Below, piece after piece: positions 1-62,174 of a stretch of 62,174 nt of DNA. The notes below the pieces were generated by a model. The model did no database searches, was not told where the DNA came from, and saw only the letters and a program-made list of their open reading frames with translations. The position numbers and the translations under genes are program-made. Positions within the stretch are counted from its first letter, which is position 1. Each line of letters begins with the position of its first letter. This stretch comes from Pirellulales bacterium (GTDB taxonomy: Bacteria > Planctomycetota > Planctomycetia > Pirellulales > PALSA-1355), in NCBI GenBank assembly GCA_022844125.1, contig JALHMI010000024.1:1-62174 (forward strand), in the 5' to 3' direction.

Positions 1-152
1 TCCATGTGCAACTGGCGATTCCCGGCCTTGTCACGCCCACAGCCGACTTCGTGTAGCCGTTCGAAAAGCGGCAACAGCCGACGGAAGTACTTCAGCCCTT
101 GGACATCCCGCTCGCGAATCGCCGTACCAGATTCAGGCTTCGTTGCACCCAT
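1..152 (-). CDS. N-terminus of a transposase, partial
   Basis: On the minus strand an ATG at 152 opens a frame with no stop to the window edge (50 codons plus). The readable protein starts MGATKPESGTAIRERD and continues with LKYFRRLLPLFERLHEVGC and GRDKAGNRQLHM. This resembles the start of the IS4-like transposases common in planctomycetes, where a 'LLPLLERLHEVGC..RD..GNR.LH' stretch precedes the catalytic DDE domain. The family call rests on memory of that N-terminus and no catalytic residue is visible. No clear Shine-Dalgarno precedes the ATG. The end of the element should lie somewhere in 153-255, but I could not identify a terminal inverted repeat there. Confidence 0.55.
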   Translation of the reverse strand, partial: MGATKPESGTAIRERDVQGLKYFRRLLPLFERLHEVGCGRDKAGNRQLHM

Positions 153-255
153 CCACACAGCATGACTTACGAAACTTGATCGCGCAAGTCAAAATAGGAA
201 AGCGCAAACGGCGTGCCGAACAGACGTGTGATGTCCCCGTTTTGAGTTTTTGCGT

Positions 256-1224
256 CTACTTGCGGCGGCGGAGGCCGATGCAAGCGAAAGCTGCCGCGGC
301 CAGGCCGACCAGGGCCAGCGAGCTCGGCTCCGGCACGATGCAAACCTGGAAGTACTGCAGGCCGCTGGCGTAGTCGTTGTCGTTCAGGTTGATCTGGCCC
401 ACGGTGCCGGTGAAGGTGCCCTCGCCGTCGCCGCCGAGGTTGATCTGGCCATAGGGAAACTCGCCATCGATGGAGCCAAGAAACTGATTCGACAGGTAGT
501 CGTGATTCGTGCCGTTGATCATGGCGCTGATCTTGATGCAGTCGCCGATGCCAGGGCTGCCGATCGCGGCCAGCGGAATGGCCAGTTCGAGTCCGGTTTG
601 GACGGCAATCGCCGCGGCCTGGTTGGCGGGACCGTCGCCAGCCGCCACGCCGGCCACGTTGCTATTATCGAACGCAATGCCCAGCCCCGAGGCGCCGACG
701 TTCGGATTCGCCCCTGCGAGCGAGCCGCCGAAGATATCGCTGCTGGTTTCGATGACGGTCGCGTTACCGACGCTGTTGAAGGTGACGTCGAACTGTGGCC
801 CCGCGATGAAGCCGTTGCGGAGGCTGAGCAGGTAGTCGGCCTCGAAGCCGCGGTCGAAGGTGAACCCCGCGTGCTTGCCGGCCCAGCCGTCGGTGCTGGG
901 GTTGTTGCCGCCGAAGTCGGTCGAGTTGGTGAGCGTGTTTTCACCACCGGCGACCGAGTCGATGAAGATGTTCAGCTTGTTGAAGTTGCTGGCGAGGTTG
1001 CCGGTCAGCGTGAGGTACAGGACATTGCCCTCGATTTTGGCCCAGGCCGCGTTGAGCTCATTATCGGTCGTGTTGTTGAGACCGGACTCGACGGTTTGTA
1101 CGGACTCGAGCGAGTAGTCATCGCCGGCGATGCTGCCATCCAAGGTGACGACCGCCAAGACGGGAGCGGCAGCAATCGAAACGGCAAAGCAAACGAGAAT
1201 CGCCAGGTTGAGGGGCAAACGCAT
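256..1224 (-). CDS. PEP-CTERM sorting domain protein
   Basis: A 322-residue exported protein. Residues 1-24 form a signal peptide (MRLPLNLAILVCFAVSIAAA). The C-terminus has the full PEP-CTERM tripartite signal: VPEPSSLALVG, a hydrophobic helix, then the basic end GLRRRK. Such proteins are cut and anchored by an exosortase, which is not in this window. The mature part begins VTLDGSIAGDDY and contains LTGNL..NFNKLNIFIDS, a pattern repeated in many planctomycete PEP-CTERM proteins and suggestive of a beta-sandwich (DOMON/CBM9-like) fold; ligand unknown. It is a single gene with no operon partner. Confidence 0.85.
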   Translation of the reverse strand: MRLPLNLAILVCFAVSIAAAPVLAVVTLDGSIAGDDYSLESVQTVESGLNNTTDNELNAAWAKIEGNVLYLTLTGNLASNFNKLNIFIDSVAGGENTLTNSTDFGGNNPSTDGWAGKHAGFTFDRGFEADYLLSLRNGFIAGPQFDVTFNSVGNATVIETSSDIFGGSLAGANPNVGASGLGIAFDNSNVAGVAAGDGPANQAAAIAVQTGLELAIPLAAIGSPGIGDCIKISAMINGTNHDYLSNQFLGSIDGEFPYGQINLGGDGEGTFTGTVGQINLNDNDYASGLQYFQVCIVPEPSSLALVGLAAAAFACIGLRRRK

Positions 1225-1728
1225 GGTGTGGTCTCCAGAGTCCGTGGTCGAGGGGATGATCGTGGCTGCAAACTTCCGTGTGTCAATCGACTGCGACGCA
1301 GGGCGAGGAGCGCGGGGTCGGCGCGAGTTGCGGCCGAATAATCGCGGTTGCCGGTGAGCTGGAGCGAGGAAGATCGAGCGTTTCGTCGGCGGCTAAGTGC
1401 CACGACAGTACCGCCTGCGGGGCAATTGTCCGCTGGGGGAATGAGCCCTGCGGGGAGTACGGCAGCTCGACAGCTACTTCAATCGCTACATGGACCAGAC
1501 CACCTGAGGCCGGCGATTCCTCGCCACGCACAAGCTGGTCGCAGATCAGTAGCAAACTCCCGCAAATGAAGGTTCGCCGAAAAGCGAACGAGCGTGGCCA
1601 ACAGTTGGCCACTCACTTGCGCGAGAGTGTAGTTCCCCCCGAAGCGGGAGTCAATTGGGGAAGAATTCAGTGCTGGATGCAGTCATGGTTCGCGTGTACG
1701 TACACGTGCGCCGTTTCGCGCACGATAG
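1225..1728. other. intergenic stretch without a convincing gene
   Basis: About 500 bases lie between the start of the PEP-CTERM gene and the small frameshifted gene. The short open frames here on both strands have unconvincing composition and no ribosome-binding site. The one structured element I see is a perfect 14-bp palindrome CGTGTACGTACACG at 1693-1706. The PEP-CTERM promoter should be in the left third, but no clear -35/-10 pair stands out. Confidence 0.5.
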
Positions 1729-2186
1729 TTATTTCTTGCGACGTTGTTTGCGGAGCTTCGGAGCGCGGCCGTCCATGAACGGTGAGACGCTCAAGATCGG
1801 CAGGCCCTGATCGACGTAATGCGTTTCGTAGGCATCGAGGAAGGAGCGGGCTGGTTTGTCGAACCAGGCGGCGAAGTCGCTCAAGCTGGTGAAGACAAGA
1901 AACTGACCGCGGAACTCAGGTGAGGCGCAAAGTGCTTCGGCGGCGTCGCTTGGTGAACTGCCACTGAGGTTGCGCGACATTTCGCCAAGCCACCGCCGGA
2001 ACCGACCCGTGAAGTCGCTCGACTTCCAGTGGGCCATCGTGCGAAGTGGGGGTCGCCGTCCATGGGTTCGCCATAAAAGTCGACGACCGTCAGGAGCTGT
2101 TGGGACGCGACCGGCGCTCCGCTCAGGCGGGCTTCATGGGCGAGAACTTCCTCGAGTCCCGCCAGAATCTCGGCGTAATGTGACAT
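1729..2186 (-). pseudogene. small gene of unknown function, interrupted by a frameshift
   Basis: Two minus-strand frames fit end to end. The first starts MSHYAEILAGLEEVLAHEA and reads sensibly to about VVDFYGEPMDGDP. The second reads sensibly from about MAHWKSSDFTGRF to the stop, ending in a lysine/arginine-rich tail (PKLRKQRRKK). The switch falls near 2045-2050, at a run of five G on the plus strand. After the switch point the first frame becomes low-complexity and loses protein-like character. Joined, they give a soluble protein of roughly 150 residues that I do not recognise. It may be a real pseudogene, a sequencing or assembly error in the homopolymer, or a programmed shift. Two separate overlapping genes seem less likely. 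Confidence 0.5.
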
Positions 2187-2427
2187 GGTGACGCCGACTG
2201 GTGACGCCGGCCCGATAATTCTCCGACGGTAAGCATGTCCCGGCTAGACACCGGCCGCGCTGGAGAGGTTATAGCGGGGCAGCACGGTTTTTTCACCCGT
2301 TTGCAGCCCCCTTTTTTCGGCTATAATCGGCGGTTCGATTGACGCCTGTCTATTTTTGCGGCCGTGCGCTGACGATTCCCCGGCGTCTGCGAGTCTGCCG
2401 CCCGCTCATTAACTAAGGAGATCGGCC

Positions 2428-3726
2428 GTGCGCTGTTCGCGACTCGATTTGCTCGCTGTTGTTTGCCTGACGATTCCCCTCGTCGGCTGTGTCAAACCTT
2501 CGACGCCCGGCGAAAAGGTCAAAGTGACCAAGATCTCGGCCGGACCCGACGTTCAGAAGCAGGTGCAAACCGCTCTGATCGAAGCCAAAGAGGGCGAAGT
2601 GATTGAGTTCGGCGAGGGGACGTTCGAGTTCGACTCGACGCTCTCCTGCGACGTCAGCGATCTGACGATTCGCGGCCAAGGCCAGGACAAGACGATTCTC
2701 TCGTTCGCCAAGCAAGGTCAGGGGACCGGTGGCGAAGGCCTGGCGATCACCAGCAAGAAGAACGTCACGATCGAGAACCTGGCCGTCGAAGACGCCAAGG
2801 GTGATGCGATCAAGGTCAATAAGACCGACGGGATCACGTTCCGCGGCGTGCGCACCAGTTGGACCGGCGGGCCGAAGACCGAGAACGGCGCATACGGCCT
2901 GTACCCCGTGCTGTGCCAGAACGTGCTGATCGAAGATTGCATCGCGACCGACGCTTCGGACGCGGGCATCTATGTTGGCCAGTCGCAGAACATCATCGTC
3001 CGCCGCTGTCGGGCCGAGCACAACGTGGCCGGGATCGAGATCGAGAATTCGATCAATGCCGACGTGTATGAGAACGTGGCCACGGGGAACACCGGCGGCA
3101 TCCTGGTCTTTTCGCTGCCCGATCTGGAGCTGAAGGTCGGCCGCAACTGCCGCGTCTACAACAACGAAATCGTGGAAAACAACCACGAGAACTTCGCCCC
3201 CAAGGGGAACGCCGTGGCCAACGTGCCGCCGGGAACGGGCGTGATGATTCTGGCCAGCCGCCAGGTTGAAGTGTTCGACAACAAGATCAAGAACAACGAC
3301 AGCGTCGGCATGTCGATCTGCAGCTACCTGGTCACCCAGAAACCGTTCGACAAGGACCCGGGTTACGATCCGTTCTGCGATTCGATTTACGTGCATAACA
3401 ACACGTTCGAAGGGAACGGCTCGAAGCCGGCCGGCCCGCTGAGCCAGTTGGTGACGATGGCGATTGGCGAGAAGTCGCTGCCGGACATTATTTATGACGG
3501 CGTGGTCGACCCGAAGAAGGGCGTCGACGGCGAGCTGCCCAAGGAGCTGGCGATCATCATCCGCGACAACGGCGACGCCGGATTCGTGGATTTCGATCTG
3601 CCGGGCCTGGACATGAGCAACCCGCTCGAGCCGAAGCCGGGCAAGATCAGCCGCGATCTGAAGCCGTTTGAAGGCAATGGCGAGATCCCGAAGATCGAAC
3701 CGGTGACGATTGCGGGCGTAAAGTAG
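2428..3726 (+). CDS. parallel beta-helix repeat lipoprotein (TIGR03805-like)
   Basis: A 432-residue lipoprotein. A GTG start follows AAGGAG by 7 bases. The signal peptide ends in the lipobox LVGC (Cys21). The body has stacked right-handed beta-helix turns (for example DLTIRGQGQDKTILSFA, NVTIENLAVEDAKGDAIKV, GIEIENSINADVYENVATGN). It matches the family defined as TIGR03805, whose members regularly sit beside a second exported family, TIGR03806; the next gene here is that partner. The function of the pair is not established. Beta-helix proteins of this shape often bind or cleave polysaccharides, but I see no catalytic set that would support a lyase call. Confidence 0.85.
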   Translation: MRCSRLDLLAVVCLTIPLVGCVKPSTPGEKVKVTKISAGPDVQKQVQTALIEAKEGEVIEFGEGTFEFDSTLSCDVSDLTIRGQGQDKTILSFAKQGQGTGGEGLAITSKKNVTIENLAVEDAKGDAIKVNKTDGITFRGVRTSWTGGPKTENGAYGLYPVLCQNVLIEDCIATDASDAGIYVGQSQNIIVRRCRAEHNVAGIEIENSINADVYENVATGNTGGILVFSLPDLELKVGRNCRVYNNEIVENNHENFAPKGNAVANVPPGTGVMILASRQVEVFDNKIKNNDSVGMSICSYLVTQKPFDKDPGYDPFCDSIYVHNNTFEGNGSKPAGPLSQLVTMAIGEKSLPDIIYDGVVDPKKGVDGELPKELAIIIRDNGDAGFVDFDLPGLDMSNPLEPKPGKISRDLKPFEGNGEIPKIEPVTIAGVK

Positions 3727-3775
3727 TGGCCCGATGGGGCAGGGGTGAGCTGAGTACAGCCACCCGTGGCACCCT

Positions 3776-3815
3776 ACGCCGTTAACCCCAGGGTCCAGCG
3801 AAAACAGGGTGGCAC
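3776..3815. repeat. dispersed intergenic repeat, copy A
   Basis: This 40-base stretch, from ACGCCGTTAACCCCAGGGTC to GGGTGGCACT, aligns with 8607-8650 downstream of the heme c/copper protein gene. Most positions match and the copy there has a 4-base insertion. Just upstream, 3758-3772, lies a further CCACCCGTGGCAC motif of the kind found in the 37-bp elements elsewhere in this window. Confidence 0.6.
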
Positions 3816-3933
3816 TGGTGGCACCCAGTGCTTCGCCGGGGTCTAAAACTACAGAGTGTTCCGAGTGTAAAATAGCCAGTGGTGGCTGGCCCGCTGTTTG
3901 CGGTTAAACCACCTCTTGGCATCGAGAAGTATC

Positions 3934-3975
3934 GCACTGGCGCTCGCGACCACACACGGTCGAGAGCGCCAGTGC
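3934..3975. repeat. strong intergenic hairpin
   Basis: The arms GCACTGGCGCTCGCGACC (3934-3951) and 3958-3975 are complementary over 18 bases with one mismatch, and enclose the loop ACACAC. It sits 30 bases before the diheme cytochrome gene. There is no T-run on the plus strand, so it is not a classical terminator of the lipoprotein gene. It may be a repeat-element palindrome or a stabilising mRNA structure. Confidence 0.6.
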
Positions 3976-4005
3976 TTCGTTTAACCACGCCTCGCGAGTG
4001 TGTCT

Positions 4006-5106
4006 ATGTGGGCCGGCGATCGACTTTTTGCGTGTGCGGCGCTGTTAGTAATGTGTCTGTTTGCGGCGAGCGGATGTAGCACATCCGAGCCGGTGAGCAC
4101 AGCGCCCGAGCATCCCGAGAAGCTCTCGGAGTTTGGCCTGTTCACCGGGAACGGCAGCACGCAGGACGCGGCCGAGGGGGTCGTGCCGTACGACCTCAAC
4201 TCGCCGCTATTCACGGATTACACCGATAAGTTTCGTTTCGTGAAGTTGCCGGCGGGCACAACCGCCGAGTACCGTGCAGACGACGTGTTTGAGTTTCCTG
4301 TCGGAACGATCATCGCCAAGACATTCGCCTACCCGGTCGATGCGCGCGACCCTGCCAAGGGGCGGCGCCTGCTCGAGACACGAATTCTCAAGCATGAGCC
4401 GGACGGCTGGGTCGGCATTCCCTACATCTGGAACGACGAGCAGACGGACGCGGTTCGTGACGTGGCGGGCGACGTCCTGCCGGTAAGCTGGATCGACGAG
4501 CACGGCGCCGAGCGGAAGAACGACTACATCATTCCCAACGCCAACCAGTGCAAGGGTTGCCATAAACAAGGGGACGACATGCAGCCGCTCGGCCCCAAGG
4601 CCCGGCATTTGAACAAGGACTACACCTATCACGATGGGCCAGATTCCACAGTAACCGAGAATCAGCTCGCGCATTGGAAGCGGGTGGGCGCGCTGAAGGA
4701 TTCGCCCGAGCCGGCCGAAGCGCCGCGGCTGGCCGTGTGGAACGACCCCCACACCGGCACGCTCGACGAGCGGGCCCGGGCGTGGCTGGAAATCAATTGC
4801 GCGCACTGCCACAACCCGATCGGTCCGGCGCGGAACTCGGGCTTGAATCTGCTGGCCTCGCAAGTCAACCCGCGCGAGTTCGGGATCTACAAAACGCCGG
4901 TTGCGGCAGGGCGCGGTTCGGGCGGGCATGAGTTCGACATCGTGCCGGGACATCCCGAGGAGTCGATTTTCATCTTCCGGTTGTTATCGACGGATGCCGG
5001 GATCATGATGCCGGAGCTGGGCAAGCGGTTGGTACACACCGAAGGCGTGGAACTCATTCGCGAATGGATCGCGGCGATGCCGGAAGAGACGCGGCCGACG
5101 CGGTAA
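4006..5106 (+). CDS. diheme c-type cytochrome lipoprotein (SO2930/TIGR03806-like)
   Basis: A 366-residue exported protein. Counting from ATG 4006, the signal peptide MWAGDRLFACAALLVMCLFA leads to a lipobox AASGC. A GTG two codons earlier (4000) is an alternative start. There are two heme-binding CxxCH motifs, CKGCH near residue 184 and CAHCH near residue 267. The text around them (SPLFTDYTDKFRFVKLP, FPVGTIIAKTFAYP, GIPYIWNDEQTDA) is typical of the SO2930/HNE_0200 family (TIGR03806). It follows the beta-helix lipoprotein with which this family is habitually paired, so the two probably work together at the outer membrane or periplasm. The role of the pair is unknown. Confidence 0.85.
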   Translation: MWAGDRLFACAALLVMCLFAASGCSTSEPVSTAPEHPEKLSEFGLFTGNGSTQDAAEGVVPYDLNSPLFTDYTDKFRFVKLPAGTTAEYRADDVFEFPVGTIIAKTFAYPVDARDPAKGRRLLETRILKHEPDGWVGIPYIWNDEQTDAVRDVAGDVLPVSWIDEHGAERKNDYIIPNANQCKGCHKQGDDMQPLGPKARHLNKDYTYHDGPDSTVTENQLAHWKRVGALKDSPEPAEAPRLAVWNDPHTGTLDERARAWLEINCAHCHNPIGPARNSGLNLLASQVNPREFGIYKTPVAAGRGSGGHEFDIVPGHPEESIFIFRLLSTDAGIMMPELGKRLVHTEGVELIREWIAAMPEETRPTR

Positions 5107-5191
5107 CCAAACTTGCGCCACGAAGAACCCCACCGGGCAAAGCCTGGGGGCTGTCGTTGGATGTGCATTAAGCCCAACAGGATTGCCGCGC

Positions 5192-6757
5192 GTGGCGAGT
5201 TTTGCTGAAGCTCTGAACTACGCGCGGCAGTGTCTTTCGACCGGGCGCGCGGCCGAGGCGGCGGGCGTTTATCAGCAGCTTTTGCAGGCGGCGCCGCAGG
5301 CGCCGGACCTGTGGCATGAAATGGGGATCGCACAGCTTCAAGCCGGCTATCCTAAGGAGGCGTGCCAATGCCTGGAGCGGGCCGTGCAACTTGTGCCGGC
5401 CAACGCGGCGTTTCTCAGCAACCTTGGCGCCGCGTATCAGAAGAGCTTGCGGCCGCAGCAGGCGGTGGACGCACTGCGCCGGGCGATTCAGGCGGGCGCC
5501 GCGACACCGCAAGTCTACAGCAACCTGGGGCTGGCATTGCGCGACGCGGGACGAACCGACGAATCGCTCGCAGCATTCGACCAGGCTCTGGCGCTCAAGC
5601 CCGACTATGCCACGGGGCATTTCAATCGAGCGACCCTACTGTTGCGAGCGGGGCGAGTCGACGAGGCGGTCACTGGTTTTCGCAGGGCTATCGAACTGGA
5701 TCCGCGCGACGCCGGATCGCTCTGCCTGCTGGGCATCGCACACTTCGATCGGGCGGAGATGGAAACCGCGACCGAGTATTTCGATCGGGCCCTGGCCATT
5801 CAACCGAACTATGCCGAAGCCCGGCGCAACCGCGGCATGGCCTGGTTGGCGCTGGGGGATTACCGGCGCGGCTGGAGCGAATGGGAGCATCGGCTGGAGT
5901 GCGAGGGCTTTGTACCGCGCGTGACCGAAGGACCGCGCTGGAATGGCGAACCGCTCGCCGGCCGTACGCTGCTGGTGCATGCCGAACAGGGGCTGGGCGA
6001 CACGCTGCAGTTCGTGCGCTACGTGCCGCTGCTGGAGCAGTTCGGCGGCCGCGTGCTGCTCGTGGTGCAGCCGGCGCTCGTGCCGCTGCTGCGCCAGTCG
6101 AGCGTGGGCCGCTGGTTGACGCCGGCAGAAACGCGTCCGCAATACGACGTGCAGTGCCCGCTGATGAGTCTGCCGCGGTTCGTGCCGGATGATTCGGGAA
6201 AGCCTTACTGGCCCGGCGAGTATCTGTCCGCCGACTCGCAGCGCGCGAGCACATGGCAAGAGCGTCTGAAACAGCTCGAGGGTCTGCGAGTCGGCATTGC
6301 CTGGGCCGGCAGCGCCGAGCATCCGCACAATCGGTTTCGGTCGCTCGCGGTCGAACAGCTCGCCCCGCTGGCCGCGGTCCCCGGCGTGCAGCTGGTGAGC
6401 TTGCAGAAAGGGCCGGCGGTTGAGGAGTCGCGGGAACACTTAGCGCGGTTGAACGTGACCGTGATCGAAGAGCCCTGGGACGCGGACGGCGCTTTCTTGG
6501 ACACCGCGGCGATCCTTGAGCACCTCGACCTGGTGATCACTGTCGATACGTCCATCGCACACCTGGCCGGCGCGCTCGGCCGGCCAACCTGGGTGCTGCT
6601 GCAATATGCCGCCGACTGGCGGTGGCTGCTCGAGGGGGAAACGACCGCCTGGTATCCATCGATGAGGCTGTTTCGCCAGCCGGTGCTAGGCGCTTGGAGC
6701 GAGGTCATCGAGTCCGCGTCCTGCGGGCTCGGCGACTTGGTAGTTGGCAGCGGTTAG
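5192..6757 (+). CDS. TPR protein with a GT9-like glycosyltransferase domain
   Basis: About 521 residues. I prefer GTG 5192 because AGGA (5179-5182) lies 9 bases upstream; a TTG at 5183 abuts the AGGA and is a poor alternative. The N-terminal half holds about six tetratricopeptide repeats (for example LSNLGAAYQKSLRPQQAVDA, VYSNLGLALRDAGRTDESLA). The second half, after WSEWEHRLECEGF, resembles the heptosyltransferase-type (GT9-like) domain found fused to TPRs: RTLLVHAEQGLGDTLQFVRY, GIAWAGSAEHPHNRFRS, and the terminal VITVDTSIAHLAGALGRPTW. No signal peptide. It probably transfers sugar to a protein or lipid acceptor in the cytoplasm; the substrate is unknown. Confidence 0.8.
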   Translation: MASFAEALNYARQCLSTGRAAEAAGVYQQLLQAAPQAPDLWHEMGIAQLQAGYPKEACQCLERAVQLVPANAAFLSNLGAAYQKSLRPQQAVDALRRAIQAGAATPQVYSNLGLALRDAGRTDESLAAFDQALALKPDYATGHFNRATLLLRAGRVDEAVTGFRRAIELDPRDAGSLCLLGIAHFDRAEMETATEYFDRALAIQPNYAEARRNRGMAWLALGDYRRGWSEWEHRLECEGFVPRVTEGPRWNGEPLAGRTLLVHAEQGLGDTLQFVRYVPLLEQFGGRVLLVVQPALVPLLRQSSVGRWLTPAETRPQYDVQCPLMSLPRFVPDDSGKPYWPGEYLSADSQRASTWQERLKQLEGLRVGIAWAGSAEHPHNRFRSLAVEQLAPLAAVPGVQLVSLQKGPAVEESREHLARLNVTVIEEPWDADGAFLDTAAILEHLDLVITVDTSIAHLAGALGRPTWVLLQYAADWRWLLEGETTAWYPSMRLFRQPVLGAWSEVIESASCGLGDLVVGSG

Positions 6758-7005
6758 TGGGCGCACGGGCGAATTCGTTTGCGCAAGTGCGAATTCTTCT
6801 TGGCGCGGCCAACCGAGGGGATGGTCGCTGCGTCGATCAATGGATAGTCTACATAGGCTCTTGCGCGCACGAACTCTCGTGCAGCACTGAAGTTGGTGCT
6901 TCCCTGGTTAGGGCACCAGCGGGTCGCGCGAGGCACCCCGCCGGCACTGAGGCCGGCCAACAATCGGAACAGATTCTTGCCGGGTCGAAAGGAAGCTGTT
7001 TGGCC

Positions 7006-8577
7006 ATGACGGTGTCGCGACGGTGGACGTGCTCTGCGCGTCTGCTGCAGGTGGTCTTCTGTACCCTGACCTTGGGCGGGTTCGCTGTCTGTGCTGAAGA
7101 CGCGCCCCCGACCGTGCTCGAGCCGGGCACGGTCACGTTCTGCGAGCACATTGCCCCGATCCTCTGGGAGCATTGCGTCGACTGTCATCGGCCCGGCGAA
7201 GTTGGTCCATTCTCGCTGCTCACCTACGAAGATGCGGCCAAGCGGGCGAAGTTTCTCAGGAACATCACGCACGAGCGGCGAATGCCTCCCTGGAAGCCCG
7301 AGCCGGGGGTGATGCCCCTGCACGGCGAACGGCGGCTGTCAAAACAAGAGCTGGCCTTGATCACACGCTGGGTCGAAGACGGCGCGCCTCAGGGGGATCC
7401 TGCGAAGTTGCCGCCGGCCCCTAAATTTGAAGACGGCTGGCGACTGGGCAAGCCCGACCTGGTGCTCACCATGCGCCAGCCGTTTCAGGTGCCGGCTGAC
7501 GGTCCGGACATCAATCGCTGCTTCGTGATTCCCATGAACGTGGCCGAGGACCGGATGGTTTCGGCCGTCGAGTTTCGGGCCGGCAATCGCGCAGTGATCC
7601 ATCACACGATCATGTTTCTGGACGCGAACGGCGCCGCGCGCAAATTAGACGGCGCAGACGGCCAGCCGGGCTATCGGTCGTGGGGCGGCGCGAACGTCCG
7701 GCCGACCGGCGGACTGGGCGCCTGGCTACCGGGCACCGTGCCGCGTCATTTGCCCAGTGGGATGGCGAAGTTTGTGAAAGCCGGCAGCGATCTCGTGCTG
7801 CAAGTGCACTACCATCCGATCGGCAAAGCGGCGGAAGATCAGTCGAGCGTCGGCATCTACTTTGCCAAGGAGCCGACCAGGCATATCGTGACCGGCATCG
7901 CCGTTACGCAGCCGATGCTGAAGCTGCCAGCCGGTAAGGCTCATTGCGACGTGAAGACGCGCTGCGCACCGCTGCCGGTCGACGTGAACGTGCTGGGCAT
8001 CTCGCCGCACATGCACGACCTGGGCAAGGAGTTTCGCGTCTCGGCCAAGTTGCCGGGCGGAGATTATCTGCCACTGATCTGGATCAAGGACTGGGACTTC
8101 AACTGGCAGGGCACCTACCAGTTTGAAAAGCCCGTCAAGCTCCCCAAAGGATCGATCATCTGCCTGCACGCGATCTACGACAACTCGGCCGGCAATCCCA
8201 AGAATCCGAATCGCCCGCCGCAGGAAGTGACCTGGGGCGAAGAGGCCTCGGACGAGATGTGCCTGTGTGGCGTGCAAGTCTATACCGACAGGCCCGAGGA
8301 TCTGGTGAAGATTGCTAGGATGCCAGGATACGAACTGGCCGTAGGTTTGGAGGGGGGCATTCCAGAAGAAGCGGATCCCGGCGCAGGGGGCGTGGACGCG
8401 TCGGGTTATCCGAACGACGGGATTCCGATCTTCGCCGACAAAATGCGTCAACTTCTGCCCTTCGATCGCGATCGCAACGGCCGGCTTTCGAAGCCCGAGC
8501 TTTCCAAGCTCTCTGGCCCGATGCAGACCTACGTGATTCGCCGCTATCAGCAGGGTCTGCAGAGCGCGAACCGATAG
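7006..8577 (+). CDS. heme c / PHM-type copper monooxygenase-like fusion with EF-hand
   Basis: About 523 residues from ATG 7006 (TTG 7000 is possible, with AGGA 6 bases upstream). Signal peptide at residues 1-30. A c-type heme domain carries CVDCH (57-61) and the downstream RRMPPW that usually supplies an axial Met. The rest aligns by motif with the two copper domains of peptidylglycine hydroxylating monooxygenase: HH at 199-200 and VHYHP (His268) as CuA ligands, PHMH (His335, His337) and DEMC (Met418) as CuB ligands. A C-terminal DRDRNGRLSKPEL (about residue 487) is an EF-hand-like calcium loop. The ligand assignment is my inference from motif order. It is probably periplasmic, with heme c feeding electrons to copper. 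A paralogue with an extra redoxin domain lies at 38050. Confidence 0.75.
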   Translation: MTVSRRWTCSARLLQVVFCTLTLGGFAVCAEDAPPTVLEPGTVTFCEHIAPILWEHCVDCHRPGEVGPFSLLTYEDAAKRAKFLRNITHERRMPPWKPEPGVMPLHGERRLSKQELALITRWVEDGAPQGDPAKLPPAPKFEDGWRLGKPDLVLTMRQPFQVPADGPDINRCFVIPMNVAEDRMVSAVEFRAGNRAVIHHTIMFLDANGAARKLDGADGQPGYRSWGGANVRPTGGLGAWLPGTVPRHLPSGMAKFVKAGSDLVLQVHYHPIGKAAEDQSSVGIYFAKEPTRHIVTGIAVTQPMLKLPAGKAHCDVKTRCAPLPVDVNVLGISPHMHDLGKEFRVSAKLPGGDYLPLIWIKDWDFNWQGTYQFEKPVKLPKGSIICLHAIYDNSAGNPKNPNRPPQEVTWGEEASDEMCLCGVQVYTDRPEDLVKIARMPGYELAVGLEGGIPEEADPGAGGVDASGYPNDGIPIFADKMRQLLPFDRDRNGRLSKPELSKLSGPMQTYVIRRYQQGLQSANR

Positions 8578-8823
8578 GGGGCTGGCACAATTCGAGTGCC
8601 ACTGCAACGGCGTTAACCTCAGGGTCGAGAGAAAGCTGGGGGGTGGCACTGACAACTCGCTTGTCAGTGGGCCCCGGCCCAAGAGGGATCAGGCCATGCG
8701 TTTCTGGAAGTGACGTTTTCCATTTTGGCACGTTTCCCTTGAACCCTCTAGTGCTGCGCACGCCGACAACAAGTTGTCGGAGCTACCCAATGGACCCGCG
8801 AAAACGCTTAACGGCGCAAAACG
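8578..8823. repeat. repeat-rich spacer between convergent genes
   Basis: This spacer holds several palindromes: TGGCAC...GTGCCA near 8583-8600, CACTGACAA/TTGTCAGTG (8647-8669, loop CTCGC) and CCGACAAC/GTTGTCGG (8763-8780, loop AA). The segment 8607-8650 is the second copy of the dispersed repeat seen at 3776-3815. There is no open frame of note. The hairpins may serve as a bidirectional end for the two convergent transcripts, but none is followed by a clear T-run. Confidence 0.6.
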
Positions 8824-9954
8824 CTACTTCTGCGGCATGGCGTACTTCGCGAAATCTTTCGTCTCGATGACAGAGACGGTGTCGCCGTTCTTCCGCGCCA
8901 CGAGCCCGGCCGCGCCGGGCGCCGACTCGATCAGCTTGAGCGCGGCCTCCGGCTCGAGCACGCTGGCGGCCGTGTCGAGACTGTCGGCAGTGAGACAGTC
9001 CGGCGCGATCACAATCACAGCGGTTTGATTGGTGAGGCCGAGTCCGGTTTTCGGATCGACGATGTGCGAATAGCGCTTGCCACCCAGTACGACGTGCTGG
9101 TAGGAGTCGCCGGCCGAGGTGACCGCGGCGCCCGCCAGCAGGATCTCGCGGGCGAGCGAATCGTCGTCGGCAAACGGCATCACCGAGATGGTCCAGCCCG
9201 ACTTGCCCGGCGGCGGACCTGAGGCCAGGATGTCGCCGCTGGCATCGATTAGCGCCCGGTTGATGCCCTGCTCACGGAGGACTTTCATGGCTTCGTCCAC
9301 TGCGTAGCCCATGGCGATGCCGCCCAGGTCGAGCCGCATGTTCGGGGCGGTAAGTCGAACGGTGCGTTGCTGGGGATCGAGCACGAGAAGCCGGTAGCCG
9401 ACCGCGGCGCGGGCCTCGGCAAGTCGCTCTGCGGAGGGCATTTCCTGCTGCCGCCGAGAGCGACGCCACAGACGCACATAGGGCCCGACGGTCACGTCAA
9501 AAGCCCCGCCGGTCTGCTCGGCCAGGGACTGGGAGCGCACGAGGACATTCCAGAGGTCGTCGCTGACCCGAATGCCCTCAGCGTTGGGCGAACCAGCGCT
9601 CAGCGCGCTGAGCTCGCTGTCGGGGTCGTAGTCGCTGAGCAGGTCGTCAAGCTGCGAAATTCGCGCAAATGCGGCGTCCAGGGCAGCCTTTGCAGCGGTT
9701 TTGTCGGCTGCGTACAATAGGATTTTAAATGGCACCCCCATCTCGACTTGGGTAGCTTCGAATCTTTCGAGCTTTGGCTCCGCGGCAACAACCGCGGGAT
9801 TACTCAAGACGAGCAGCACTCCACACGAAGCAATCACACCCTGCAGCAGCTTGCGCAGCACGACGACTCGTGTGCCGCGCAGTCGAGTGGCCTGTTTTTT
9901 GGCGTGAACCGTTGTGGTGCGAACAGAGATTGATTCAACCGTGAGATCGGGCAT
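8824..9954 (-). CDS. apbE: FAD:protein FMN transferase (ApbE family)
   Basis: 376 residues, exported (hydrophobic segment near residues 37-58). ApbE attaches FMN covalently to Thr/Ser of periplasmic flavoproteins. Family motifs are present: [54 protein letters not shown] and DSLDTAASV. Most relatives have Lys where this protein has Met in GGIAMGY, which is a point to check. No flavinylation target gene lies nearby. ATG 9954 has a ribosome-binding site shared with the divergent gene (see 9957-9966). A GTG at 9861, just before the hydrophobic segment, is the alternative start and would give a shorter, cleaner signal peptide. Confidence 0.88.
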
Positions 9955-9956
9955 TC

Positions 9957-9966
9957 AAGGATCCTT
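9957..9966. promoter_or_regulatory. palindromic shared Shine-Dalgarno of two divergent genes
   Basis: The perfect palindrome AAGGATCCTT reads AAGGA on both strands. On the plus strand AAGGA is followed by 6 bases and then ATG 9968. On the minus strand AAGGA is followed by 7 bases and then ATG 9954. Only 13 bases separate the two start codons. Confidence 0.6.
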
Positions 9967-9967
9967 T

Positions 9968-11068
9968 ATGTCAAGCGTAGCTTCCTCCTGGTGTGCGTGG
10001 CAATCGTGCGGGAGATTCGTGACCAGTTTAGCAGTCGTTTTCGCGACTGTTTCGCTCGTGCGAGCGGCCGAGGAGACGCCGATCCCGCTGGACGAGATTA
10101 AGGCGCCGGCCGTCGAAGTGAAGGATGCGGTGGCGAAGACGCCCGAGGAGATGAAGCCGTACACCGAGATCGTGACCAACGGCGACGTGTCGTTCGAGAT
10201 GCTGCCGATCCCGGGTGGCAAGTTCATGATGGGCAGCCCCGAGGACGAAGAAGGCCGCAAGGAGGACGAAGGCCCACAGCACGAAGTCGAGATCAAGCCG
10301 TTCTGGATGGGCAAGTGCGAGGTCACGTGGGACGAGTACGAAGTCTGGATGTTCGCGCTCGACATGCAGCGCCGCGAGCTGAACAAGGTGGACGCCACGG
10401 ACCGCGAGAAGGCGGCCGATGCTTACGCCCGGCCGACCAAGCCCTACACCGACATGACGTTTGGCATGGGCAAGGAAGGCTTCCCAGCGATCTGCATGAC
10501 CCAGCACGCCGCGAAGAACTATTGCCGGTGGCTCAGCGCCAAGACGGGCCGATTCTATCGCTTACCGACCGAGGCCGAGTGGGAATATGCCTGCCGGGCC
10601 GGGACCAAGACAGCCTACTCCTTCGGAGATGACGTCGAAGAGTTGGACGAGTATGCCTGGCACTACGACAACTCGGAAGACAAATATCACAAGGTGGGGC
10701 TGAAGAAGCCGAACCCCTGGGGCCTGCACGACATGCACGGCAATGTGAGCGAGTGGACGCTCGACCAGTACGTGCCGAATTTCTACGAGCAATTTGCCGG
10801 CAAGACGACGCTGAACCCCTGGGTCGTGCCGACGAAGCTTTATCCTATGGCAGTTCGCGGCGGAAGTTGGGATGATGATCCCGAGGCTTTGCGGAGCGCC
10901 GCCCGCCGCGGCTCAAGCCGCGACTGGAAGCAGCAGGATCCGCAACTGCCGCAAAGCATCTGGTACTTTACGGACGCGCTGTTCCAGGGTTTTCGCGTCG
11001 TGCGTCCGCTGGAAGAGCCCTCGGCCGAAGAGAAGACCAAACTCTGGGACGCCGGCGTGTTTGAATAA
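9968..11068 (+). CDS. exported formylglycine-generating-enzyme-family (SUMF1) protein
   Basis: 366 residues. ATG 9968 is preceded by AAGGA with a 6-base gap. Signal peptide through VSLVRA. The SUMF1/FGE-type fold is clear: [96 protein letters not shown] and [20 protein letters not shown]. The fold also covers non-FGE proteins (EgtB, PvdO). I do not see a convincing CxxxC-type active-site pair, and no sulfatase gene is adjacent, so a structural or lectin-like role is as likely as sulfatase activation. Confidence 0.8.
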
Positions 11069-11101
11069 ACCTTGCCAGGAAACTCTTTGGCAGCGATCGA
11101 A

Positions 11102-11177
11102 TCACAACCCGAAGCGTGAGCGAGGTAGAGCGGAACAATGCTCGGCAGTTCGTCCTCGCTCACGCTTCGGATTGTGA
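11102..11177. repeat. 24-bp inverted-repeat hairpin, family 1 copy 1
   Basis: Left arm 11102-11125 (TCACAACCCGAAGCGTGAGC then GAGG) and right arm 11154-11177 pair over 24 bases with one mismatch around a 28-base loop. The same arms recur at 18805-18867 and, with changes, at 48504-48579, while the loops differ. It lies between the FGE-like gene and the oxidoreductase gene. Confidence 0.85.
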
Positions 11178-11241
11178 AGCAAGCCCACAATCACTAACCA
11201 ACAACTCCCTCCTACAACCAAAGGTAATGGAGACCAGAACT

Positions 11242-12585
11242 ATGAGCGAAGCTTCCCGTCCGAATTCGTCGGACTCCCGGCGCACGTTTCTGAAGGGCTC
11301 GACGGCCGCCATCGTCGGCGGCGCTCTAGCCGCGAACCTGTCGATCGCCAAGAGCGCGCACGCGGCCGGCGACGATGAGATCAAGATCGCGCTCATCGGT
11401 TGCGGCGGCCGCGGCTCCGGCGCTGCGAACCAGGCCCTGCGGACCGAGGGGAAGGTGAAGCTGATCGCCATGGCCGATGTGTTTGAAGATCGGCTGGAAG
11501 GCGCTTACCAGCAGCTCGAAAAGCAGGGCGGCATCAAGGAACGCCTCGACGTGCCGAAGGAACGCCGGTTCGTGGGCTTCGACGCTTTTCAGAAGGCGAT
11601 CGACGCCGGTCCGGACCTGGTGATCCTGGCCACGCCGCCAGGCTTCCGTCCCTCGCAGTTCGAAGCCGCCGTAAAGGCCGGCAAGCACGTGTTCATGGAA
11701 AAACCGGTGGCCACCGACGCGCCGGGCGTTCGCAAGGTGCTGGCCGCGGCCGAGGAAGCCAAGAAGAAGAACCTGGGTGTGGGCGTTGGTCTGCAGCGCC
11801 GCCACCAACCCCAGTACCTCGAAACAATCAAGCGTTTGCAGGACGGGGCGATTGGCGACATCCTGGCCACGCGCGTCTACTGGAACGGCTCGACCCCCTG
11901 GCTTCACACCCGCGAGGATCTGGAAGCCAAGGCCGGTCGCAAGCTGAGCGAGATGGAGTACCAGATGCGTAACTGGTACTACTTCACCTGGATCTGCGGC
12001 GATCACATCGTCGAGCAGCACATCCACAACTTGGACGTGAGCAACTGGCTGAAGAACGCCCATCCGGTGAAGGCCAACGGCATGGGCGGATGCGAAGTCC
12101 GCGCGGGCAAGGACTACGGCGAAACCTTCGATCATCACGCGGTCGAGTTCGAGTATGCCGACGGTTCGCGGATGTTCAGCCAATGCCGCCACATTCCCGG
12201 CTGCTGGAACAGCGTGTCGGAGTATGCGATTGGCAGCAAGGGCACAGCCGACATCAGCGGCAAGATTCAGGCTAACGGCGCCGACGAATGGCGCTATCGC
12301 GGTCCCCGGCCCGACCCGTACCAGGTCGAGCACGACGATCTGTTCGCCAGCATCCGCGCCGGCAATCCGATCAACGAGGCCGAAACGGGCGCGAAGAGCT
12401 CGATGACGGCGATCCTGGGCCGGATGTGCACCTACTCGGGCAAAGAGCTCACCTGGGAAGAAGCCCTGGCTTCGAACATCGACCTGGCGCCCGAGACGTT
12501 CTCGTTCGACACGACTCCCAAGTCGCTGCCGGATGCGAACGGCATGTACCAGTTGGCGGTTCCGGGCCTGACGAAGGTGGTCTGA
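11242..12585 (+). CDS. Gfo/Idh/MocA-family oxidoreductase with Tat signal
   Basis: About 447 residues from ATG 11242 (GGAG 9 bases upstream); ATG 11227 is an in-frame alternative. The N-terminus has a Tat signal, SRRTFLKGSTAAIVGGALAA. The Rossmann NAD(P) site follows as IKIALIGCGGRGSG, and the family motif EKP as HVFMEKPVATDAPG. The C-terminal part includes the planctomycete-typical WICGDHIVEQHIHNLDVSNW and a substrate region with DHHAVEFEYADGSRMFSQ. Such proteins oxidise or reduce sugars and sugar derivatives. Export by Tat implies a periplasmic site with tightly bound cofactor. The substrate is not predictable here. Confidence 0.88.
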   Translation: MSEASRPNSSDSRRTFLKGSTAAIVGGALAANLSIAKSAHAAGDDEIKIALIGCGGRGSGAANQALRTEGKVKLIAMADVFEDRLEGAYQQLEKQGGIKERLDVPKERRFVGFDAFQKAIDAGPDLVILATPPGFRPSQFEAAVKAGKHVFMEKPVATDAPGVRKVLAAAEEAKKKNLGVGVGLQRRHQPQYLETIKRLQDGAIGDILATRVYWNGSTPWLHTREDLEAKAGRKLSEMEYQMRNWYYFTWICGDHIVEQHIHNLDVSNWLKNAHPVKANGMGGCEVRAGKDYGETFDHHAVEFEYADGSRMFSQCRHIPGCWNSVSEYAIGSKGTADISGKIQANGADEWRYRGPRPDPYQVEHDDLFASIRAGNPINEAETGAKSSMTAILGRMCTYSGKELTWEEALASNIDLAPETFSFDTTPKSLPDANGMYQLAVPGLTKVV

Positions 12586-12614
12586 GCCGGCAGCTCGATC
12601 GTAGTTTGAAACTT

Positions 12615-12655
12615 AGCGAGGCCGGTTACTCACAAGCTGGGTAACCGGCCTCGCT
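12615..12655 (+). terminator. hairpin terminator after the oxidoreductase gene
   Basis: A perfect 15-bp stem (12615-12629 with 12641-12655, core GAGGCCGGTTAC/GTAACCGGCCTC) and an 11-base loop lie 30 bases past the stop. The following T content is weak (TGCTTAAG), so efficiency is uncertain. Confidence 0.6.
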
Positions 12656-12678
12656 TGCTTAAGTGAGGAGATGTTGCG

Positions 12679-14652
12679 ATGAGCGGTTTGCGCAGAGAGA
12701 GTTTCGCGTGTGTCGGCTTGGTCCTCGCGCTCGCAGTTGGGCTGACTCGCGCCGATGAGACCTGGCAGGCGATCCCTCGCGCGCTTCCGCCGGCGGGAAT
12801 CGAGATCGACGCGGCCGATCGCGATGCTTTGAAAGCAGGACTCGATGCATTGCAGGGGCGATTGACAATTGTCGGCCGCCCGGGCGCGCGAGATTCAACC
12901 AGAGTTGACATCGAGATCTACTTGAAGGCGGTGCGGTCTGCGCTCGATGGAAACGAATTCTATCGCCGGCAGGATGTTGCTGCGGCGCATGAGCTGTTGC
13001 GAAGCGCTGGTAAGCGGCTCGATCAGCTGCACGACAACGGCCGATCGGGTAGCTGGTTCGAGAACCGCGGGCTTGTGGTGCGCGGCTATCGCTCGGCGAT
13101 CGACGGTTCGGTTCAACCTTATGGCTTGGAAATTCCGGAAGACCTTGACCTGTTGAAGCCGGTGCCGCTTTACGTCTGGCTGCACGGCCGGAACGATATG
13201 CTGACGGACCTGGCGTTCATCAGCGAACGGAGCAAGAAGCCAGAGCAATTGCAGCCCAAGCATGCGATCGTCCTGCATCCGTTCGGGCGGAGCTGCCTGG
13301 GCTGGAAGAGCACGGCCGAGATCGATGTGCTGGAGGCGATCGAGTCGGTCTGCGATCGCTATCCAATCGACCGCGACCGGATCGTGCTCGCCGGGTTCTC
13401 GATGGGCGGCGCGGGCGCATGGCACATCGGCGCTCACTATGCCGACCGCTTCGCCGCGGTGCATGCCGGGGCGGGCTTTGTCGACGTGAAGCGGTATCAA
13501 AAGCTGACGGCCGAGAAGATGCCGCCCGCGTACGAGCGGCGGATGTGGGACGTGTACGACGTGCCGAAATATGTGCGAAACCTGTTCAACCTGTCGGTCG
13601 TGGCCTACAGCGGCGAACTGGACAAGCAAAAGGACGCCGCCGACTTCATGGGCGAGGCGTTCAAGGCCGAAGGTCGTGACCTGACGCACCTTATCGGCCC
13701 TGGGATGGGTCACAAGTATCATCCCGAGGTGCTCAGCCAGGTGATGGCCAAGCTGGACGAAGCCGTCCGTGCGGGACGAAGCACGAAGCCGGAAGCTGTG
13801 TCACTCGAGACACGCACGCTGCGCTACAACCGCATGCACTGGGTCGAGATTCTGGGGCTCGACCAGCACTGGCAGGACAGCCGCGTGGATGCGAAGCTCA
13901 CTTCGCCCGACGGGCTTGAGGTGACGACGAAGAACATCCATTCGCTCCGGCTCTCGCCGCCCCGAGCGGTTGAGCGGATTGCCATTGACGGTCAGGAGCT
14001 CACCGCGCCGAAGACGGAAGCCATTGAACTCATCAAGCAGAACGGCCAGTGGAGCGTCACCACCGCCAAGGCCCTGCGAAAGTTGAATCGCAAGCGCCCC
14101 GGGCAGCAGGGCCCGATCGACGACGTGTTGCTCGAACCGTTTCTGGTCGTCACGCCCTCGGGGAAGTCGTCGCCCGAAGTGGACCGGTGGGTGTCGTTTG
14201 AGCTGGAACACTTTCGCCGCCGGTGGAAAGGCGTTTATCGCGCGACGCTGCGCGAAGTATTGGACGTGAACTTGACGGGCGACGAGCGGGCGCACAATCA
14301 CCTGATTTGCTTCGGTGACGCTAAGTCGAACTCTGTTTTGCGCGAAGTGGCAAGCATGCTGCCGATCCCGCTCGAAAACGAGAAGTGGCAGCTTGGCGAT
14401 CAAGCCTTTGATGCTGGCACTCACGTGCCGCTGCTGATCGCACCCAATCCGCTGAACCCCGCCAGATACTTCGTAATTAACAGTGGTCCCACGCATCGCG
14501 AGGCTCACGATCGCACCAACTCGCTGCAGAACCCGAAGCTCGGCGACTGGGCGATGATCGACGTTCGCACCGCTCCGACGGCTGAGCAGCCGGGCAAGAT
14601 CCTGGCGGCTGGTGTGTTTGATGAGGATTGGAAAGTGCCAGTGCAGGAGTGA
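12679..14652 (+). CDS. exported alpha/beta-hydrolase (prolyl-oligopeptidase/esterase type)
   Basis: 657 residues. ATG 12679 follows GAGGAG by 8 bases. Signal peptide ends near GLTRA. An N-terminal helical region precedes a hydrolase domain at residues about 150-370: LYVWLHGRNDM (oxyanion region), the nucleophile elbow GFSMGGAGAWH, Asp in SGELDKQKD and His in GPGMGHKYHP complete a plausible triad. After residue about 375 comes a planctomycete-typical C-terminal region (ETRTLRYNRMHWVEILGL, VNLTGDERAHNHLICFGDAK) found behind such peptidase/esterase domains. It probably cleaves peptides or esters in the periplasm. The next gene, a receiver, is not obviously related. Confidence 0.82.
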   Translation: MSGLRRESFACVGLVLALAVGLTRADETWQAIPRALPPAGIEIDAADRDALKAGLDALQGRLTIVGRPGARDSTRVDIEIYLKAVRSALDGNEFYRRQDVAAAHELLRSAGKRLDQLHDNGRSGSWFENRGLVVRGYRSAIDGSVQPYGLEIPEDLDLLKPVPLYVWLHGRNDMLTDLAFISERSKKPEQLQPKHAIVLHPFGRSCLGWKSTAEIDVLEAIESVCDRYPIDRDRIVLAGFSMGGAGAWHIGAHYADRFAAVHAGAGFVDVKRYQKLTAEKMPPAYERRMWDVYDVPKYVRNLFNLSVVAYSGELDKQKDAADFMGEAFKAEGRDLTHLIGPGMGHKYHPEVLSQVMAKLDEAVRAGRSTKPEAVSLETRTLRYNRMHWVEILGLDQHWQDSRVDAKLTSPDGLEVTTKNIHSLRLSPPRAVERIAIDGQELTAPKTEAIELIKQNGQWSVTTAKALRKLNRKRPGQQGPIDDVLLEPFLVVTPSGKSSPEVDRWVSFELEHFRRRWKGVYRATLREVLDVNLTGDERAHNHLICFGDAKSNSVLREVASMLPIPLENEKWQLGDQAFDAGTHVPLLIAPNPLNPARYFVINSGPTHREAHDRTNSLQNPKLGDWAMIDVRTAPTAEQPGKILAAGVFDEDWKVPVQE

Positions 14653-14747
14653 AAGCCGAGTCGGTGACTTGGCTATCCCGGCCTCCGAGTATAATGCGAT
14701 ATAGACAGGGACAGCAGTTAGGCGCGCTGCTCGAGGGGGCACATCAC

Positions 14748-15113
14748 GTGAACGTGCTGGTGGTCGAAGACATTCCCGACGTGGCTCTCACCTTCGCGGC
14801 TTTGATCCGCGCGTATGGTCACCGCACGCAAGTCGCGTACGATGGCGGTTCGGCCCTTCGCATGGCTCGCGAGTTCCGCCCCCAGACGGTGTTCATCGAC
14901 ATCCATCTGCCCGACATGCTGGGCTACGACCTGGCCCCGCAACTGCGCAAGCTGCCCGGCATGAGCGAAGCGACGTTTATCTCGGTGAGCGGCAACGCTC
15001 TGGAGGAAGAGCGTTGGGCGACGGCCATGATCGACCGGCATCTGCAGAAGCCTCTGACGATCGACTCGCTGATGGGCATCCTCGCCCGTGAGCCGCAACG
15101 CGCGAAACGGTAG
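14748..15113 (+). CDS. single-domain response regulator
   Basis: 121 residues from GTG 14748, which has GAGGGGG about 8 bases upstream. An upstream ATG at 14694 would add residues that do not look like receiver sequence. The receiver signature is complete: acidic pair E7/D8 (VVEDIPD), phospho-acceptor D51 (FIDIHLPD), Ser81 (SVSGNA) and Lys101 (LQKP). There is no output domain, so it acts through protein contacts. It resembles the C-terminal receiver of the hybrid kinase at 26788-30942 (LLVEDMADI, LVDIGLPDIDGYE), so cross-talk is possible but unproven. Confidence 0.85.
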   Translation: MNVLVVEDIPDVALTFAALIRAYGHRTQVAYDGGSALRMAREFRPQTVFIDIHLPDMLGYDLAPQLRKLPGMSEATFISVSGNALEEERWATAMIDRHLQKPLTIDSLMGILAREPQRAKR

Positions 15114-15312
15114 ACGCCACAAGGTCGGTGACGACTGACGAGACTTTGTGCGTGCGCATGGCATTTGGCCTTTCGTTCTTCAGGACGTGCCACCCGACAC
15201 TGCCGGTGGTTATGCCGGTTCTGCGGGTTATTCAGCACTGGCTGTTGAGTGGTCGACGAGGCTTTTGAGCTACGATTTCTTACGGGCTTCGTCGCCTTTG
15301 AGGCCAATCGAA

Positions 15313-15349
15313 GGCACAGGTGAGCCGCTGGCGCGGCCACCTGTGGCAC
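15313..15349. repeat. 37-bp dispersed element, family 2 copy 1
   Basis: This element begins GGCACAGGTG, ends GGCCACCTGTGGCAC, and has an inverted CACAGGTG/CACCTGTG core (15315-15322, 15338-15345). Near-identical copies occur at 34452-34488 and 50938-50972. This copy lies 43 bases before the start of the ABC ATPase gene. Confidence 0.75.
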
Positions 15350-15391
15350 CCTCAGGCTGCCCAGTCGAGGCCGGTACTCAGGAGTCACGAT

Positions 15392-16168
15392 ATGGATGTC
15401 CGTCTGAATGCCCGCGCTGCCGCGGTGTTTTCGAAAGTCAGCAAACGCTTTCGAGTGGGGCTGGGCACGCGCTCGATCGTAGCCCTCGACGAGGTCAGCC
15501 TCTCCATTGCCTGGGGCGAAGTGTTTGGGTTGATCGGCCCCAACCGCGCCGGGAAGACGACACTCGTAAAACTGCTGCTCTCGATCTGCCATCCGACCAG
15601 CGGGCGCATCATGCGGATGGAATCCTCGATCTCCGACCGCAGCACGCTGGCCCGGGTTGGCTATGTGCACGAGAACCCGGCGTTTCCGCGGTACTTGAAC
15701 GCCCGGCAAGTGGTCGAAGGCTACGGCCGAATGACGGGGCTGCCGCGCCGCGAAGTTCGCGAGCGGGCCGAAGAGCTGCTGGACCGCGTGGGACTGGCCG
15801 ATCGGCTCAACGAACGAATCGATAACTTCAGCAAGGGCATGCTGCAAAGGCTGGCCCTGGCGCAGGCCCTGGTCAACGATCCGCGCTTGCTCGTGCTCGA
15901 TGAGCCGGCCGAAGGGATGGATCTGCCCGCGCGCAGGCTACTGGACGACGTGATCGAAGAGCGGCGCAACGCGGGGCACACGGTGATTCTCGTTTCGCAC
16001 GCGCTGGCCGACGTGCGGCGGCTGTGCGATCGGATCGCCGTGCTACGTGGCGGCCGCGTGGCCTACATGGGAACGGTGGCCGGACTCGCCGGACAAGACA
16101 TGCCAGATAACGACGACTCGCCGCTGGAAAGCGCGGTCGAAGCCCTTTATGCAGGAGCGCAGCGATAG
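15392..16168 (+). CDS. ABC-2 type transporter ATP-binding protein
   Basis: 258 residues from ATG 15392, with AGGAG 8 bases upstream. Walker A is GPNRAGKTT (most relatives have GPNGAGKTT; the GKT core is intact). Signature NFSKGMLQRLALAQAL, Walker B LLVLDEPAEGMDLPARR and H-loop VILVSHAL complete the ATPase. The NFSKGM form and short length fit the drug/lipid/copper-type exporters with ABC-2 permeases. The permease follows 2 bases later, so the two form one unit. The cargo is unknown. Confidence 0.9.
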   Translation: MDVRLNARAAAVFSKVSKRFRVGLGTRSIVALDEVSLSIAWGEVFGLIGPNRAGKTTLVKLLLSICHPTSGRIMRMESSISDRSTLARVGYVHENPAFPRYLNARQVVEGYGRMTGLPRREVRERAEELLDRVGLADRLNERIDNFSKGMLQRLALAQALVNDPRLLVLDEPAEGMDLPARRLLDDVIEERRNAGHTVILVSHALADVRRLCDRIAVLRGGRVAYMGTVAGLAGQDMPDNDDSPLESAVEALYAGAQR

Positions 16169-16170
16169 CG

Positions 16171-17181
16171 ATGATGGACCGACCGATTCGATCAACGTTC
16201 GCCTGGCTGGTCGTCGATACGTTCCGGCAAGCCCGAGCGAATGGCATCCTGTACGTGCTGCTGGCGATCAGCGTGATTTCGATCGCCGTGTGCCTGACCG
16301 TGGGCGTGAGCGGCGCGGAATCGCTGAACATCGGTGGCGATCCGGATGACTTTCTGCCGCGGATTGACCCGCAGGTAAATGACACTGCGAAGCTCGAGCA
16401 GTCGGGCGTGGTTGTGGCCGGAGGAACGCTCTCACTGGGGTTCGGAGCCATTGAAGTGCCCGTCGCGCGGACCCGGAGCGGCGCGGTGCACTTCCTGCAG
16501 TTGCTACTGGCCGGCGGCGTGGCCGACACGTTGGGGTTGATGCTCGCGCTGATCTGGACGGCGGGCTTCCTGCCGACGTTCCTCGATCCGCGCTCGATCA
16601 GCGTGCTGCTGGCGAAGCCGGCGCCGCGGTGGGTCCTGCTGGCGGGCAAGTACGTGGGCGTGCTGCTGTTCGTGTTGTGCTATGCCGTGCTGTTCGTGAT
16701 CGGAACCTGGCTGGCGATTGGCGCGCGGACCGGCATCTGGACGCCGGCGTATCTCTGGGCGATCCCACTGCTGCTGTTGCACTTTTCGATCTTCTTTGCG
16801 TTCTCGGTGCTGTTGGCCGTGGCGACGCGGAGCACCGTGGTTTGCGTGCTGGGGAGCCTGGTGTTCTGGGTCGTGGCCTGGAGCATGAACTTTGGCCGGC
16901 ACGCGTTCTTCTCGGCGACGGATCTCGCGGGCGAAACGCTGAAGTCGCCGCTGCTGGCGTGGATGGTCGACGCCGGCTACTGGATTCTGCCCAAGCCGGC
17001 CGACCTGGGCGCGATGTTCTACAACACGCTGGGAGCGGGCGATCACTTCGGCAAGTTGTTCGACGCCGAGGCACTGGCGGCGCATGGCTTCTCGATGACC
17101 CTGTCAATTGCGAGCTCCGTGGCGTTCGCGGTCGTTGTGCTGGTCGCTTCGATGCGATCGTTCGCTCGGGAAGACTACTAG
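16171..17181 (+). CDS. ABC-2 type transporter permease
   Basis: 336 residues, with about six hydrophobic segments (ILYVLLAISVISIAVCLTVG, LMLALIWTAGFLPTFL, YVGVLLFVLCYAVLFVIGTW, YLWAIPLLLLHFSIFFAFSV, VCVLGSLVFWVVAWSMNFG, and a C-terminal segment). The motif FLDPRSISVLLAKPAPRWVL lies in a cytoplasmic loop as in other ABC-2 permeases. A large extracytoplasmic loop follows the first helix (residues about 40-105). It starts 2 bases after the ATPase stop and is translationally coupled. It is probably an exporter. Confidence 0.85.
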   Translation: MMDRPIRSTFAWLVVDTFRQARANGILYVLLAISVISIAVCLTVGVSGAESLNIGGDPDDFLPRIDPQVNDTAKLEQSGVVVAGGTLSLGFGAIEVPVARTRSGAVHFLQLLLAGGVADTLGLMLALIWTAGFLPTFLDPRSISVLLAKPAPRWVLLAGKYVGVLLFVLCYAVLFVIGTWLAIGARTGIWTPAYLWAIPLLLLHFSIFFAFSVLLAVATRSTVVCVLGSLVFWVVAWSMNFGRHAFFSATDLAGETLKSPLLAWMVDAGYWILPKPADLGAMFYNTLGAGDHFGKLFDAEALAAHGFSMTLSIASSVAFAVVVLVASMRSFAREDY

Positions 17182-17327
17182 TCGAAACACGCAGCGAAAC
17201 CGCTCTCGCGCGAGAGCGCGAAGACCCGAACGGCAAAGCCGGGGGCTGCCACGCGGGCCGGCATTTAACCACCGACGGCATGCGCGTATACTGGGCACTT
17301 CCATAAACGCTGGAGGCGCCCCCACGC

Positions 17328-18785
17328 ATGACCGATCTTTCCGCCGCGAAGTCCCCTGCCCCGGGCGATCCGAACGATCCGCCTCAACTCGTCCGCGGCA
17401 TTGGGCTGTGGCAGGCCACTTCGCTGAACGTGGCGAACATGGTCGGCGTGGGCCCCTTCATCACGATTCCGCTGTTCGTAGCTTCGATGGGCGGACCGCA
17501 AGCGCTCGTGGGGTGGGTTGTCGCCGCCGTGCTCGTGCTGTGCGACGGCCTGGTCTGGAGCGAACTGGGCGCGGCGATGCCCGGCAGCGGCGGAACGTAT
17601 CACTTCCTGCGCGAGATCTACGGGCGCTATCGCGGCGGGCGCCTGATCGCGTTTTTGTTCATTTGGCAGTTCATGATCAGCGGCACGCTGGAGCTGGCCT
17701 CGGGCTATATCGGCGCGGCCGGCTACCTGTCGTATGCCGTCGAAGGGCTTTCGTCCGGGGAACGGAGCATCGACGTCGCGCTACTGGAATGGGACACCGT
17801 CGACGCCGCGGGGAACCCCGCGACCAAACGCATCACCTGGCTGATGGTGATTGCTGCCCTGACGGCCGTTTCGATCAGCATCTCCCTGTGCCGCAACATT
17901 CGCTCGCTGGCGGCGCTGGCCGTGATCCTGTGCGCGGGTACTCTGCTGACAACTGCCATCGTGATCGTGGCGGGGATCCTGAACTTCGACTCTTCGCTGA
18001 TCCAGTTTCCCGAGGACGCCTTCACGCTCGATGCCGCATTCGCCTCCGGCCTGAGCGGCGCGATGCTGATCGCCATTTACGATTACCTGGGCTACTACAA
18101 CGTCTGCCACATGGGCGATGAGGTCAAAGAGCCTGAGAAGACGATTCCCCGGGCGGTGATGATCTCAGTGGTTGTGGTGGCGGCGATCTACATGACGATG
18201 AACATCTCGATCATGGGCGTTGTGCCGCTGGATCGGCTGATGGCTTCGAAGAACATCGCATCCGACTTCATGGAGATTCTCTACGGACACAACGTGGCGA
18301 TCGGGTTCAGCTTTTTCATCATCTGGGCGGCGCTGGCCTCGGTGTTCGTGATGACGCTGGGGTATTCGCGTATTCTGTATGCGGCGGCGAGGAACGGCGA
18401 TTTCTTTCGGATCTTTGGCTACTTGAATCCACGCGGTAGTTTTCCGACCGTCGCGCTACTTGCCCTGGGACTGCTCACCGGCTTCTTCTGCTTCTTCTCA
18501 CTGGAGACCGTGATCCTTGCGGCCGTCATGGTGCGGATCGTCGTGCAATTTCTGGGGCAGATCTTTGGACTGCACCTGCTGCGAACCACACGGCCTGACT
18601 TTCCGCTGCCGTTCCGGATGTGGCTCTACCCGATACCGGCGCTGGTGGCCGCGACCGGTTGGTTATTTGTGCTGATCGCCCAGTATCAGTACCTGCCGAT
18701 CGCGCTGGCCGTGCTCGTGGCGGGCATCGTGATTTATCCGATGTGGCAATGGGTGGTGAAGGCCGCGGATCGGGCAGCGGCGTAG
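17328..18785 (+). CDS. APC-family amino acid/polyamine permease
   Basis: 485 residues with about 12 membrane segments. The first helix has the family substrate-binding text LWQATSLNVANMVGVGPFIT, followed by GLVWSELGAAMPGSGGTYHF, both typical of the amino acid-polyamine-organocation family. It stands alone. The plus-strand spacer before it includes a CTCTCGCGCGAGAG palindrome near 17204-17217. A family 1 hairpin (18805-18867) begins 20 bases after the stop. The substrate cannot be read from the sequence. Confidence 0.87.
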   Translation: MTDLSAAKSPAPGDPNDPPQLVRGIGLWQATSLNVANMVGVGPFITIPLFVASMGGPQALVGWVVAAVLVLCDGLVWSELGAAMPGSGGTYHFLREIYGRYRGGRLIAFLFIWQFMISGTLELASGYIGAAGYLSYAVEGLSSGERSIDVALLEWDTVDAAGNPATKRITWLMVIAALTAVSISISLCRNIRSLAALAVILCAGTLLTTAIVIVAGILNFDSSLIQFPEDAFTLDAAFASGLSGAMLIAIYDYLGYYNVCHMGDEVKEPEKTIPRAVMISVVVVAAIYMTMNISIMGVVPLDRLMASKNIASDFMEILYGHNVAIGFSFFIIWAALASVFVMTLGYSRILYAAARNGDFFRIFGYLNPRGSFPTVALLALGLLTGFFCFFSLETVILAAVMVRIVVQFLGQIFGLHLLRTTRPDFPLPFRMWLYPIPALVAATGWLFVLIAQYQYLPIALAVLVAGIVIYPMWQWVVKAADRAAA

Positions 18786-18804
18786 GTGTAAAGAAACTTC
18801 TGCT

Positions 18805-18867
18805 TCACAACCCGAAGCGTGAGCGAGGCCCACAGACTTTGCTCCTCGTTCACGCTTCGGGTTGTGA
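18805..18867. repeat. 24-bp inverted-repeat hairpin, family 1 copy 2
   Basis: The left arm 18805-18828 is identical to that of copy 1. The right arm 18844-18867 pairs with it with one T in place of C (a G-U pair in plus-strand RNA). The loop of 15 bases is unrelated to that of copy 1. It lies directly downstream of the permease gene. Confidence 0.85.
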
Positions 18868-19113
18868 ATGCTGGTGAGCTTTTCATGCAGTGGCCGGGTA
18901 GTGTCTTAACATATTGCCCAGGCGTTACGGCCCGGAAAGCGGCCCGCGTCTTGGATAATATTGGTGAATCATGTTGACATGACCGACTTGATTACTCTGG
19001 GGCAAGATGGGATTCTGGCAGTGGCCGACCAGATGTGACAATCCGGCCGCAAGTTGCTAGACTACGGCCCTGCACCGCGTGCTTCCCTCCCCCGCCACAC
19101 CGCAGGCAATCCT

Positions 19114-20478
19114 ATGTGGCCGACGTTCTGCAACGGGCCGATTCGCCGTCGCGAGTTCCTTCGGATTGGCACGCTCGCCCTTGGTGGAATGACGCTCCCC
19201 TCGTTGCTCAAGGCGCAAGCCGCCACCAGCGGCAAGCCGCCCACCAAGACCGTGATTCTGTTCTGGATGTGGGGCGGGCCGAGCCAGCTCGAGACCTGGG
19301 ACTGCAAGCCCGATGCTCCGAGCGAGTATCGCGGGCCGCTGCGGCCGATTCACACGAACGTGCCGGGCATCGACATCTGCGAGGTCTTTCCGCTACAGGC
19401 GAAGCAGGCGCATCGCTTCTCGCTGATCCGCTCGCTGCATCACCGGATGGCGAGCCACAACGATGGCTCGATCGAACTGCTGACCGGCAAGACGCCGCTT
19501 AAGGAAGATCCGACGTCGACGGCCAAGAGCGACCATCCCGACTTCGGCATGATCGCCAGTCACTTGCGCGGCAATGCGCCCGGCGGGCTGCCCGGCTATG
19601 TCGGCATTCCGCGCGTGCCGTTCATGGTCCAGCCGACTTACCTGGGCATGACGCACTCGGGCTTCTCGACCGGCAATCCGGCCGTGCCAAACTTCAAGCC
19701 GCCGAACCTGACGCTCGACGCGGGAATCGACGGAACGCGGCTGGGCGATCGACGAGGCTTGGTGACGCAGCTCGATCGCTATCGCCGCGGACGCGACCTG
19801 ATGGGGGCGGTACAAGCGACCGACCAGTTTCGCGAGCAGGCGTTTGATCTGCTTACCAGCACGGCCGTGGCTGACGCGTTTGCGCTCGACAAGGAAACGC
19901 CCGCCACGCGAGAGCGCTACGGCCAGCACCTGTGGGGGCAAAGCTGTTTGCTCGCGCGGAGACTTGCTGAAGCGGGCGTGAGCGTGATCACAATCGACGC
20001 GCTCGCGCCGAGTCCGAGCAATCCGATCTATTTCAGTTGGGACGACCACTCGAACCCCGCGACGGGCTGGCATCTGGAAGGGGCGATGCGCTATCGGGCG
20101 CCGTTCATGGACCAGGGACTCTCGTCGCTGATCGATGATATCTACGACCGCGGCCTCGACGAGCAGGTGATGGTCGTGGCGGTCGGCGAGTTCGGCCGTA
20201 CGCCGCGTCTGGCCAGCCCGCAGGGCGTGCTGGGGCGCGATCACTGGCCTGGAGCCCAAAGCGCGCTGATCTCAGGCGGTGGCTTGAAGATGGGCCAGGT
20301 TGTCGGCGCAACCACGTCGAAAGCCGAGTATCCGGTCGAGCGCCCGCTCACGCCGCAGGACTTACTGGCCACGATGTATCGGCACCTGGAAATCAATCCG
20401 CACGCGACGATCAACGACTTCACCGGCCGCCCGCAGTACATCCTGTCGAGCGGGGAGGCGATCCGGGAGCTGGTTTAG
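19114..20478 (+). CDS. DUF1501 domain protein
   Basis: About 454 residues from ATG 19114. The N-terminus has a Tat-like twin-arginine signal, RRREFLRIGTLALGG. The body is the DUF1501 (sulfatase-like alkaline phosphatase fold) family of planctomycetes: TVILFWMWGGPSQLETWDCK, SLIRSLHHRMASHNDGS, MVVAVGEFGRTPRLASPQG and GRDHWPGAQSALISGGGLKM. It is usually encoded beside a DUF1553/DUF1549 cytochrome partner. Here that partner is absent, unlike the pair at 40927-44967. It is probably periplasmic; the reaction is not established. Confidence 0.88.
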   Translation: MWPTFCNGPIRRREFLRIGTLALGGMTLPSLLKAQAATSGKPPTKTVILFWMWGGPSQLETWDCKPDAPSEYRGPLRPIHTNVPGIDICEVFPLQAKQAHRFSLIRSLHHRMASHNDGSIELLTGKTPLKEDPTSTAKSDHPDFGMIASHLRGNAPGGLPGYVGIPRVPFMVQPTYLGMTHSGFSTGNPAVPNFKPPNLTLDAGIDGTRLGDRRGLVTQLDRYRRGRDLMGAVQATDQFREQAFDLLTSTAVADAFALDKETPATRERYGQHLWGQSCLLARRLAEAGVSVITIDALAPSPSNPIYFSWDDHSNPATGWHLEGAMRYRAPFMDQGLSSLIDDIYDRGLDEQVMVVAVGEFGRTPRLASPQGVLGRDHWPGAQSALISGGGLKMGQVVGATTSKAEYPVERPLTPQDLLATMYRHLEINPHATINDFTGRPQYILSSGEAIRELV

Positions 20479-20503
20479 TTGCTCGGTCGCAAAGCGAAGA
20501 GAT

Positions 20504-20818
20504 TAACCGCAGAGGACGCGGAGGTACGCAGAGGGAAGACAGGAAAGATAAGAGAAAGCAAAAGGGAGAGAAGGCAAATCGAACCACAGATGCACACAGA
20601 TTAACACAGATAAGAAATGTGATTCTGCGCGTCCATAAGTCTGATGGGCTGCGAATGCACCTCGGGTTACTCACCCGTCTCTTCCGTCTTCGCACTTCTC
20701 TGATTTCCTCGTCTGTTCATCTGTGTTTATTTGTGTTCATCTGTGGTTCTCTGCTCCGACTTCCCTTGTGCATCTCTACCTTCTCTCTGCGTACCTCGGC
20801 GCCCTCTGCGGTTCATCA
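20504..20818. repeat. large composite inverted repeat element (CCGCAGAGG / CCACAGATG type)
   Basis: Two nested inverted motifs fill the space between convergent genes. Outer arms: ACCGCAGAGGACGCGGAGGT (from 20506) against its near-complement at 20781-20818 (TGCGTACC...CCCTCTGCGG). Inner arms: GAACCACAGATGCACACAG (from 20581, continuing ATTAACACAGAT) against 20713-20749 (ATCTGTGTTTATTTGTG... ATCTGTGGTTC). The middle (20615-20700) is unrelated. This is the widespread purine/pyrimidine-skewed intergenic repeat seen in many environmental bacterial genomes. It has no coding potential of its own. Confidence 0.8.
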
Positions 20819-20830
20819 CTGCCCGTAGTC

Positions 20831-21898
20831 TCAAAACTGAACTCGCCCTTCGATCAGCTCGGAGATTTCTTTCGCGTCGATCAGGCGGACGCCGAGCTTG
20901 TCGGCCGTTTGACGCGCGGAGGGGAGGAACTGGGCGTTCGTGATGACGGCGGACTTCTGGCAGTTGTAGCGGGCCCGACCTTCGTGGGTTTGGCGGACGA
21001 CGGATTCGTCGACGGTGCTGGCCTGGATGCCTTTGACCTGCACGGCGATCCGCGTGCCGCCGCGAACGACGACAAAGTCGATCCCGGCCTGACCCTTCTT
21101 CCCGGTCTGCTCGACCGTGTAGCCGTGCTCGTCGAACACCTGCTCCAGGAACTTTGCCAGGGTCTTGGCGTTCATCCCTTGCCACTGGCAGGTGCGGAGC
21201 CAGGCGAGCCGGCTACTGACTGCGGTACGAATCTTCAAGAACTCGGCTTCGGCCTCGGCGAGCGACTCGCGGTGCAGGGCTTCGCCCGCGGCCAGCAACT
21301 CGTATTGCGAACGGGCTTCGGCCAGGCGATCTTCGGCCGGTGGGATCCACAGGGCCAGTTGTTCATCCGGTGGAAAGAACGAGAACGGCAGATACGCGGC
21401 GCCGGCGGCGATCATCGCCAGGCAGGCGATCGCGAAGTAGCCGAATGCCGAGAGGCCGAACACGCTGAACAGGACAATGGCCAGAGCCGGAGCAACGGCG
21501 ATCGTGATAAAGAACCCGCCGATCCGGCCTGCCGACTGATCGAGCCAGGTGCGGCCGGCCTGGAAACGCTTGAGCCAGGTGACCTGCCGCTCGAGCCAGC
21601 GCCGGCTGCGTGCCCGCCGGGCCAACTCGACTTGCAGGCCCACGTTCTCGGCCGTGAGCGTGTCGAGTCGCTGCTGGACCCGCTTGAGATCGGCCTCGTT
21701 AAATTCCTGCCCTGGCGGAGCGGCCTCGACAGGAGAATTCGCTCCATTGAGCAACGCCGCGACGGGCACCGCTGCCGCGGCCACCTCGGGAATAATGAAA
21801 TTCTCCAGGCAACTCGGACAGCGCGTGAGCTGCCCGCCACAACCGTCCGGCAACAGGAGCGGCGTCTGGCAGTGGGGGCAGGCGACCTTCAGCGTCAT
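20831..21898 (-). CDS. membrane-anchored Mrr-like restriction endonuclease fold protein
   Basis: 355 residues. The N-terminus is a zinc ribbon (Cys7, Cys10, Cys27, Cys30; CPHC...CPSC). A charged, probably coiled-coil stretch (about 66-118) leads to two adjacent membrane helices (about 128-175, GGFFITIAVAPALAIVLFSV and GYFAIACLAMIAAGAAYL). After another helical linker, the C-terminal 110 residues form an Mrr-type PD-(D/E)xK nuclease: Asp274 (GIDFVV) and QVK with Gln287 and Lys289, then AVITNAQFLPSARQTADKL. Mrr domains cut modified or invading DNA. Membrane tethering plus a zinc ribbon suggests a sensor, but that is inference. It has no methyltransferase neighbour. Confidence 0.82.
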   Translation of the reverse strand: MTLKVACPHCQTPLLLPDGCGGQLTRCPSCLENFIIPEVAAAAVPVAALLNGANSPVEAAPPGQEFNEADLKRVQQRLDTLTAENVGLQVELARRARSRRWLERQVTWLKRFQAGRTWLDQSAGRIGGFFITIAVAPALAIVLFSVFGLSAFGYFAIACLAMIAAGAAYLPFSFFPPDEQLALWIPPAEDRLAEARSQYELLAAGEALHRESLAEAEAEFLKIRTAVSSRLAWLRTCQWQGMNAKTLAKFLEQVFDEHGYTVEQTGKKGQAGIDFVVVRGGTRIAVQVKGIQASTVDESVVRQTHEGRARYNCQKSAVITNAQFLPSARQTADKLGVRLIDAKEISELIEGRVQF

Positions 21899-22013
21899 GC
21901 GGTAGCTCGGGGGCAGTGGAAATAGTCGCGTCTTCTAACCAGTGCATTTTCAACCTAGGGGCACCGCCGGTAAAGTGGAAGATTCCCATTCACCACGATA
22001 GGCGGGCAGTTTC

Positions 22014-22382
22014 ATGGCGTGGACTATTCTGATCATCGCGGGAATCTTTGAAGTTGGCTGGGCCGTGAGCCTCAAATATAGCGATGGCCTGACGCGGCTC
22101 TGGCCGTCGCTGGTAACCGGCGTGGCCCTGGTGCTTTCGATGGTTCTGCTGGCGATGGCGATGCGGACTCTTCCCCTGGGCACGGCCTACACGGTGTGGA
22201 CGGGAATCGGCGCGATCGGCGCCGTGGTGCTGGGCATCGTGCTGTTCGGCGAGCCGGCGACGGCGATGCGGCTCGTTTGCATCACGCTGATTCTCACCGG
22301 CATTGTCGGACTCAAGCTCTCCTCTCCACAGGCGGCAGTTGCGCCTGCGGTCAACGGCGCTCCGGTTAAGCCGGGAGAATGA
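22014..22382 (+). CDS. SMR-family exporter, Gdx/SugE type
   Basis: 122 residues, four membrane helices. It has the Gdx/SugE-type start [20 protein letters not shown] with the essential membrane Glu13, then [12 protein letters not shown] and [20 protein letters not shown]. Gdx proteins export guanidinium in exchange for protons; the EmrE-like drug exporters have different text here. A C-terminal tail ([20 protein letters not shown]) makes it about 15 residues longer than usual. I looked for a guanidine riboswitch in 21899-22013 and did not find a convincing one. Confidence 0.88.
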
Positions 22383-22391
22383 CGAGCGGGC

Positions 22392-24257
22392 CTACGGCTG
22401 TAGATGTACGTTCAGCGGACTCTTCCACACCCGGCAAAGCGGCGCGCCAGCGCGCCGATAGCCTTCAGGCGCAGTACTTCCTTCGACGCCGTACCACGTG
22501 TCGCCGTCGGCATTTCGCCAGGCAAACAGCGGCGTGGTGCCCGCCGGCGGGGCGCCCCCGTCGGAAGGGACGGCATAGAATGCCGGCTTCGTCTGCGCAC
22601 CGCTCAGCACAACGGCGAGCTGCCGACCGGAGTCCGCAGGGCCGATGGCGACCAGCCCTTCGCGCGGTCGATCGGCGGCAAAGAAGGAGATCGCGCCTCC
22701 GCGCTCTAGCATGCTGAGCGAATGCTGCGGCATACCTTTCTCATAGACCGGCAGCGGCAGCACCAGCCGCGGGTCATCGAGACTCAGCGAGTACATAATC
22801 TGATTGTAGTCGTACAGCGGTGTCGCCTTCTCAATACCGGTCATGAACGTCGTGTAGGTGCCCTCGAAGAAGATCCGGCGGCCGCCCTCGGCATCGAACA
22901 TCGGGTGTTGCCTCGGATTGTAGAAGCTGTACTTCTTGTGGGTCACGATCTTGCGGGCGTAGACCCAGGGGCCGACGGGCGCATCGGCCTCGGCGTACCA
23001 CAACTCGCCCAGGAACGACGTGCCGCCACTTTCGCCGGTGAGCATCACGAAGCGGTTGCGATACGGATTGAATGTCACGCTGCCGGAATGAGGGTTGACG
23101 AGCTTGCCGGACTCGACGTCGCGCAGCGCGAACAGGCCTTCGCCGGCCTTCAGCTTCCCACTGCGCGTCCAGGCGGCCTGGTCCTTGAGCGTGGGAGCGG
23201 GGGCATTGCGTTTCCAGCCATAGACCACCTGTCCGAACTTATCGCGTTCAACGATCGGTTTCGCCAGCGTGCTGCCGGGGGCGAGGCAGGTGTACGACTC
23301 GAACTGCGAAAGATCGGGCAGCGCCGCAGCCGAGGAGCGCACACGGACCAGCGGGTAGGGGTTGCCGAAGTAGAGATACTCCTGGCCGTCCACTTTCTGC
23401 TCGAGCACGTGCCCGTGCGGCATGGCCGGTGCGTTCAGCTCGTACGTGACGACCTTTTCGAACTGCTGCTTTTCGGCATCAAACTCGACAAGCCCACGCT
23501 CGTAGACTTCCAGAAACTTGCGAACCTTCATGTACCTGGCGAAGAGTCGCTCGCGACCGTCGGCATCGCGTACTTTGCAGACTCCATCGATCCACGTGGG
23601 CCCGTCGCCCGGCATCTGGCAGGTAGGTTTGGCGAAGCCTTGGTCGTTCTGGAAGTATTCGAGATTTACGCCGCGAGCCGGATCGAGTCCCCCCTGCCCT
23701 GGCAGTCTCGAGGTCGCGCCGGGAGCGTGAAAGTTCCCCAGCGGATAAGCCGGCCGGTTGGTGTCGCCCCAGAACCAGTAGATGCGGTCCTGGTAGACGA
23801 TCGAGTTCACGCTGTCGCTGCCGGTCACCTGGGAGTTGAGCAGCGGATGCTCGAGTGGCACTTCGCGTCCAAGCAGCACGCTATCGCGGTAGATGCCGGC
23901 GCCGGTCACACGATAGAGCCGCTCGGCGATGTTCGTGCGCTGGATCCGGAGCTCGGCCGATTGTCCCGGCGTGGTGATGAGCGCCTTGCCGCGAAAGCCG
24001 AAGCCATCGGCCGCGTACTCGTAGCCGTCGCTCTCGACGTGGAAATAGATCTTCTGGTTCATCAGGCCTGGCTCGTGGAATGCAACCAGGCCACTGGAGT
24101 CGGTGTAGTATCGCGAATGATCGACAGTGCGCAGCTCGACGAGCGGCACGCCTCGGCCCGTGGCATCGTCAACGACTGAGATGGTGAAATAGGCGCCCGG
24201 CTGGTTCGGGGGCGCGTGCAGCATGAGCGCGAGTGCAAGTGATAGCGAACTCCACAT
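22392..24257 (-). CDS. exported protein of unknown function, probably beta-propeller
   Basis: About 621 residues from ATG 24257, which has GAGGG 6 bases upstream. ATG 24293 is an in-frame alternative lacking one. Signal peptide MWSSLSLALALMLHAPP. The first 100 residues look like a beta-sandwich (YFTISVVDDATGRGVPLVEL), like carboxypeptidase-regulatory domains. The rest has spaced aromatic blade-like segments (DRIYWFWGDTNRPAYP, QEYLYFGNPYPLVRVR, VYGWKRNAPAPTL, PYRNRFVMLTGESGGTSF, GRRIFFEGTYTTFMTG), as in five-bladed propeller glycosidase-like proteins. I cannot assign a reaction. It is convergent with the exporter gene, with 9 bases between the stops. Confidence 0.65.
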   Translation of the reverse strand: MWSSLSLALALMLHAPPNQPGAYFTISVVDDATGRGVPLVELRTVDHSRYYTDSSGLVAFHEPGLMNQKIYFHVESDGYEYAADGFGFRGKALITTPGQSAELRIQRTNIAERLYRVTGAGIYRDSVLLGREVPLEHPLLNSQVTGSDSVNSIVYQDRIYWFWGDTNRPAYPLGNFHAPGATSRLPGQGGLDPARGVNLEYFQNDQGFAKPTCQMPGDGPTWIDGVCKVRDADGRERLFARYMKVRKFLEVYERGLVEFDAEKQQFEKVVTYELNAPAMPHGHVLEQKVDGQEYLYFGNPYPLVRVRSSAAALPDLSQFESYTCLAPGSTLAKPIVERDKFGQVVYGWKRNAPAPTLKDQAAWTRSGKLKAGEGLFALRDVESGKLVNPHSGSVTFNPYRNRFVMLTGESGGTSFLGELWYAEADAPVGPWVYARKIVTHKKYSFYNPRQHPMFDAEGGRRIFFEGTYTTFMTGIEKATPLYDYNQIMYSLSLDDPRLVLPLPVYEKGMPQHSLSMLERGGAISFFAADRPREGLVAIGPADSGRQLAVVLSGAQTKPAFYAVPSDGGAPPAGTTPLFAWRNADGDTWYGVEGSTAPEGYRRAGAPLCRVWKSPLNVHLQP

Positions 24258-24350
24258 GATACCCTCGGCCCACAGGGTGCGACGTCTCGCCATGGGAGAC
24301 GCGTCGTGTCAACGGCTAGGATACCATGCGTCGGATTGCGTTTCTCCACC

Positions 24351-24863
24351 TCACACTTCAACCGGCGCCGGCGAGCATGACTTTGCAAAACCAAGCCCGC
24401 GCTTCAGCGTGGGAAACACGCGGTGCATGGCCACGGCCAAGGCGATTTCGACCAGTCCCTCGTCGCCGTAGTGCTGGCGTACCCGCTCGCGATAGTCGTC
24501 CAGCTCGGGTGAGTTGAGCGTCGCCGCCTCGGCAAAGTGGTAGACGTCCGCCAGTTCCTCGGGCAGCGACTCGGGAGTGCGCCGGACGACGGCCTCGAGA
24601 ATTTCGCGCGAAACGCCCACTTTGCGCGCGAGGTTCACGCCAATCTGCACGCACGAGCCGCAGTCATCTGCCATCGAGCCGACCAGCGACGCAACATGCA
24701 CGGCCGTTTTCGGGCCCCGGTGTGCATTGAGCAGCTTCGTGAACTTCGCCATCCGAATCGTGGCGGGAAGAGAAACCTTGGCGATCCAGCGGGCATAGTC
24801 GAGCGGGACGCCGAGATCGCGCTCGGCCTTGGTGATCTGTCGATCGATAAACCAGTTAAGCAT
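24351..24863 (-). CDS. carboxymuconolactone decarboxylase (AhpD-like) family protein
   Basis: 170 residues. The CMD/AhpD core is recognised by HVASLVGSMADDCGSCVQIG, with CxxC (CGSC). The His that follows the second Cys in AhpD (CxxCxxxH) is replaced by Gly here, so peroxidase-type relay as in AhpD is doubtful. The gene overlaps the end of the sigma factor gene by 8 bases and ends the operon. CMD-family genes are the usual targets and neighbours of ECF41 sigma factors, which fits. The substrate is unknown; a redox or stress role is likely. Confidence 0.85.
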   Translation of the reverse strand: MLNWFIDRQITKAERDLGVPLDYARWIAKVSLPATIRMAKFTKLLNAHRGPKTAVHVASLVGSMADDCGSCVQIGVNLARKVGVSREILEAVVRRTPESLPEELADVYHFAEAATLNSPELDDYRERVRQHYGDEGLVEIALAVAMHRVFPTLKRGLGFAKSCSPAPVEV

Positions 24864-25767
24864 CGCTCCACACTCCTTTCACACCGTGGGCCGCTGCGAC
24901 GGCAGCCAGCTTGCGAGGGTTGAGAATTGAAAACAGGCGGCGAATCTGCTCGCCATCGACTTCGAACGAGACCAGGGCATGCAGGCGGCCATCGGCAAGC
25001 TGCATCATCGCCGGCAAGCCGTTGACCTCGCACGGTCGCAGCTCGACGTTGAGTCCCATCCGCTCCGCTTTACCGCGCAGGCCCAGCAAGAATCGCGTCA
25101 CCCGGTCGAGACCTTCGATCGGAGCACGGGCTGCCGCGGTGAGACCACCGCCATCGCTGTAGGCCGTGACATCGCCGGCCAACACGGCTTGCAGCTGGTC
25201 GAGGTCACCGGTCTCCACGGCCTGCATGAATCGCTGGACGAGTTGGCGATGCTTCTCGGGCGACGCGGGAAAGCGGGGGCGGCTCTCGGCCACGCGCTCT
25301 CGGGCGCGGTGCGCCAATTGACGGCAGGCCTCGGGCGTCTTCTCGACGAACGCGGACACCTCGTCATACGGATACTGAAACACGTCATGCAGCAGGAATA
25401 CCGCCCGCTCAATCGGCGTGAGCGATTCCAGCATCACGAGAAACGCCAGCGACACCGACTCGGAGAGTTCCGCATGTTGAGCCGGGTCGTTCTCGCGCTC
25501 GGCTAGCGGTTCGGGCAGCCAGGGGCCGACATACTCCTCGCGTCGGCGGCGGGCAGACTTCCATTCGTCCAGGCAGCGCCTGACGACGGCTTGCGTCAGG
25601 TAGGGGCGTGGGGAGGTCACCTCGCCGATGCGCTGTGTCCGCAGCTTGACGAACACGTCCTGCAGCGCGTCCTCGGCATCGCTCACCGTACCCATCAGGC
25701 GGTAGGCGATTTGAAACAGCCGCGGACGCTGTTCGAGAAACGCTTGCTCGAGAGCCTGTTCAGGCAT
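24856..25767 (-). CDS. ECF41-group RNA polymerase sigma factor with fused SnoaL-like domain
   Basis: 303 residues. The first 170 are sigma region 2 (LFQIAYRLMGTVSDAEDALQ) and region 4 (SLTPIERAVFLLHDVFQYPY). The C-terminal 130 residues form a SnoaL-like domain. Three hallmarks of group ECF41 are present: WLPEP in the linker (PWLPEPLAE), DGGG (YSDGGGLTAAA) and the terminal NPRKL (variant of NPDKL). In this group the fused domain regulates activity instead of an anti-sigma factor. The gene overlaps its neighbours on both sides by 8 bases. A matching ECF41-type promoter lies before the operon, suggesting self-activation. Confidence 0.93.
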   Translation of the reverse strand: MPEQALEQAFLEQRPRLFQIAYRLMGTVSDAEDALQDVFVKLRTQRIGEVTSPRPYLTQAVVRRCLDEWKSARRRREEYVGPWLPEPLAERENDPAQHAELSESVSLAFLVMLESLTPIERAVFLLHDVFQYPYDEVSAFVEKTPEACRQLAHRARERVAESRPRFPASPEKHRQLVQRFMQAVETGDLDQLQAVLAGDVTAYSDGGGLTAAARAPIEGLDRVTRFLLGLRGKAERMGLNVELRPCEVNGLPAMMQLADGRLHALVSFEVDGEQIRRLFSILNPRKLAAVAAAHGVKGVWSDA

Positions 25768-26188
25768 GGGCCGGGGCTCCCACTTTTGAGAGTACCCGTG
25801 CCAGCAGCGCGGCGGCGAGGGCCACGAGCGGCTCGATGACGAGCAGCGCTTGGGCCGTCATCTGGAACATCGGGGCATCTGCGCCTTGTTGAGCGGAGAC
25901 ATGGTCCGGATTCATTGGCCCGAAGTGAAAGTACATGCCGAACAGCCAGCTTGCGATGAGCAGCGCGGCGAGACTCCAGGCCACCGCGGCGTTGGGTCGA
26001 ATCCACAGCCAGACAAGGGCCGCGGTGGGACCGATCACGATCACGAGCCAGACGTACGCCGTTTGCCAGGCGGCCAGTGGCACCGCCAGGGTGTCGTGCG
26101 CGTGGCCGTGAGCCATGTTGACGGTCATCCGAATGACGTACAATCCGGTGACGATAGCAAGCCAGAGGATCGGGCGCGGCGCAGACAT
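25760..26188 (-). CDS. small membrane protein heading the ECF41 operon
   Basis: 142 residues with four hydrophobic segments (ILWLAIVTGLYVIRMTVNMA, AYVWLVIVIGPTAALVWLWI, WSLAALLIASWLFGMYFHFG, FQMTAQALLVIEPLVALAAA). It contains a His-rich MAHGHAHD after helix 1 and HFGPMNPDHV after helix 3. I do not recognise the family. It is the first gene after the ECF41 promoter and overlaps the sigma gene by 8 bases, so it is translated with it. It could sense or modify the signal. The overlap pattern favours a shared pathway with the CMD-like protein. Confidence 0.75.
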   Translation of the reverse strand: MSAPRPILWLAIVTGLYVIRMTVNMAHGHAHDTLAVPLAAWQTAYVWLVIVIGPTAALVWLWIRPNAAVAWSLAALLIASWLFGMYFHFGPMNPDHVSAQQGADAPMFQMTAQALLVIEPLVALAAALLARVLSKVGAPAHA

Positions 26189-26259
26189 GGCAACTCTCCA
26201 GCGATGGCGAAATCGGTTCCTGACTTCCTGACACCGTGTTCTGCTCGTTCGTCAATGTA

Positions 26260-26286
26260 GACGAGCGACCCCCTTTTCGTGTGACA
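26260..26286 (-). promoter_or_regulatory. ECF41-type promoter of the sigma factor operon
   Basis: Read on the minus strand, TGTCACA (26286-26280) and CGTC (26263-26260) are separated by exactly 16 bases. TGTCACA plus CGTC is the reported recognition motif of ECF41 sigma factors. The predicted transcript would start near 26253, giving a leader of about 65 bases before ATG 26188. Confidence 0.8.
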
Positions 26287-26293
26287 CACGAAG

Positions 26294-26310
26294 ACGGTTC
26301 CTGGAACCGT
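26294..26310. promoter_or_regulatory. 17-bp palindrome in the divergent spacer
   Basis: ACGGTTCC-T-GGAACCGT is perfectly symmetric and lies 8 bases beyond the -35 of the ECF41 promoter, between two divergent units. Position and symmetry suit an operator. It is followed by four extra T on the plus strand, so a weak terminator reading is possible, but no plus-strand gene ends here. Confidence 0.4.
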
Positions 26311-26337
26311 TTTTCGCGTGGTGGACCGAAGTGGTTG

Positions 26338-26775
26338 ATGGTTATGGAGTTAGTGGAGGCGGAATTTGAAGTGCCGGGATGGCTGATTGCCAAGGGCCGG
26401 TTCGTGTTGGACGTCGGCGGAGAGGGACGACATCCGGTGGCATGGAACCTAAACCAGCGGCGAGAGCGGTCGGGGGCCGGCCGCGCGACTGGGCCAATCC
26501 CGCGATTGATCCTCGCCCGCGCCGATGCGATACCCCTGGCCGCTGATTCTGTCGATCTGGCGATTGTGGAACGCACGCCACTGTGCGCGAATGCGCTTCG
26601 CGAATTACTCCGGGTGACCAAGCCCGCAGGAGTGATTCTTTTGCGGCACGCCATCACGCCGGCCGGCGACCCACATCGCTTGGCGCTTAAGCGTCTTGGC
26701 GGAACGGTCGGGCGCCGGCAGTTCGCGCATCGCGGCTACCAGATCCAGGAAACAATCTTCCAGGTTGGAGGTTGA
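26338..26775 (+). CDS. small SAM-methyltransferase-like protein
   Basis: 145 residues from ATG 26338. Start choice is uncertain: ATG 26344 and an upstream GTG 26236 share the frame, and none has a strong ribosome-binding site. The text FVLDVGGEGRHP resembles motif I of class I methyltransferases. ADAIPLAADSVDLAIVER matches the usual acidic/PF loop, and ELLRVTKPAGVILLRH fits the later strand. It is shorter than typical enzymes and lacks an obvious catalytic motif, so it may bind SAM or be degenerate. It converges on the hybrid kinase gene. Confidence 0.6.
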   Translation: MVMELVEAEFEVPGWLIAKGRFVLDVGGEGRHPVAWNLNQRRERSGAGRATGPIPRLILARADAIPLAADSVDLAIVERTPLCANALRELLRVTKPAGVILLRHAITPAGDPHRLALKRLGGTVGRRQFAHRGYQIQETIFQVGG

Positions 26776-26787
26776 GTGGCGAATATG

Positions 26788-30942
<4,155 letters not shown>

Positions 30943-31344
30943 GTCGGTCATCCTTTCCCCGCCTTCGCGCAGTATTCGCCTTGCCGGCGAGACACGGCGT
31001 GCGGCACCACTCGCGCGCACCGGTTGCGGCAACAGACGCCCTTCGCTTGGGGCGGATGGTCCGCAACTAAACTCGGCACAAGGCGCGATGGACGCGGCAC
31101 GGCGTTCGGTTCACGCAAGGCGGACTTGACTCTTCTTGGGTCGCGTTAAATGCAACAGGCGCGCCAATACCGACCCGCCAACCGGTCAGTCGGTGGTGCG
31201 GAATCTTCGCAAGTCCCTGAATCGCAATGAGTAACGGGTTGCGAGTCCGAGCGGTGAATTGCCGTTCGGTGTGGTCCGGCTGGATTTTGGATAGCCCGAG
31301 TGGACAAGAGAAAACCAGCCGCAGGGCCAGGGCTTTGCGTCTGG

Positions 31345-31391
31345 AAAAAAAGAGGCCCGCGCGAACCTTACGGGCTGAGGTTCGCGCGGGC
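31345..31391 (-). terminator. orphan intrinsic terminator on the minus strand
   Basis: A perfect 14-bp stem (GCCCGCGCGAACCT at 31355-31368 with 31378-31391) and a 9-base loop are followed, on the minus strand, by CTC and seven T (31351-31345). It ends transcripts coming from the right. The nearest minus-strand gene upstream is over 3 kb away beyond the plus-strand lut operon. The next gene downstream is the hybrid kinase, 400 bases on. Confidence 0.8.
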
Positions 31392-31598
31392 TGCGACGTG
31401 TGGACCGGCGGCCAGCGGGAGAGATCAAGGTGCTTCGTCTATCGTGGCGACCGATCCCGGACGGGTGATGGGTGGCAGTCTAGTGCCGGGCGATGAGGGT
31501 TTGATGAGAGAGCGATGTGTTTCGCGCATCTTGGCAACCGGCGGCGATTTGCGGGGAAAAACTGGCGTAGCTCGCGACCTGCATTGGGGTTACGGCCC

Positions 31599-31628
31599 CT
31601 GACGAGAGTCGCTCTCGCCAAATATAAT
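31599..31628 (+). promoter_or_regulatory. sigma70-like promoter of the lut operon
   Basis: CTGACG (31599-31604, four of six consensus matches) and a perfect TATAAT (31623-31628) are spaced 18 bases apart. The start would be near 31635, about 32 bases before ATG 31667. A CGAGAG/CTCTCG inverted repeat lies between the hexamers and could be a repressor site. Confidence 0.55.
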
Positions 31629-31666
31629 AGGGGTTTGCCCGCTCCTCCGATGCGTCCTCGTCACCC

Positions 31667-32413
31667 ATGCCTACCGTCGGCCTGTTCATCCCCTGCTACG
31701 TCGACCAGCTCTATCCGCGCGTCGGCATGGCCACGGTCGAATTGCTCGAAGAACGCGGCTATCGGGTCGAGTTTCCCACGGGGCAGACCTGTTGCGGTCA
31801 GCCCATGGCGAACACGGGTTGCACGGCCGAGGCGCGGCCGCTGGCCGAACGATTCCTGGAGCTGTTTGGCAAGTATGAGTATGTCGTCGCGCCGTCGGGA
31901 AGCTGCGTGGCGATGGTTCGCTGCCACTACGATGAGTACCTTGCCGGGCGGCCGGGCTTCGAAGAGCTGAAGGCCAAGACATTCGAGCTCACCGAGTTTC
32001 TGGTCGACGTGGCCAAAGTCGATCGCTTCAGTCGCCGCTTCCCGCATCGCGTGGGCTTGCATCAAAGCTGTCACGGTCTGCGCGAACTTCGGCTCGGCAG
32101 TTCCAGCGAGCGCATGGTCGCGCACTATAGCAAGGCCGAGAAGCTGCTCCGGATGCTCGATGGCGTCCAGCTCGTCCCACTTGCCCGGGCCGACGAATGT
32201 TGCGGCTTCGGCGGGACGTTCGCCGTGGCCGAAGAGGCCGTGTCGTGCATGATGGGCGACGACCGGATACACGATCATGAAAGTGCGGGCGCCGAGGTGA
32301 TTACGGCGGGCGATATGTCGTGCCTGATGCATCTCGAAGGACTAATCCGCCGGCAGCACAAGCCGCTGCGCGTGATGCACCTGGCCGAGATCCTGGCGGG
32401 AGACAAGTTATGA
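31667..32413 (+). CDS. lutA: L-lactate utilisation protein LutA (Fe-S oxidoreductase)
   Basis: 248 residues, two Cys-rich CCG-type domains. The first begins VGLFIPCYVDQLYPRVGMAT with CCGQP and a later PSGSCVAMVR. The second has LHQSCHGLRELRLG, DECCGFGGTFAV and GDMSCLMHL. This is the LutA/YkgE form of the heterodisulfide-reductase-like Fe-S subunit of the LutABC lactate-oxidising complex. The stop overlaps the lutB start (ATGA, 4 bases). A consensus-like promoter precedes it. Length agrees with the family (about 240). Confidence 0.93.
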   Translation: MPTVGLFIPCYVDQLYPRVGMATVELLEERGYRVEFPTGQTCCGQPMANTGCTAEARPLAERFLELFGKYEYVVAPSGSCVAMVRCHYDEYLAGRPGFEELKAKTFELTEFLVDVAKVDRFSRRFPHRVGLHQSCHGLRELRLGSSSERMVAHYSKAEKLLRMLDGVQLVPLARADECCGFGGTFAVAEEAVSCMMGDDRIHDHESAGAEVITAGDMSCLMHLEGLIRRQHKPLRVMHLAEILAGDKL

Positions 32414-33783
32414 ACCACGCACCTCTGGCCGCCGAGTTCGTCAAGGATCGCCCGCGTGCCCAGTGGCACGATGCGACGCTGTGGTTCGTCCGCGCGAAGC
32501 GCGACAAGGCGGCGCAATCGCTGCCCGAGTGGGAGACGCTGCGGGACTGCGCCGCCCAGATCAAGGCGCACACGCAGTATCGCCTGGCCGACTATCTGGA
32601 ACAGTTCGAGCGTGAGGCGACGAAGCGCGGGGCCGTTGTGCACTGGGCGCGCGACGCGGCGGAGCATAACAAGATCGTGCTGGGGCTCCTGCGCAATCGC
32701 GGCGTGACGAAGCTCGTCAAAAGCAAGTCGATGCTCACCGAAGAGTGCCACTTGAATCCCTACCTGGAACGGAACGGAATCGAGGTGGTCGACACGGATC
32801 TGGGCGAGCGGATTGTACAACTCGCCGGCGAGCCGCCCAGCCACATCGTGCTACCCGCGATTCACAAGAAAAAGGAAGACGTCGGCGCGATCTTCCATAA
32901 GTTTCTCGGCACGGACGAAGGCGCGACCGATCCGAACTACCTGGCCGAAGCGGCCCGGGCGCACTTGCGAGCGAAGTTCGTGGCGGCTGATGCGGGACTG
33001 ACGGGTGTAAACTTTGCCATCGCCGAAACGGGCGGGCTCGTGGTGTGCACCAACGAGGGCAACGCCGACCTGGGTGTCTCGCTCCCGAAGCTGCACATCG
33101 CCTCGATGGGAATCGAAAAGCTGATCCCTCGAGCCGCAGACTTGGGAGTATTCATCCGCCTGCTCGCGCGCTCCGCCACGGGGCAACCCATCACGGCCTA
33201 CACCTCGCACTTTCACGGACCCAGGCCCGGCGGCGAGTTGCATATCGTGCTGGTGGATAATGGCCGTACCAGCATTCGCGCGAACGAAGATTTCCGCCGC
33301 TCGCTGAATTGCATTCGCTGCGGGGCGTGTATGAACACGTGCCCCGTCTATCGACGGAGCGGCGGGCATAGTTACGAGACCTCGGTGCCGGGGCCGATCG
33401 GGTCGATCCTTGCTCCGGCCGGCGATCCCGCGAAGTTCTACAGCCTGCCGCAGGCCTGCAGCCTGTGCGGTTCGTGTACGGACGTGTGTCCGGTGAAGAT
33501 CGACCTGCATCATCAGCTTCTCACCTGGCGCGGCGAGCTGGGGCGTAAGGGGCTGATCTCCTGGCACAAACGGCTAGGGATGAAGCTTGGTAGCTTCATG
33601 TTCCGGCATCCGGCCGTGTATCGCACGGTCGGTACGGTTGCGCGCAAGCTGACTCCGTGGCTGCCACGCTCGCTGGTCTACAATCGATTCAACACCTGGG
33701 GCCGGCAGCGCGAGTTGCCCGAGTTCCCCGCGGAAAGCTTCCGGCAGCAATTCAAACGGCGATCGCGTGAACAGCAAAGATAG
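32410..33783 (+). CDS. lutB: L-lactate utilisation protein LutB (Fe-S protein)
   Basis: 457 residues from the ATG overlapping the lutA stop. The N-terminal LUD domain includes KSKSMLTEECHLNPYLERNG, HIVLPAIHKKKEDVGAIF and ETGGLVVCTNEGNADL. Two 4Fe-4S clusters follow in CIRCGACMNTCPVYR and CSLCGSCTDVCPVKI. LutB is the central electron carrier of the LutABC complex that oxidises L-lactate to pyruvate. The end is basic and overlaps the start of lutC by 17 bases. Confidence 0.95.
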   Translation: MNHAPLAAEFVKDRPRAQWHDATLWFVRAKRDKAAQSLPEWETLRDCAAQIKAHTQYRLADYLEQFEREATKRGAVVHWARDAAEHNKIVLGLLRNRGVTKLVKSKSMLTEECHLNPYLERNGIEVVDTDLGERIVQLAGEPPSHIVLPAIHKKKEDVGAIFHKFLGTDEGATDPNYLAEAARAHLRAKFVAADAGLTGVNFAIAETGGLVVCTNEGNADLGVSLPKLHIASMGIEKLIPRAADLGVFIRLLARSATGQPITAYTSHFHGPRPGGELHIVLVDNGRTSIRANEDFRRSLNCIRCGACMNTCPVYRRSGGHSYETSVPGPIGSILAPAGDPAKFYSLPQACSLCGSCTDVCPVKIDLHHQLLTWRGELGRKGLISWHKRLGMKLGSFMFRHPAVYRTVGTVARKLTPWLPRSLVYNRFNTWGRQRELPEFPAESFRQQFKRRSREQQR

Positions 33784-34354
33784 AATCCTCAGCGATCTGC
33801 GGGCGCAGCGGTTGCCGGTTGCCGAACTACCCAGCCTCGTTCAGGCGTGGACGCGCTATGAAGATCCGAGCGCACAGTTCACGTCGCTGGTAGAGTCGGT
33901 CGGGGGGCGCGTGGCGCGGTTGGCTTCGCGCGGCGATTTGCCAGCCGCGCTCGCGGAAGTGCCGGCCTTCGTCGCGGCCCAACAGATCGTCTCTGGCGTC
34001 GCGGAGATCGTCGGAAACGTCGATCTCGCGCGGGTCGACGATCCGCATGCTTTGGAGATGGTCGACTTCGCAGTGTTTCCGGGCGAGTTCGCCGTGGCCG
34101 AGAACGGCGCGGTCTGGGTGACCGACGAGCGTGTATCGCACCGGGCGATCTACTTTATCACGCAGCACCTGGCGCTCGTGGTTCCGGTCGACCAGATGGT
34201 TCACAATCTGCACGAGGCTTATGCCCGGATCGCGCTCGGCACGTCGAGCCTGGGTGTGTTCATCTCCGGCCCCTCGAAGACCGCCGACATCGAGCAATCG
34301 CTCGTCATCGGCGCGCACGGACCGCGCTCGCTGACGGTGTTTCTGGTGGGTTAG
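33767..34354 (+). CDS. lutC: L-lactate utilisation protein LutC
   Basis: 195 residues from GTG 33767, which overlaps lutB by 17 bases. A LUD domain protein: DFAVFPGEFAVAENGAVWVT, ITQHLALVVPVDQMVHNLHE and GVFISGPSKTADIEQSLVIG AHGPRSL are the family end motifs (SGPSKTADIE). It completes a compact lutABC operon. No lactate permease or LutR-type regulator is next to it, so uptake and control are elsewhere. Confidence 0.93.
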   Translation: MNSKDRILSDLRAQRLPVAELPSLVQAWTRYEDPSAQFTSLVESVGGRVARLASRGDLPAALAEVPAFVAAQQIVSGVAEIVGNVDLARVDDPHALEMVDFAVFPGEFAVAENGAVWVTDERVSHRAIYFITQHLALVVPVDQMVHNLHEAYARIALGTSSLGVFISGPSKTADIEQSLVIGAHGPRSLTVFLVG

Positions 34355-34451
34355 CCTCGGGCGTTGTCGACAAGTTCGGCCTAGGGGCGGGCGCAGCAGG
34401 CATCCATGCTCTGCTTGATTTCAACCGCGGTAGGCATCCTGAGGCCGGTGC

Positions 34452-34488
34452 GCACACAGGTGCGCCGCAACGCGGCCACCGGTGGCAC
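34452..34488. repeat. 37-bp dispersed element, family 2 copy 2
   Basis: This copy, from GCACACAGGTG to GGCCACCGGTGGCAC, aligns along its length with 15313-15349 and 50938-50972. It lies in the 198-base spacer between convergent lutC and the TPP enzyme gene. The following CCACGGGCGGC suggests more repeat-like material. Confidence 0.7.
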
Positions 34489-34552
34489 GCCACGGGCGGC
34501 TGCTCTGAACCGCCCATGGCACCCGCCCGTGCAAATTCCAATGCACTCGCGT

Positions 34553-36523
34553 CTAGTGCGCGACCGCTCCGCAGCCGGGTTCGGGGTTCAGCGAGACGCC
34601 CGGCGGATAGGCGCCGGCGCTGGTGAACTCTTTGAGGGCCTGGCAGTTGATCAGCGTGGACATGCCGTCCTTTTTGGCGGCTTCGAAACTGCGCTTGAGC
34701 GCCTCGCGAAGTTCGGCGTCCGTGCGGACGTACTCGCCGCGAGCGCCGATCCCCTCGGCCATCTTGTCGTAGCGCAGATTCTGCTGGAACAAGTACAAGT
34801 GCATCGAACGGGCAGATGAGGTGGCGGCCGGCCACATGCCCCAACAGTCGTTGTTGTAGATCACGGCGATCGTGGGCAGCTTATACTTCACGGCCGTGTC
34901 CAGGTCGAACAAGCTGTGGGCAATGCCCGCGTCGCTGGAGACGCACACCGTCGGCGCGCCCTTGTAGGGAGCCTGCGGACCGACGCCTTGCTGCACCGCG
35001 GCGCTTGCACCAATCATCATCGCCACGTCGGGGCCGATCGCACCGTACTGATACGCACAGACGATTTCCTGCCCCGGACGATAGGCGCGCAGCCAGCGGC
35101 CGGCGTAGGTGCCGATCGTCCAGCCACCCCAGCCGGTGACGGTCTGCTTGGGATCGATGTCTCCCTTGTACAGAAAGTCGTGCACTTCCTTGCAGAGTAC
35201 GGCCGGGTGCAAGTGCTCGGTCTTCTGCGAGTGCTTGAGTCCCAGGGCGTACTGATCGTTGATAAACTTGTCGTACTTGTCCTTGGCGGCCGAGATTTCG
35301 CTGACCCACGATTCGCGCTTCCGTTGCGGCAGTTCGCTGGCGAGCGCCTCGAGGAACGAACGTTCGCTGCTGACGATGCCAACCTCCAACGGCCAATTGC
35401 GGCCCAGGTCTTCCGGCTGCGGATGAACGCGAATCGCCTTGACGTCCGGGTTAAAGCGATATTCGCCCGGGCTGGGCATGCAGTACTGCCCGACGAAGAT
35501 CACGAGGTCGGCGCTCGACAATGCATCGGGGGCCAGGCTGAGTGACAGCCGATGATCATCGGGGAAATGCCCGCGCGTCGGGCCGGATGTGACGACGGCC
35601 AGATCGTTTTTCTCGGCGGCCGCGAGCAGCGCGTCCCAAGCTTTGCCCTGGAACACCCCCTGCCCCGCGATGAGCAGTGGCCGTTCGGCCTTGTTGATCA
35701 GTTCGACGGCTTTCTTGACGTCGGCCGGATCGGGATGCATCACCGACTCAGTGCGATACTTGTCTTTCGTGTAATAGTCCTTCAGCTCGCTGGGCTCCTT
35801 AAAACGAGCGCGGGCGACTTCGCCAGGAAAGTCGAGATGCACCGGACCGGGCACGCCGGACTTCAAGTTGCGGAACGCATAGCCGCCGTACTCCCAGACG
35901 CGATCCGGAGCGATGAGCCGTTTGCCGTACTTCTTCATGCCGGAGGTGATCGGCTGTTGATAGCCGGTCTGGATGAAGGTTTCGCGATCGTCGCCGGCGA
36001 TCTGCATGTTGCTGGCCAGCACCAAGAGCGGCGTGCGAGCCGAAGCGGCAGCCGCGATGTTCATGATCATGTGAGTCAGGCCGGGACCTTCAGTGCCCGA
36101 GCAGGCGGTCACTTCGCCGGTAGCGCGCGAGAAGCCGTCGGCCGCGGCGGCCATGGCGCCTTCGGTGCGACCGCCGTAGCTGGGCACTCCCGCCGCCGCG
36201 ATGGCGTTGATCACCGTGTAGTTGCCGGGGCAGCAGAAGAGCGCCGCCAGATTCTCTTCCTTGCACTGGTTGGCGAAGACCTCCGCACCGGTGATTCCGC
36301 GACCGCCGAACTCGCCGGGCTTGGGTTCTTGAGCGAGCGACTCGGTAATCTCTTTGGGAATCACGATCGAGGGAATACTCGCCGCGCTGGTGTTGGCTCG
36401 GGCATTCTCGACGACGCCGGCCACGACCGCGCCGGCTCCCACGGCTGACGAAAGAAGAAAGGATCGCCGGGTGGCATCGGGCTGCTGAGTCTTGCCGCCG
36501 GTGGGCTGTGCGTCGCGCTTCAT
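34553..36523 (-). CDS. Tat-exported thiamine pyrophosphate enzyme (acetolactate synthase-like)
   Basis: About 656 residues from ATG 36523, with AGGAG 8 bases upstream. A Tat signal (TRRSFLLSSAVGAGAVVAG) is followed by a complete three-domain TPP enzyme: pyrimidine-binding domain with the activating Glu in YGGRTEGAMAAAADGFSRAT, a central domain (RPLLIAGQGVFQGKAWDALL), and a C-terminal PP domain. The usual GDG...NN motif appears as SSDAG...IYNND, so the metal-binding Asp and the Asn pair remain but the first Gly is Ser. Most members of this family are cytoplasmic. The upstream small cytochrome c gene in the same unit suggests an oxidative reaction in the periplasm with heme as acceptor. The substrate is unknown. 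Confidence 0.85.
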   Translation of the reverse strand: MKRDAQPTGGKTQQPDATRRSFLLSSAVGAGAVVAGVVENARANTSAASIPSIVIPKEITESLAQEPKPGEFGGRGITGAEVFANQCKEENLAALFCCPGNYTVINAIAAAGVPSYGGRTEGAMAAAADGFSRATGEVTACSGTEGPGLTHMIMNIAAAASARTPLLVLASNMQIAGDDRETFIQTGYQQPITSGMKKYGKRLIAPDRVWEYGGYAFRNLKSGVPGPVHLDFPGEVARARFKEPSELKDYYTKDKYRTESVMHPDPADVKKAVELINKAERPLLIAGQGVFQGKAWDALLAAAEKNDLAVVTSGPTRGHFPDDHRLSLSLAPDALSSADLVIFVGQYCMPSPGEYRFNPDVKAIRVHPQPEDLGRNWPLEVGIVSSERSFLEALASELPQRKRESWVSEISAAKDKYDKFINDQYALGLKHSQKTEHLHPAVLCKEVHDFLYKGDIDPKQTVTGWGGWTIGTYAGRWLRAYRPGQEIVCAYQYGAIGPDVAMMIGASAAVQQGVGPQAPYKGAPTVCVSSDAGIAHSLFDLDTAVKYKLPTIAVIYNNDCWGMWPAATSSARSMHLYLFQQNLRYDKMAEGIGARGEYVRTDAELREALKRSFEAAKKDGMSTLINCQALKEFTSAGAYPPGVSLNPEPGCGAVAH

Positions 36524-36598
36524 CACGGAACTCCTGGTTACGCTTGGTTGGCTGTGTGGATCGTGGATGATTCTTGGCTGGCTTCGTCGGTCGGTCAC

Positions 36599-37054
36599 TC
36601 ACTCCGCGAGCTTCGGCCGAGCGGACTCGGGCCACAGGCTGCGGACGAAATTGGTCATGTCCCACAGGTCTTCATCTTTCGAGACCTTATCTTTGAACGG
36701 CGGCATGGCGTCGCCCGCTCCGTCGCGAATACTTCGATAGACTTCGCCCTCGCTGATGCCGCTGGCCCAGTACTCCGGATCGGTCAGATCCGTAGCGTTG
36801 GCGATCACGTCGACCTGCGACTTGCCGTCTGCGCCATGGCATTCGGTGCAGTCGCGGCGATAGAGCACCTTGCCGCGGGCAATCGATTCCTTCGTATAAG
36901 GCACGGGGCTCTTCAGCTTCTTGGCGTCTTCCAGCGAGATCCGGTCGTCTGTGTCGTCGTCAGCGGCGACGGCACGAGTTCCAATCGTCAAAGCGCTGCT
37001 GACCGCGACCAGCAACAGCATGGCGATGGTGCAGAGGAGCGTGCGACGCGGCAT
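36599..37054 (-). CDS. exported monoheme cytochrome c
   Basis: 151 residues. Signal peptide MPRRTLLCTIAMLLLVAVSS to about residue 30. One heme site, CTECH (in YRRDCTECHGADGKS), and a likely axial Met in GDAMPPFKDKVSKDED. It resembles class I cytochromes of the cbb3/alcohol dehydrogenase type. It lies 75 bases before the Tat-exported TPP enzyme in the same direction, so it is a natural electron acceptor for it. That pairing is inference from context. Confidence 0.88.
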   Translation of the reverse strand: MPRRTLLCTIAMLLLVAVSSALTIGTRAVAADDDTDDRISLEDAKKLKSPVPYTKESIARGKVLYRRDCTECHGADGKSQVDVIANATDLTDPEYWASGISEGEVYRSIRDGAGDAMPPFKDKVSKDEDLWDMTNFVRSLWPESARPKLAE

Positions 37055-37138
37055 GTTTCATTCTCCGAGGTGTCGTGCCAACTGTTTCTTGTTTGCCGTT
37101 CTACGCAATGCCTGGTTGCAAAGATCGGGGCGAGTCGT

Positions 37139-37630
37139 CTACTGCATCGTGTCCGGGTCGAGTTCGAACGTCCCGACAGCATATTCCAGGTTGAGCCCTT
37201 CGGCGAGAAAGCTCAGGAAGATTTCCTGCACCAAATGAATTACCTTGCGCGCGCCGTACTCGAGGTCACCGGGGGAAGACAGAGCCAAGCTGACGTTTCC
37301 CTGCCGATTTTGCAGGCGAACATCGGCCCGATCGGGATCGATCCGCCTGTGTTCGGGCAAGTCGCTGGCCTGCCGAGCCTTCACAAATGCCTTCAAGTCG
37401 CGATACACGGGCGAGGCTGCCGGCAGCTCGGGCAGCAGGTTTACGAAACGGAATTCGCCTTTGGCCGTATCAACCGCCAGCTCGAACGGGCGATTCTTGT
37501 ACCAGACCATGCGAAAGGTCGACTTGCCCGCGCGCGGTGGCCCGGCGCTGAACCCGCGGAATACCCCGCGGCGCGCGTAACCCTCCAAGACTTCTCGGAC
37601 CGCATCAACCTCGGCGTGTGACGTGACCAT
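37139..37630 (-). CDS. hypothetical protein upstream of the cytochrome c/TPP unit
   Basis: 163 residues, soluble, no signal peptide, start ATG 37630. I do not recognise a family. Visible text: VREVLEGYARRGVFRGFSAG, FRMVWYKNRPFELAVDTAKG EFRFVNLLPELP, and an acidic C-terminus ending ELDPDTMQ. The alternation of charged helix and beta segments suggests a small alpha/beta fold. It is read in the same direction as the cytochrome c gene, 84 bases ahead, and may share its promoter. Confidence 0.6.
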   Translation of the reverse strand: MVTSHAEVDAVREVLEGYARRGVFRGFSAGPPRAGKSTFRMVWYKNRPFELAVDTAKGEFRFVNLLPELPAASPVYRDLKAFVKARQASDLPEHRRIDPDRADVRLQNRQGNVSLALSSPGDLEYGARKVIHLVQEIFLSFLAEGLNLEYAVGTFELDPDTMQ

Positions 37631-38049
37631 CGGCTCCCACTTAGCCTAATTTCGAGCGATTCTCGCTGCCAACAAGTGGGCGTGCGGAGGCCGCTCGTGT
37701 GATCGGTGCTCGCAATCAGAAAGGTGTCGCCGAGCGTGTGACGCGAAGTGTGCTCACTGTGCGATGCATCGCACAGTGCTGTGCGAAGTTGCCGTGATGT
37801 GTGACGGCCTGTCGCACTGCGAGAAACGTCCGCCTGCCCTCGTTGACTACTTCTAAACTGCGTTTCTGCAATAAGTTGCAGCCTAACAGCGTGGAAATAG
37901 AACGTCAATTCTATTTCCGGCACATGATATGCAATTCGCCGTTTTCCGCGAGCTTTCTGCGCGGGTCGCCCGGAAAAGCGAACTCGACAGACTGTCGCAC
38001 TCCTAAAAATTCCGCCAATCCCCTCTCCAACGTGCGAGGCGCGAGAGCC
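37631..38049. other. divergent control region between two redox units
   Basis: About 420 bases between the minus-strand unit (37630) and the plus-strand redoxin/copper gene (38050). It holds a perfect 24-bp palindrome at 37755-37778 and several TGTCGCACT or TGCGA copies nearby (about 37770-37790, 37808-37816, 37990-37999). Parts are AT-richer (37840-37960) than the flanking genes, as expected for promoters, but I cannot fix the -35/-10 hexamers. Confidence 0.5.
37755..37778. promoter_or_regulatory. perfect 24-bp palindrome, candidate operator
   Basis: The half-site CACTGTGCGATG is followed directly by its exact complement, CATCGCACAGTG. Its position in a divergent promoter region and its uninterrupted symmetry suit a dimeric repressor site. 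No regulator gene lies next to it. Confidence 0.5.
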
Positions 38050-39936
38050 ATGCGACAACTCCCTCTGGCAGCGGCCCTGTTGGCCGGCGTGTGTTTCGTT
38101 TTCGGGCCGACAACCCCCAGCCACGCTGCGACTCCCGAACCGGTCGCCCAAGTCGGCCATGCGGTGAACGACTTCGCACTGAAGGACCTGCAGGGGGTCA
38201 GTCACTCGCTGGGTGACATGCAGCGTGCTCCGGTCGTCGTGGCCGTGTTCATGGGAGTTGAGTGCCCGCTGGCGAAGTTGTACGCTCCCCGCCTGACCGA
38301 ACTGGCGGCGAAGTATCGAGACCAGGGGGTGGTGTTTCTGGCGATCGATTCGAATGCCCAGGACTCGCTGGCCGAAATGACGCATTTCGCCCGCACCTAT
38401 CGGATGGAGATTCCCTTCCTCAAGGATTCGGGCAATGCCGTGGCCGATCGGTTTCAGGCCGAACGCACGCCCGAGGCGTTCGTGCTGGACATCCAGCGCG
38501 TGGTGCGCTATCGCGGCCGGATTGACGACCAGTACGGATTTCAGACCGGCGTGGGCTATCAGCGCAAAGAAGCGGTCGAGTGCGAGCTCGCGGATGCGAT
38601 CGACCAGTTGCTGGCGGGCAAAGACGTCGCCGAACCGGTGACCCGGGCTCCTGGCTGCTTGATTGGTCGCGTGCAGCCGGCGGACGAGAACGCCGAGGTC
38701 ACGTTCAGCAACCAGATCGCGCGGCTGTTTCAGAAGCGGTGCGAACATTGCCATCGCGAGGGAGAGATCGCGCCGTTCAGCCTGAAGAGCTATGACGAAG
38801 TGGTCGGCTGGGCCCCGATGATTGAGGAGGTGGTGCGCGAGAATCGGATGCCCCCTTGGCATGCGGATCCCGCCGTCGGCAGCTTCTCGAATGACTGTCG
38901 CCTCAGCGATGATGAAAAGCAAATGATTGCCAAGTGGGTTGAGGCGGGTGCGCCAGAGGGAAATCCGCAGGACTTGCCCGAGCCGCGGCAGTACACCGTC
39001 GGCTGGCAGATTTCCCAGCCCGACCGGATCATCCCGATGGCGGACAAGCCCTTCAAGGTACCCGCCGAAGGCAAGGTCGAGTATCAGTACTTCGTCGTCG
39101 ACCCTGGATTCACCGAGGACGTCTGGGTCAAAGAAGCTGAAGCCCGGGCAGGCAACAACGCGGTGGTGCATCACATCATCGTGTTCGTGATTCCGCCGGG
39201 TCAGGAAGTTCAGCAGATGGGCGAAGGCATGGGGGCCCGCGACCTGCTGGTCGGCACAGCTCCTGGCAACCCGCCGACGCGCTGCCCCGCAGGAATGGCC
39301 AAGCGGATTCAAGCCGGCTCAAAGCTGCTGTTCCAGATGCACTACACGGCCAACGGCGCCGAGCAGGAAGACACGAGCAGCGTTGGCCTGGTCTATGCCG
39401 ATCCCGCAACCGTGACGCGCGAGGTGCATACCGACCTGGCAATCAACATGGCCTTCAAGGTTCCGGCCGGCGCGGCGAACCACCCGGTGACCTCGTGGCG
39501 GCGATTCCGCGAAGACACGCTGATTCTCTCGTTCATGCCGCACATGCATCTGCGCGGCAAGGCGTTCCGCTACGAGTTGGAGTATCCCGACGGACGCAAG
39601 GAAGTGGCGCTCGACATCCCGCGCTACGACTTTAACTGGCAGAATACCTACGTTCTGGCCGAACCGAAGTTCGTGTCCAAGGGAACCAAGCTGATCTGCA
39701 CGGCACACTTTGATAACTCGGAGGACAATCTGGCGAACCCCGATCCGTCGCAGCCCGTGGGCTGGGGCGAGCAGACCTGGGAAGAAATGATGATCGGCTG
39801 GTTCGTCCGGACCAGCGTCGAAGAGACGCCGAACCTGCCGGCCGTGCTGGCGGAGCAGGAACGTGCGAAGCGTTCCAGTGCCGAGAAAAAGCCGGCGAAG
39901 GCGTCGCCCGAGCAATCGGCCGCGGTTAGCAAGTGA
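38050..39936 (+). CDS. redoxin - heme c - PHM-type copper monooxygenase-like fusion
   Basis: 628 residues from ATG 38050. Signal peptide MRQLPLAAALLAGVCFVFGP. Residues about 37-185 are a peroxiredoxin/redoxin domain (DFALKDLQGVSHSLGDMQ, VVAVFMGVECPLAKLYAPRL) with a single visible active-site-like Cys. Then a heme c site CEHCH (231-235) and RMPPWHADP. The rest has PHM-like copper motifs: HH 374-375 and MHY (His431) for CuA, PHMH (His498, His500) and EEMM (Met580) for CuB. The linker is GVGYQRKEAV...GCLIGRV. The C-terminus is Lys/Ala rich. Similar to the protein at 7006 but with the redoxin added and the EF-hand missing. The substrate is unknown; the arrangement suggests periplasmic oxidation. 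Confidence 0.75.
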   Translation: MRQLPLAAALLAGVCFVFGPTTPSHAATPEPVAQVGHAVNDFALKDLQGVSHSLGDMQRAPVVVAVFMGVECPLAKLYAPRLTELAAKYRDQGVVFLAIDSNAQDSLAEMTHFARTYRMEIPFLKDSGNAVADRFQAERTPEAFVLDIQRVVRYRGRIDDQYGFQTGVGYQRKEAVECELADAIDQLLAGKDVAEPVTRAPGCLIGRVQPADENAEVTFSNQIARLFQKRCEHCHREGEIAPFSLKSYDEVVGWAPMIEEVVRENRMPPWHADPAVGSFSNDCRLSDDEKQMIAKWVEAGAPEGNPQDLPEPRQYTVGWQISQPDRIIPMADKPFKVPAEGKVEYQYFVVDPGFTEDVWVKEAEARAGNNAVVHHIIVFVIPPGQEVQQMGEGMGARDLLVGTAPGNPPTRCPAGMAKRIQAGSKLLFQMHYTANGAEQEDTSSVGLVYADPATVTREVHTDLAINMAFKVPAGAANHPVTSWRRFREDTLILSFMPHMHLRGKAFRYELEYPDGRKEVALDIPRYDFNWQNTYVLAEPKFVSKGTKLICTAHFDNSEDNLANPDPSQPVGWGEQTWEEMMIGWFVRTSVEETPNLPAVLAEQERAKRSSAEKKPAKASPEQSAAVSK

Positions 39937-40175
39937 CCTCGGTGACGCGCTCCATGACTGCGACCGGCTGGCGAGTGGCCGGTCGCGGCTGTGAGATGAG
40001 CTTGAGAACTCGTCTTGCTGATGTTCCGTGTTCACTGACCGACTCAGTCGTCACCAGCGGACTGCGCGAGCGGCTGGCAGCTCTACGGCAATTACGACGC
40101 TCAGGTTAACACTCAGCAGGTGATCCACGTCGGCTGCGGCGACTTGCAGATCGCTTGGTAGCGTCGACTGCGACG

Positions 40176-40649
40176 CTAAGCCTTCGGAACCTCGCCAGGG
40201 ACGCTTTTCCGAAAGAATCGACTCAGAGCCGCGTCGAGACTTAGGCTACCTGGTCCGGCCAGGCAGATCGCCACGCTCAGCGCGAAGAACAGAGTGGCAA
40301 GCAAGCCATTGCCCGTGACGTCGCCCTTATGGAAGACGAACGCAGCGACGAAGGTGGTAATGGCATTGAAGAATGCCGCGGGGCGCGTGAATAGCCCTAG
40401 CGCCAAGAGAATGCCACCCACGAATTCCGAGAGGGCAGCGCACCAGGCGAAGAACCAAGGCGCGGGAAATCCCATCTTCGCCACATCTTCAACAAACCAC
40501 TGCTGTGGTCCCCACGCTCCGTCTCGGGGCAGGACCTTCTCAAATACAATACACAACGCCAGCCCGGTGACAACGCGGATGATGGCCAACCCAAGGTTGA
40601 CAAACCAAGGGCACGTCCCGGATGCACTGATGAGGGCTCGCCACGGCAT
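40176..40649 (-). CDS. DoxX family membrane protein
   Basis: 157 residues with four membrane helices (LGLAIIRVVTGLALCIVFEK, APWFFAWCAALSEFVGGILL, FFNAITTFVAAFVFHKGDVT, LFFALSVAICLAGPGSLSLD). The DoxX signature is the SEFVGGILLALGLFTRPAA segment, followed by the last helix and GPGSLSLDAALSR. DoxX-type proteins have been linked to quinone or thiosulfate oxidation and oxidative stress, but this subgroup is uncharacterised. It is a single gene, downstream of the DUF1501 gene in the same direction, at a distance of 278 bases. Confidence 0.85.
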   Translation of the reverse strand: MPWRALISASGTCPWFVNLGLAIIRVVTGLALCIVFEKVLPRDGAWGPQQWFVEDVAKMGFPAPWFFAWCAALSEFVGGILLALGLFTRPAAFFNAITTFVAAFVFHKGDVTGNGLLATLFFALSVAICLAGPGSLSLDAALSRFFRKSVPGEVPKA

Positions 40650-40926
40650 GTTGCACCGATTCTAGAAAGGACTGCCAAGCACGGCCAACCACGCAAGAAC
40701 CGGCGGCATCATACCTGTCCTTGGCGGCACTGCCCATACTATAGCGGAATACTAATTGCTGGATGTGAGTGCCCTCATCGAGTTGTCTTGAACGAAACTA
40801 AGCAACAGTTGGCGTTGCACGAGCTGAATGAGATGAACGAATCGAACGACTCGACCGCGCGAAAGCGGGTTAGCTCGCCTCGGCGCTGGAAGCTCAGCGA
40901 ATTTCAGTTCGGCTCGAATCGAAGAT

Positions 40927-42399
40927 TCACGCGATGATCTCGCGAATCGGCTCGGCGCCTTCGACGCCGACCAGCTTCTGATCCAGCCCGTTGTAGAAGT
41001 ACGAGAGCCGGTTAGGATCGAACCCGAGCTGGTGCAGGATCGTGGCGTGAAGCTGTTTCACTTCGAGCCGGTTCTCGACAGCAGCGCTGCCTAGCTCATC
41101 GGTCTTGCCATAGCTTGTGCCGCCTTTGATGCCGCCGCCGGCCATCCACATCGTGAAGCCGTAGGCGTTGTGATCTCGGCCAGTTCCCTTTTCATACTCG
41201 GCGGTGGGCTGGCGGCCGAACTCGCCGCCCCACACGACCAGGGTTTCGTCCAACATGCCTCGCTGCTTCAGGTCCTTGAGCAGACCGGCGATCGGTTTGT
41301 CGGTTTCGCCCGCGTGAAGGTCGTGGTTTTCCTTCAAGTCGCCGTGCGCGTCCCAGTTGGCATCGTTGTGGTTGCCGCCTGAATAGAGTTGCACGAAGCG
41401 CACGCCCCGTTCGACCAGCCGCCGCGCGAGCAAACACTGCCGGCCGAAGACTTCGGTCTGCTTCTCGTCAACGCCATACAGCGAGCGCGTCCGCTCGTCT
41501 TCCTGGCGCAAGTCGACCGCATCGGGCGCGGCAGCCTGCATCTTGTAGGCCAATTCGTAGCTCGCGATCCGAGCCGAGAGGTTCGAATTGTCGGGACGCA
41601 ACTGCTGGTGCTCTTCGTTGAACCCGCGAATCGTGTCGAGCATTTCTCGCTGCATTTCGCGCGTGACCCCTTCAGGCGAAGCCAGATCCAAGATCGGCGT
41701 TCCGCCCGAGCGCATGACGGTCGCCTGGTACGTGGCCGGCATGTAGCCGCTGCTCCAGTTCTTGGCGCCGCTGATCGGACCGCCACGCGGGTCGAGCATC
41801 ACGACGAAGCCGGGCAGATTCTCGTTCGGCGTTCCCAGACCATAGTTAACCCAGGAGCCCAGGCAGGGACTGCCGCTGAGGATCTTGCCCGAGTTCATCA
41901 TCAGCATGGCCGAACCGTGAATCGGCGAATCGGCGGTCATCGAGTGGATGAAGGCGATGTCGTCGACACAGGTGGCCAGGTGCGGAAACAGGGTGGAGAC
42001 CCACTGCCCGCACTGGCCATGCTGGGCGAAGTCCCAGCGCGTCTCGACGATGCGACCCTGGTTTTTGTGCCCGCCGCGACCGAACGTCTTCACTTCGATC
42101 GTTTTGTTGTCCATGCCCTTCATCGTGGGCTTGTAGTCGAACGTGTCGATGTGGCTAGGGCCGCCGTACATGTAGAGGAAGATGACGCTCTTGGCCTTCG
42201 CCGGCAATTGCGGGGCGCGCGGAGCCAGCGGATTGGTCCAGGGAGTGGCGCCATCGGCAGCGACGGCCTGCCGGTTCAGGAAGCCATCATTTCCCAAGAG
42301 CGCGGCCAGAGCCGTGCCGGTGAATCCTGCGCCGGCTTGCCAAAGGAACTCGCGCCGCGTGCGGCCGCAGAAGTTTCGGTGCTTGTGCTCGCTGGACAT
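40927..42399 (-). CDS. DUF1501 domain protein, partner of the DUF1553 gene
   Basis: 490 residues. Tat-like start TRREFLWQAGAGFTGTALAA. The DUF1501 core is plain: SVIFLYMYGGPSHIDTFDYK, DDIAFIHSMTADSPIHGSAM, VVWGGEFGRQPTAEYEKGTG RDHNAYGF and MAGGGIKGGTSYGKTDELG. It starts 15 bases after the stop of the DUF1553/DUF1549 cytochrome gene, the standard planctomycete arrangement, so the two exported proteins are probably co-translated and work together. The reaction is not established; the fold is that of the alkaline phosphatase/sulfatase superfamily. Confidence 0.92.
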   Translation of the reverse strand: MSSEHKHRNFCGRTRREFLWQAGAGFTGTALAALLGNDGFLNRQAVAADGATPWTNPLAPRAPQLPAKAKSVIFLYMYGGPSHIDTFDYKPTMKGMDNKTIEVKTFGRGGHKNQGRIVETRWDFAQHGQCGQWVSTLFPHLATCVDDIAFIHSMTADSPIHGSAMLMMNSGKILSGSPCLGSWVNYGLGTPNENLPGFVVMLDPRGGPISGAKNWSSGYMPATYQATVMRSGGTPILDLASPEGVTREMQREMLDTIRGFNEEHQQLRPDNSNLSARIASYELAYKMQAAAPDAVDLRQEDERTRSLYGVDEKQTEVFGRQCLLARRLVERGVRFVQLYSGGNHNDANWDAHGDLKENHDLHAGETDKPIAGLLKDLKQRGMLDETLVVWGGEFGRQPTAEYEKGTGRDHNAYGFTMWMAGGGIKGGTSYGKTDELGSAAVENRLEVKQLHATILHQLGFDPNRLSYFYNGLDQKLVGVEGAEPIREIIA

Positions 42400-42414
42400 C
42401 GTGCGTGCCTTCGT

Positions 42415-44967
42415 TCAATCGAGATACACGAATTCGTTCAGATTGTAGGCCGTGACGCAAAACTGCTTGAGCGCCGCCTCGGGCGACAGGCCATGCTTGC
42501 TTTGCAGCGCCGCGAGCAGCTGCAAACCGCGGCTAATTTCGCCCGGCGTTGGCTCTCGCTGGAAGAGCCTTCGAAGTGCGATCGCAACTTGCGTCTCGGG
42601 CTTGTCACCACCTTGCGTACGCAGATACTGAGCAAACTGCTCGGCCTGCTCGTTTACAAACCGGCTGTTCAGCATGCCCAGTGCCTGCGTCGGCTGGGTG
42701 GTGACGAACCGCGAGGGACAACTGGCATCGGTCTCTGGCCCATCAAAGCTGGCGATCAACGGCACCGCCAGCGAACGCTTGGCGTGAATATAGATTGTGC
42801 GGCGCGCGGTCTCGGCGGGCGACGACTTACCCCAGCCCGCCCCCGGCATCGACTGCCCGGCGAGCACCTCATCCGGAATCGTGACGAAGATGCTGGGGCC
42901 GAACATCGCGCCGCGATTCAAGCTGCCATTTGCGGCCAGGATCGAGTCGCGAATCTCTTCGGCCGAAAGCCGCCGCATTTCGAACCGCCAGAGGTGGTCG
43001 TTGATCGGGTCGGCTGCGAGCGCCTGCTCGCTGGCCTCGGACGACATCTGGTACGCGCTCGACAGCATGATCAGCTTGTGCAGCCGCTTCATCCGCCAGC
43101 CGCCGGCGACGAACTCCGAGGCCAACCAGTCGAGCAGCTCCGGATGCGTTGGCTGGATGCCCTGAAAGCCAAAGTCGCTGGTCGAGCGCACGATCCCGCG
43201 GCCGAAGTGGTAGTGCCAGATGCGGTTGACCATCACCCGAGCAGTAAGCGGATTCTCGGGGCTGGTGATCCACTGGGCCAGCGCGCGGCGACGGCCGGTG
43301 GACGACACGCCTTCGGCCGGCAACACAATGTTCGGTTCCGGCGGCGAGAGCACAGACGGGAAGCCGGGCGTAACTTCCGCAGCGGCCGCGTGGGCGTTCC
43401 CGCGAATCAGGACGTGCGTCGGTGGGCACTCGCGGCCATGCTCCTTAACGCACAGCGCCTTGTCCAAGCCGGAGGGTCGAAAGTTCGCCAGCTCGTCGCG
43501 CTTGGCGGTCAACTCGGCATAGCGATCGAATTCTTCCTGGGACAAGGCTCCGCCGATGTGACGCTTGGCAATCTCGACGCGCATCGCGTCGGTCTTCCAA
43601 TCGTCCTTCTCAACACCCACGAGTGCAGCAAAGATCTGTTCGTTGAGCTTTCGGAGTTCCTGCCGAACCTCGCGCGTCTGCTGTTTGTGAGCGGCGATCT
43701 GCTCTTCGTTGCGGCGAACCTCTTCTTCGTTTCCAATTGCGCGCACCGAAGCGTCTTCGATGCTCTCCGGCGAGCGTTCGCCGAATCGCCGCACGTTGCG
43801 GAAGAAGGCCAGCAGTCGGTAGTAGTCGGCCTGCGGCAGCGGATCAAGCTTGTGGTCGTGACACCGGGCACAGCCGATCGTCAGGCCTAGGAACACTTCG
43901 CCCGTGGTGCGCACCAGGTCGTCCAGATCCTCGTACAGCTCCTGCTCGGGATCGACCGGCTCGTCCTGCCAGATGCCCAGGCGGTAATAGCCCGTCGCGA
44001 TGATCGTCTCGGGGGTGGGCTGGTCCAGCTCATCGCCGGCAAGCTGCTCGGTGACGAACTGGTTGTAAGGCTTGTCGTTGTTGAACGATTGGATCACGTA
44101 GTCGCGATACCGCCACACGAACGGCTTCGCGCCGTCGCGCTCGTAGCTGTTGGTCTCGGCGTAGCGCACCAGGTCGAGCCAATGCCGGCCCCAGCGTTCG
44201 CCATAGTGGGGAGATTCGAGCAGCGTGTCGACAACGCGCTCAAATGCTCCCGGCGAATCATCGGTTAGAAACGCCGCGACTTCCTCGGGCGAAGGGGGCA
44301 GACCGATCAGATCGTAGTACGCCCGGCGAATGAGCGCGGTTTTGCTCGCCGGCGGCGCAGGCTTTAGGCCCGTCTCGTTCAGCTTCGCCAGGACAAACGC
44401 ATCGATCGGCGTGCGGATCCAGGCGTTGTCGCGGAGGCTCGGTGGCTGCGGATGTGTCACCGGCTGAAATGACCAGAAGGCTTTTGCCTTGTCGTCGACG
44501 GCAGGCGGACCGTGATCGTCAGTGGGCTTCTCACCCAGTTCCGCGTCGCTGCCCCACGGCAGCCCGAACTCGACCCATTTGGTGAACACAGCGATCTGCT
44601 CGTCGGCCAGCTTACCGCTGGGAGGCATCTCATAACCGGAATAGTTCACCGCTTCGAGCAGCAAGCTTTCGGCCGGCGCCTCGAGCGACACGGCCGCTCC
44701 AGAATCGCCCCCCTTCAAAATCCCCTCGCGATTGGTGAGGAACAGGCTCCCTTTCGCCTTGCCGTCCGCACCGTGACACTTCAGGCAATGAGCTGCCAGC
44801 AGCGGCTTGACCTCGCTGTCGAAGAACGCCGCGGGATCAGCGACAGCGGCGGGCTCCGGCGAAGCGGTCGCGACGGGTTCTTCCGCGCGTGCCGCGGCAG
44901 CCCAGCTCAAAACGGCCGTTGTACCCAGCAATAGGTTGGCCAGCACTCTTGGCAGGTAACTCGGCAT
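42415..44967 (-). CDS. planctomycete cytochrome C (PSCyt1) DUF1549/DUF1553 protein
   Basis: About 850 residues from ATG 44967; upstream frame extension is not protein-like. Signal peptide to about residue 28. PSCyt1 heme site CLKCH (AAHCLKCHGADGKAKGSL). DUF1549 region: RTPIDAFVLAKLNETGLKPA, RRAYYDLIGLPPSPEEVAAF, GERWGRHWLDLVRYAETNSY, GCARCHDHKLDP (a second CxxCH, CARCH). DUF1553 region: WITSPENPLTARVMVNRIWH YHFGRGIV, STSDFGFQGIQPTHPELLDW and QALGMLNSRFVNEQAEQFAQ. A polar helical insert lies near residue 450. Exported with its DUF1501 partner. The role is unknown, though such pairs are abundant in planctomycetes that degrade complex sugars. Confidence 0.92.
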   Translation of the reverse strand: MPSYLPRVLANLLLGTTAVLSWAAAARAEEPVATASPEPAAVADPAAFFDSEVKPLLAAHCLKCHGADGKAKGSLFLTNREGILKGGDSGAAVSLEAPAESLLLEAVNYSGYEMPPSGKLADEQIAVFTKWVEFGLPWGSDAELGEKPTDDHGPPAVDDKAKAFWSFQPVTHPQPPSLRDNAWIRTPIDAFVLAKLNETGLKPAPPASKTALIRRAYYDLIGLPPSPEEVAAFLTDDSPGAFERVVDTLLESPHYGERWGRHWLDLVRYAETNSYERDGAKPFVWRYRDYVIQSFNNDKPYNQFVTEQLAGDELDQPTPETIIATGYYRLGIWQDEPVDPEQELYEDLDDLVRTTGEVFLGLTIGCARCHDHKLDPLPQADYYRLLAFFRNVRRFGERSPESIEDASVRAIGNEEEVRRNEEQIAAHKQQTREVRQELRKLNEQIFAALVGVEKDDWKTDAMRVEIAKRHIGGALSQEEFDRYAELTAKRDELANFRPSGLDKALCVKEHGRECPPTHVLIRGNAHAAAAEVTPGFPSVLSPPEPNIVLPAEGVSSTGRRRALAQWITSPENPLTARVMVNRIWHYHFGRGIVRSTSDFGFQGIQPTHPELLDWLASEFVAGGWRMKRLHKLIMLSSAYQMSSEASEQALAADPINDHLWRFEMRRLSAEEIRDSILAANGSLNRGAMFGPSIFVTIPDEVLAGQSMPGAGWGKSSPAETARRTIYIHAKRSLAVPLIASFDGPETDASCPSRFVTTQPTQALGMLNSRFVNEQAEQFAQYLRTQGGDKPETQVAIALRRLFQREPTPGEISRGLQLLAALQSKHGLSPEAALKQFCVTAYNLNEFVYLD

Positions 44968-45141
44968 GAATTCCGCGGTCTCCAGGTCGTCTGGGGGACA
45001 GGAGATGTCCCGCCAACAGGGGAGCGTGGGTAGACCTTTACTTTGACCGGACTTTGGCCCGAACGCAACCGCCTGCAGAGGGCGGCGGAACGACACCCGT
45101 CCAATCTGCGCCAGACGCGGTCACCTGCGATTGGAATGTGA

Positions 45142-47955
45142 CTAGTTCACCGAGCTTTGGAGCAGCTCTTCCGCCTTGGAGATGGCCGCTTCCAGATGAC
45201 CAAGGTACGCGATCCGCCCCTGGCGGTCGATAATGGCTGTGTGCGGAATTCCGCGGACACCATAGGCGGCGAAGGTCTTTCCGAAGAAGCCCCTCGGACC
45301 CCCACGGTCGATGGCCAGCGGATAGGTCAGGCCGCGCTTCTGTGCAAACTCCGCGACCGCCTCGACGTTTTCGCCGCTCCCGTGCAGCCCGATGACGACC
45401 AGCCCCTTGTCCGCGTTGCGTCGAGCTGCAGCCTGCACCTCGGGTAGCTGGCCAATGCAGGGACCGCAACCGATGCCCCAAAACTCGACCAGCACGACCT
45501 TGCCGGCCATGTCCGGAGCCGCGGCACTCCCTGTTTGGCTCAACCAGACTTCAGGATCGACAGCCGGCGCGGGGTCCCCCAGCTTGACGACTTCGGCACG
45601 TGACCGGGTGTCATCGGAAATCGAGTTGGCAAAGCTGACCACGTCGAACACTGGCTCGTAAGCAACACGCTGCTTCGGATTGCCGCTCGATCCGTCGCGA
45701 TAGTCCAGAACGTTGGTTCCCGCCGGCGCAGAAACCACGAACGCATCTGGCGGAAACTCGGCGTCAAATTCCAGGCTCTCGATCCGATGTACCTTGAGCA
45801 AGTCAACCTTGCCATCGCGGTACGTGAACTCGACGTACATGCCGGGCACGATCGCTCCGTTGTCATACTTCTTCGGCGCAAACTGCCACCGCTGCGATCC
45901 GGTCGTTCCGTGGTCTGAAATCGTCGAATTGATAAACCCGGTTTGCGGGTCCGCCAGAACGGTGCTCGTCCAATCGGCCGGCTGCGACGCCGCGGGTCGA
46001 AGGGTCAGCTTCAGTCGATCGTCAATCGATTCGACGGTCGCGCGTGGAGCATCTTTCGCATCAGCTTTGGCGCGTGGTGTGGTCACACTTGACCAGTAGC
46101 ACAGCTCGCGGAGCGAGCGCATGCCTATATGAAGTTTCTCCCGACCGTAGACATCCGCCTGCGCACCGTCTGGGTGAAACTGGATGCTCTCCTTGCCATT
46201 CGTGGCCAGCACCGAATAAATCTTTCCCGCGTAGCTGCTCACCTCGCGATGCCGGTGACCATCGCTCTCGATCTCCACCGTCGCAAACCTGATCGTTTGG
46301 TCGGGATACTCGCGTTCCAGCGCGGCAGCCAGGTCGGGAATCTTTTCGGGATCTGCCCCCCTCAAGATCGCTTCCAACTTGTCCTTATCCAGCCAAGGAA
46401 AGCCGCTGCGGATCACGCTCAGCTTGGCCCGGCCGCGCGTGAGCAGGTCGCGCTGCCGATTCCATTTTTCGACGAGCTCAGGCGGATACGGATTCTCACT
46501 CGATGTCGCGGAAGTGACTGTGGGCTCAGCAGCGAGTGGCGCCGAGCTGACTCGACGAAGCTCAAACCGCGCGTCTTTCGTCTCACCAGCCACCAACACG
46601 CACGGATCACTCGTCTTACGCACCGATTCGTAACCTGCCGGGACCGTGCCCACAACAAACTGATAACTTCCCGCGGGCAGAATGGCTTGCAGTTGACCGG
46701 TGGCATCCGTCGCCGGATTGTCGACAAACACCGTCTGGCTTTGCAGCACGTGGCGCTCGGCACTCGTGTCCGGTCCAACCATGAAGTCCACTCCGGCAAC
46801 GGGCCGACCGCCTTCGACGTCGATCGCGGTCAGCACAATCGTGGCTCCACGCGCGAGCGGCAGAGCAACGGACTGCTCTCGCATCTCCTCGCTGACGACG
46901 ATCGGCTGTTCCGTTTTGACGTAGGGCTCCTGCCAAGCCGGGTCGGCGATCAGCACGTACTCTCCCGGCGTGAGCCGCAACTCCAGGCGGCCGTCGCGAT
47001 CGCTCGTGGCCTGGTTGCCGTCGGTCACCAGTCGCTTGCCGCGCACCCGAACGCGGACGTTTTCCGCAGGCGAACCAGTATCGGCGCGTAGCACTTGCAC
47101 TCGCACCGGCCGGGGCACCTGAAAGCTGTGGTTCAAGACTCCGTCATAGCCCAGGCATTCCACTCTCGGCTGCGGGGTCGTTGTCGTGGCCAGCGAAAAT
47201 CGCTTTTGCTCGTAGCCCGGTTGAAATGAAATGCGGCCGAGCAGGCGTGCCTCGCGCGGCAAGCCCTTGATGATGTAGTTCCCTTCGCCGTCCGTCTCTG
47301 CGCTGAGGAAAGCGGTTGGCATTAAGCGGACGGATGCGAATGACCGATCATCGATATGCACCGACCGCGAACTGCTCTCCAGCAGCGTGCATAACCACGA
47401 GTTGTTGCCGGTCCGCTCATCCTGAACAACGCCCAGCTCGACTCGTGCCCCGGCGAGCGGCTTGCCCGTGTCGTCCGTGATCTGACCGCGGAGCGTCGCC
47501 GGCGCTCCGAACACAAGCACCGTAACGATTGGATCGCCCTGATAATACACGCGTCCTTGTTCTTCGGGCACGCGCTCGTCTGGCGGAGCGATCGGGCGAT
47601 AGATCCGCATTCCCTGCCAGGAGTAACCGTATCCGTCGGCGGCGCCGTAGACTTCGAAGCGGGCTTCGGCGTCGCGCTGTCCTTCGTCCAAGGGGAGCTT
47701 CACCTGGTGGAACGCGAACGACCCATCCGTAGCGGTTGTCGTCGAGGACAACCGTGGCTCTTTGGATTGAAGCCGGTTTGCGGACGCGAGGAAAACGGTG
47801 GCGCCGGCGACAGGTTTACCTTGCTCATCAACCGCCCGGCCTGTGACGTCGACCGGGTCGGCATTGGCGGCATCTTCGGCCTTCGCGAAGCCGGCAATGG
47901 CCAGCGCGGTCAAAAACAACACCAGACACAGTCGAAATGCTCGCATGCCTTCCAT
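45142..47955 (-). CDS. exported carboxypeptidase-regulatory / TlpA-like thioredoxin protein
   Basis: About 937 residues. Signal peptide MRAFRLCLVLFLTALAIAGF AKA; ATG 47946 or 47955 are both possible starts. At least three carboxypeptidase-regulatory-like beta-sandwich repeats follow (VDVTGRAVDEQGKPVAGATV, ATLRGQITDDTGKPLAGARV, SPAENVRVRVRGKRLVTDGN). A middle region of unknown fold precedes a C-terminal thioredoxin domain with WGIGCGPCIGQLPEV (CGPC) and RGIPHTAIIDRQGRIAYLGH, including the cis-Pro. The TlpA/ResA-like domain suggests extracytoplasmic disulfide or redox chemistry. It is read in the same direction as the DUF1553 gene, with 174 bases between. Confidence 0.85.
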   Translation of the reverse strand: MEGMRAFRLCLVLFLTALAIAGFAKAEDAANADPVDVTGRAVDEQGKPVAGATVFLASANRLQSKEPRLSSTTTATDGSFAFHQVKLPLDEGQRDAEARFEVYGAADGYGYSWQGMRIYRPIAPPDERVPEEQGRVYYQGDPIVTVLVFGAPATLRGQITDDTGKPLAGARVELGVVQDERTGNNSWLCTLLESSSRSVHIDDRSFASVRLMPTAFLSAETDGEGNYIIKGLPREARLLGRISFQPGYEQKRFSLATTTTPQPRVECLGYDGVLNHSFQVPRPVRVQVLRADTGSPAENVRVRVRGKRLVTDGNQATSDRDGRLELRLTPGEYVLIADPAWQEPYVKTEQPIVVSEEMREQSVALPLARGATIVLTAIDVEGGRPVAGVDFMVGPDTSAERHVLQSQTVFVDNPATDATGQLQAILPAGSYQFVVGTVPAGYESVRKTSDPCVLVAGETKDARFELRRVSSAPLAAEPTVTSATSSENPYPPELVEKWNRQRDLLTRGRAKLSVIRSGFPWLDKDKLEAILRGADPEKIPDLAAALEREYPDQTIRFATVEIESDGHRHREVSSYAGKIYSVLATNGKESIQFHPDGAQADVYGREKLHIGMRSLRELCYWSSVTTPRAKADAKDAPRATVESIDDRLKLTLRPAASQPADWTSTVLADPQTGFINSTISDHGTTGSQRWQFAPKKYDNGAIVPGMYVEFTYRDGKVDLLKVHRIESLEFDAEFPPDAFVVSAPAGTNVLDYRDGSSGNPKQRVAYEPVFDVVSFANSISDDTRSRAEVVKLGDPAPAVDPEVWLSQTGSAAAPDMAGKVVLVEFWGIGCGPCIGQLPEVQAAARRNADKGLVVIGLHGSGENVEAVAEFAQKRGLTYPLAIDRGGPRGFFGKTFAAYGVRGIPHTAIIDRQGRIAYLGHLEAAISKAEELLQSSVN

Positions 47956-48048
47956 CCCGTGGTTCGAGAGAAATGAACACGACGCTGCGCCAAAAGAGGA
48001 ATGCGCACATCTTAGTGCGGCCGAGTGGAACATGCCAACGCTGTAGCT

Positions 48049-48483
48049 TCAACGCGCAATCACTGTCAGAACAATCGCTCGGCGAACCTGATAACCGAGC
48101 CGTTCATACAGTGCTTTGGCGCGGTTCTCTGTTTTCACGTGCAGGAACGCGACCTTCCCCTGCCGAACGACTCTTTCCGTCAGATATTGCACGAGCCTCA
48201 GGCCATAGCCGCGACCGCGAAAGTCGGGGTCCGTGCAGACCGCGCTGATCTCGGTGAACTTGTCGAGTTTCAGTCGTTCTCCCGCCATCGCGGCGAGTCG
48301 CCCATCGTCAGATCGGATTCCAGCAGATCGGATTCCAACGTAGTGGCCCATGCGGATGGTCTCAGGCAGAAATGGGCCCGGCTCGGTCGCGGCGGTCAGG
48401 GCCAGCATGTCAGGGACATCGGCCTGTCCTAGCGTCTGCGGTGGTTCGGTTGCCGCGCTCTCGCGCAGCGCGATTCCATGCAC
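48049..48483 (-). pseudogene. FR47-like GNAT acetyltransferase, 5'-truncated
   Basis: 144 residues. The GNAT acetyl-CoA site is intact: EISAVCTDPDFRGRGYGLRL, FLHVKTENRAKALYERLGY. Upstream text ADVPDMLALTAATEPGPFLP and ETIRMGHYVGIRS is typical of the middle of FR47-like proteins, which run to about 230 residues, so the usual N-terminal 80-90 residues are missing. In frame, a TGA occurs five codons before ATG 48483, and 21 bases upstream begins a family 1 hairpin. The gene may be dead or may make a short enzyme. Confidence 0.6.
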
Positions 48484-48503
48484 GAGTCCTTCGCGTGTTC
48501 AAA

Positions 48504-48579
48504 TTATAACCCGACGCGTAAGCAAGGCGATCCACCGAGTCGCTCTGCACTCCCTCCTCGCTCACGCGTCGGGTTGTGA
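48504..48579. repeat. 24-bp inverted-repeat hairpin, family 1 copy 3
   Basis: Left arm 48504-48527 (core AACCCGACGCGT) and right arm 48556-48579 (core ACGCGTCGGGTT) resemble the arms at 11102 and 18805. One A-T pair of the stem in copies 1 and 2 is a C-G pair here, changed on both sides. Other left-arm changes weaken the stem. It lies between the truncated acetyltransferase gene and the beta-propeller gene. Confidence 0.75.
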
Positions 48580-48617
48580 GGAGAGTGCTCGCGTGCAGGT
48601 CAGCGTGTGATACGATG

Positions 48618-49562
48618 CTACCGCAGCGCGCCGGCTCCCGCGTCGAGGATCTGCGAGTTCGAAACCGAGTTGCCGAACGCGTCAAACTGATCGAACGTCC
48701 AGGCGACCTTCTTGGTCTTGGGATCGATCTCGACCAGGAGCGGCTGCCCGGGGCCGGCATGGCAATTCCCGATCACGTAGTTGCCGCCCGGCAGCACTTC
48801 GAGTGTCGTCACCCAGGCCAGCGTGATCCCCGGCAAATCGGACGGCTGGAGTTGCCAGACGATCTCCTTTTGCGGTGTCACCTCGAGCACGCTATGGCCG
48901 TTGCCGGTACTGATCAGCGTATTGCCGCTGGGGAGTCGAACCGCGGCAAAGCATTTGTTGCCGAACGCCTCGGGACCGTGCCCCGGCTTTGGCGCCTTGC
49001 CGAACATGGGCACTTCGTACTCCCAGACCACCTTGCCTGAGGAGTCGTATTCGCGGACGGCGCCGTCTCCCTCGTGGCAGACAAGATAGTGGCCATTGTT
49101 CAATTTGCGTACCAGGCGCGTATCGGTATGCGGATGCGGATGATCGACCTTTAGCTTGACCGTGTGCAGTAACCTGCCCGCGCGATCGATCTCGATGATC
49201 CGCGCCGGTCCGCTCTCGGCGATCATGACGCGCCCGCCATCGAGCGGCTGGAAGGTATGAACCTCCACCTTGCGGCCGGCATTGCCGTTGGAAACCGCCG
49301 AGTCGTATTCCCAGACGACTGTGCGATTTTCGCGGTCGATCTCGACAATCTTGCTGGCGCCTTGCTGCACCATCAGGTTGCCGTTGGCGAGCACGTGCAG
49401 ATCATGAATCCCGCCCCACGGCATTTGCCACTCGATCTTGCCGTCGCCACCGACGATGGCGAGCTTGTCGTTGCCCTGCGTAACGAGCCGATGCTGTGCG
49501 TAGGCCGGCATAACCGCCCACGCGGTTAGGGCGGCCACGAAAGTGCAAACGATGATCTTCAT
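48618..49562 (-). CDS. exported PQQ-like/arylsulfotransferase-like beta-propeller protein
   Basis: 314 residues from ATG 49562, preceded by AAGGG at 5-6 bases. Signal peptide MKIIVCTFVAALTAWAVMPA YA. Regular blade-like repeats: GKIEWQMPWGGIHDLHVLAN, TVVWEYDSAVSNGNAG, GKVVWEYEVPMFGKAP, EIVWQLQPSDLPG and KVAWTFDQFDAFGNSVSNSQ. The WxF/WEY-type blades and the His-containing GGIHDLHVL resemble PQQ-like and arylsulfotransferase-like propellers. I see no clear catalytic set. The frame extends upstream through the tRNA gene only by chance. Confidence 0.75.
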   Translation of the reverse strand: MKIIVCTFVAALTAWAVMPAYAQHRLVTQGNDKLAIVGGDGKIEWQMPWGGIHDLHVLANGNLMVQQGASKIVEIDRENRTVVWEYDSAVSNGNAGRKVEVHTFQPLDGGRVMIAESGPARIIEIDRAGRLLHTVKLKVDHPHPHTDTRLVRKLNNGHYLVCHEGDGAVREYDSSGKVVWEYEVPMFGKAPKPGHGPEAFGNKCFAAVRLPSGNTLISTGNGHSVLEVTPQKEIVWQLQPSDLPGITLAWVTTLEVLPGGNYVIGNCHAGPGQPLLVEIDPKTKKVAWTFDQFDAFGNSVSNSQILDAGAGALR

Positions 49563-49699
49563 GAAAGCCCTTTTGGAAACTGGCAACGCGGTCGCCTGGA
49601 GGAACTGTGGAATCGTGCGAGGGCTGAACGGCCGCAGGGACAACCGGAGCTGGCTTGCCGTTGACGTACCTTCCACGCGAAGGAAGCGAGCTACGAGAG

Positions 49700-49781
49700 T
49701 GGCCGCTCGGGGACTCGAACCCCGACGCCTTTCGGCACAAGATCCTAAGTCTTGCGTGTCTGCCAATTTCACCAAGCGGCC
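49700..49781 (-). tRNA. tRNA-Leu (anticodon TAG)
   Basis: The minus strand from 49781 reads GGCCGCTTGGTGAAATTGGC, with the Leu-type D-loop and 7-bp acceptor pairing with AGCGGCC at 49707-49701. The anticodon loop CTTAGGA sits in a CAAGA/TCTTG stem, giving TAG. A long variable arm (TGCCGAAAGGCGT) confirms class II, and GGTTCGAGTCC is the T-arm. The discriminator is A73 at 49700. CCA is not encoded. Length 82 bases. Confidence 0.95.
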
Positions 49782-49976
49782 AAGGCGTTATGCACTAACA
49801 GTTTCGGTGGGCTCACAGCTTGCGTCAAGGGGAGTGCCAGGCACCCTGCGCGTGACGGGTGCGTGCAGCGGTGTGCTGTGGGCCACCTCCGCCAGCGGAG
49901 TTTCAAACGGTCGTTGACGAACCAATTTCCCTCCGGATAGATTGCACGGTTTCGCTCCCACGCGCCAGGTGCCAGC

Positions 49977-50381
49977 ATGCTGTATATCGGCTTCTTCCGT
50001 TTTGAGTTCGATGACGCCGACGTCGGCCAGTCCGAGGGCCGATTCACCTACGCGGTCGAAGCGGCCGACGTCGATGAGGCCTGCGCCATGATGGCCAGCT
50101 CGATCATGGAGCAGCATGGCGATCTGCTGGGGAACACCGCCCAGTTGTTTCTGGACGATGTGGTGGAAATCAAGTCGCTTCCGGCCGGCGGTGTGATCCT
50201 TCGAGCCGAACACGGCCCGCACCATGCCGATGATCCGATCTATTCGGTCGCGCTGCCGAACTACGAGGGCGAGGAGTGCCTGAACTATCGCCAGGGACCC
50301 GATCCGCACGACGATCCCGAAGGGGCCAGCGCGTATGCCCCCGCGCCGTTCATCGAGTTCGAAGAGCAGGACGAGGAGTGA
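49977..50381 (+). CDS. small acidic protein of unknown function
   Basis: 134 residues, start ATG 49977. It begins with an aromatic beta segment MLYIGFFRFEFDDADVGQSE and is strongly acidic overall, ending FIEFEEQDEE. It contains VEAADVDEACAMMASSIMEQ and EHGPHHADDPIYSVALPNYE. No signal peptide or membrane segment. Composition and codon pattern suit a real gene, and no family is recognised. It sits between the tRNA-Leu gene and the beta-helix fragment with no operon partner. Confidence 0.6.
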   Translation: MLYIGFFRFEFDDADVGQSEGRFTYAVEAADVDEACAMMASSIMEQHGDLLGNTAQLFLDDVVEIKSLPAGGVILRAEHGPHHADDPIYSVALPNYEGEECLNYRQGPDPHDDPEGASAYAPAPFIEFEEQDEE

Positions 50382-50477
50382 GCGGGGCAAGTAGTCGCTG
50401 CTCAATCCTGCTAGATCATCGGCCAAACTACTTCGCCGGCGGCGCGAGACTGCCGGACAGCTCCACCGGCCAACTGG

Positions 50478-50909
50478 TCAGGCGCTCGATGCCGTGCAGT
50501 CTTCGAGTTTGACGTGCAGCAAGTCGCCGCTTTGCACAATTTGAATGATGCCGTCTTTCGCTGTGCCCGCAGGTTGCGAGAAGTTGAGCGCCACGAGCTT
50601 GCACCGCACGAGCCGGGCGTGCGCATGCGTGTGAAACCCAAAGTTGCTGCTTTCAAACGCGCGCTGGGGACCGACCAGCGTGCAGTCCTCGAACACAATG
50701 TCCACAGGCTGGGGCATTGGTTTGTTCTCGAAGCGAACATACGCGCCCGAGGTGTCGCCCCAGAAGTCGAGCGACCAAAGCGAGCAGCGGCGAAACGTGA
50801 CCGGTTCCTCCGGGCGGGAAAGACAACTGGCCACTCCGCCGCCGAACGCGCAGCCAATGCCCATGCAGTCTTCGACGATCAACGTGAGGGGCACGACCGG
50901 GTCGACCAA
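50478..50909 (-). pseudogene. beta-helix-like fragment, truncated at its 5' end
   Basis: 143 residues with beta-helix-like spacing: LTLIVEDCMGIGCAFGGGVA, VTFRRCSLWSLDFWGDTSG, IVFEDCTLVGPQRAFESSNF, RLVRCKLVALNFSQPAG, LLHVKLEDCTAS. The frame stays open 16 more codons upstream (TCASAAEGAYLDLVDP) to a TAG but has no ATG or good start. This upstream text runs into the family 2 element at 50938-50972. No signal peptide remains. It is best read as the C-terminal remnant of a larger exported beta-helix protein. Confidence 0.5.
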
Positions 50910-50937
50910 ATCGAGGTATGCTCCTTCGGCAGCACTG

Positions 50938-50972
50938 GCACAGGTGGGGCGCTACGCGGCCACCTGTGGCAC
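50938..50972. repeat. 37-bp dispersed element, family 2 copy 3
   Basis: This copy, from GGCACAGGTG to GGCCACCTGTGGCAC, is nearly identical to 15313-15349 and includes the 9-bp inverted repeat CACAGGTGG/CCACCTGTG (50939-50947, 50960-50968). It sits where the beta-helix fragment loses its 5' end. Confidence 0.75.
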
Positions 50973-51028
50973 ATCCTTAAGTGGCGCTGGACGTCGGCTC
51001 AATGCATTTTCGCCGCCGAATGCAGCGA

Positions 51029-54000
51029 TCAGCTCAGCGCTTCAAGCAACTCATCGACCGCCTCTTCTTCGGCCGAATCTTCGATGTCGCCGAGCAAGCT
51101 ATCCAGCACGTCGAACTCGTAGAGGACCGCGGCAGCGCTCGCAGTCGGCGCGTGGATCATTGTGATAACAGCCGGCAGGGTCTCGAAGGGCTGTGCCTCG
51201 AAGGCGGCTTCGCCCGAATCGAGACTCAGCGCCACGGCCACGGCATTGGCGTCCTCGGCGGCCAGCGCCGCCGCGAGCGGCGCGCCTGGCGGGGGATTCA
51301 CCGGCATGAAGTACGGCCAGTTCGCCCGGGCGAACGTATCGACCACGCTAACCTGCGTCGTGAAGACAAAGTTGACGCCGCTCGGCGAGGGAAACGTGAG
51401 CTCGATGAAGAACGCATGGGCCCCACCGCCCGGCGGCAGGATGGCCTCGGCGCGGTACTTGCCGTCGGGCGAGGCACTGACATTCGTGCTGGTCCAGGTC
51501 AGTCCCGTGACGGAGTTGCGGAAATCGCGGGTGGAGGGGTTTGTCGCCCGCCAGACCTTGACTGCCGTCGGCGCGGTGATGCTCTCGACCGTGATTTGCC
51601 CATCCCAGCGCGTGGTCCAGGAGAACTGGGGCAGCGCATGGTTGTTCACGACCGCGTCGTAGAACGAAAACGTGCTCATACCGGCCTGGAAGCTATCGAG
51701 CCCGTGACCGGTATTAGGAATGTATCGCAAGTAGTTCTGCGTACCGGGAATGTCGTCGAAGTAGAACTGGGCCGAGTCGGGCACAAAGAACTCGTCGCCC
51801 GAGGAGTTCAGCAGCAGCTTGGGCATGTCGTCGAAGCGGCCACCAGCGAAATAGCTGTAGGGATCGACTATTCGCCCGAGCTCGACGCTCTCGGGCGTGA
51901 AGATTTCCTGGACAACGTTTTGGTCGACGTAGTCGTGAATCGCCGAGGAGAAGGTGCCGTAGAATTCGTAGTGGTGCTTCATCTGCTCGTCGAGATTCAG
52001 CATGTCGATCACGCCGGGGACGATGGCCCGAACCCGATCGTCGACCGCGGCGGTCAGCCAGGTGGTCCAGCCGCGTTTCGAATAGCCGGTAACCAGGAAG
52101 TCGTCGATGCTTTCGGTGGGCCGCACGGTTGGGATGAACGACTGCGTGGCGTCCATCGCGGCGACGGCGCTTTTGACCATTGGCAGCAATGCGGGCCAGG
52201 TCTCGTTGCCGGGCGATCCAAGATTATCCAGGAACTGCCGGAAGGTATAGGAGATGATCTCGTCTTCCGTGCGCGGATTTCCCGGATCACCCGTGAAGGT
52301 CAGCGGCTGATTGGGCACCGTTGGGAGCACAACGTACACACTTTGGGACATGACGGCCAGTTGCGCCAATTGCGCGTCGACCGTGGTCGGCGGTGTGGTT
52401 CGCGTCGAGCCGCCGGTAATATATAAGGTTGCAGTATCCTTGAGCGCGCCGGTGGGCACGATCAGCTGCACCCAGTGCTGCCAAACCGTCTTATTGACAT
52501 CCGCAGCGCTGCGCCAGGTCTGGCTCTTCATATCGAGCACGTACAGCGTATAGCCTGAGCCGGCGATCGTGCGCGAGAGCGTATAGCCGTAACTTGGGTC
52601 GGGCGTGTTGATGTAATCTTCGAGCGCGGTGCTGCCGAGCGTATCGACATGCAGCGAGACGGGGGCGCTGAGCGTGGCGTTGCCGGCGACGTCTTCGACG
52701 CGCGTGCGGAGTTGTACGTAATAGGCTTCGCCCAGTTCATTGGTGGCGGGCAGAGCAGGGTTGAGCTGAAAGTAGCTGCGCCCCTCGTAAAGGTCGGTCG
52801 TGCCGTAATCGCGCTCGCCGGGATCGTCGAAGTCGCCGTCATAGTTCAGGTCGACGTCGATCTTGACGATCGGCCAGGTCGTGGAGCCGGAACCCTCGAC
52901 CGTCAAATGCGGCGTGCGATCGTTGGTGATCGAAACCTCGCTCGTCAACCATAGCTGCAAGCTCTCGTCGAGCGACAGCAACGTGAGATTCACGTTGCGA
53001 ACGACGTTGCGTCCCTGAGCGTCAACCAGTTCGAGCCGCAGCTCGTGAGCGCCGTCGGCCAGTGGCCCGCCGCCCAGGGTGGCATAAACCGAGGCATCCA
53101 CGATCAACTGCCCGCCGGCAACCAACGACGTCAGATCGACCGCCACGCCGCCATCGAGGGAAGCGAAGACCTGGTAACCACCGGTCACGATGATGTCGGC
53201 CACGACCGTCGGATCGCTGGTAATTCCATCGTTGTTCTGCGTTCCGCCCGGCGCGGTGTCGTTGGCGAGTTCGGCGGTGAGATCCAGGTTAATCGCAGGA
53301 ATGTTGACGCGCTGGGTAATGCCGGCGTTGAATCGTGCGGCAAGCTGGTCGGCGGCCGACACCACACCGCTCTTGTCGTAGTCGAGCACATGGTTGACGC
53401 CCACGCCGATCGCGGAATTGAAGCGAGCGGCCAGCTCATCCGCCGCGGTTGTGGTGAAGACCGTCGGCGGCGGGCTGACAAAGGCGTCGCCAGGTCGGCT
53501 GCCAAACAGGAAAACGTCGGCTTGCTCTAGACCCGAGTCTTCGCCGGCCCGCACGATCACTTCCAGCCACTGGCCGCGCAGCGTGTCGGACGGCCAGGTG
53601 ATGACGACGCGATCAGAACCGGCGACGCCGGCGCCGCCGCGGACAGTGATCTGGCTAGGGGCGGCCGCCAGCGGCCAGCTAGCGTAGGTCTCGCCAGACG
53701 ACCCCCAACGGAACACGAAATCATCGGCCGTAAGATTCGGGTGCGAGCCCGTGATGTCGATCATTACGCCGTTAATGCCGCGCGAGTAATTCGAAACGTG
53801 CTCAGCGCCCGCCACGCCGGCGCCGGGCAGGTACGCTACTTTGTCGGAGATCGCGGCGTCATCCCCGGTATTCGGACCGGCGACCTGTCCGTCGAACTTG
53901 GACTGATCGTAAAACAGGTAGCGCCCCACAACCTGCGAGGCGGACAGCAATCGCCGCGACTCGAGTTCTTCCAGCCGCAAGCGGCTCTCGCGCGATTTAG

Positions 54001-54046
54001 AGGAGTTGCGAGCTGATTGCGTGCGACGGCTCGTTCGGCGTTGCAT
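51029..54046 (-). CDS. large exoprotein with PhoPQ-activated (PqaA-type) hydrolase domain
   Basis: About 1005 residues from ATG 54046 (GGAG 11 bases upstream). Basic N-terminus then LRLEELESRRLLSA (residues 25-36), a LEPR-XLL-like export signal of planctomycetes. Residues about 38-190 form a module with YSRGINGVMIDITGSHPNLT, followed by a dockerin-like EF-hand segment (VLDYDKSGVVSAADQLAARF, about 219-238). A beta-rich region comes next, then the PqaA-type alpha/beta-hydrolase with nucleophile in VTGYSKRGWTTWL (about 652-660), SSGDEFF and NTGHGLDSF as likely Asp and His. The tail is acidic and aliphatic, ending AEEEAVDELLEALS. The module, dockerin-like segment and tail are shared with the protein at 55497. 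It probably sits at the cell surface. Confidence 0.82.
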   Translation of the reverse strand: MQRRTSRRTQSARNSSKSRESRLRLEELESRRLLSASQVVGRYLFYDQSKFDGQVAGPNTGDDAAISDKVAYLPGAGVAGAEHVSNYSRGINGVMIDITGSHPNLTADDFVFRWGSSGETYASWPLAAAPSQITVRGGAGVAGSDRVVITWPSDTLRGQWLEVIVRAGEDSGLEQADVFLFGSRPGDAFVSPPPTVFTTTAADELAARFNSAIGVGVNHVLDYDKSGVVSAADQLAARFNAGITQRVNIPAINLDLTAELANDTAPGGTQNNDGITSDPTVVADIIVTGGYQVFASLDGGVAVDLTSLVAGGQLIVDASVYATLGGGPLADGAHELRLELVDAQGRNVVRNVNLTLLSLDESLQLWLTSEVSITNDRTPHLTVEGSGSTTWPIVKIDVDLNYDGDFDDPGERDYGTTDLYEGRSYFQLNPALPATNELGEAYYVQLRTRVEDVAGNATLSAPVSLHVDTLGSTALEDYINTPDPSYGYTLSRTIAGSGYTLYVLDMKSQTWRSAADVNKTVWQHWVQLIVPTGALKDTATLYITGGSTRTTPPTTVDAQLAQLAVMSQSVYVVLPTVPNQPLTFTGDPGNPRTEDEIISYTFRQFLDNLGSPGNETWPALLPMVKSAVAAMDATQSFIPTVRPTESIDDFLVTGYSKRGWTTWLTAAVDDRVRAIVPGVIDMLNLDEQMKHHYEFYGTFSSAIHDYVDQNVVQEIFTPESVELGRIVDPYSYFAGGRFDDMPKLLLNSSGDEFFVPDSAQFYFDDIPGTQNYLRYIPNTGHGLDSFQAGMSTFSFYDAVVNNHALPQFSWTTRWDGQITVESITAPTAVKVWRATNPSTRDFRNSVTGLTWTSTNVSASPDGKYRAEAILPPGGGAHAFFIELTFPSPSGVNFVFTTQVSVVDTFARANWPYFMPVNPPPGAPLAAALAAEDANAVAVALSLDSGEAAFEAQPFETLPAVITMIHAPTASAAAVLYEFDVLDSLLGDIEDSAEEEAVDELLEALS

Positions 54047-54640
54047 GGGCGGCGCGGCTCCGGGGGGCATGGCAGGAGCCCGAACGACCGCGGAGTGACG
54101 TCCTGCCACCGGCGCGTTCGGCTCGCTGGTCAGTATAAACACAGACAAGATGGACGGGACGAAAAACAGCGTAAAATCTGGCAACTTCCCTTGGCCCGAG
54201 CCACGCGTGTTCAGTCGGATTGTGCCTGGACCTGCAATGGAACCAGCGGGCCGCCAACGCAATGCACGGATTGGAGCACCCCGAGCATCATGACTCTCTT
54301 CGGCAGCATCCGGGCAAACGGCGCGGGATTCGAGCGACAGCTATACCGGTATACCGAGTAGCGCTATTGGAAGGGCTGAATTGGCCGTTCGATCAGCCCG
54401 GAGATTAAATGTGATAGGATTCGCCATTACTTTTTTTCTGATTTACTCCGGCGGTGTCGATACGCGCAAACCTAGGAACGGCAATAAGTTGTGTAAGTAC
54501 ACGAGTCCGCTTGCCCTCCTTGTGCGGTTAGATTTTTTGGTTTGGGCGAGATTTTTTGCTTGGAGATTTCCAAAACGAGTATATGCTCACGGTCATGTCG
54601 CCAGGCATTTTGTTCCCCCAGATGTTCAAAGGCGCCGCTC
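54047..54640. other. non-coding spacer upstream of two divergent exoprotein genes
   Basis: About 590 bases. It includes a perfect TATACCGGTATA palindrome at 54342-54353, a candidate regulator site. A 31-base stretch at 54378-54408 resembles the 3' end of the Mrr-like nuclease gene. An AT-rich run at 54415-54545 probably carries the PEP-CTERM gene promoter. The minus-strand frame continues from 54046 to 54262, but that text is not protein-like. Confidence 0.5.
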
Positions 54641-55372
54641 ATGACCCGGACAAGAGTCGCCGAATCGCTCCTTGCGAAGGGGAGCGTTTTATTTTCAGCA
54701 GCCATATTCGCACTTCTTAGTGGCGCCGTTTCACCTGTCGCGAGGGCCGCGACGCTTGAGATCCAGTTCACGGGTCTCGACCTCTTCTATGACGGCAATA
54801 ACGTCTTCGACAACGGTGTGCACAACACCGTGCGTAACGGTAACCCGGCCCAGGCAGACTCACTGACGTCGATTCAGTTTTTCCTCGACAACTCCCTGGT
54901 CCATACGATCAACTCCGACGTCTTTGCCGACCTGTACATCACGAACATGGGCGCCATGCCCGCCGCAGGTGGCCTGCTCACCTCGACCGGCAACGGCAAC
55001 ACCTTCGGCATTGACCTGCTCACCAGCAACAACAATCCCGGCTGGGGACTGGCGATGAACATCGACACAATGCAGATGTTCTACACCGGCTCGCGAATCG
55101 CCATCTCGATTTCGGGTCTGGCAACCAGCATTCCCGTGCAGATCCTGCCGCTGGGACTGGCGTTTGATCCAAATGAACCGCTCACCATCGTCATGAGCAG
55201 TGCCAACCTGACCAATGTGACTACCTCGGGCGGATTCGTCACTGCCATGAACGCGGCCGGCACCGGCAACGTGGCCGGAGTGCTCGTTCCGGAACCGGGC
55301 AGCATGGTGCTGCTGGCCATCGGCTTTCTCGGTGCAACGCTCCTCGGTTGGCGGCATCGCAACAAGCGGTAA
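54641..55372 (+). CDS. PEP-CTERM sorting domain protein
   Basis: 243 residues from ATG 54641, with AAAGG 8 bases upstream. Signal peptide to about residue 36 (VLFSAAIFALLSGAVSPVAR AA). The mature part is small, beta-rich and Asn-rich (ATLEIQFTGLDLFYDGNNVF DNG), of unknown fold. The C-terminus has VPEPGSMVLLAIGFLGATLL then WRHRNKR, a complete PEP-CTERM signal for exosortase processing. A strong hairpin terminator follows. Confidence 0.85.
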   Translation: MTRTRVAESLLAKGSVLFSAAIFALLSGAVSPVARAATLEIQFTGLDLFYDGNNVFDNGVHNTVRNGNPAQADSLTSIQFFLDNSLVHTINSDVFADLYITNMGAMPAAGGLLTSTGNGNTFGIDLLTSNNNPGWGLAMNIDTMQMFYTGSRIAISISGLATSIPVQILPLGLAFDPNEPLTIVMSSANLTNVTTSGGFVTAMNAAGTGNVAGVLVPEPGSMVLLAIGFLGATLLGWRHRNKR

Positions 55373-55387
55373 GTCGAATTCTCCGAC

Positions 55388-55437
55388 AATGAACAAAGAA
55401 GCCTCGGGCGAAGTGATTCGCCCGAGGCTTTGTTCAT
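55388..55437. terminator. bidirectional hairpin terminator between convergent genes
   Basis: Core stem GCCTCGGGCGAA/TTCGCCCGAGGC with loop GTGA, extended by AATGAACAAAG/CTTTGTTCATT to about 22 bp with a 2-base bulge. The flanks give T-rich tails on both strands. It lies between the PEP-CTERM gene (plus, stop 55372) and the giant exoprotein gene (minus, stop 55497). Confidence 0.85.
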
Positions 55438-55496
55438 TGATGGAGCATGCACCGTCCGCTCGACCGACAGTCGGTTATGGGTCCGGTCGGGTTAGC

Positions 55497-58400
55497 TCAG
55501 ATGACCAGTTCCAGGATCAACTCGTCGATCGAAGCGAGGCTCTCGTCTTGAGCGTCCTCGACGGTTGAGCCCGTAAGGCAATCGCTGGGCTCGTTCCAGA
55601 GCATTGCGACGGCCCGGTCGACCAGCTGTTGGATCATCGTCTCGCTCGTCGCGGGCAGGCGTTCGTTTGCCGTCGAGGCGACTTCCGGAGTTGCCGTGCC
55701 GCGCGTGAGAGCCATTGCCACAGCGTTCGCACCCGCTTCGGCTTTGGGCCCGACTGAATCACTTGCGATGAAACCGGTTGGTAATGCCGCGGCGGCCAAT
55801 GGACTTGCCTCCGCCGGCGGGGCGATCTGGATCCGCGGCAGGAAGCCCGGGTTGGTGCGAGCGATCAACATATCGGCGGCTGAGATCGTGCGACTCTTGT
55901 CGAAGTCGAAGGGGTTCGCGACGTCGAGATTCGACTTGGGCATCGCATTGCGTGCAGCCAGTTCATCCGCAGCGCTCGTGACGAAGGCGGCCGGCGGCTG
56001 GGTGCCGAAGCTGTCGCCGACGCGATTACCGAAGAAAAACACGTCTTCCTCGGCAAGGCCGGTGTCTTCGTTCGCGGCCACAATCACCTGCAGGTAAGTG
56101 TTCTTGATCGCACCATCCGGCCAGGTAATGACGATGCGATCCGCGCCGCCGACGCCTTGGCCGGCCAGCACCTGAATCGCCGATGGCGCGGGCGCCGCGG
56201 CCCAAGTGCCCGGATCATTGCTGGTACCAACTCGGAAGATGAAATCATCCGCCGTGATGTCCGGATGCGACCCGGCCAGATCGACCATGACACCGTTGAT
56301 CCCGCGCGAGTAGCTGGTGATGTTGGAAGCATCGGCCAGCGTGCCGTCGGGGAGCAGGGCATGTTTGGTGGGATCGATCGCAAGCCGATCGAATTCATCG
56401 ATACCGGAATTCTTCCATTCATATGAAGAGTTGTTGTAGAAAACATGGCGACCAGCCACGACGTTCTCAAACTCGCTGCCAAGCTCAAAGGCGCCGATGT
56501 CCACCCGACCGCCAGTGACGCGGGCAAATCCGGCGCCACGCTGATCGAAAAGCATTGCGTCGGCATCGACATTCGGATCGCCGGTATTCACGGCCGGGCT
56601 ACTCTCCAGCAGAGCATGGGTAAGCGTCCGACCGCCGTTGTCAGCCAACGTGGTGTCGAGCACGGTGTTGATGTCTAGCACGCCGCCCAATCCGTCGCCC
56701 ACGATGTTGCCGTTCACACCGTGTGCGAGACCGCCGGCCGAGCTCGGATCACCGATGAGGTTATAGCTGCTGGCCGGATCGAGCGAGCCGCCGACCAGCG
56801 CGATATCACTTGCCGTTTCATTACCAGATGCTTCGTCAAGATTGGCCGCGACGATCGAGTTGCTGAGCGTGGCGGTTGCTTGATCGAGCACGGCCAGCCC
56901 GCCGCCGATGGCCTCGTCGCCCTCGGCACGGTTCAGGACGACGGTGCTGTTGAGGAGTTGTAGCTGCATGTGCGGTGCTACGGCAATTCCGCCGCCTCGC
57001 CTGGCTGAGTTCCCGGACACGGTGCTGTTCACGATCCGGAGCGGCGGATATTCGGCAAGAATCGCTCCCCCGTCGTTGGTTGCGGAATTGTTGGCGAAGG
57101 TCGAAGCCAGGATCGTGCCGACCTGTCCGGCGATCGCACCGCCGTTCTTGGCACTATTCCCGGTAAAGTAGGAATTCGCAACCGACACCGCGCCACGGAT
57201 GGCGCCGCCGTCCTCCGTGGCGGAGTTCAGCTCAAAACTGCTTGACCACACTTCCAGCACGCCACCTACTCCTTCCCTCGCCAAAGCGCCACCATACGTG
57301 GCGGAATTTCCGGTGAAGGTGCTATCGACAATGATCGCGGGTGCATGGAAGTTGTGGATCGCGCCACCAGTGCCCGCGGTATTGTCAGAAAAGGTGCTGC
57401 GAACGACGTGCAGCAAGCCGTTGTTGAGCGAGGTGTAATTATGGATTCCGCCCCCTTGAGTCAGGGTCGAGTTGTCATTGATCGTGCTGTCCTCAACCAG
57501 CATCCGTCCGATATTGACGATGCCGCCGCCCCCAGCAAGTTCGCAGTCGCTGGTCGCGGCGTTGCCGGAGACGTTCGAGCGAATTATTTCAAACGCAAAT
57601 CCGTCCGGTAAGCGGAGTTCGAATCGGGAAAAGATACCGCCGCCGTTCTCCGCCACGTTATCCGTTACCTGGCTTCCAATGAGCGTTGCGAGACCTTCTG
57701 AATAGATCGCGCCTCCGAAGCTGGATGCCTCGTTTTCACTGAAGATGCTCTGCTCGACATGCATCTTGCCAAAATTCAAGATGGCGCCCCCGCGACCTGC
57801 CTGGTTGGCGGTGAACTGCGAATTCACAACCACCGAGTTGGGCGAGTTCGAAGAGTCTTGATATAGGTAGTCATGGTGGATGGCACCACCGGACTGGACG
57901 GCTGAGTTGTGACTAAATTCTGAGTCGACGATATTGGAGGGCGTGCCTTCGGCATGTAGCGCTCCACCATTGACGGCCGAGTTCTGACTGAACGTGCTCT
58001 CGATGATTTGCAACTGGCGGCCATCCAAGGTCGCGATCGCGCCACCTTCGCCGGCCGCGACATTGCCGGTGAACACTGAGCGCCGAACTTCCAGCGAAAA
58101 GTTGTTCAAGCCGTCGACCACCATAATGCCCGCCCCGAGACCCTCTCTCGGGATTGTGCTCGACGCAGTGTTATTAGCAACGGTGCAGTCCTCCAGCAGC
58201 ATGCTGCCTCTACCCCAAGTTTGAACGCCACCGCCGCCGAAACTAGTTGCCGTGTTCTCGCTAATCGTCGTCCGAAGAATATTGACCATCTCTTCGACGT
58301 TCATAGCGAGGATTCCACCTCCGTCGCCCGCTGTATTTCGCAAAATGAAGGAGTCAGAAATCGAGGCCGGATAGGCCTCCAGTCGAATGGCCCCGCCGCC

Positions 58401-61400
58401 GGACGTGGTATTGTCTGTGAAGGAACTGGCGGTTACATCCAGCCAACCGCGGCTGCTAACGGCACCACCTTCGCCAGCTTCGTTGTGTTCGAACTGGCTG
58501 CCAGAGATCGATAAGAGACCCGCCTGCGCATCCTGGACTTGCGAAAGCCCGTGATAGATCGCGCCGCCTTCATTACCCGCTTGGTTCTCGGAAAATACGC
58601 TGGAAACGATCGTCAACCGGCCGTCGAAGTTATAGATAGCGCCGCCGTTCGCAATCGAGGTATTTGCTCTCAAGCTACTGTCTGCAATCGAGAGTACACT
58701 CCGGCGAGCTCGAATCGCCGCTCCATCCGCGTCCACATTGCCGACACTCGTCGGCGTTGCACCACCGGTGAGCGTGACGGCTGCAAGTTCGACGTCGGCC
58801 CCTGCCAGCACGTCGAAAATGCGGTCGCCGTAGCCGAGTTCGGCGTTGTACAACCCCGCGGCGTCGATCGTCGTGTTGTCGCGACCCGCGCCGATGATCT
58901 TCAGGCTGCCGCTGCTGGTGATGTCCAGGTCGCCGGTGAGGCCGGCGTCTTCGTTCGCGCCTTGGCGCGTGAGGGTGTAGGTGCCGGCGGCCAGAACAAG
59001 CTCGTTGTCCTCCGGATGCGCATTCGCCCAAAGGACGGCTTCACGCAGCGACCACAGCCCGTCGATCGCCACGATGTCGTCGAAAGTCGTGACGGTGATC
59101 ACGCCGGCGATCGGCAGCGGGTCGGTTTCGGTCTCGAAAGCGCCGATATCGATGCGGCCGCTCACCACGCGCGGATAGCCATCGCCGCGCTGATCAAACT
59201 GGAGCGCCGGCTTAAAGGCGTTGGGATTGAACGCCGGATCGCCATCGTTGACGGCTGGCCCGGTATGTACGAGCGCATGCGTGAGCGTCGGTCCGCCATT
59301 ATCGGCCAGTGTCGTATCGAGCACCGAGTTGATGTCGAGCACGCCGCCCAAACCATCGCCGACGATGTTGCCGTTCACGCCGTTGGTCAGACCACCGGCG
59401 GTGCTTGGGTCGCCGATGAGGTTGAACTTGCTCGCAGGCGCCACCGACCCATCGAGCAAAGCAAACTCGTTCGGCGTGCCGGTCACTCCAGCCGCATTCC
59501 CCACAAGGAGTGAATTCTCAAGAGTGGCCGCCGCCGAGCGATTCAGCGCAATAGCGCCACCAGTTCCGGTACCATTCGCGTCAGCGTCAGCACGGTTCAG
59601 AACGAGTGTGGAGTGCGACACGAAAACTCCATTGGAGGCGAAAATGGCTCCGCCGGATTCTCCGGCAGCGTTTCCAGACAAGGTGCTGTTCAGAATCCTG
59701 TAACTCATCGGCAGGCCGCGGCTGTAATTACCGAACAAGGCACCACCCTGCAGAGACGCGAAGTTGTCATGGATCGTGGAGCTATCGATCTCGAAGAGCG
59801 ATCCGCCGTGGTACACCGCTCCTCCGCTCTCACTTGCGACATTATCGGCAAGGACACTGCGCGCCACACGAAGGCCGCCCCAGCGAACATGATGGATGCC
59901 GCCGCCGACACGAGCGAGGTTGGCCGATATCTCGCTGTTTGAGATGCTCGATGGCACGATGCCGACGGAGTCTCCGATTGTGAGGTGAATGCCACCACCA
60001 ACATCGGCCGAGTTATCGCGCACGATACTATTTGTCAGGACGATGGCCCCTTGACAGTTGACTGCTCCTCCATACGCTGCCGAATTGCCCGAGAACTCAC
60101 TGTTTGTGATCACGAGAGGCGAGCCGTTCACTGACGAGATTCCACCACCACTTCCGATTCGGCCCGTGGCTGAATTGCCTGAAAAAACTGAATTACGAAT
60201 CCATACAGATTCATTTATGCCGGGCAAGAAATCATTGATAAATAGCCCACCGCCGCTGTCCCCTCGATTCTGCAAAAAGCGGACGCGATCAAGCTCCAAT
60301 GACCTAACCTGTGCGGAACTCAGTGCATTTCCCCACACGATCCCACCGCCACCTTCATTCTCGGCGATGTTTCCACTAAAGGTTGTATCCATGACACGCA
60401 GTACGCCGTCGGCATAGATCGCTCCACCGTAGAGAAACGCGTAGTTGCCGGCAAAGATCGAGTCTGTAATTTCAGTGCTACCATCCTGGCTCATCAGCGC
60501 GCCACCGATGGTGGCACTGTTGCCACTGACGGCGGTTTCGACGATCTCGATGCGTGATGCCAAACCGAATACCCCACCGCCATCGGAAGCAGAGTTGTGG
60601 GCGAGCACGGAATCGCGAATTGCGATCGATGAACCACGCACGGCCACCGCTCCCCCTTCATGCGCCCGGTTACTCACAAAGGTCGAATCAACAATCTGTG
60701 TCTCATGCACCCCGGTGTGAAAGACTGCTCCGCCGCGATGGCCCGAAAGTCCGCTGAACCTGCTTGCGTTGACCTCCAGCTTTCCGGCGCTATAGATGCC
60801 GCCGCCATCGCTTCCCGCGGATCCATTGCTGAATCTTCCGTTTTCGATCGAAAGCTCGCTATCGCTGTCGCTGTAGATGCTGCCTCCGGACACTGCCGCT
60901 GAGCTCTCACGCATGGTGACATCGAATAGAGCTACTTTTGCACCGATGATTCGCATCGCTCCGCCATTGGACGCCGAATTGCCACCTTGGAGATTAACCT
61001 CCTCAATTGCAAAGTCTGCACCCGCGTGGATGTCAAAGATGCGGTCACCGACCTCGAGGTCTGAATTGAAGAGCCCAACGGCGTTAATTGTGGATTCACC
61101 CGAGATCGTGCGGAGCAGCAAGCTGCCATTTGCCTTAATATCGAGGTCGCCGGTCAGTCCCTCATCTTCGTCCGACCCTTGCACACTGAGTACATACGTG
61201 CCGTATGGTAACGCAATCTCGTCGTCCTCCGGCGAAGCATTCGCCTGGAGGATCGCTTCGCGCAGCGACGTGAATGCATCGTTCGGGTCGACAACATCCG
61301 CCGTCGTGTTGACCTCGATCACCGTGGCGGAGAGCAGATGACGGGACTCGAGCGGTTCGATGAACGAGCGATAACGCTTCGGGGAGGAAAAGATGGACTT

Positions 61401-61439
61401 CCCCGAGGCCGCCGATCGGGCGGCGAGATAATTGCGCAT
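55497..61439 (-). CDS. giant duplicated beta-helix exoprotein (CSLREA and choice-of-anchor Q modules)
   Basis: 1980 residues; ATG 61439 follows GAGGAGAAGAGG. The N-terminus has FIEPLESRHLLSA, a LEPR-XLL-like signal. Two long modules follow (about residues 38-770 and 778-1650). Each opens with a CSLREA-type segment (FTSLREAILQANASPEDDEI; LWSLREAVLWANAHPEDNEL), continues with tens of GGAI/GGGI beta-helix turns as in Pmp-type surface proteins (NSATIGGALMS, SGNSAAYGGAVNCQG), and closes with a choice-of-anchor Q-like end (DTTLADNGGPTLTHAL, RIDIGAFE). Then come the SRGING module (YSRGINGVMVDLAGSHPDIT), a dockerin-like segment (FDFDKSRTISAADMLIA) and an acidic tail. Probably an adhesin or surface fibre; no enzyme motif seen. 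Confidence 0.85.
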   Translation of the reverse strand: MRNYLAARSAASGKSIFSSPKRYRSFIEPLESRHLLSATVIEVNTTADVVDPNDAFTSLREAILQANASPEDDEIALPYGTYVLSVQGSDEDEGLTGDLDIKANGSLLLRTISGESTINAVGLFNSDLEVGDRIFDIHAGADFAIEEVNLQGGNSASNGGAMRIIGAKVALFDVTMRESSAAVSGGSIYSDSDSELSIENGRFSNGSAGSDGGGIYSAGKLEVNASRFSGLSGHRGGAVFHTGVHETQIVDSTFVSNRAHEGGAVAVRGSSIAIRDSVLAHNSASDGGGVFGLASRIEIVETAVSGNSATIGGALMSQDGSTEITDSIFAGNYAFLYGGAIYADGVLRVMDTTFSGNIAENEGGGGIVWGNALSSAQVRSLELDRVRFLQNRGDSGGGLFINDFLPGINESVWIRNSVFSGNSATGRIGSGGGISSVNGSPLVITNSEFSGNSAAYGGAVNCQGAIVLTNSIVRDNSADVGGGIHLTIGDSVGIVPSSISNSEISANLARVGGGIHHVRWGGLRVARSVLADNVASESGGAVYHGGSLFEIDSSTIHDNFASLQGGALFGNYSRGLPMSYRILNSTLSGNAAGESGGAIFASNGVFVSHSTLVLNRADADANGTGTGGAIALNRSAAATLENSLLVGNAAGVTGTPNEFALLDGSVAPASKFNLIGDPSTAGGLTNGVNGNIVGDGLGGVLDINSVLDTTLADNGGPTLTHALVHTGPAVNDGDPAFNPNAFKPALQFDQRGDGYPRVVSGRIDIGAFETETDPLPIAGVITVTTFDDIVAIDGLWSLREAVLWANAHPEDNELVLAAGTYTLTRQGANEDAGLTGDLDITSSGSLKIIGAGRDNTTIDAAGLYNAELGYGDRIFDVLAGADVELAAVTLTGGATPTSVGNVDADGAAIRARRSVLSIADSSLRANTSIANGGAIYNFDGRLTIVSSVFSENQAGNEGGAIYHGLSQVQDAQAGLLSISGSQFEHNEAGEGGAVSSRGWLDVTASSFTDNTTSGGGAIRLEAYPASISDSFILRNTAGDGGGILAMNVEEMVNILRTTISENTATSFGGGGVQTWGRGSMLLEDCTVANNTASSTIPREGLGAGIMVVDGLNNFSLEVRRSVFTGNVAAGEGGAIATLDGRQLQIIESTFSQNSAVNGGALHAEGTPSNIVDSEFSHNSAVQSGGAIHHDYLYQDSSNSPNSVVVNSQFTANQAGRGGAILNFGKMHVEQSIFSENEASSFGGAIYSEGLATLIGSQVTDNVAENGGGIFSRFELRLPDGFAFEIIRSNVSGNAATSDCELAGGGGIVNIGRMLVEDSTINDNSTLTQGGGIHNYTSLNNGLLHVVRSTFSDNTAGTGGAIHNFHAPAIIVDSTFTGNSATYGGALAREGVGGVLEVWSSSFELNSATEDGGAIRGAVSVANSYFTGNSAKNGGAIAGQVGTILASTFANNSATNDGGAILAEYPPLRIVNSTVSGNSARRGGGIAVAPHMQLQLLNSTVVLNRAEGDEAIGGGLAVLDQATATLSNSIVAANLDEASGNETASDIALVGGSLDPASSYNLIGDPSSAGGLAHGVNGNIVGDGLGGVLDINTVLDTTLADNGGRTLTHALLESSPAVNTGDPNVDADAMLFDQRGAGFARVTGGRVDIGAFELGSEFENVVAGRHVFYNNSSYEWKNSGIDEFDRLAIDPTKHALLPDGTLADASNITSYSRGINGVMVDLAGSHPDITADDFIFRVGTSNDPGTWAAAPAPSAIQVLAGQGVGGADRIVITWPDGAIKNTYLQVIVAANEDTGLAEEDVFFFGNRVGDSFGTQPPAAFVTSAADELAARNAMPKSNLDVANPFDFDKSRTISAADMLIARTNPGFLPRIQIAPPAEASPLAAAALPTGFIASDSVGPKAEAGANAVAMALTRGTATPEVASTANERLPATSETMIQQLVDRAVAMLWNEPSDCLTGSTVEDAQDESLASIDELILELVI

Positions 61440-61632
61440 GCCTCTTCTCCTCTTTCTTGGCTGCCGCGGGATGTTCCGTCCCGCGAAAACCGTTTGCCCC
61501 AGGCGCGATCGTCGTTTCCGTACTAGCCCGCATCGGACAGCTTAACGCCCCCACTCGGGGAGGTCAACGGAAATCCGTGCAGATCACGGAGAAGACAACG
61601 TGAATCTTGGCGAAGCCGACCGGGTCGACGCG

Positions 61633-62174
61633 CTACGACCACAAGCTGCGATCCAGCGTGCGGTAGTTAATCGCCTCGCTGATGTGCGCGGGCGAAATGG
61701 ATTCCGCGCTGTCGAGATCCGCGATCGTTCGCGCCAGCCGCAGGATCTTGTCGTGCGCGCGGGCCGAGAGGCCAAGCTCGGTCATCGTCGCGCGCAGGAG
61801 GTTCATGCACGCATCGTCGAGCGGACAGAACGAGCGAATCTGGCGATGCGTCATCCGGCCGTTGTGCCGGGTGGCGGTGCCGGCGAAACGCTGCTGTTGA
61901 ATGCGGCGCGCGTGGACCACCTGCTCGCGCATCTGCGCGCTGGAGGTGCCCGGCGTCTTGGCCGAGAGTTCGCGAAACGGCACGGCTGGGACTTCGATCT
62001 GAATGTCGATCCGATCCATCAGGGGGCCGGAAATCTTGGCCATGTAGCGCTCGATCTGAGGGAGCGTGCAGTGGCAGTCGCGGCGCGGATCGTTGCGATA
62101 GCCGCAAGGGCAGGGATTGAGCGCCACGAGCAGCATGAAGTCGCACGGGAACGTCGTGCTGGAGAGAGCGCGAG
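61633..62174 (-). CDS. YifB/ComM family Mg-chelatase-like ATPase, C-terminal part
   Basis: About 180 residues are visible; the start lies beyond the right edge. The text STTFPCDFMLLVALNPCPCGYRNDP is diagnostic of YifB/ComM, with a Cys cluster (CPCGY, CHC) typical of the family. It continues with ISGPLMDRIDIQIEVPAVPF (sensor/arginine-finger region) and a C-terminal helical domain (LSARAHDKILRLARTIADLD, ISEAINYRTLDR). ComM helps natural transformation by branch migration in some bacteria. The Walker motifs are outside the window. Confidence 0.93.
   Translation of the reverse strand, partial: RALSSTTFPCDFMLLVALNPCPCGYRNDPRRDCHCTLPQIERYMAKISGPLMDRIDIQIEVPAVPFRELSAKTPGTSSAQMREQVVHARRIQQQRFAGTATRHNGRMTHRQIRSFCPLDDACMNLLRATMTELGLSARAHDKILRLARTIADLDSAESISPAHISEAINYRTLDRSLWS

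Follow-up and report, generated by a model that had tools for sequence, protein, structure and literature searches.

The window, by which we mean the whole 62,174-nucleotide stretch of DNA that was analysed, carries an operon of three minus-strand genes encoding a membrane protein, a sigma factor and a CMD-like protein, with an 8-nt overlap at each junction (Table 1). A divergent methyltransferase-like gene (26341-26775, plus) separates this operon from a further minus-strand gene (26788-31032), whose 1414-aa product looks, on reading of the ORF, like a CheB-CheR-PAS-histidine kinase-receiver fusion.

Table 1. Features of the operon and its predicted promoter region in the window.
Feature	Position	Strand	Description
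ECF41 promoter (predicted)	26260..26286	minus	TGTCACA 26286-26280 (-35), 16-nt spacer, CGTC 26263-26260 (-10)
Predicted 5′ leader	26189..26259	minus	71 nt from -10 element to ATG (26188); GGAGAG ahead of start codon
Membrane protein	25760..26188	minus	142 aa; four predicted membrane helices; first gene of operon
ECF41-type (SigJ-like) sigma factor	24856..25767	minus	303 aa; WLPEP, DGGG, NPRKL; SnoaL-like C-terminal extension
AhpD-like CMD-family protein	24351..24863	minus	170 aa; DDCGSC; 8-nt overlap with sigma gene

An earlier sequence-only reading had assigned the sigma factor to ECF41, and the profile searches bear this out. The protein scores 352.1 bits against TIGR02957 (cut-off 323.25, residues 9-290), a SigX4/SigJ model that we take to stand for ECF41, whilst the next-best match in the genome reaches 70 bits. 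Regions 2 and 4 are both recognised above cut-off (PF04542, 41.5 bits; PF08281, 43.5 bits). The C-terminal extension of approximately 140 aa lies within the TIGR02957 match and scores 24.9 bits against SnoaL_2, slightly under that model's own cut-off of 27. The best solved chain is SigJ 5xe7, presumably from Mycobacterium tuberculosis, which covers around three quarters of the window sigma factor (E 1.4e-41, residues 10-233). The WLPEP, DGGG and NPDKL-type motifs are present as claimed, the last as NPRKL. Aligning five members shows no variation in DGGG and NPxKL, whilst WLPEP is found in four, L016 having WVPEP. DGGG and NPDKL were taken as family motifs from the sequence-only reading; PMC3426412 names WLPEP plus three further motifs, whose letters are not given in its text. 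Searches of the operon proteins against Pfam and NCBIfam returned no known anti-sigma family.

At E up to 1e-60, 25 of the 392 genomes sampled from the phylum have an ECF41-type gene, as do 9 of the 57 close relatives at E up to 1e-30, the host genome being included in both counts. Nine of the 25, again with the host, reach the TIGR02957 cut-off; the remainder have full-length matches of 214-317 bits and were counted as ECF41-type. Outside these samples, a scan of genome contigs with the sigma factor gave one Streptomyces locus, and 464 plasmid records carry a similar sigma factor, the neighbourhood being viewed for one of them (Gloeocapsa). In the sigma tree the window sequence sits on a long branch without a resolved place. 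Its nearest row is Chroococcidiopsis, and the test does not decide for or against a clade of the two (p-AU 0.30). For L026, L033 and L045 the partner labels in this tree were assigned by eye or assumed, and were used for no conclusion.

The exact motif described in the sequence-only reading, TGTCACA-N16-CGTC on the minus strand some 70 bases before the first gene, was confirmed at 26286-26260, with 71 nt to the ATG at 26188, and it agrees with the ECF41 family consensus as printed in PMC3426412. The transcribed leader is predicted at approximately 62-66 nt, compared with the 22/23 nt mapped in the promoters described in that paper. By window count alone the motif is unremarkable: one exact copy occurs (spacer 14-18) against a shuffle mean of 0.23, with at least one copy in 20 of 100 shuffles, and allowing up to two mismatches gives 16 matches in the window where 19.4 are expected, which is no excess. 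In the host genome (6,443,003 bases, spacer 15-17) the exact motif occurs only once, compared with three matches to the reversed pattern, and this sole copy stands before the sole gene above the SigX4 cut-off.

In 47 genomes from the phylum, counts of the exact motif with spacer 16 range from 0 to 10, and 41 of these genomes have at least one copy. Genomes with an ECF41-type gene hold 79 sites in 27 genomes (2.9 each) and those without hold 55 in 20 (2.75 each; backward pattern 32), so that there is no genome-wide excess among ECF41 genomes in this set. Therefore, it is the position of the motif and not its presence that carries weight. From the latter frequency, the probability that a site falls by chance on the correct strand and no more than 100 bp away is approximately 2e-5 (2.75 x 100 / 12.9 million). 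In G161, a genome with no ECF41-type match, the exact motif occurs ten times; seven copies share one identical 27-mer and hence evidently belong to a dispersed repeat.

The regions upstream of other ECF41-type genes were searched for the same motif, initially with spacers of 15-17. The count covers 30 further loci for which 1.5 kb upstream was available; dropped from it were L032 and L042 (the same genes as L016 and L019), L026, whose contig begins 445 bp ahead of the match, and the window itself. With a spacer of 16 the motif is exact in 20/30 and present with at most one mismatch in 28/30, although these counts are not independent since the loci are related. On the opposite strand of the same regions it was found in 1/30, and spacers of 13, 14, 15, 17, 18 and 19 gave 1, 0, 0, 0, 0 and 0 exact matches in the 30 loci. 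Moreover, 200 letter-shuffled motifs reached a maximum of 2 loci (exact) or 4 (one mismatch). The two loci without a motif are L033 and L045. By BLAST grouping, the first genes of the 28 motif loci comprise 6 of flavin amine oxidase type, 6 cupins, 10 CMDs of the EDCGxC type and 6 other CMDs. Pfam searches of one or two members per group returned amine oxidase, cupin and CMD, whilst the single EDCGxC CMD scanned gave no match. Given this conservation of the motif before ECF41-type genes, positive autoregulation from TGTCACA-N16-CGTC, as proposed in the sequence-only reading, is the best reading of the arrangement in the window.

Several ECF41-type loci show further features. On the Gloeocapsa plasmid an oxidoreductase-sigma pair has two exact motifs upstream. 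L018 has a second exact TGTCACA-N16-CGTC (1372, minus) downstream of the sigma gene and ahead of genes that by eye look like a CMD and an epimerase, and L038 has a second copy (2977, plus) upstream and facing the opposite way. In four ECF41-type loci (L022-L025, from G326, G160, G176 and G119) the operon-heading CMD contains an in-frame TGA, which aligns with the second Cys of the CxxC in L028 (IGCPF-TGA-VDI compared with IGCPFCVDF). As the TGA replaces this cysteine, these CMDs are probably selenoproteins. SelA scores above cut-off in all four of the genomes concerned, and also in 3 of 6 others tested.

We considered whether the operon could be read mainly from another promoter, the ECF41 motif being a chance match or a relic. 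Such an explanation draws on the frequency of the exact motif, which at 0-10 copies per genome is as common without ECF41 as with it, and on the REP-like repeats that crowd the promoter region, flanking the motif at 26288-26316 and, inside the predicted leader, at approximately 26208-26241. However, the placement of the motif is improbable by chance, and both the motif and its fixed spacing are conserved before ECF41-type genes. A scan of 25700-26800 found no sigma-70-like site, which says little, as 0.1 is expected by chance and other promoter types lie outside the scan. We regard this explanation as very improbable.

Two perfect 17-bp palindromes lie at the -35 element, the first (26276-26292) covering it and the second (26294-26310) separated from the first by a single base; their centres are 18 bp apart. 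A second regulator could use them as operators to gate the ECF41 promoter. Nine such palindromes occur in the window, compared with 1-7 in 20 Markov-shuffled windows, and two centres within 25 bp of one another were seen in 0/20 shuffles. However, the second palindrome is explained as a dispersed REP-like repeat, found at 25 places in the genome (at most two mismatches) compared with 4 for the reversed pattern; of three copies viewed, two were paired and one single. The first palindrome, TTCGTGTGACACACGAA, has no other genome match with fewer than two mismatches, and no perfect palindrome with 8-bp arms is found at this place in the other motif loci, where the longest arm is 6. Control by a second regulator is thus the least probable of the readings considered here.

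The third gene supplies the CMD-type partner that the sequence-only reading had claimed. Although the protein falls below the Pfam CMD cut-off (PF02627; 18.5 compared with 23 bits), a CMD from G023, a genome of the same order, is 54% identical to it and scores 23.7. The window CMD also aligns with ten EDCGxC-type CMDs from other ECF41 operons at 29-38% identity (best E 2e-27), and the CxxC is kept as DDCGSC. These similarities support its assignment as a CMD-type partner with a CxxC.

The first gene encodes a protein for which Pfam and NCBIfam gave no family above cut-off. We identified eleven homologues, five in plasmid records and six in genomes of the host order. A tblastn search of plasmids (E up to 1) recovered the five records, all cyanobacterial (best E 8e-4); three Nostoc strains account for four of them and Chroococcidiopsis, whose protein matches those of Nostoc at approximately 55% over nearly the full length, for the fifth. 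Within the order the protein is found in 7 of 396 sampled genomes (E up to 1e-5), the host included. A single-sequence search of the 392 phylum genomes returned only the host and G199, and because the denser order sample gave six homologues, absence from the phylum sample is partly a sampling effect. Three sets of candidates were rejected. The G199 match is weak (E 3e-4, 57 aa), and by eye L021 has no ORF of at least 90 aa that resembles the operon. The A1 profile gave 37 other genomes of the phylum sample at E up to 1 (best 0.0015), which we treated as noise, and a Pseudomonas plasmid match (E 0.7, 55 aa) was dropped. Viral contigs contained no relative of the protein.

An alignment of ten of the twelve sequences, omitting two near-copies of L047, shows T14, H27, H31, P54, W62, L73, F83, G84, H88, D95, F108, T111 and A112 to be invariant, and both omitted copies retain H27, H31, H88 and D95. 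Hydropathy gives four segments (7-25, 45-63, 67-85 and 115-133). The loops that follow segments 1 and 3 contain H27, H31, H88 and D95, which places all four on one predicted side of the membrane; on our reading of the positive-inside rule this would be the outer one. It is a guess that they form a site for a metal, haem or quinone. An AlphaFold model of the lone protein has four long helices and one short (mean pLDDT 62.7, pTM 0.38). Foldseek with this weak model found no fold match (best E 1.9), and among solved structures the best A1 match had an E of 0.14.

The sequence-only reading had also placed the membrane protein outside the usual partners of ECF41, which is only partly upheld. In BLAST searches it has no match at E up to 0.1 among the first genes of the 28 other motif loci; however, plasmid pB of Chroococcidiopsis (L050) carries a homologue within an ECF41 operon. 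There, an exact TGTCACA-N16-CGTC lies at 3271 ahead of a CMD gene (3335-3826), after which come the membrane-protein gene (3938-4348) and sigJ; the sigJ ATG and the stop codon of the membrane-protein gene share ATGA (4 nt), and an IS701 element splits sigJ. A separate ECF41-type operon, in L046 (2343-3559), consists of a cupin and a sigma factor followed by a MauE-like membrane protein (25.3 bits, under the 27-bit cut-off) and then by an epimerase-type protein, and small membrane proteins may therefore recur in ECF41-type operons. The MauE-like protein of L046 and the membrane protein of the window align in hhalign over 19 columns with a probability of 0.6%, which lends no support to a DoxX/MauE relationship, although the comparison is a weak one against one sequence, itself under the MauE cut-off.

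The twelve loci with the membrane protein differ in their neighbours. An ECF41 gene adjoins it in two, the window and Chroococcidiopsis, and a CMD in three, the same two and G023. An epimerase-type gene lies directly upstream in 4/12 (three Nostoc plasmids and G455), as called by Pfam in L047 and L094 and from annotation as NAD(P)-dependent oxidoreductase in the other two. An FGGY sugar kinase is upstream in 3/12 (G001-G003; by Pfam in L091 and by eye in the other two), a catalase-like gene is downstream in one (L049) and one has no evident partner (G037). In G023 the membrane protein is 45% identical to that of the window and its CMD begins 31 nt downstream with no sigma gene between, showing that the membrane protein and CMD exist as a pair without the sigma factor.

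The six order relatives that have the membrane protein contain no full-length ECF41 match, the best TIGR02957 scores being 61-75 bits over approximately 160 residues, although absence is less sure in G002 and G455, whose genomes are 86 and 80% complete. None of the six carries the motif, at up to two mismatches, in the region preceding the gene (turned loci, positions 900-1520). Among the four Nostoc stretches, of 8.3 kb, there is no exact motif; one-mismatch matches occur, among them one in L049 lying 404 nt before the membrane-protein gene. The annotation of plasmid pn2 shows no sigma gene up to 18 kb from the membrane protein; two further Nostoc plasmids were inspected for 4 kb on each side, and L049 is a record without annotation.

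These distributions bear on the proposal that the membrane protein is a sensor or anti-sigma factor, which would bind the sigma factor at the membrane and free it on a signal. In both ECF41 operons its gene lies directly upstream of the sigma gene and overlaps it (8 nt in the window, 4 nt in Chroococcidiopsis), and four helices with a conserved polar site would suit such a role. However, all six order relatives keep the protein with no full-length ECF41 match, it pairs with a CMD or an epimerase where no sigma gene adjoins, the first gene differs in 28/28 of the other ECF41-type motif loci, and hydropathy leaves no room for a long cytoplasmic domain. The role as sensor put forward in the sequence-only reading is thus weakened, and we consider it unlikely, whilst noting that two ECF41 operons with the membrane protein are a small sample in which to judge a regulatory role. 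Since the protein occurs in six order relatives without ECF41, and recurs beside a CMD or an epimerase with no adjoining sigma gene, it looks instead like a partner of the enzymes that ECF41 controls.

Tentatively, and with well under even odds, the membrane protein may found a previously undescribed family of small proteins, with four helices and a His-His-His-Asp site on the outer face of the membrane, and act as a membrane redox partner (quinone, haem or metal) of CMD or epimerase enzymes. If so, some ECF41 systems would serve a membrane-bound redox reaction, and, by comparison of the window with G023, the sigma gene would have moved in or out between the membrane protein and the CMD.

Taken together, we favour an ECF41 operon under its own feedback, with the membrane protein as an effector beside a redox enzyme, and give this reading a probability of roughly three in four. 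By analogy with other ECF41 proteins, the SnoaL-like extension would hold the sigma factor back until some cue alters its shape. The sigma factor would then direct RNA polymerase to TGTCACA-N16-CGTC, giving one message for the membrane protein, the sigma factor and the AhpD-like CMD, and the 8-nt overlaps would couple translation of the three genes. The membrane protein would act with the redox enzyme, a CMD here and an epimerase elsewhere, probably at the membrane and by way of its His/His/His/Asp site. Given that the genome holds no other exact promoter, this is probably a one-operon switch.

Much of this is known in kind. According to PMC3426412, the only target of the ECF41 factor in each of two bacteria is its own COE operon, transcribed from TGTCACA-N16-CGTC. 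Trimming the end of the C-terminal extension gave a very active factor and its full removal abolished activity; the COE protein tested left sigma activity unaltered, and no ECF41 phenotype was found in either bacterium. The extension is treated as a regulatory domain in two reviews (PMC8999054, PMC8103513), and RpoE9 of S. meliloti is described as having a single CMD target (PMC6180224). Control of one operon is not universal, since the works cited in PMC8999054 include one on an Azospirillum ECF41 factor with control over motility and lateral flagella. Both the promoter and its autoregulation are already known in kind, and the new element is the membrane protein; the literature searched, the large ECF re-classification excepted, contained no description of it as an ECF41 partner. 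A membrane protein that recurs with ECF41-controlled enzymes in two phyla, whether or not the sigma factor is present, offers a concrete handle on what these enzymes do.

The closest parallels in PMC3426412 are RSP_0606-ecf41Rsp of Rhodobacter sphaeroides and ydfG with ecf41Bli of Bacillus licheniformis, operons whose sigma factors share the WLPEP linker and the regulatory C-terminal extension. These operons have the same TGTCACA-n16-CGTC, a CxxC CMD as single target and no adjoining anti-sigma gene; unlike them, the window has a membrane-protein gene first, the CMD last and a longer predicted leader. Plasmid pB of Chroococcidiopsis sp. CCNUC1 carries the same exact promoter, a CMD, a homologue of the membrane protein and SigJ side by side, and differs from the window in that its CMD is of another subtype and placed first, its sigJ is interrupted and the host belongs to another phylum. 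Table 3 of PMC3426412 lists no Planctomycetes, and the promoter data presented here add Planctomycetota, a phylum absent from that 2012 survey as tabulated, to those in which the ECF41 promoter is found.
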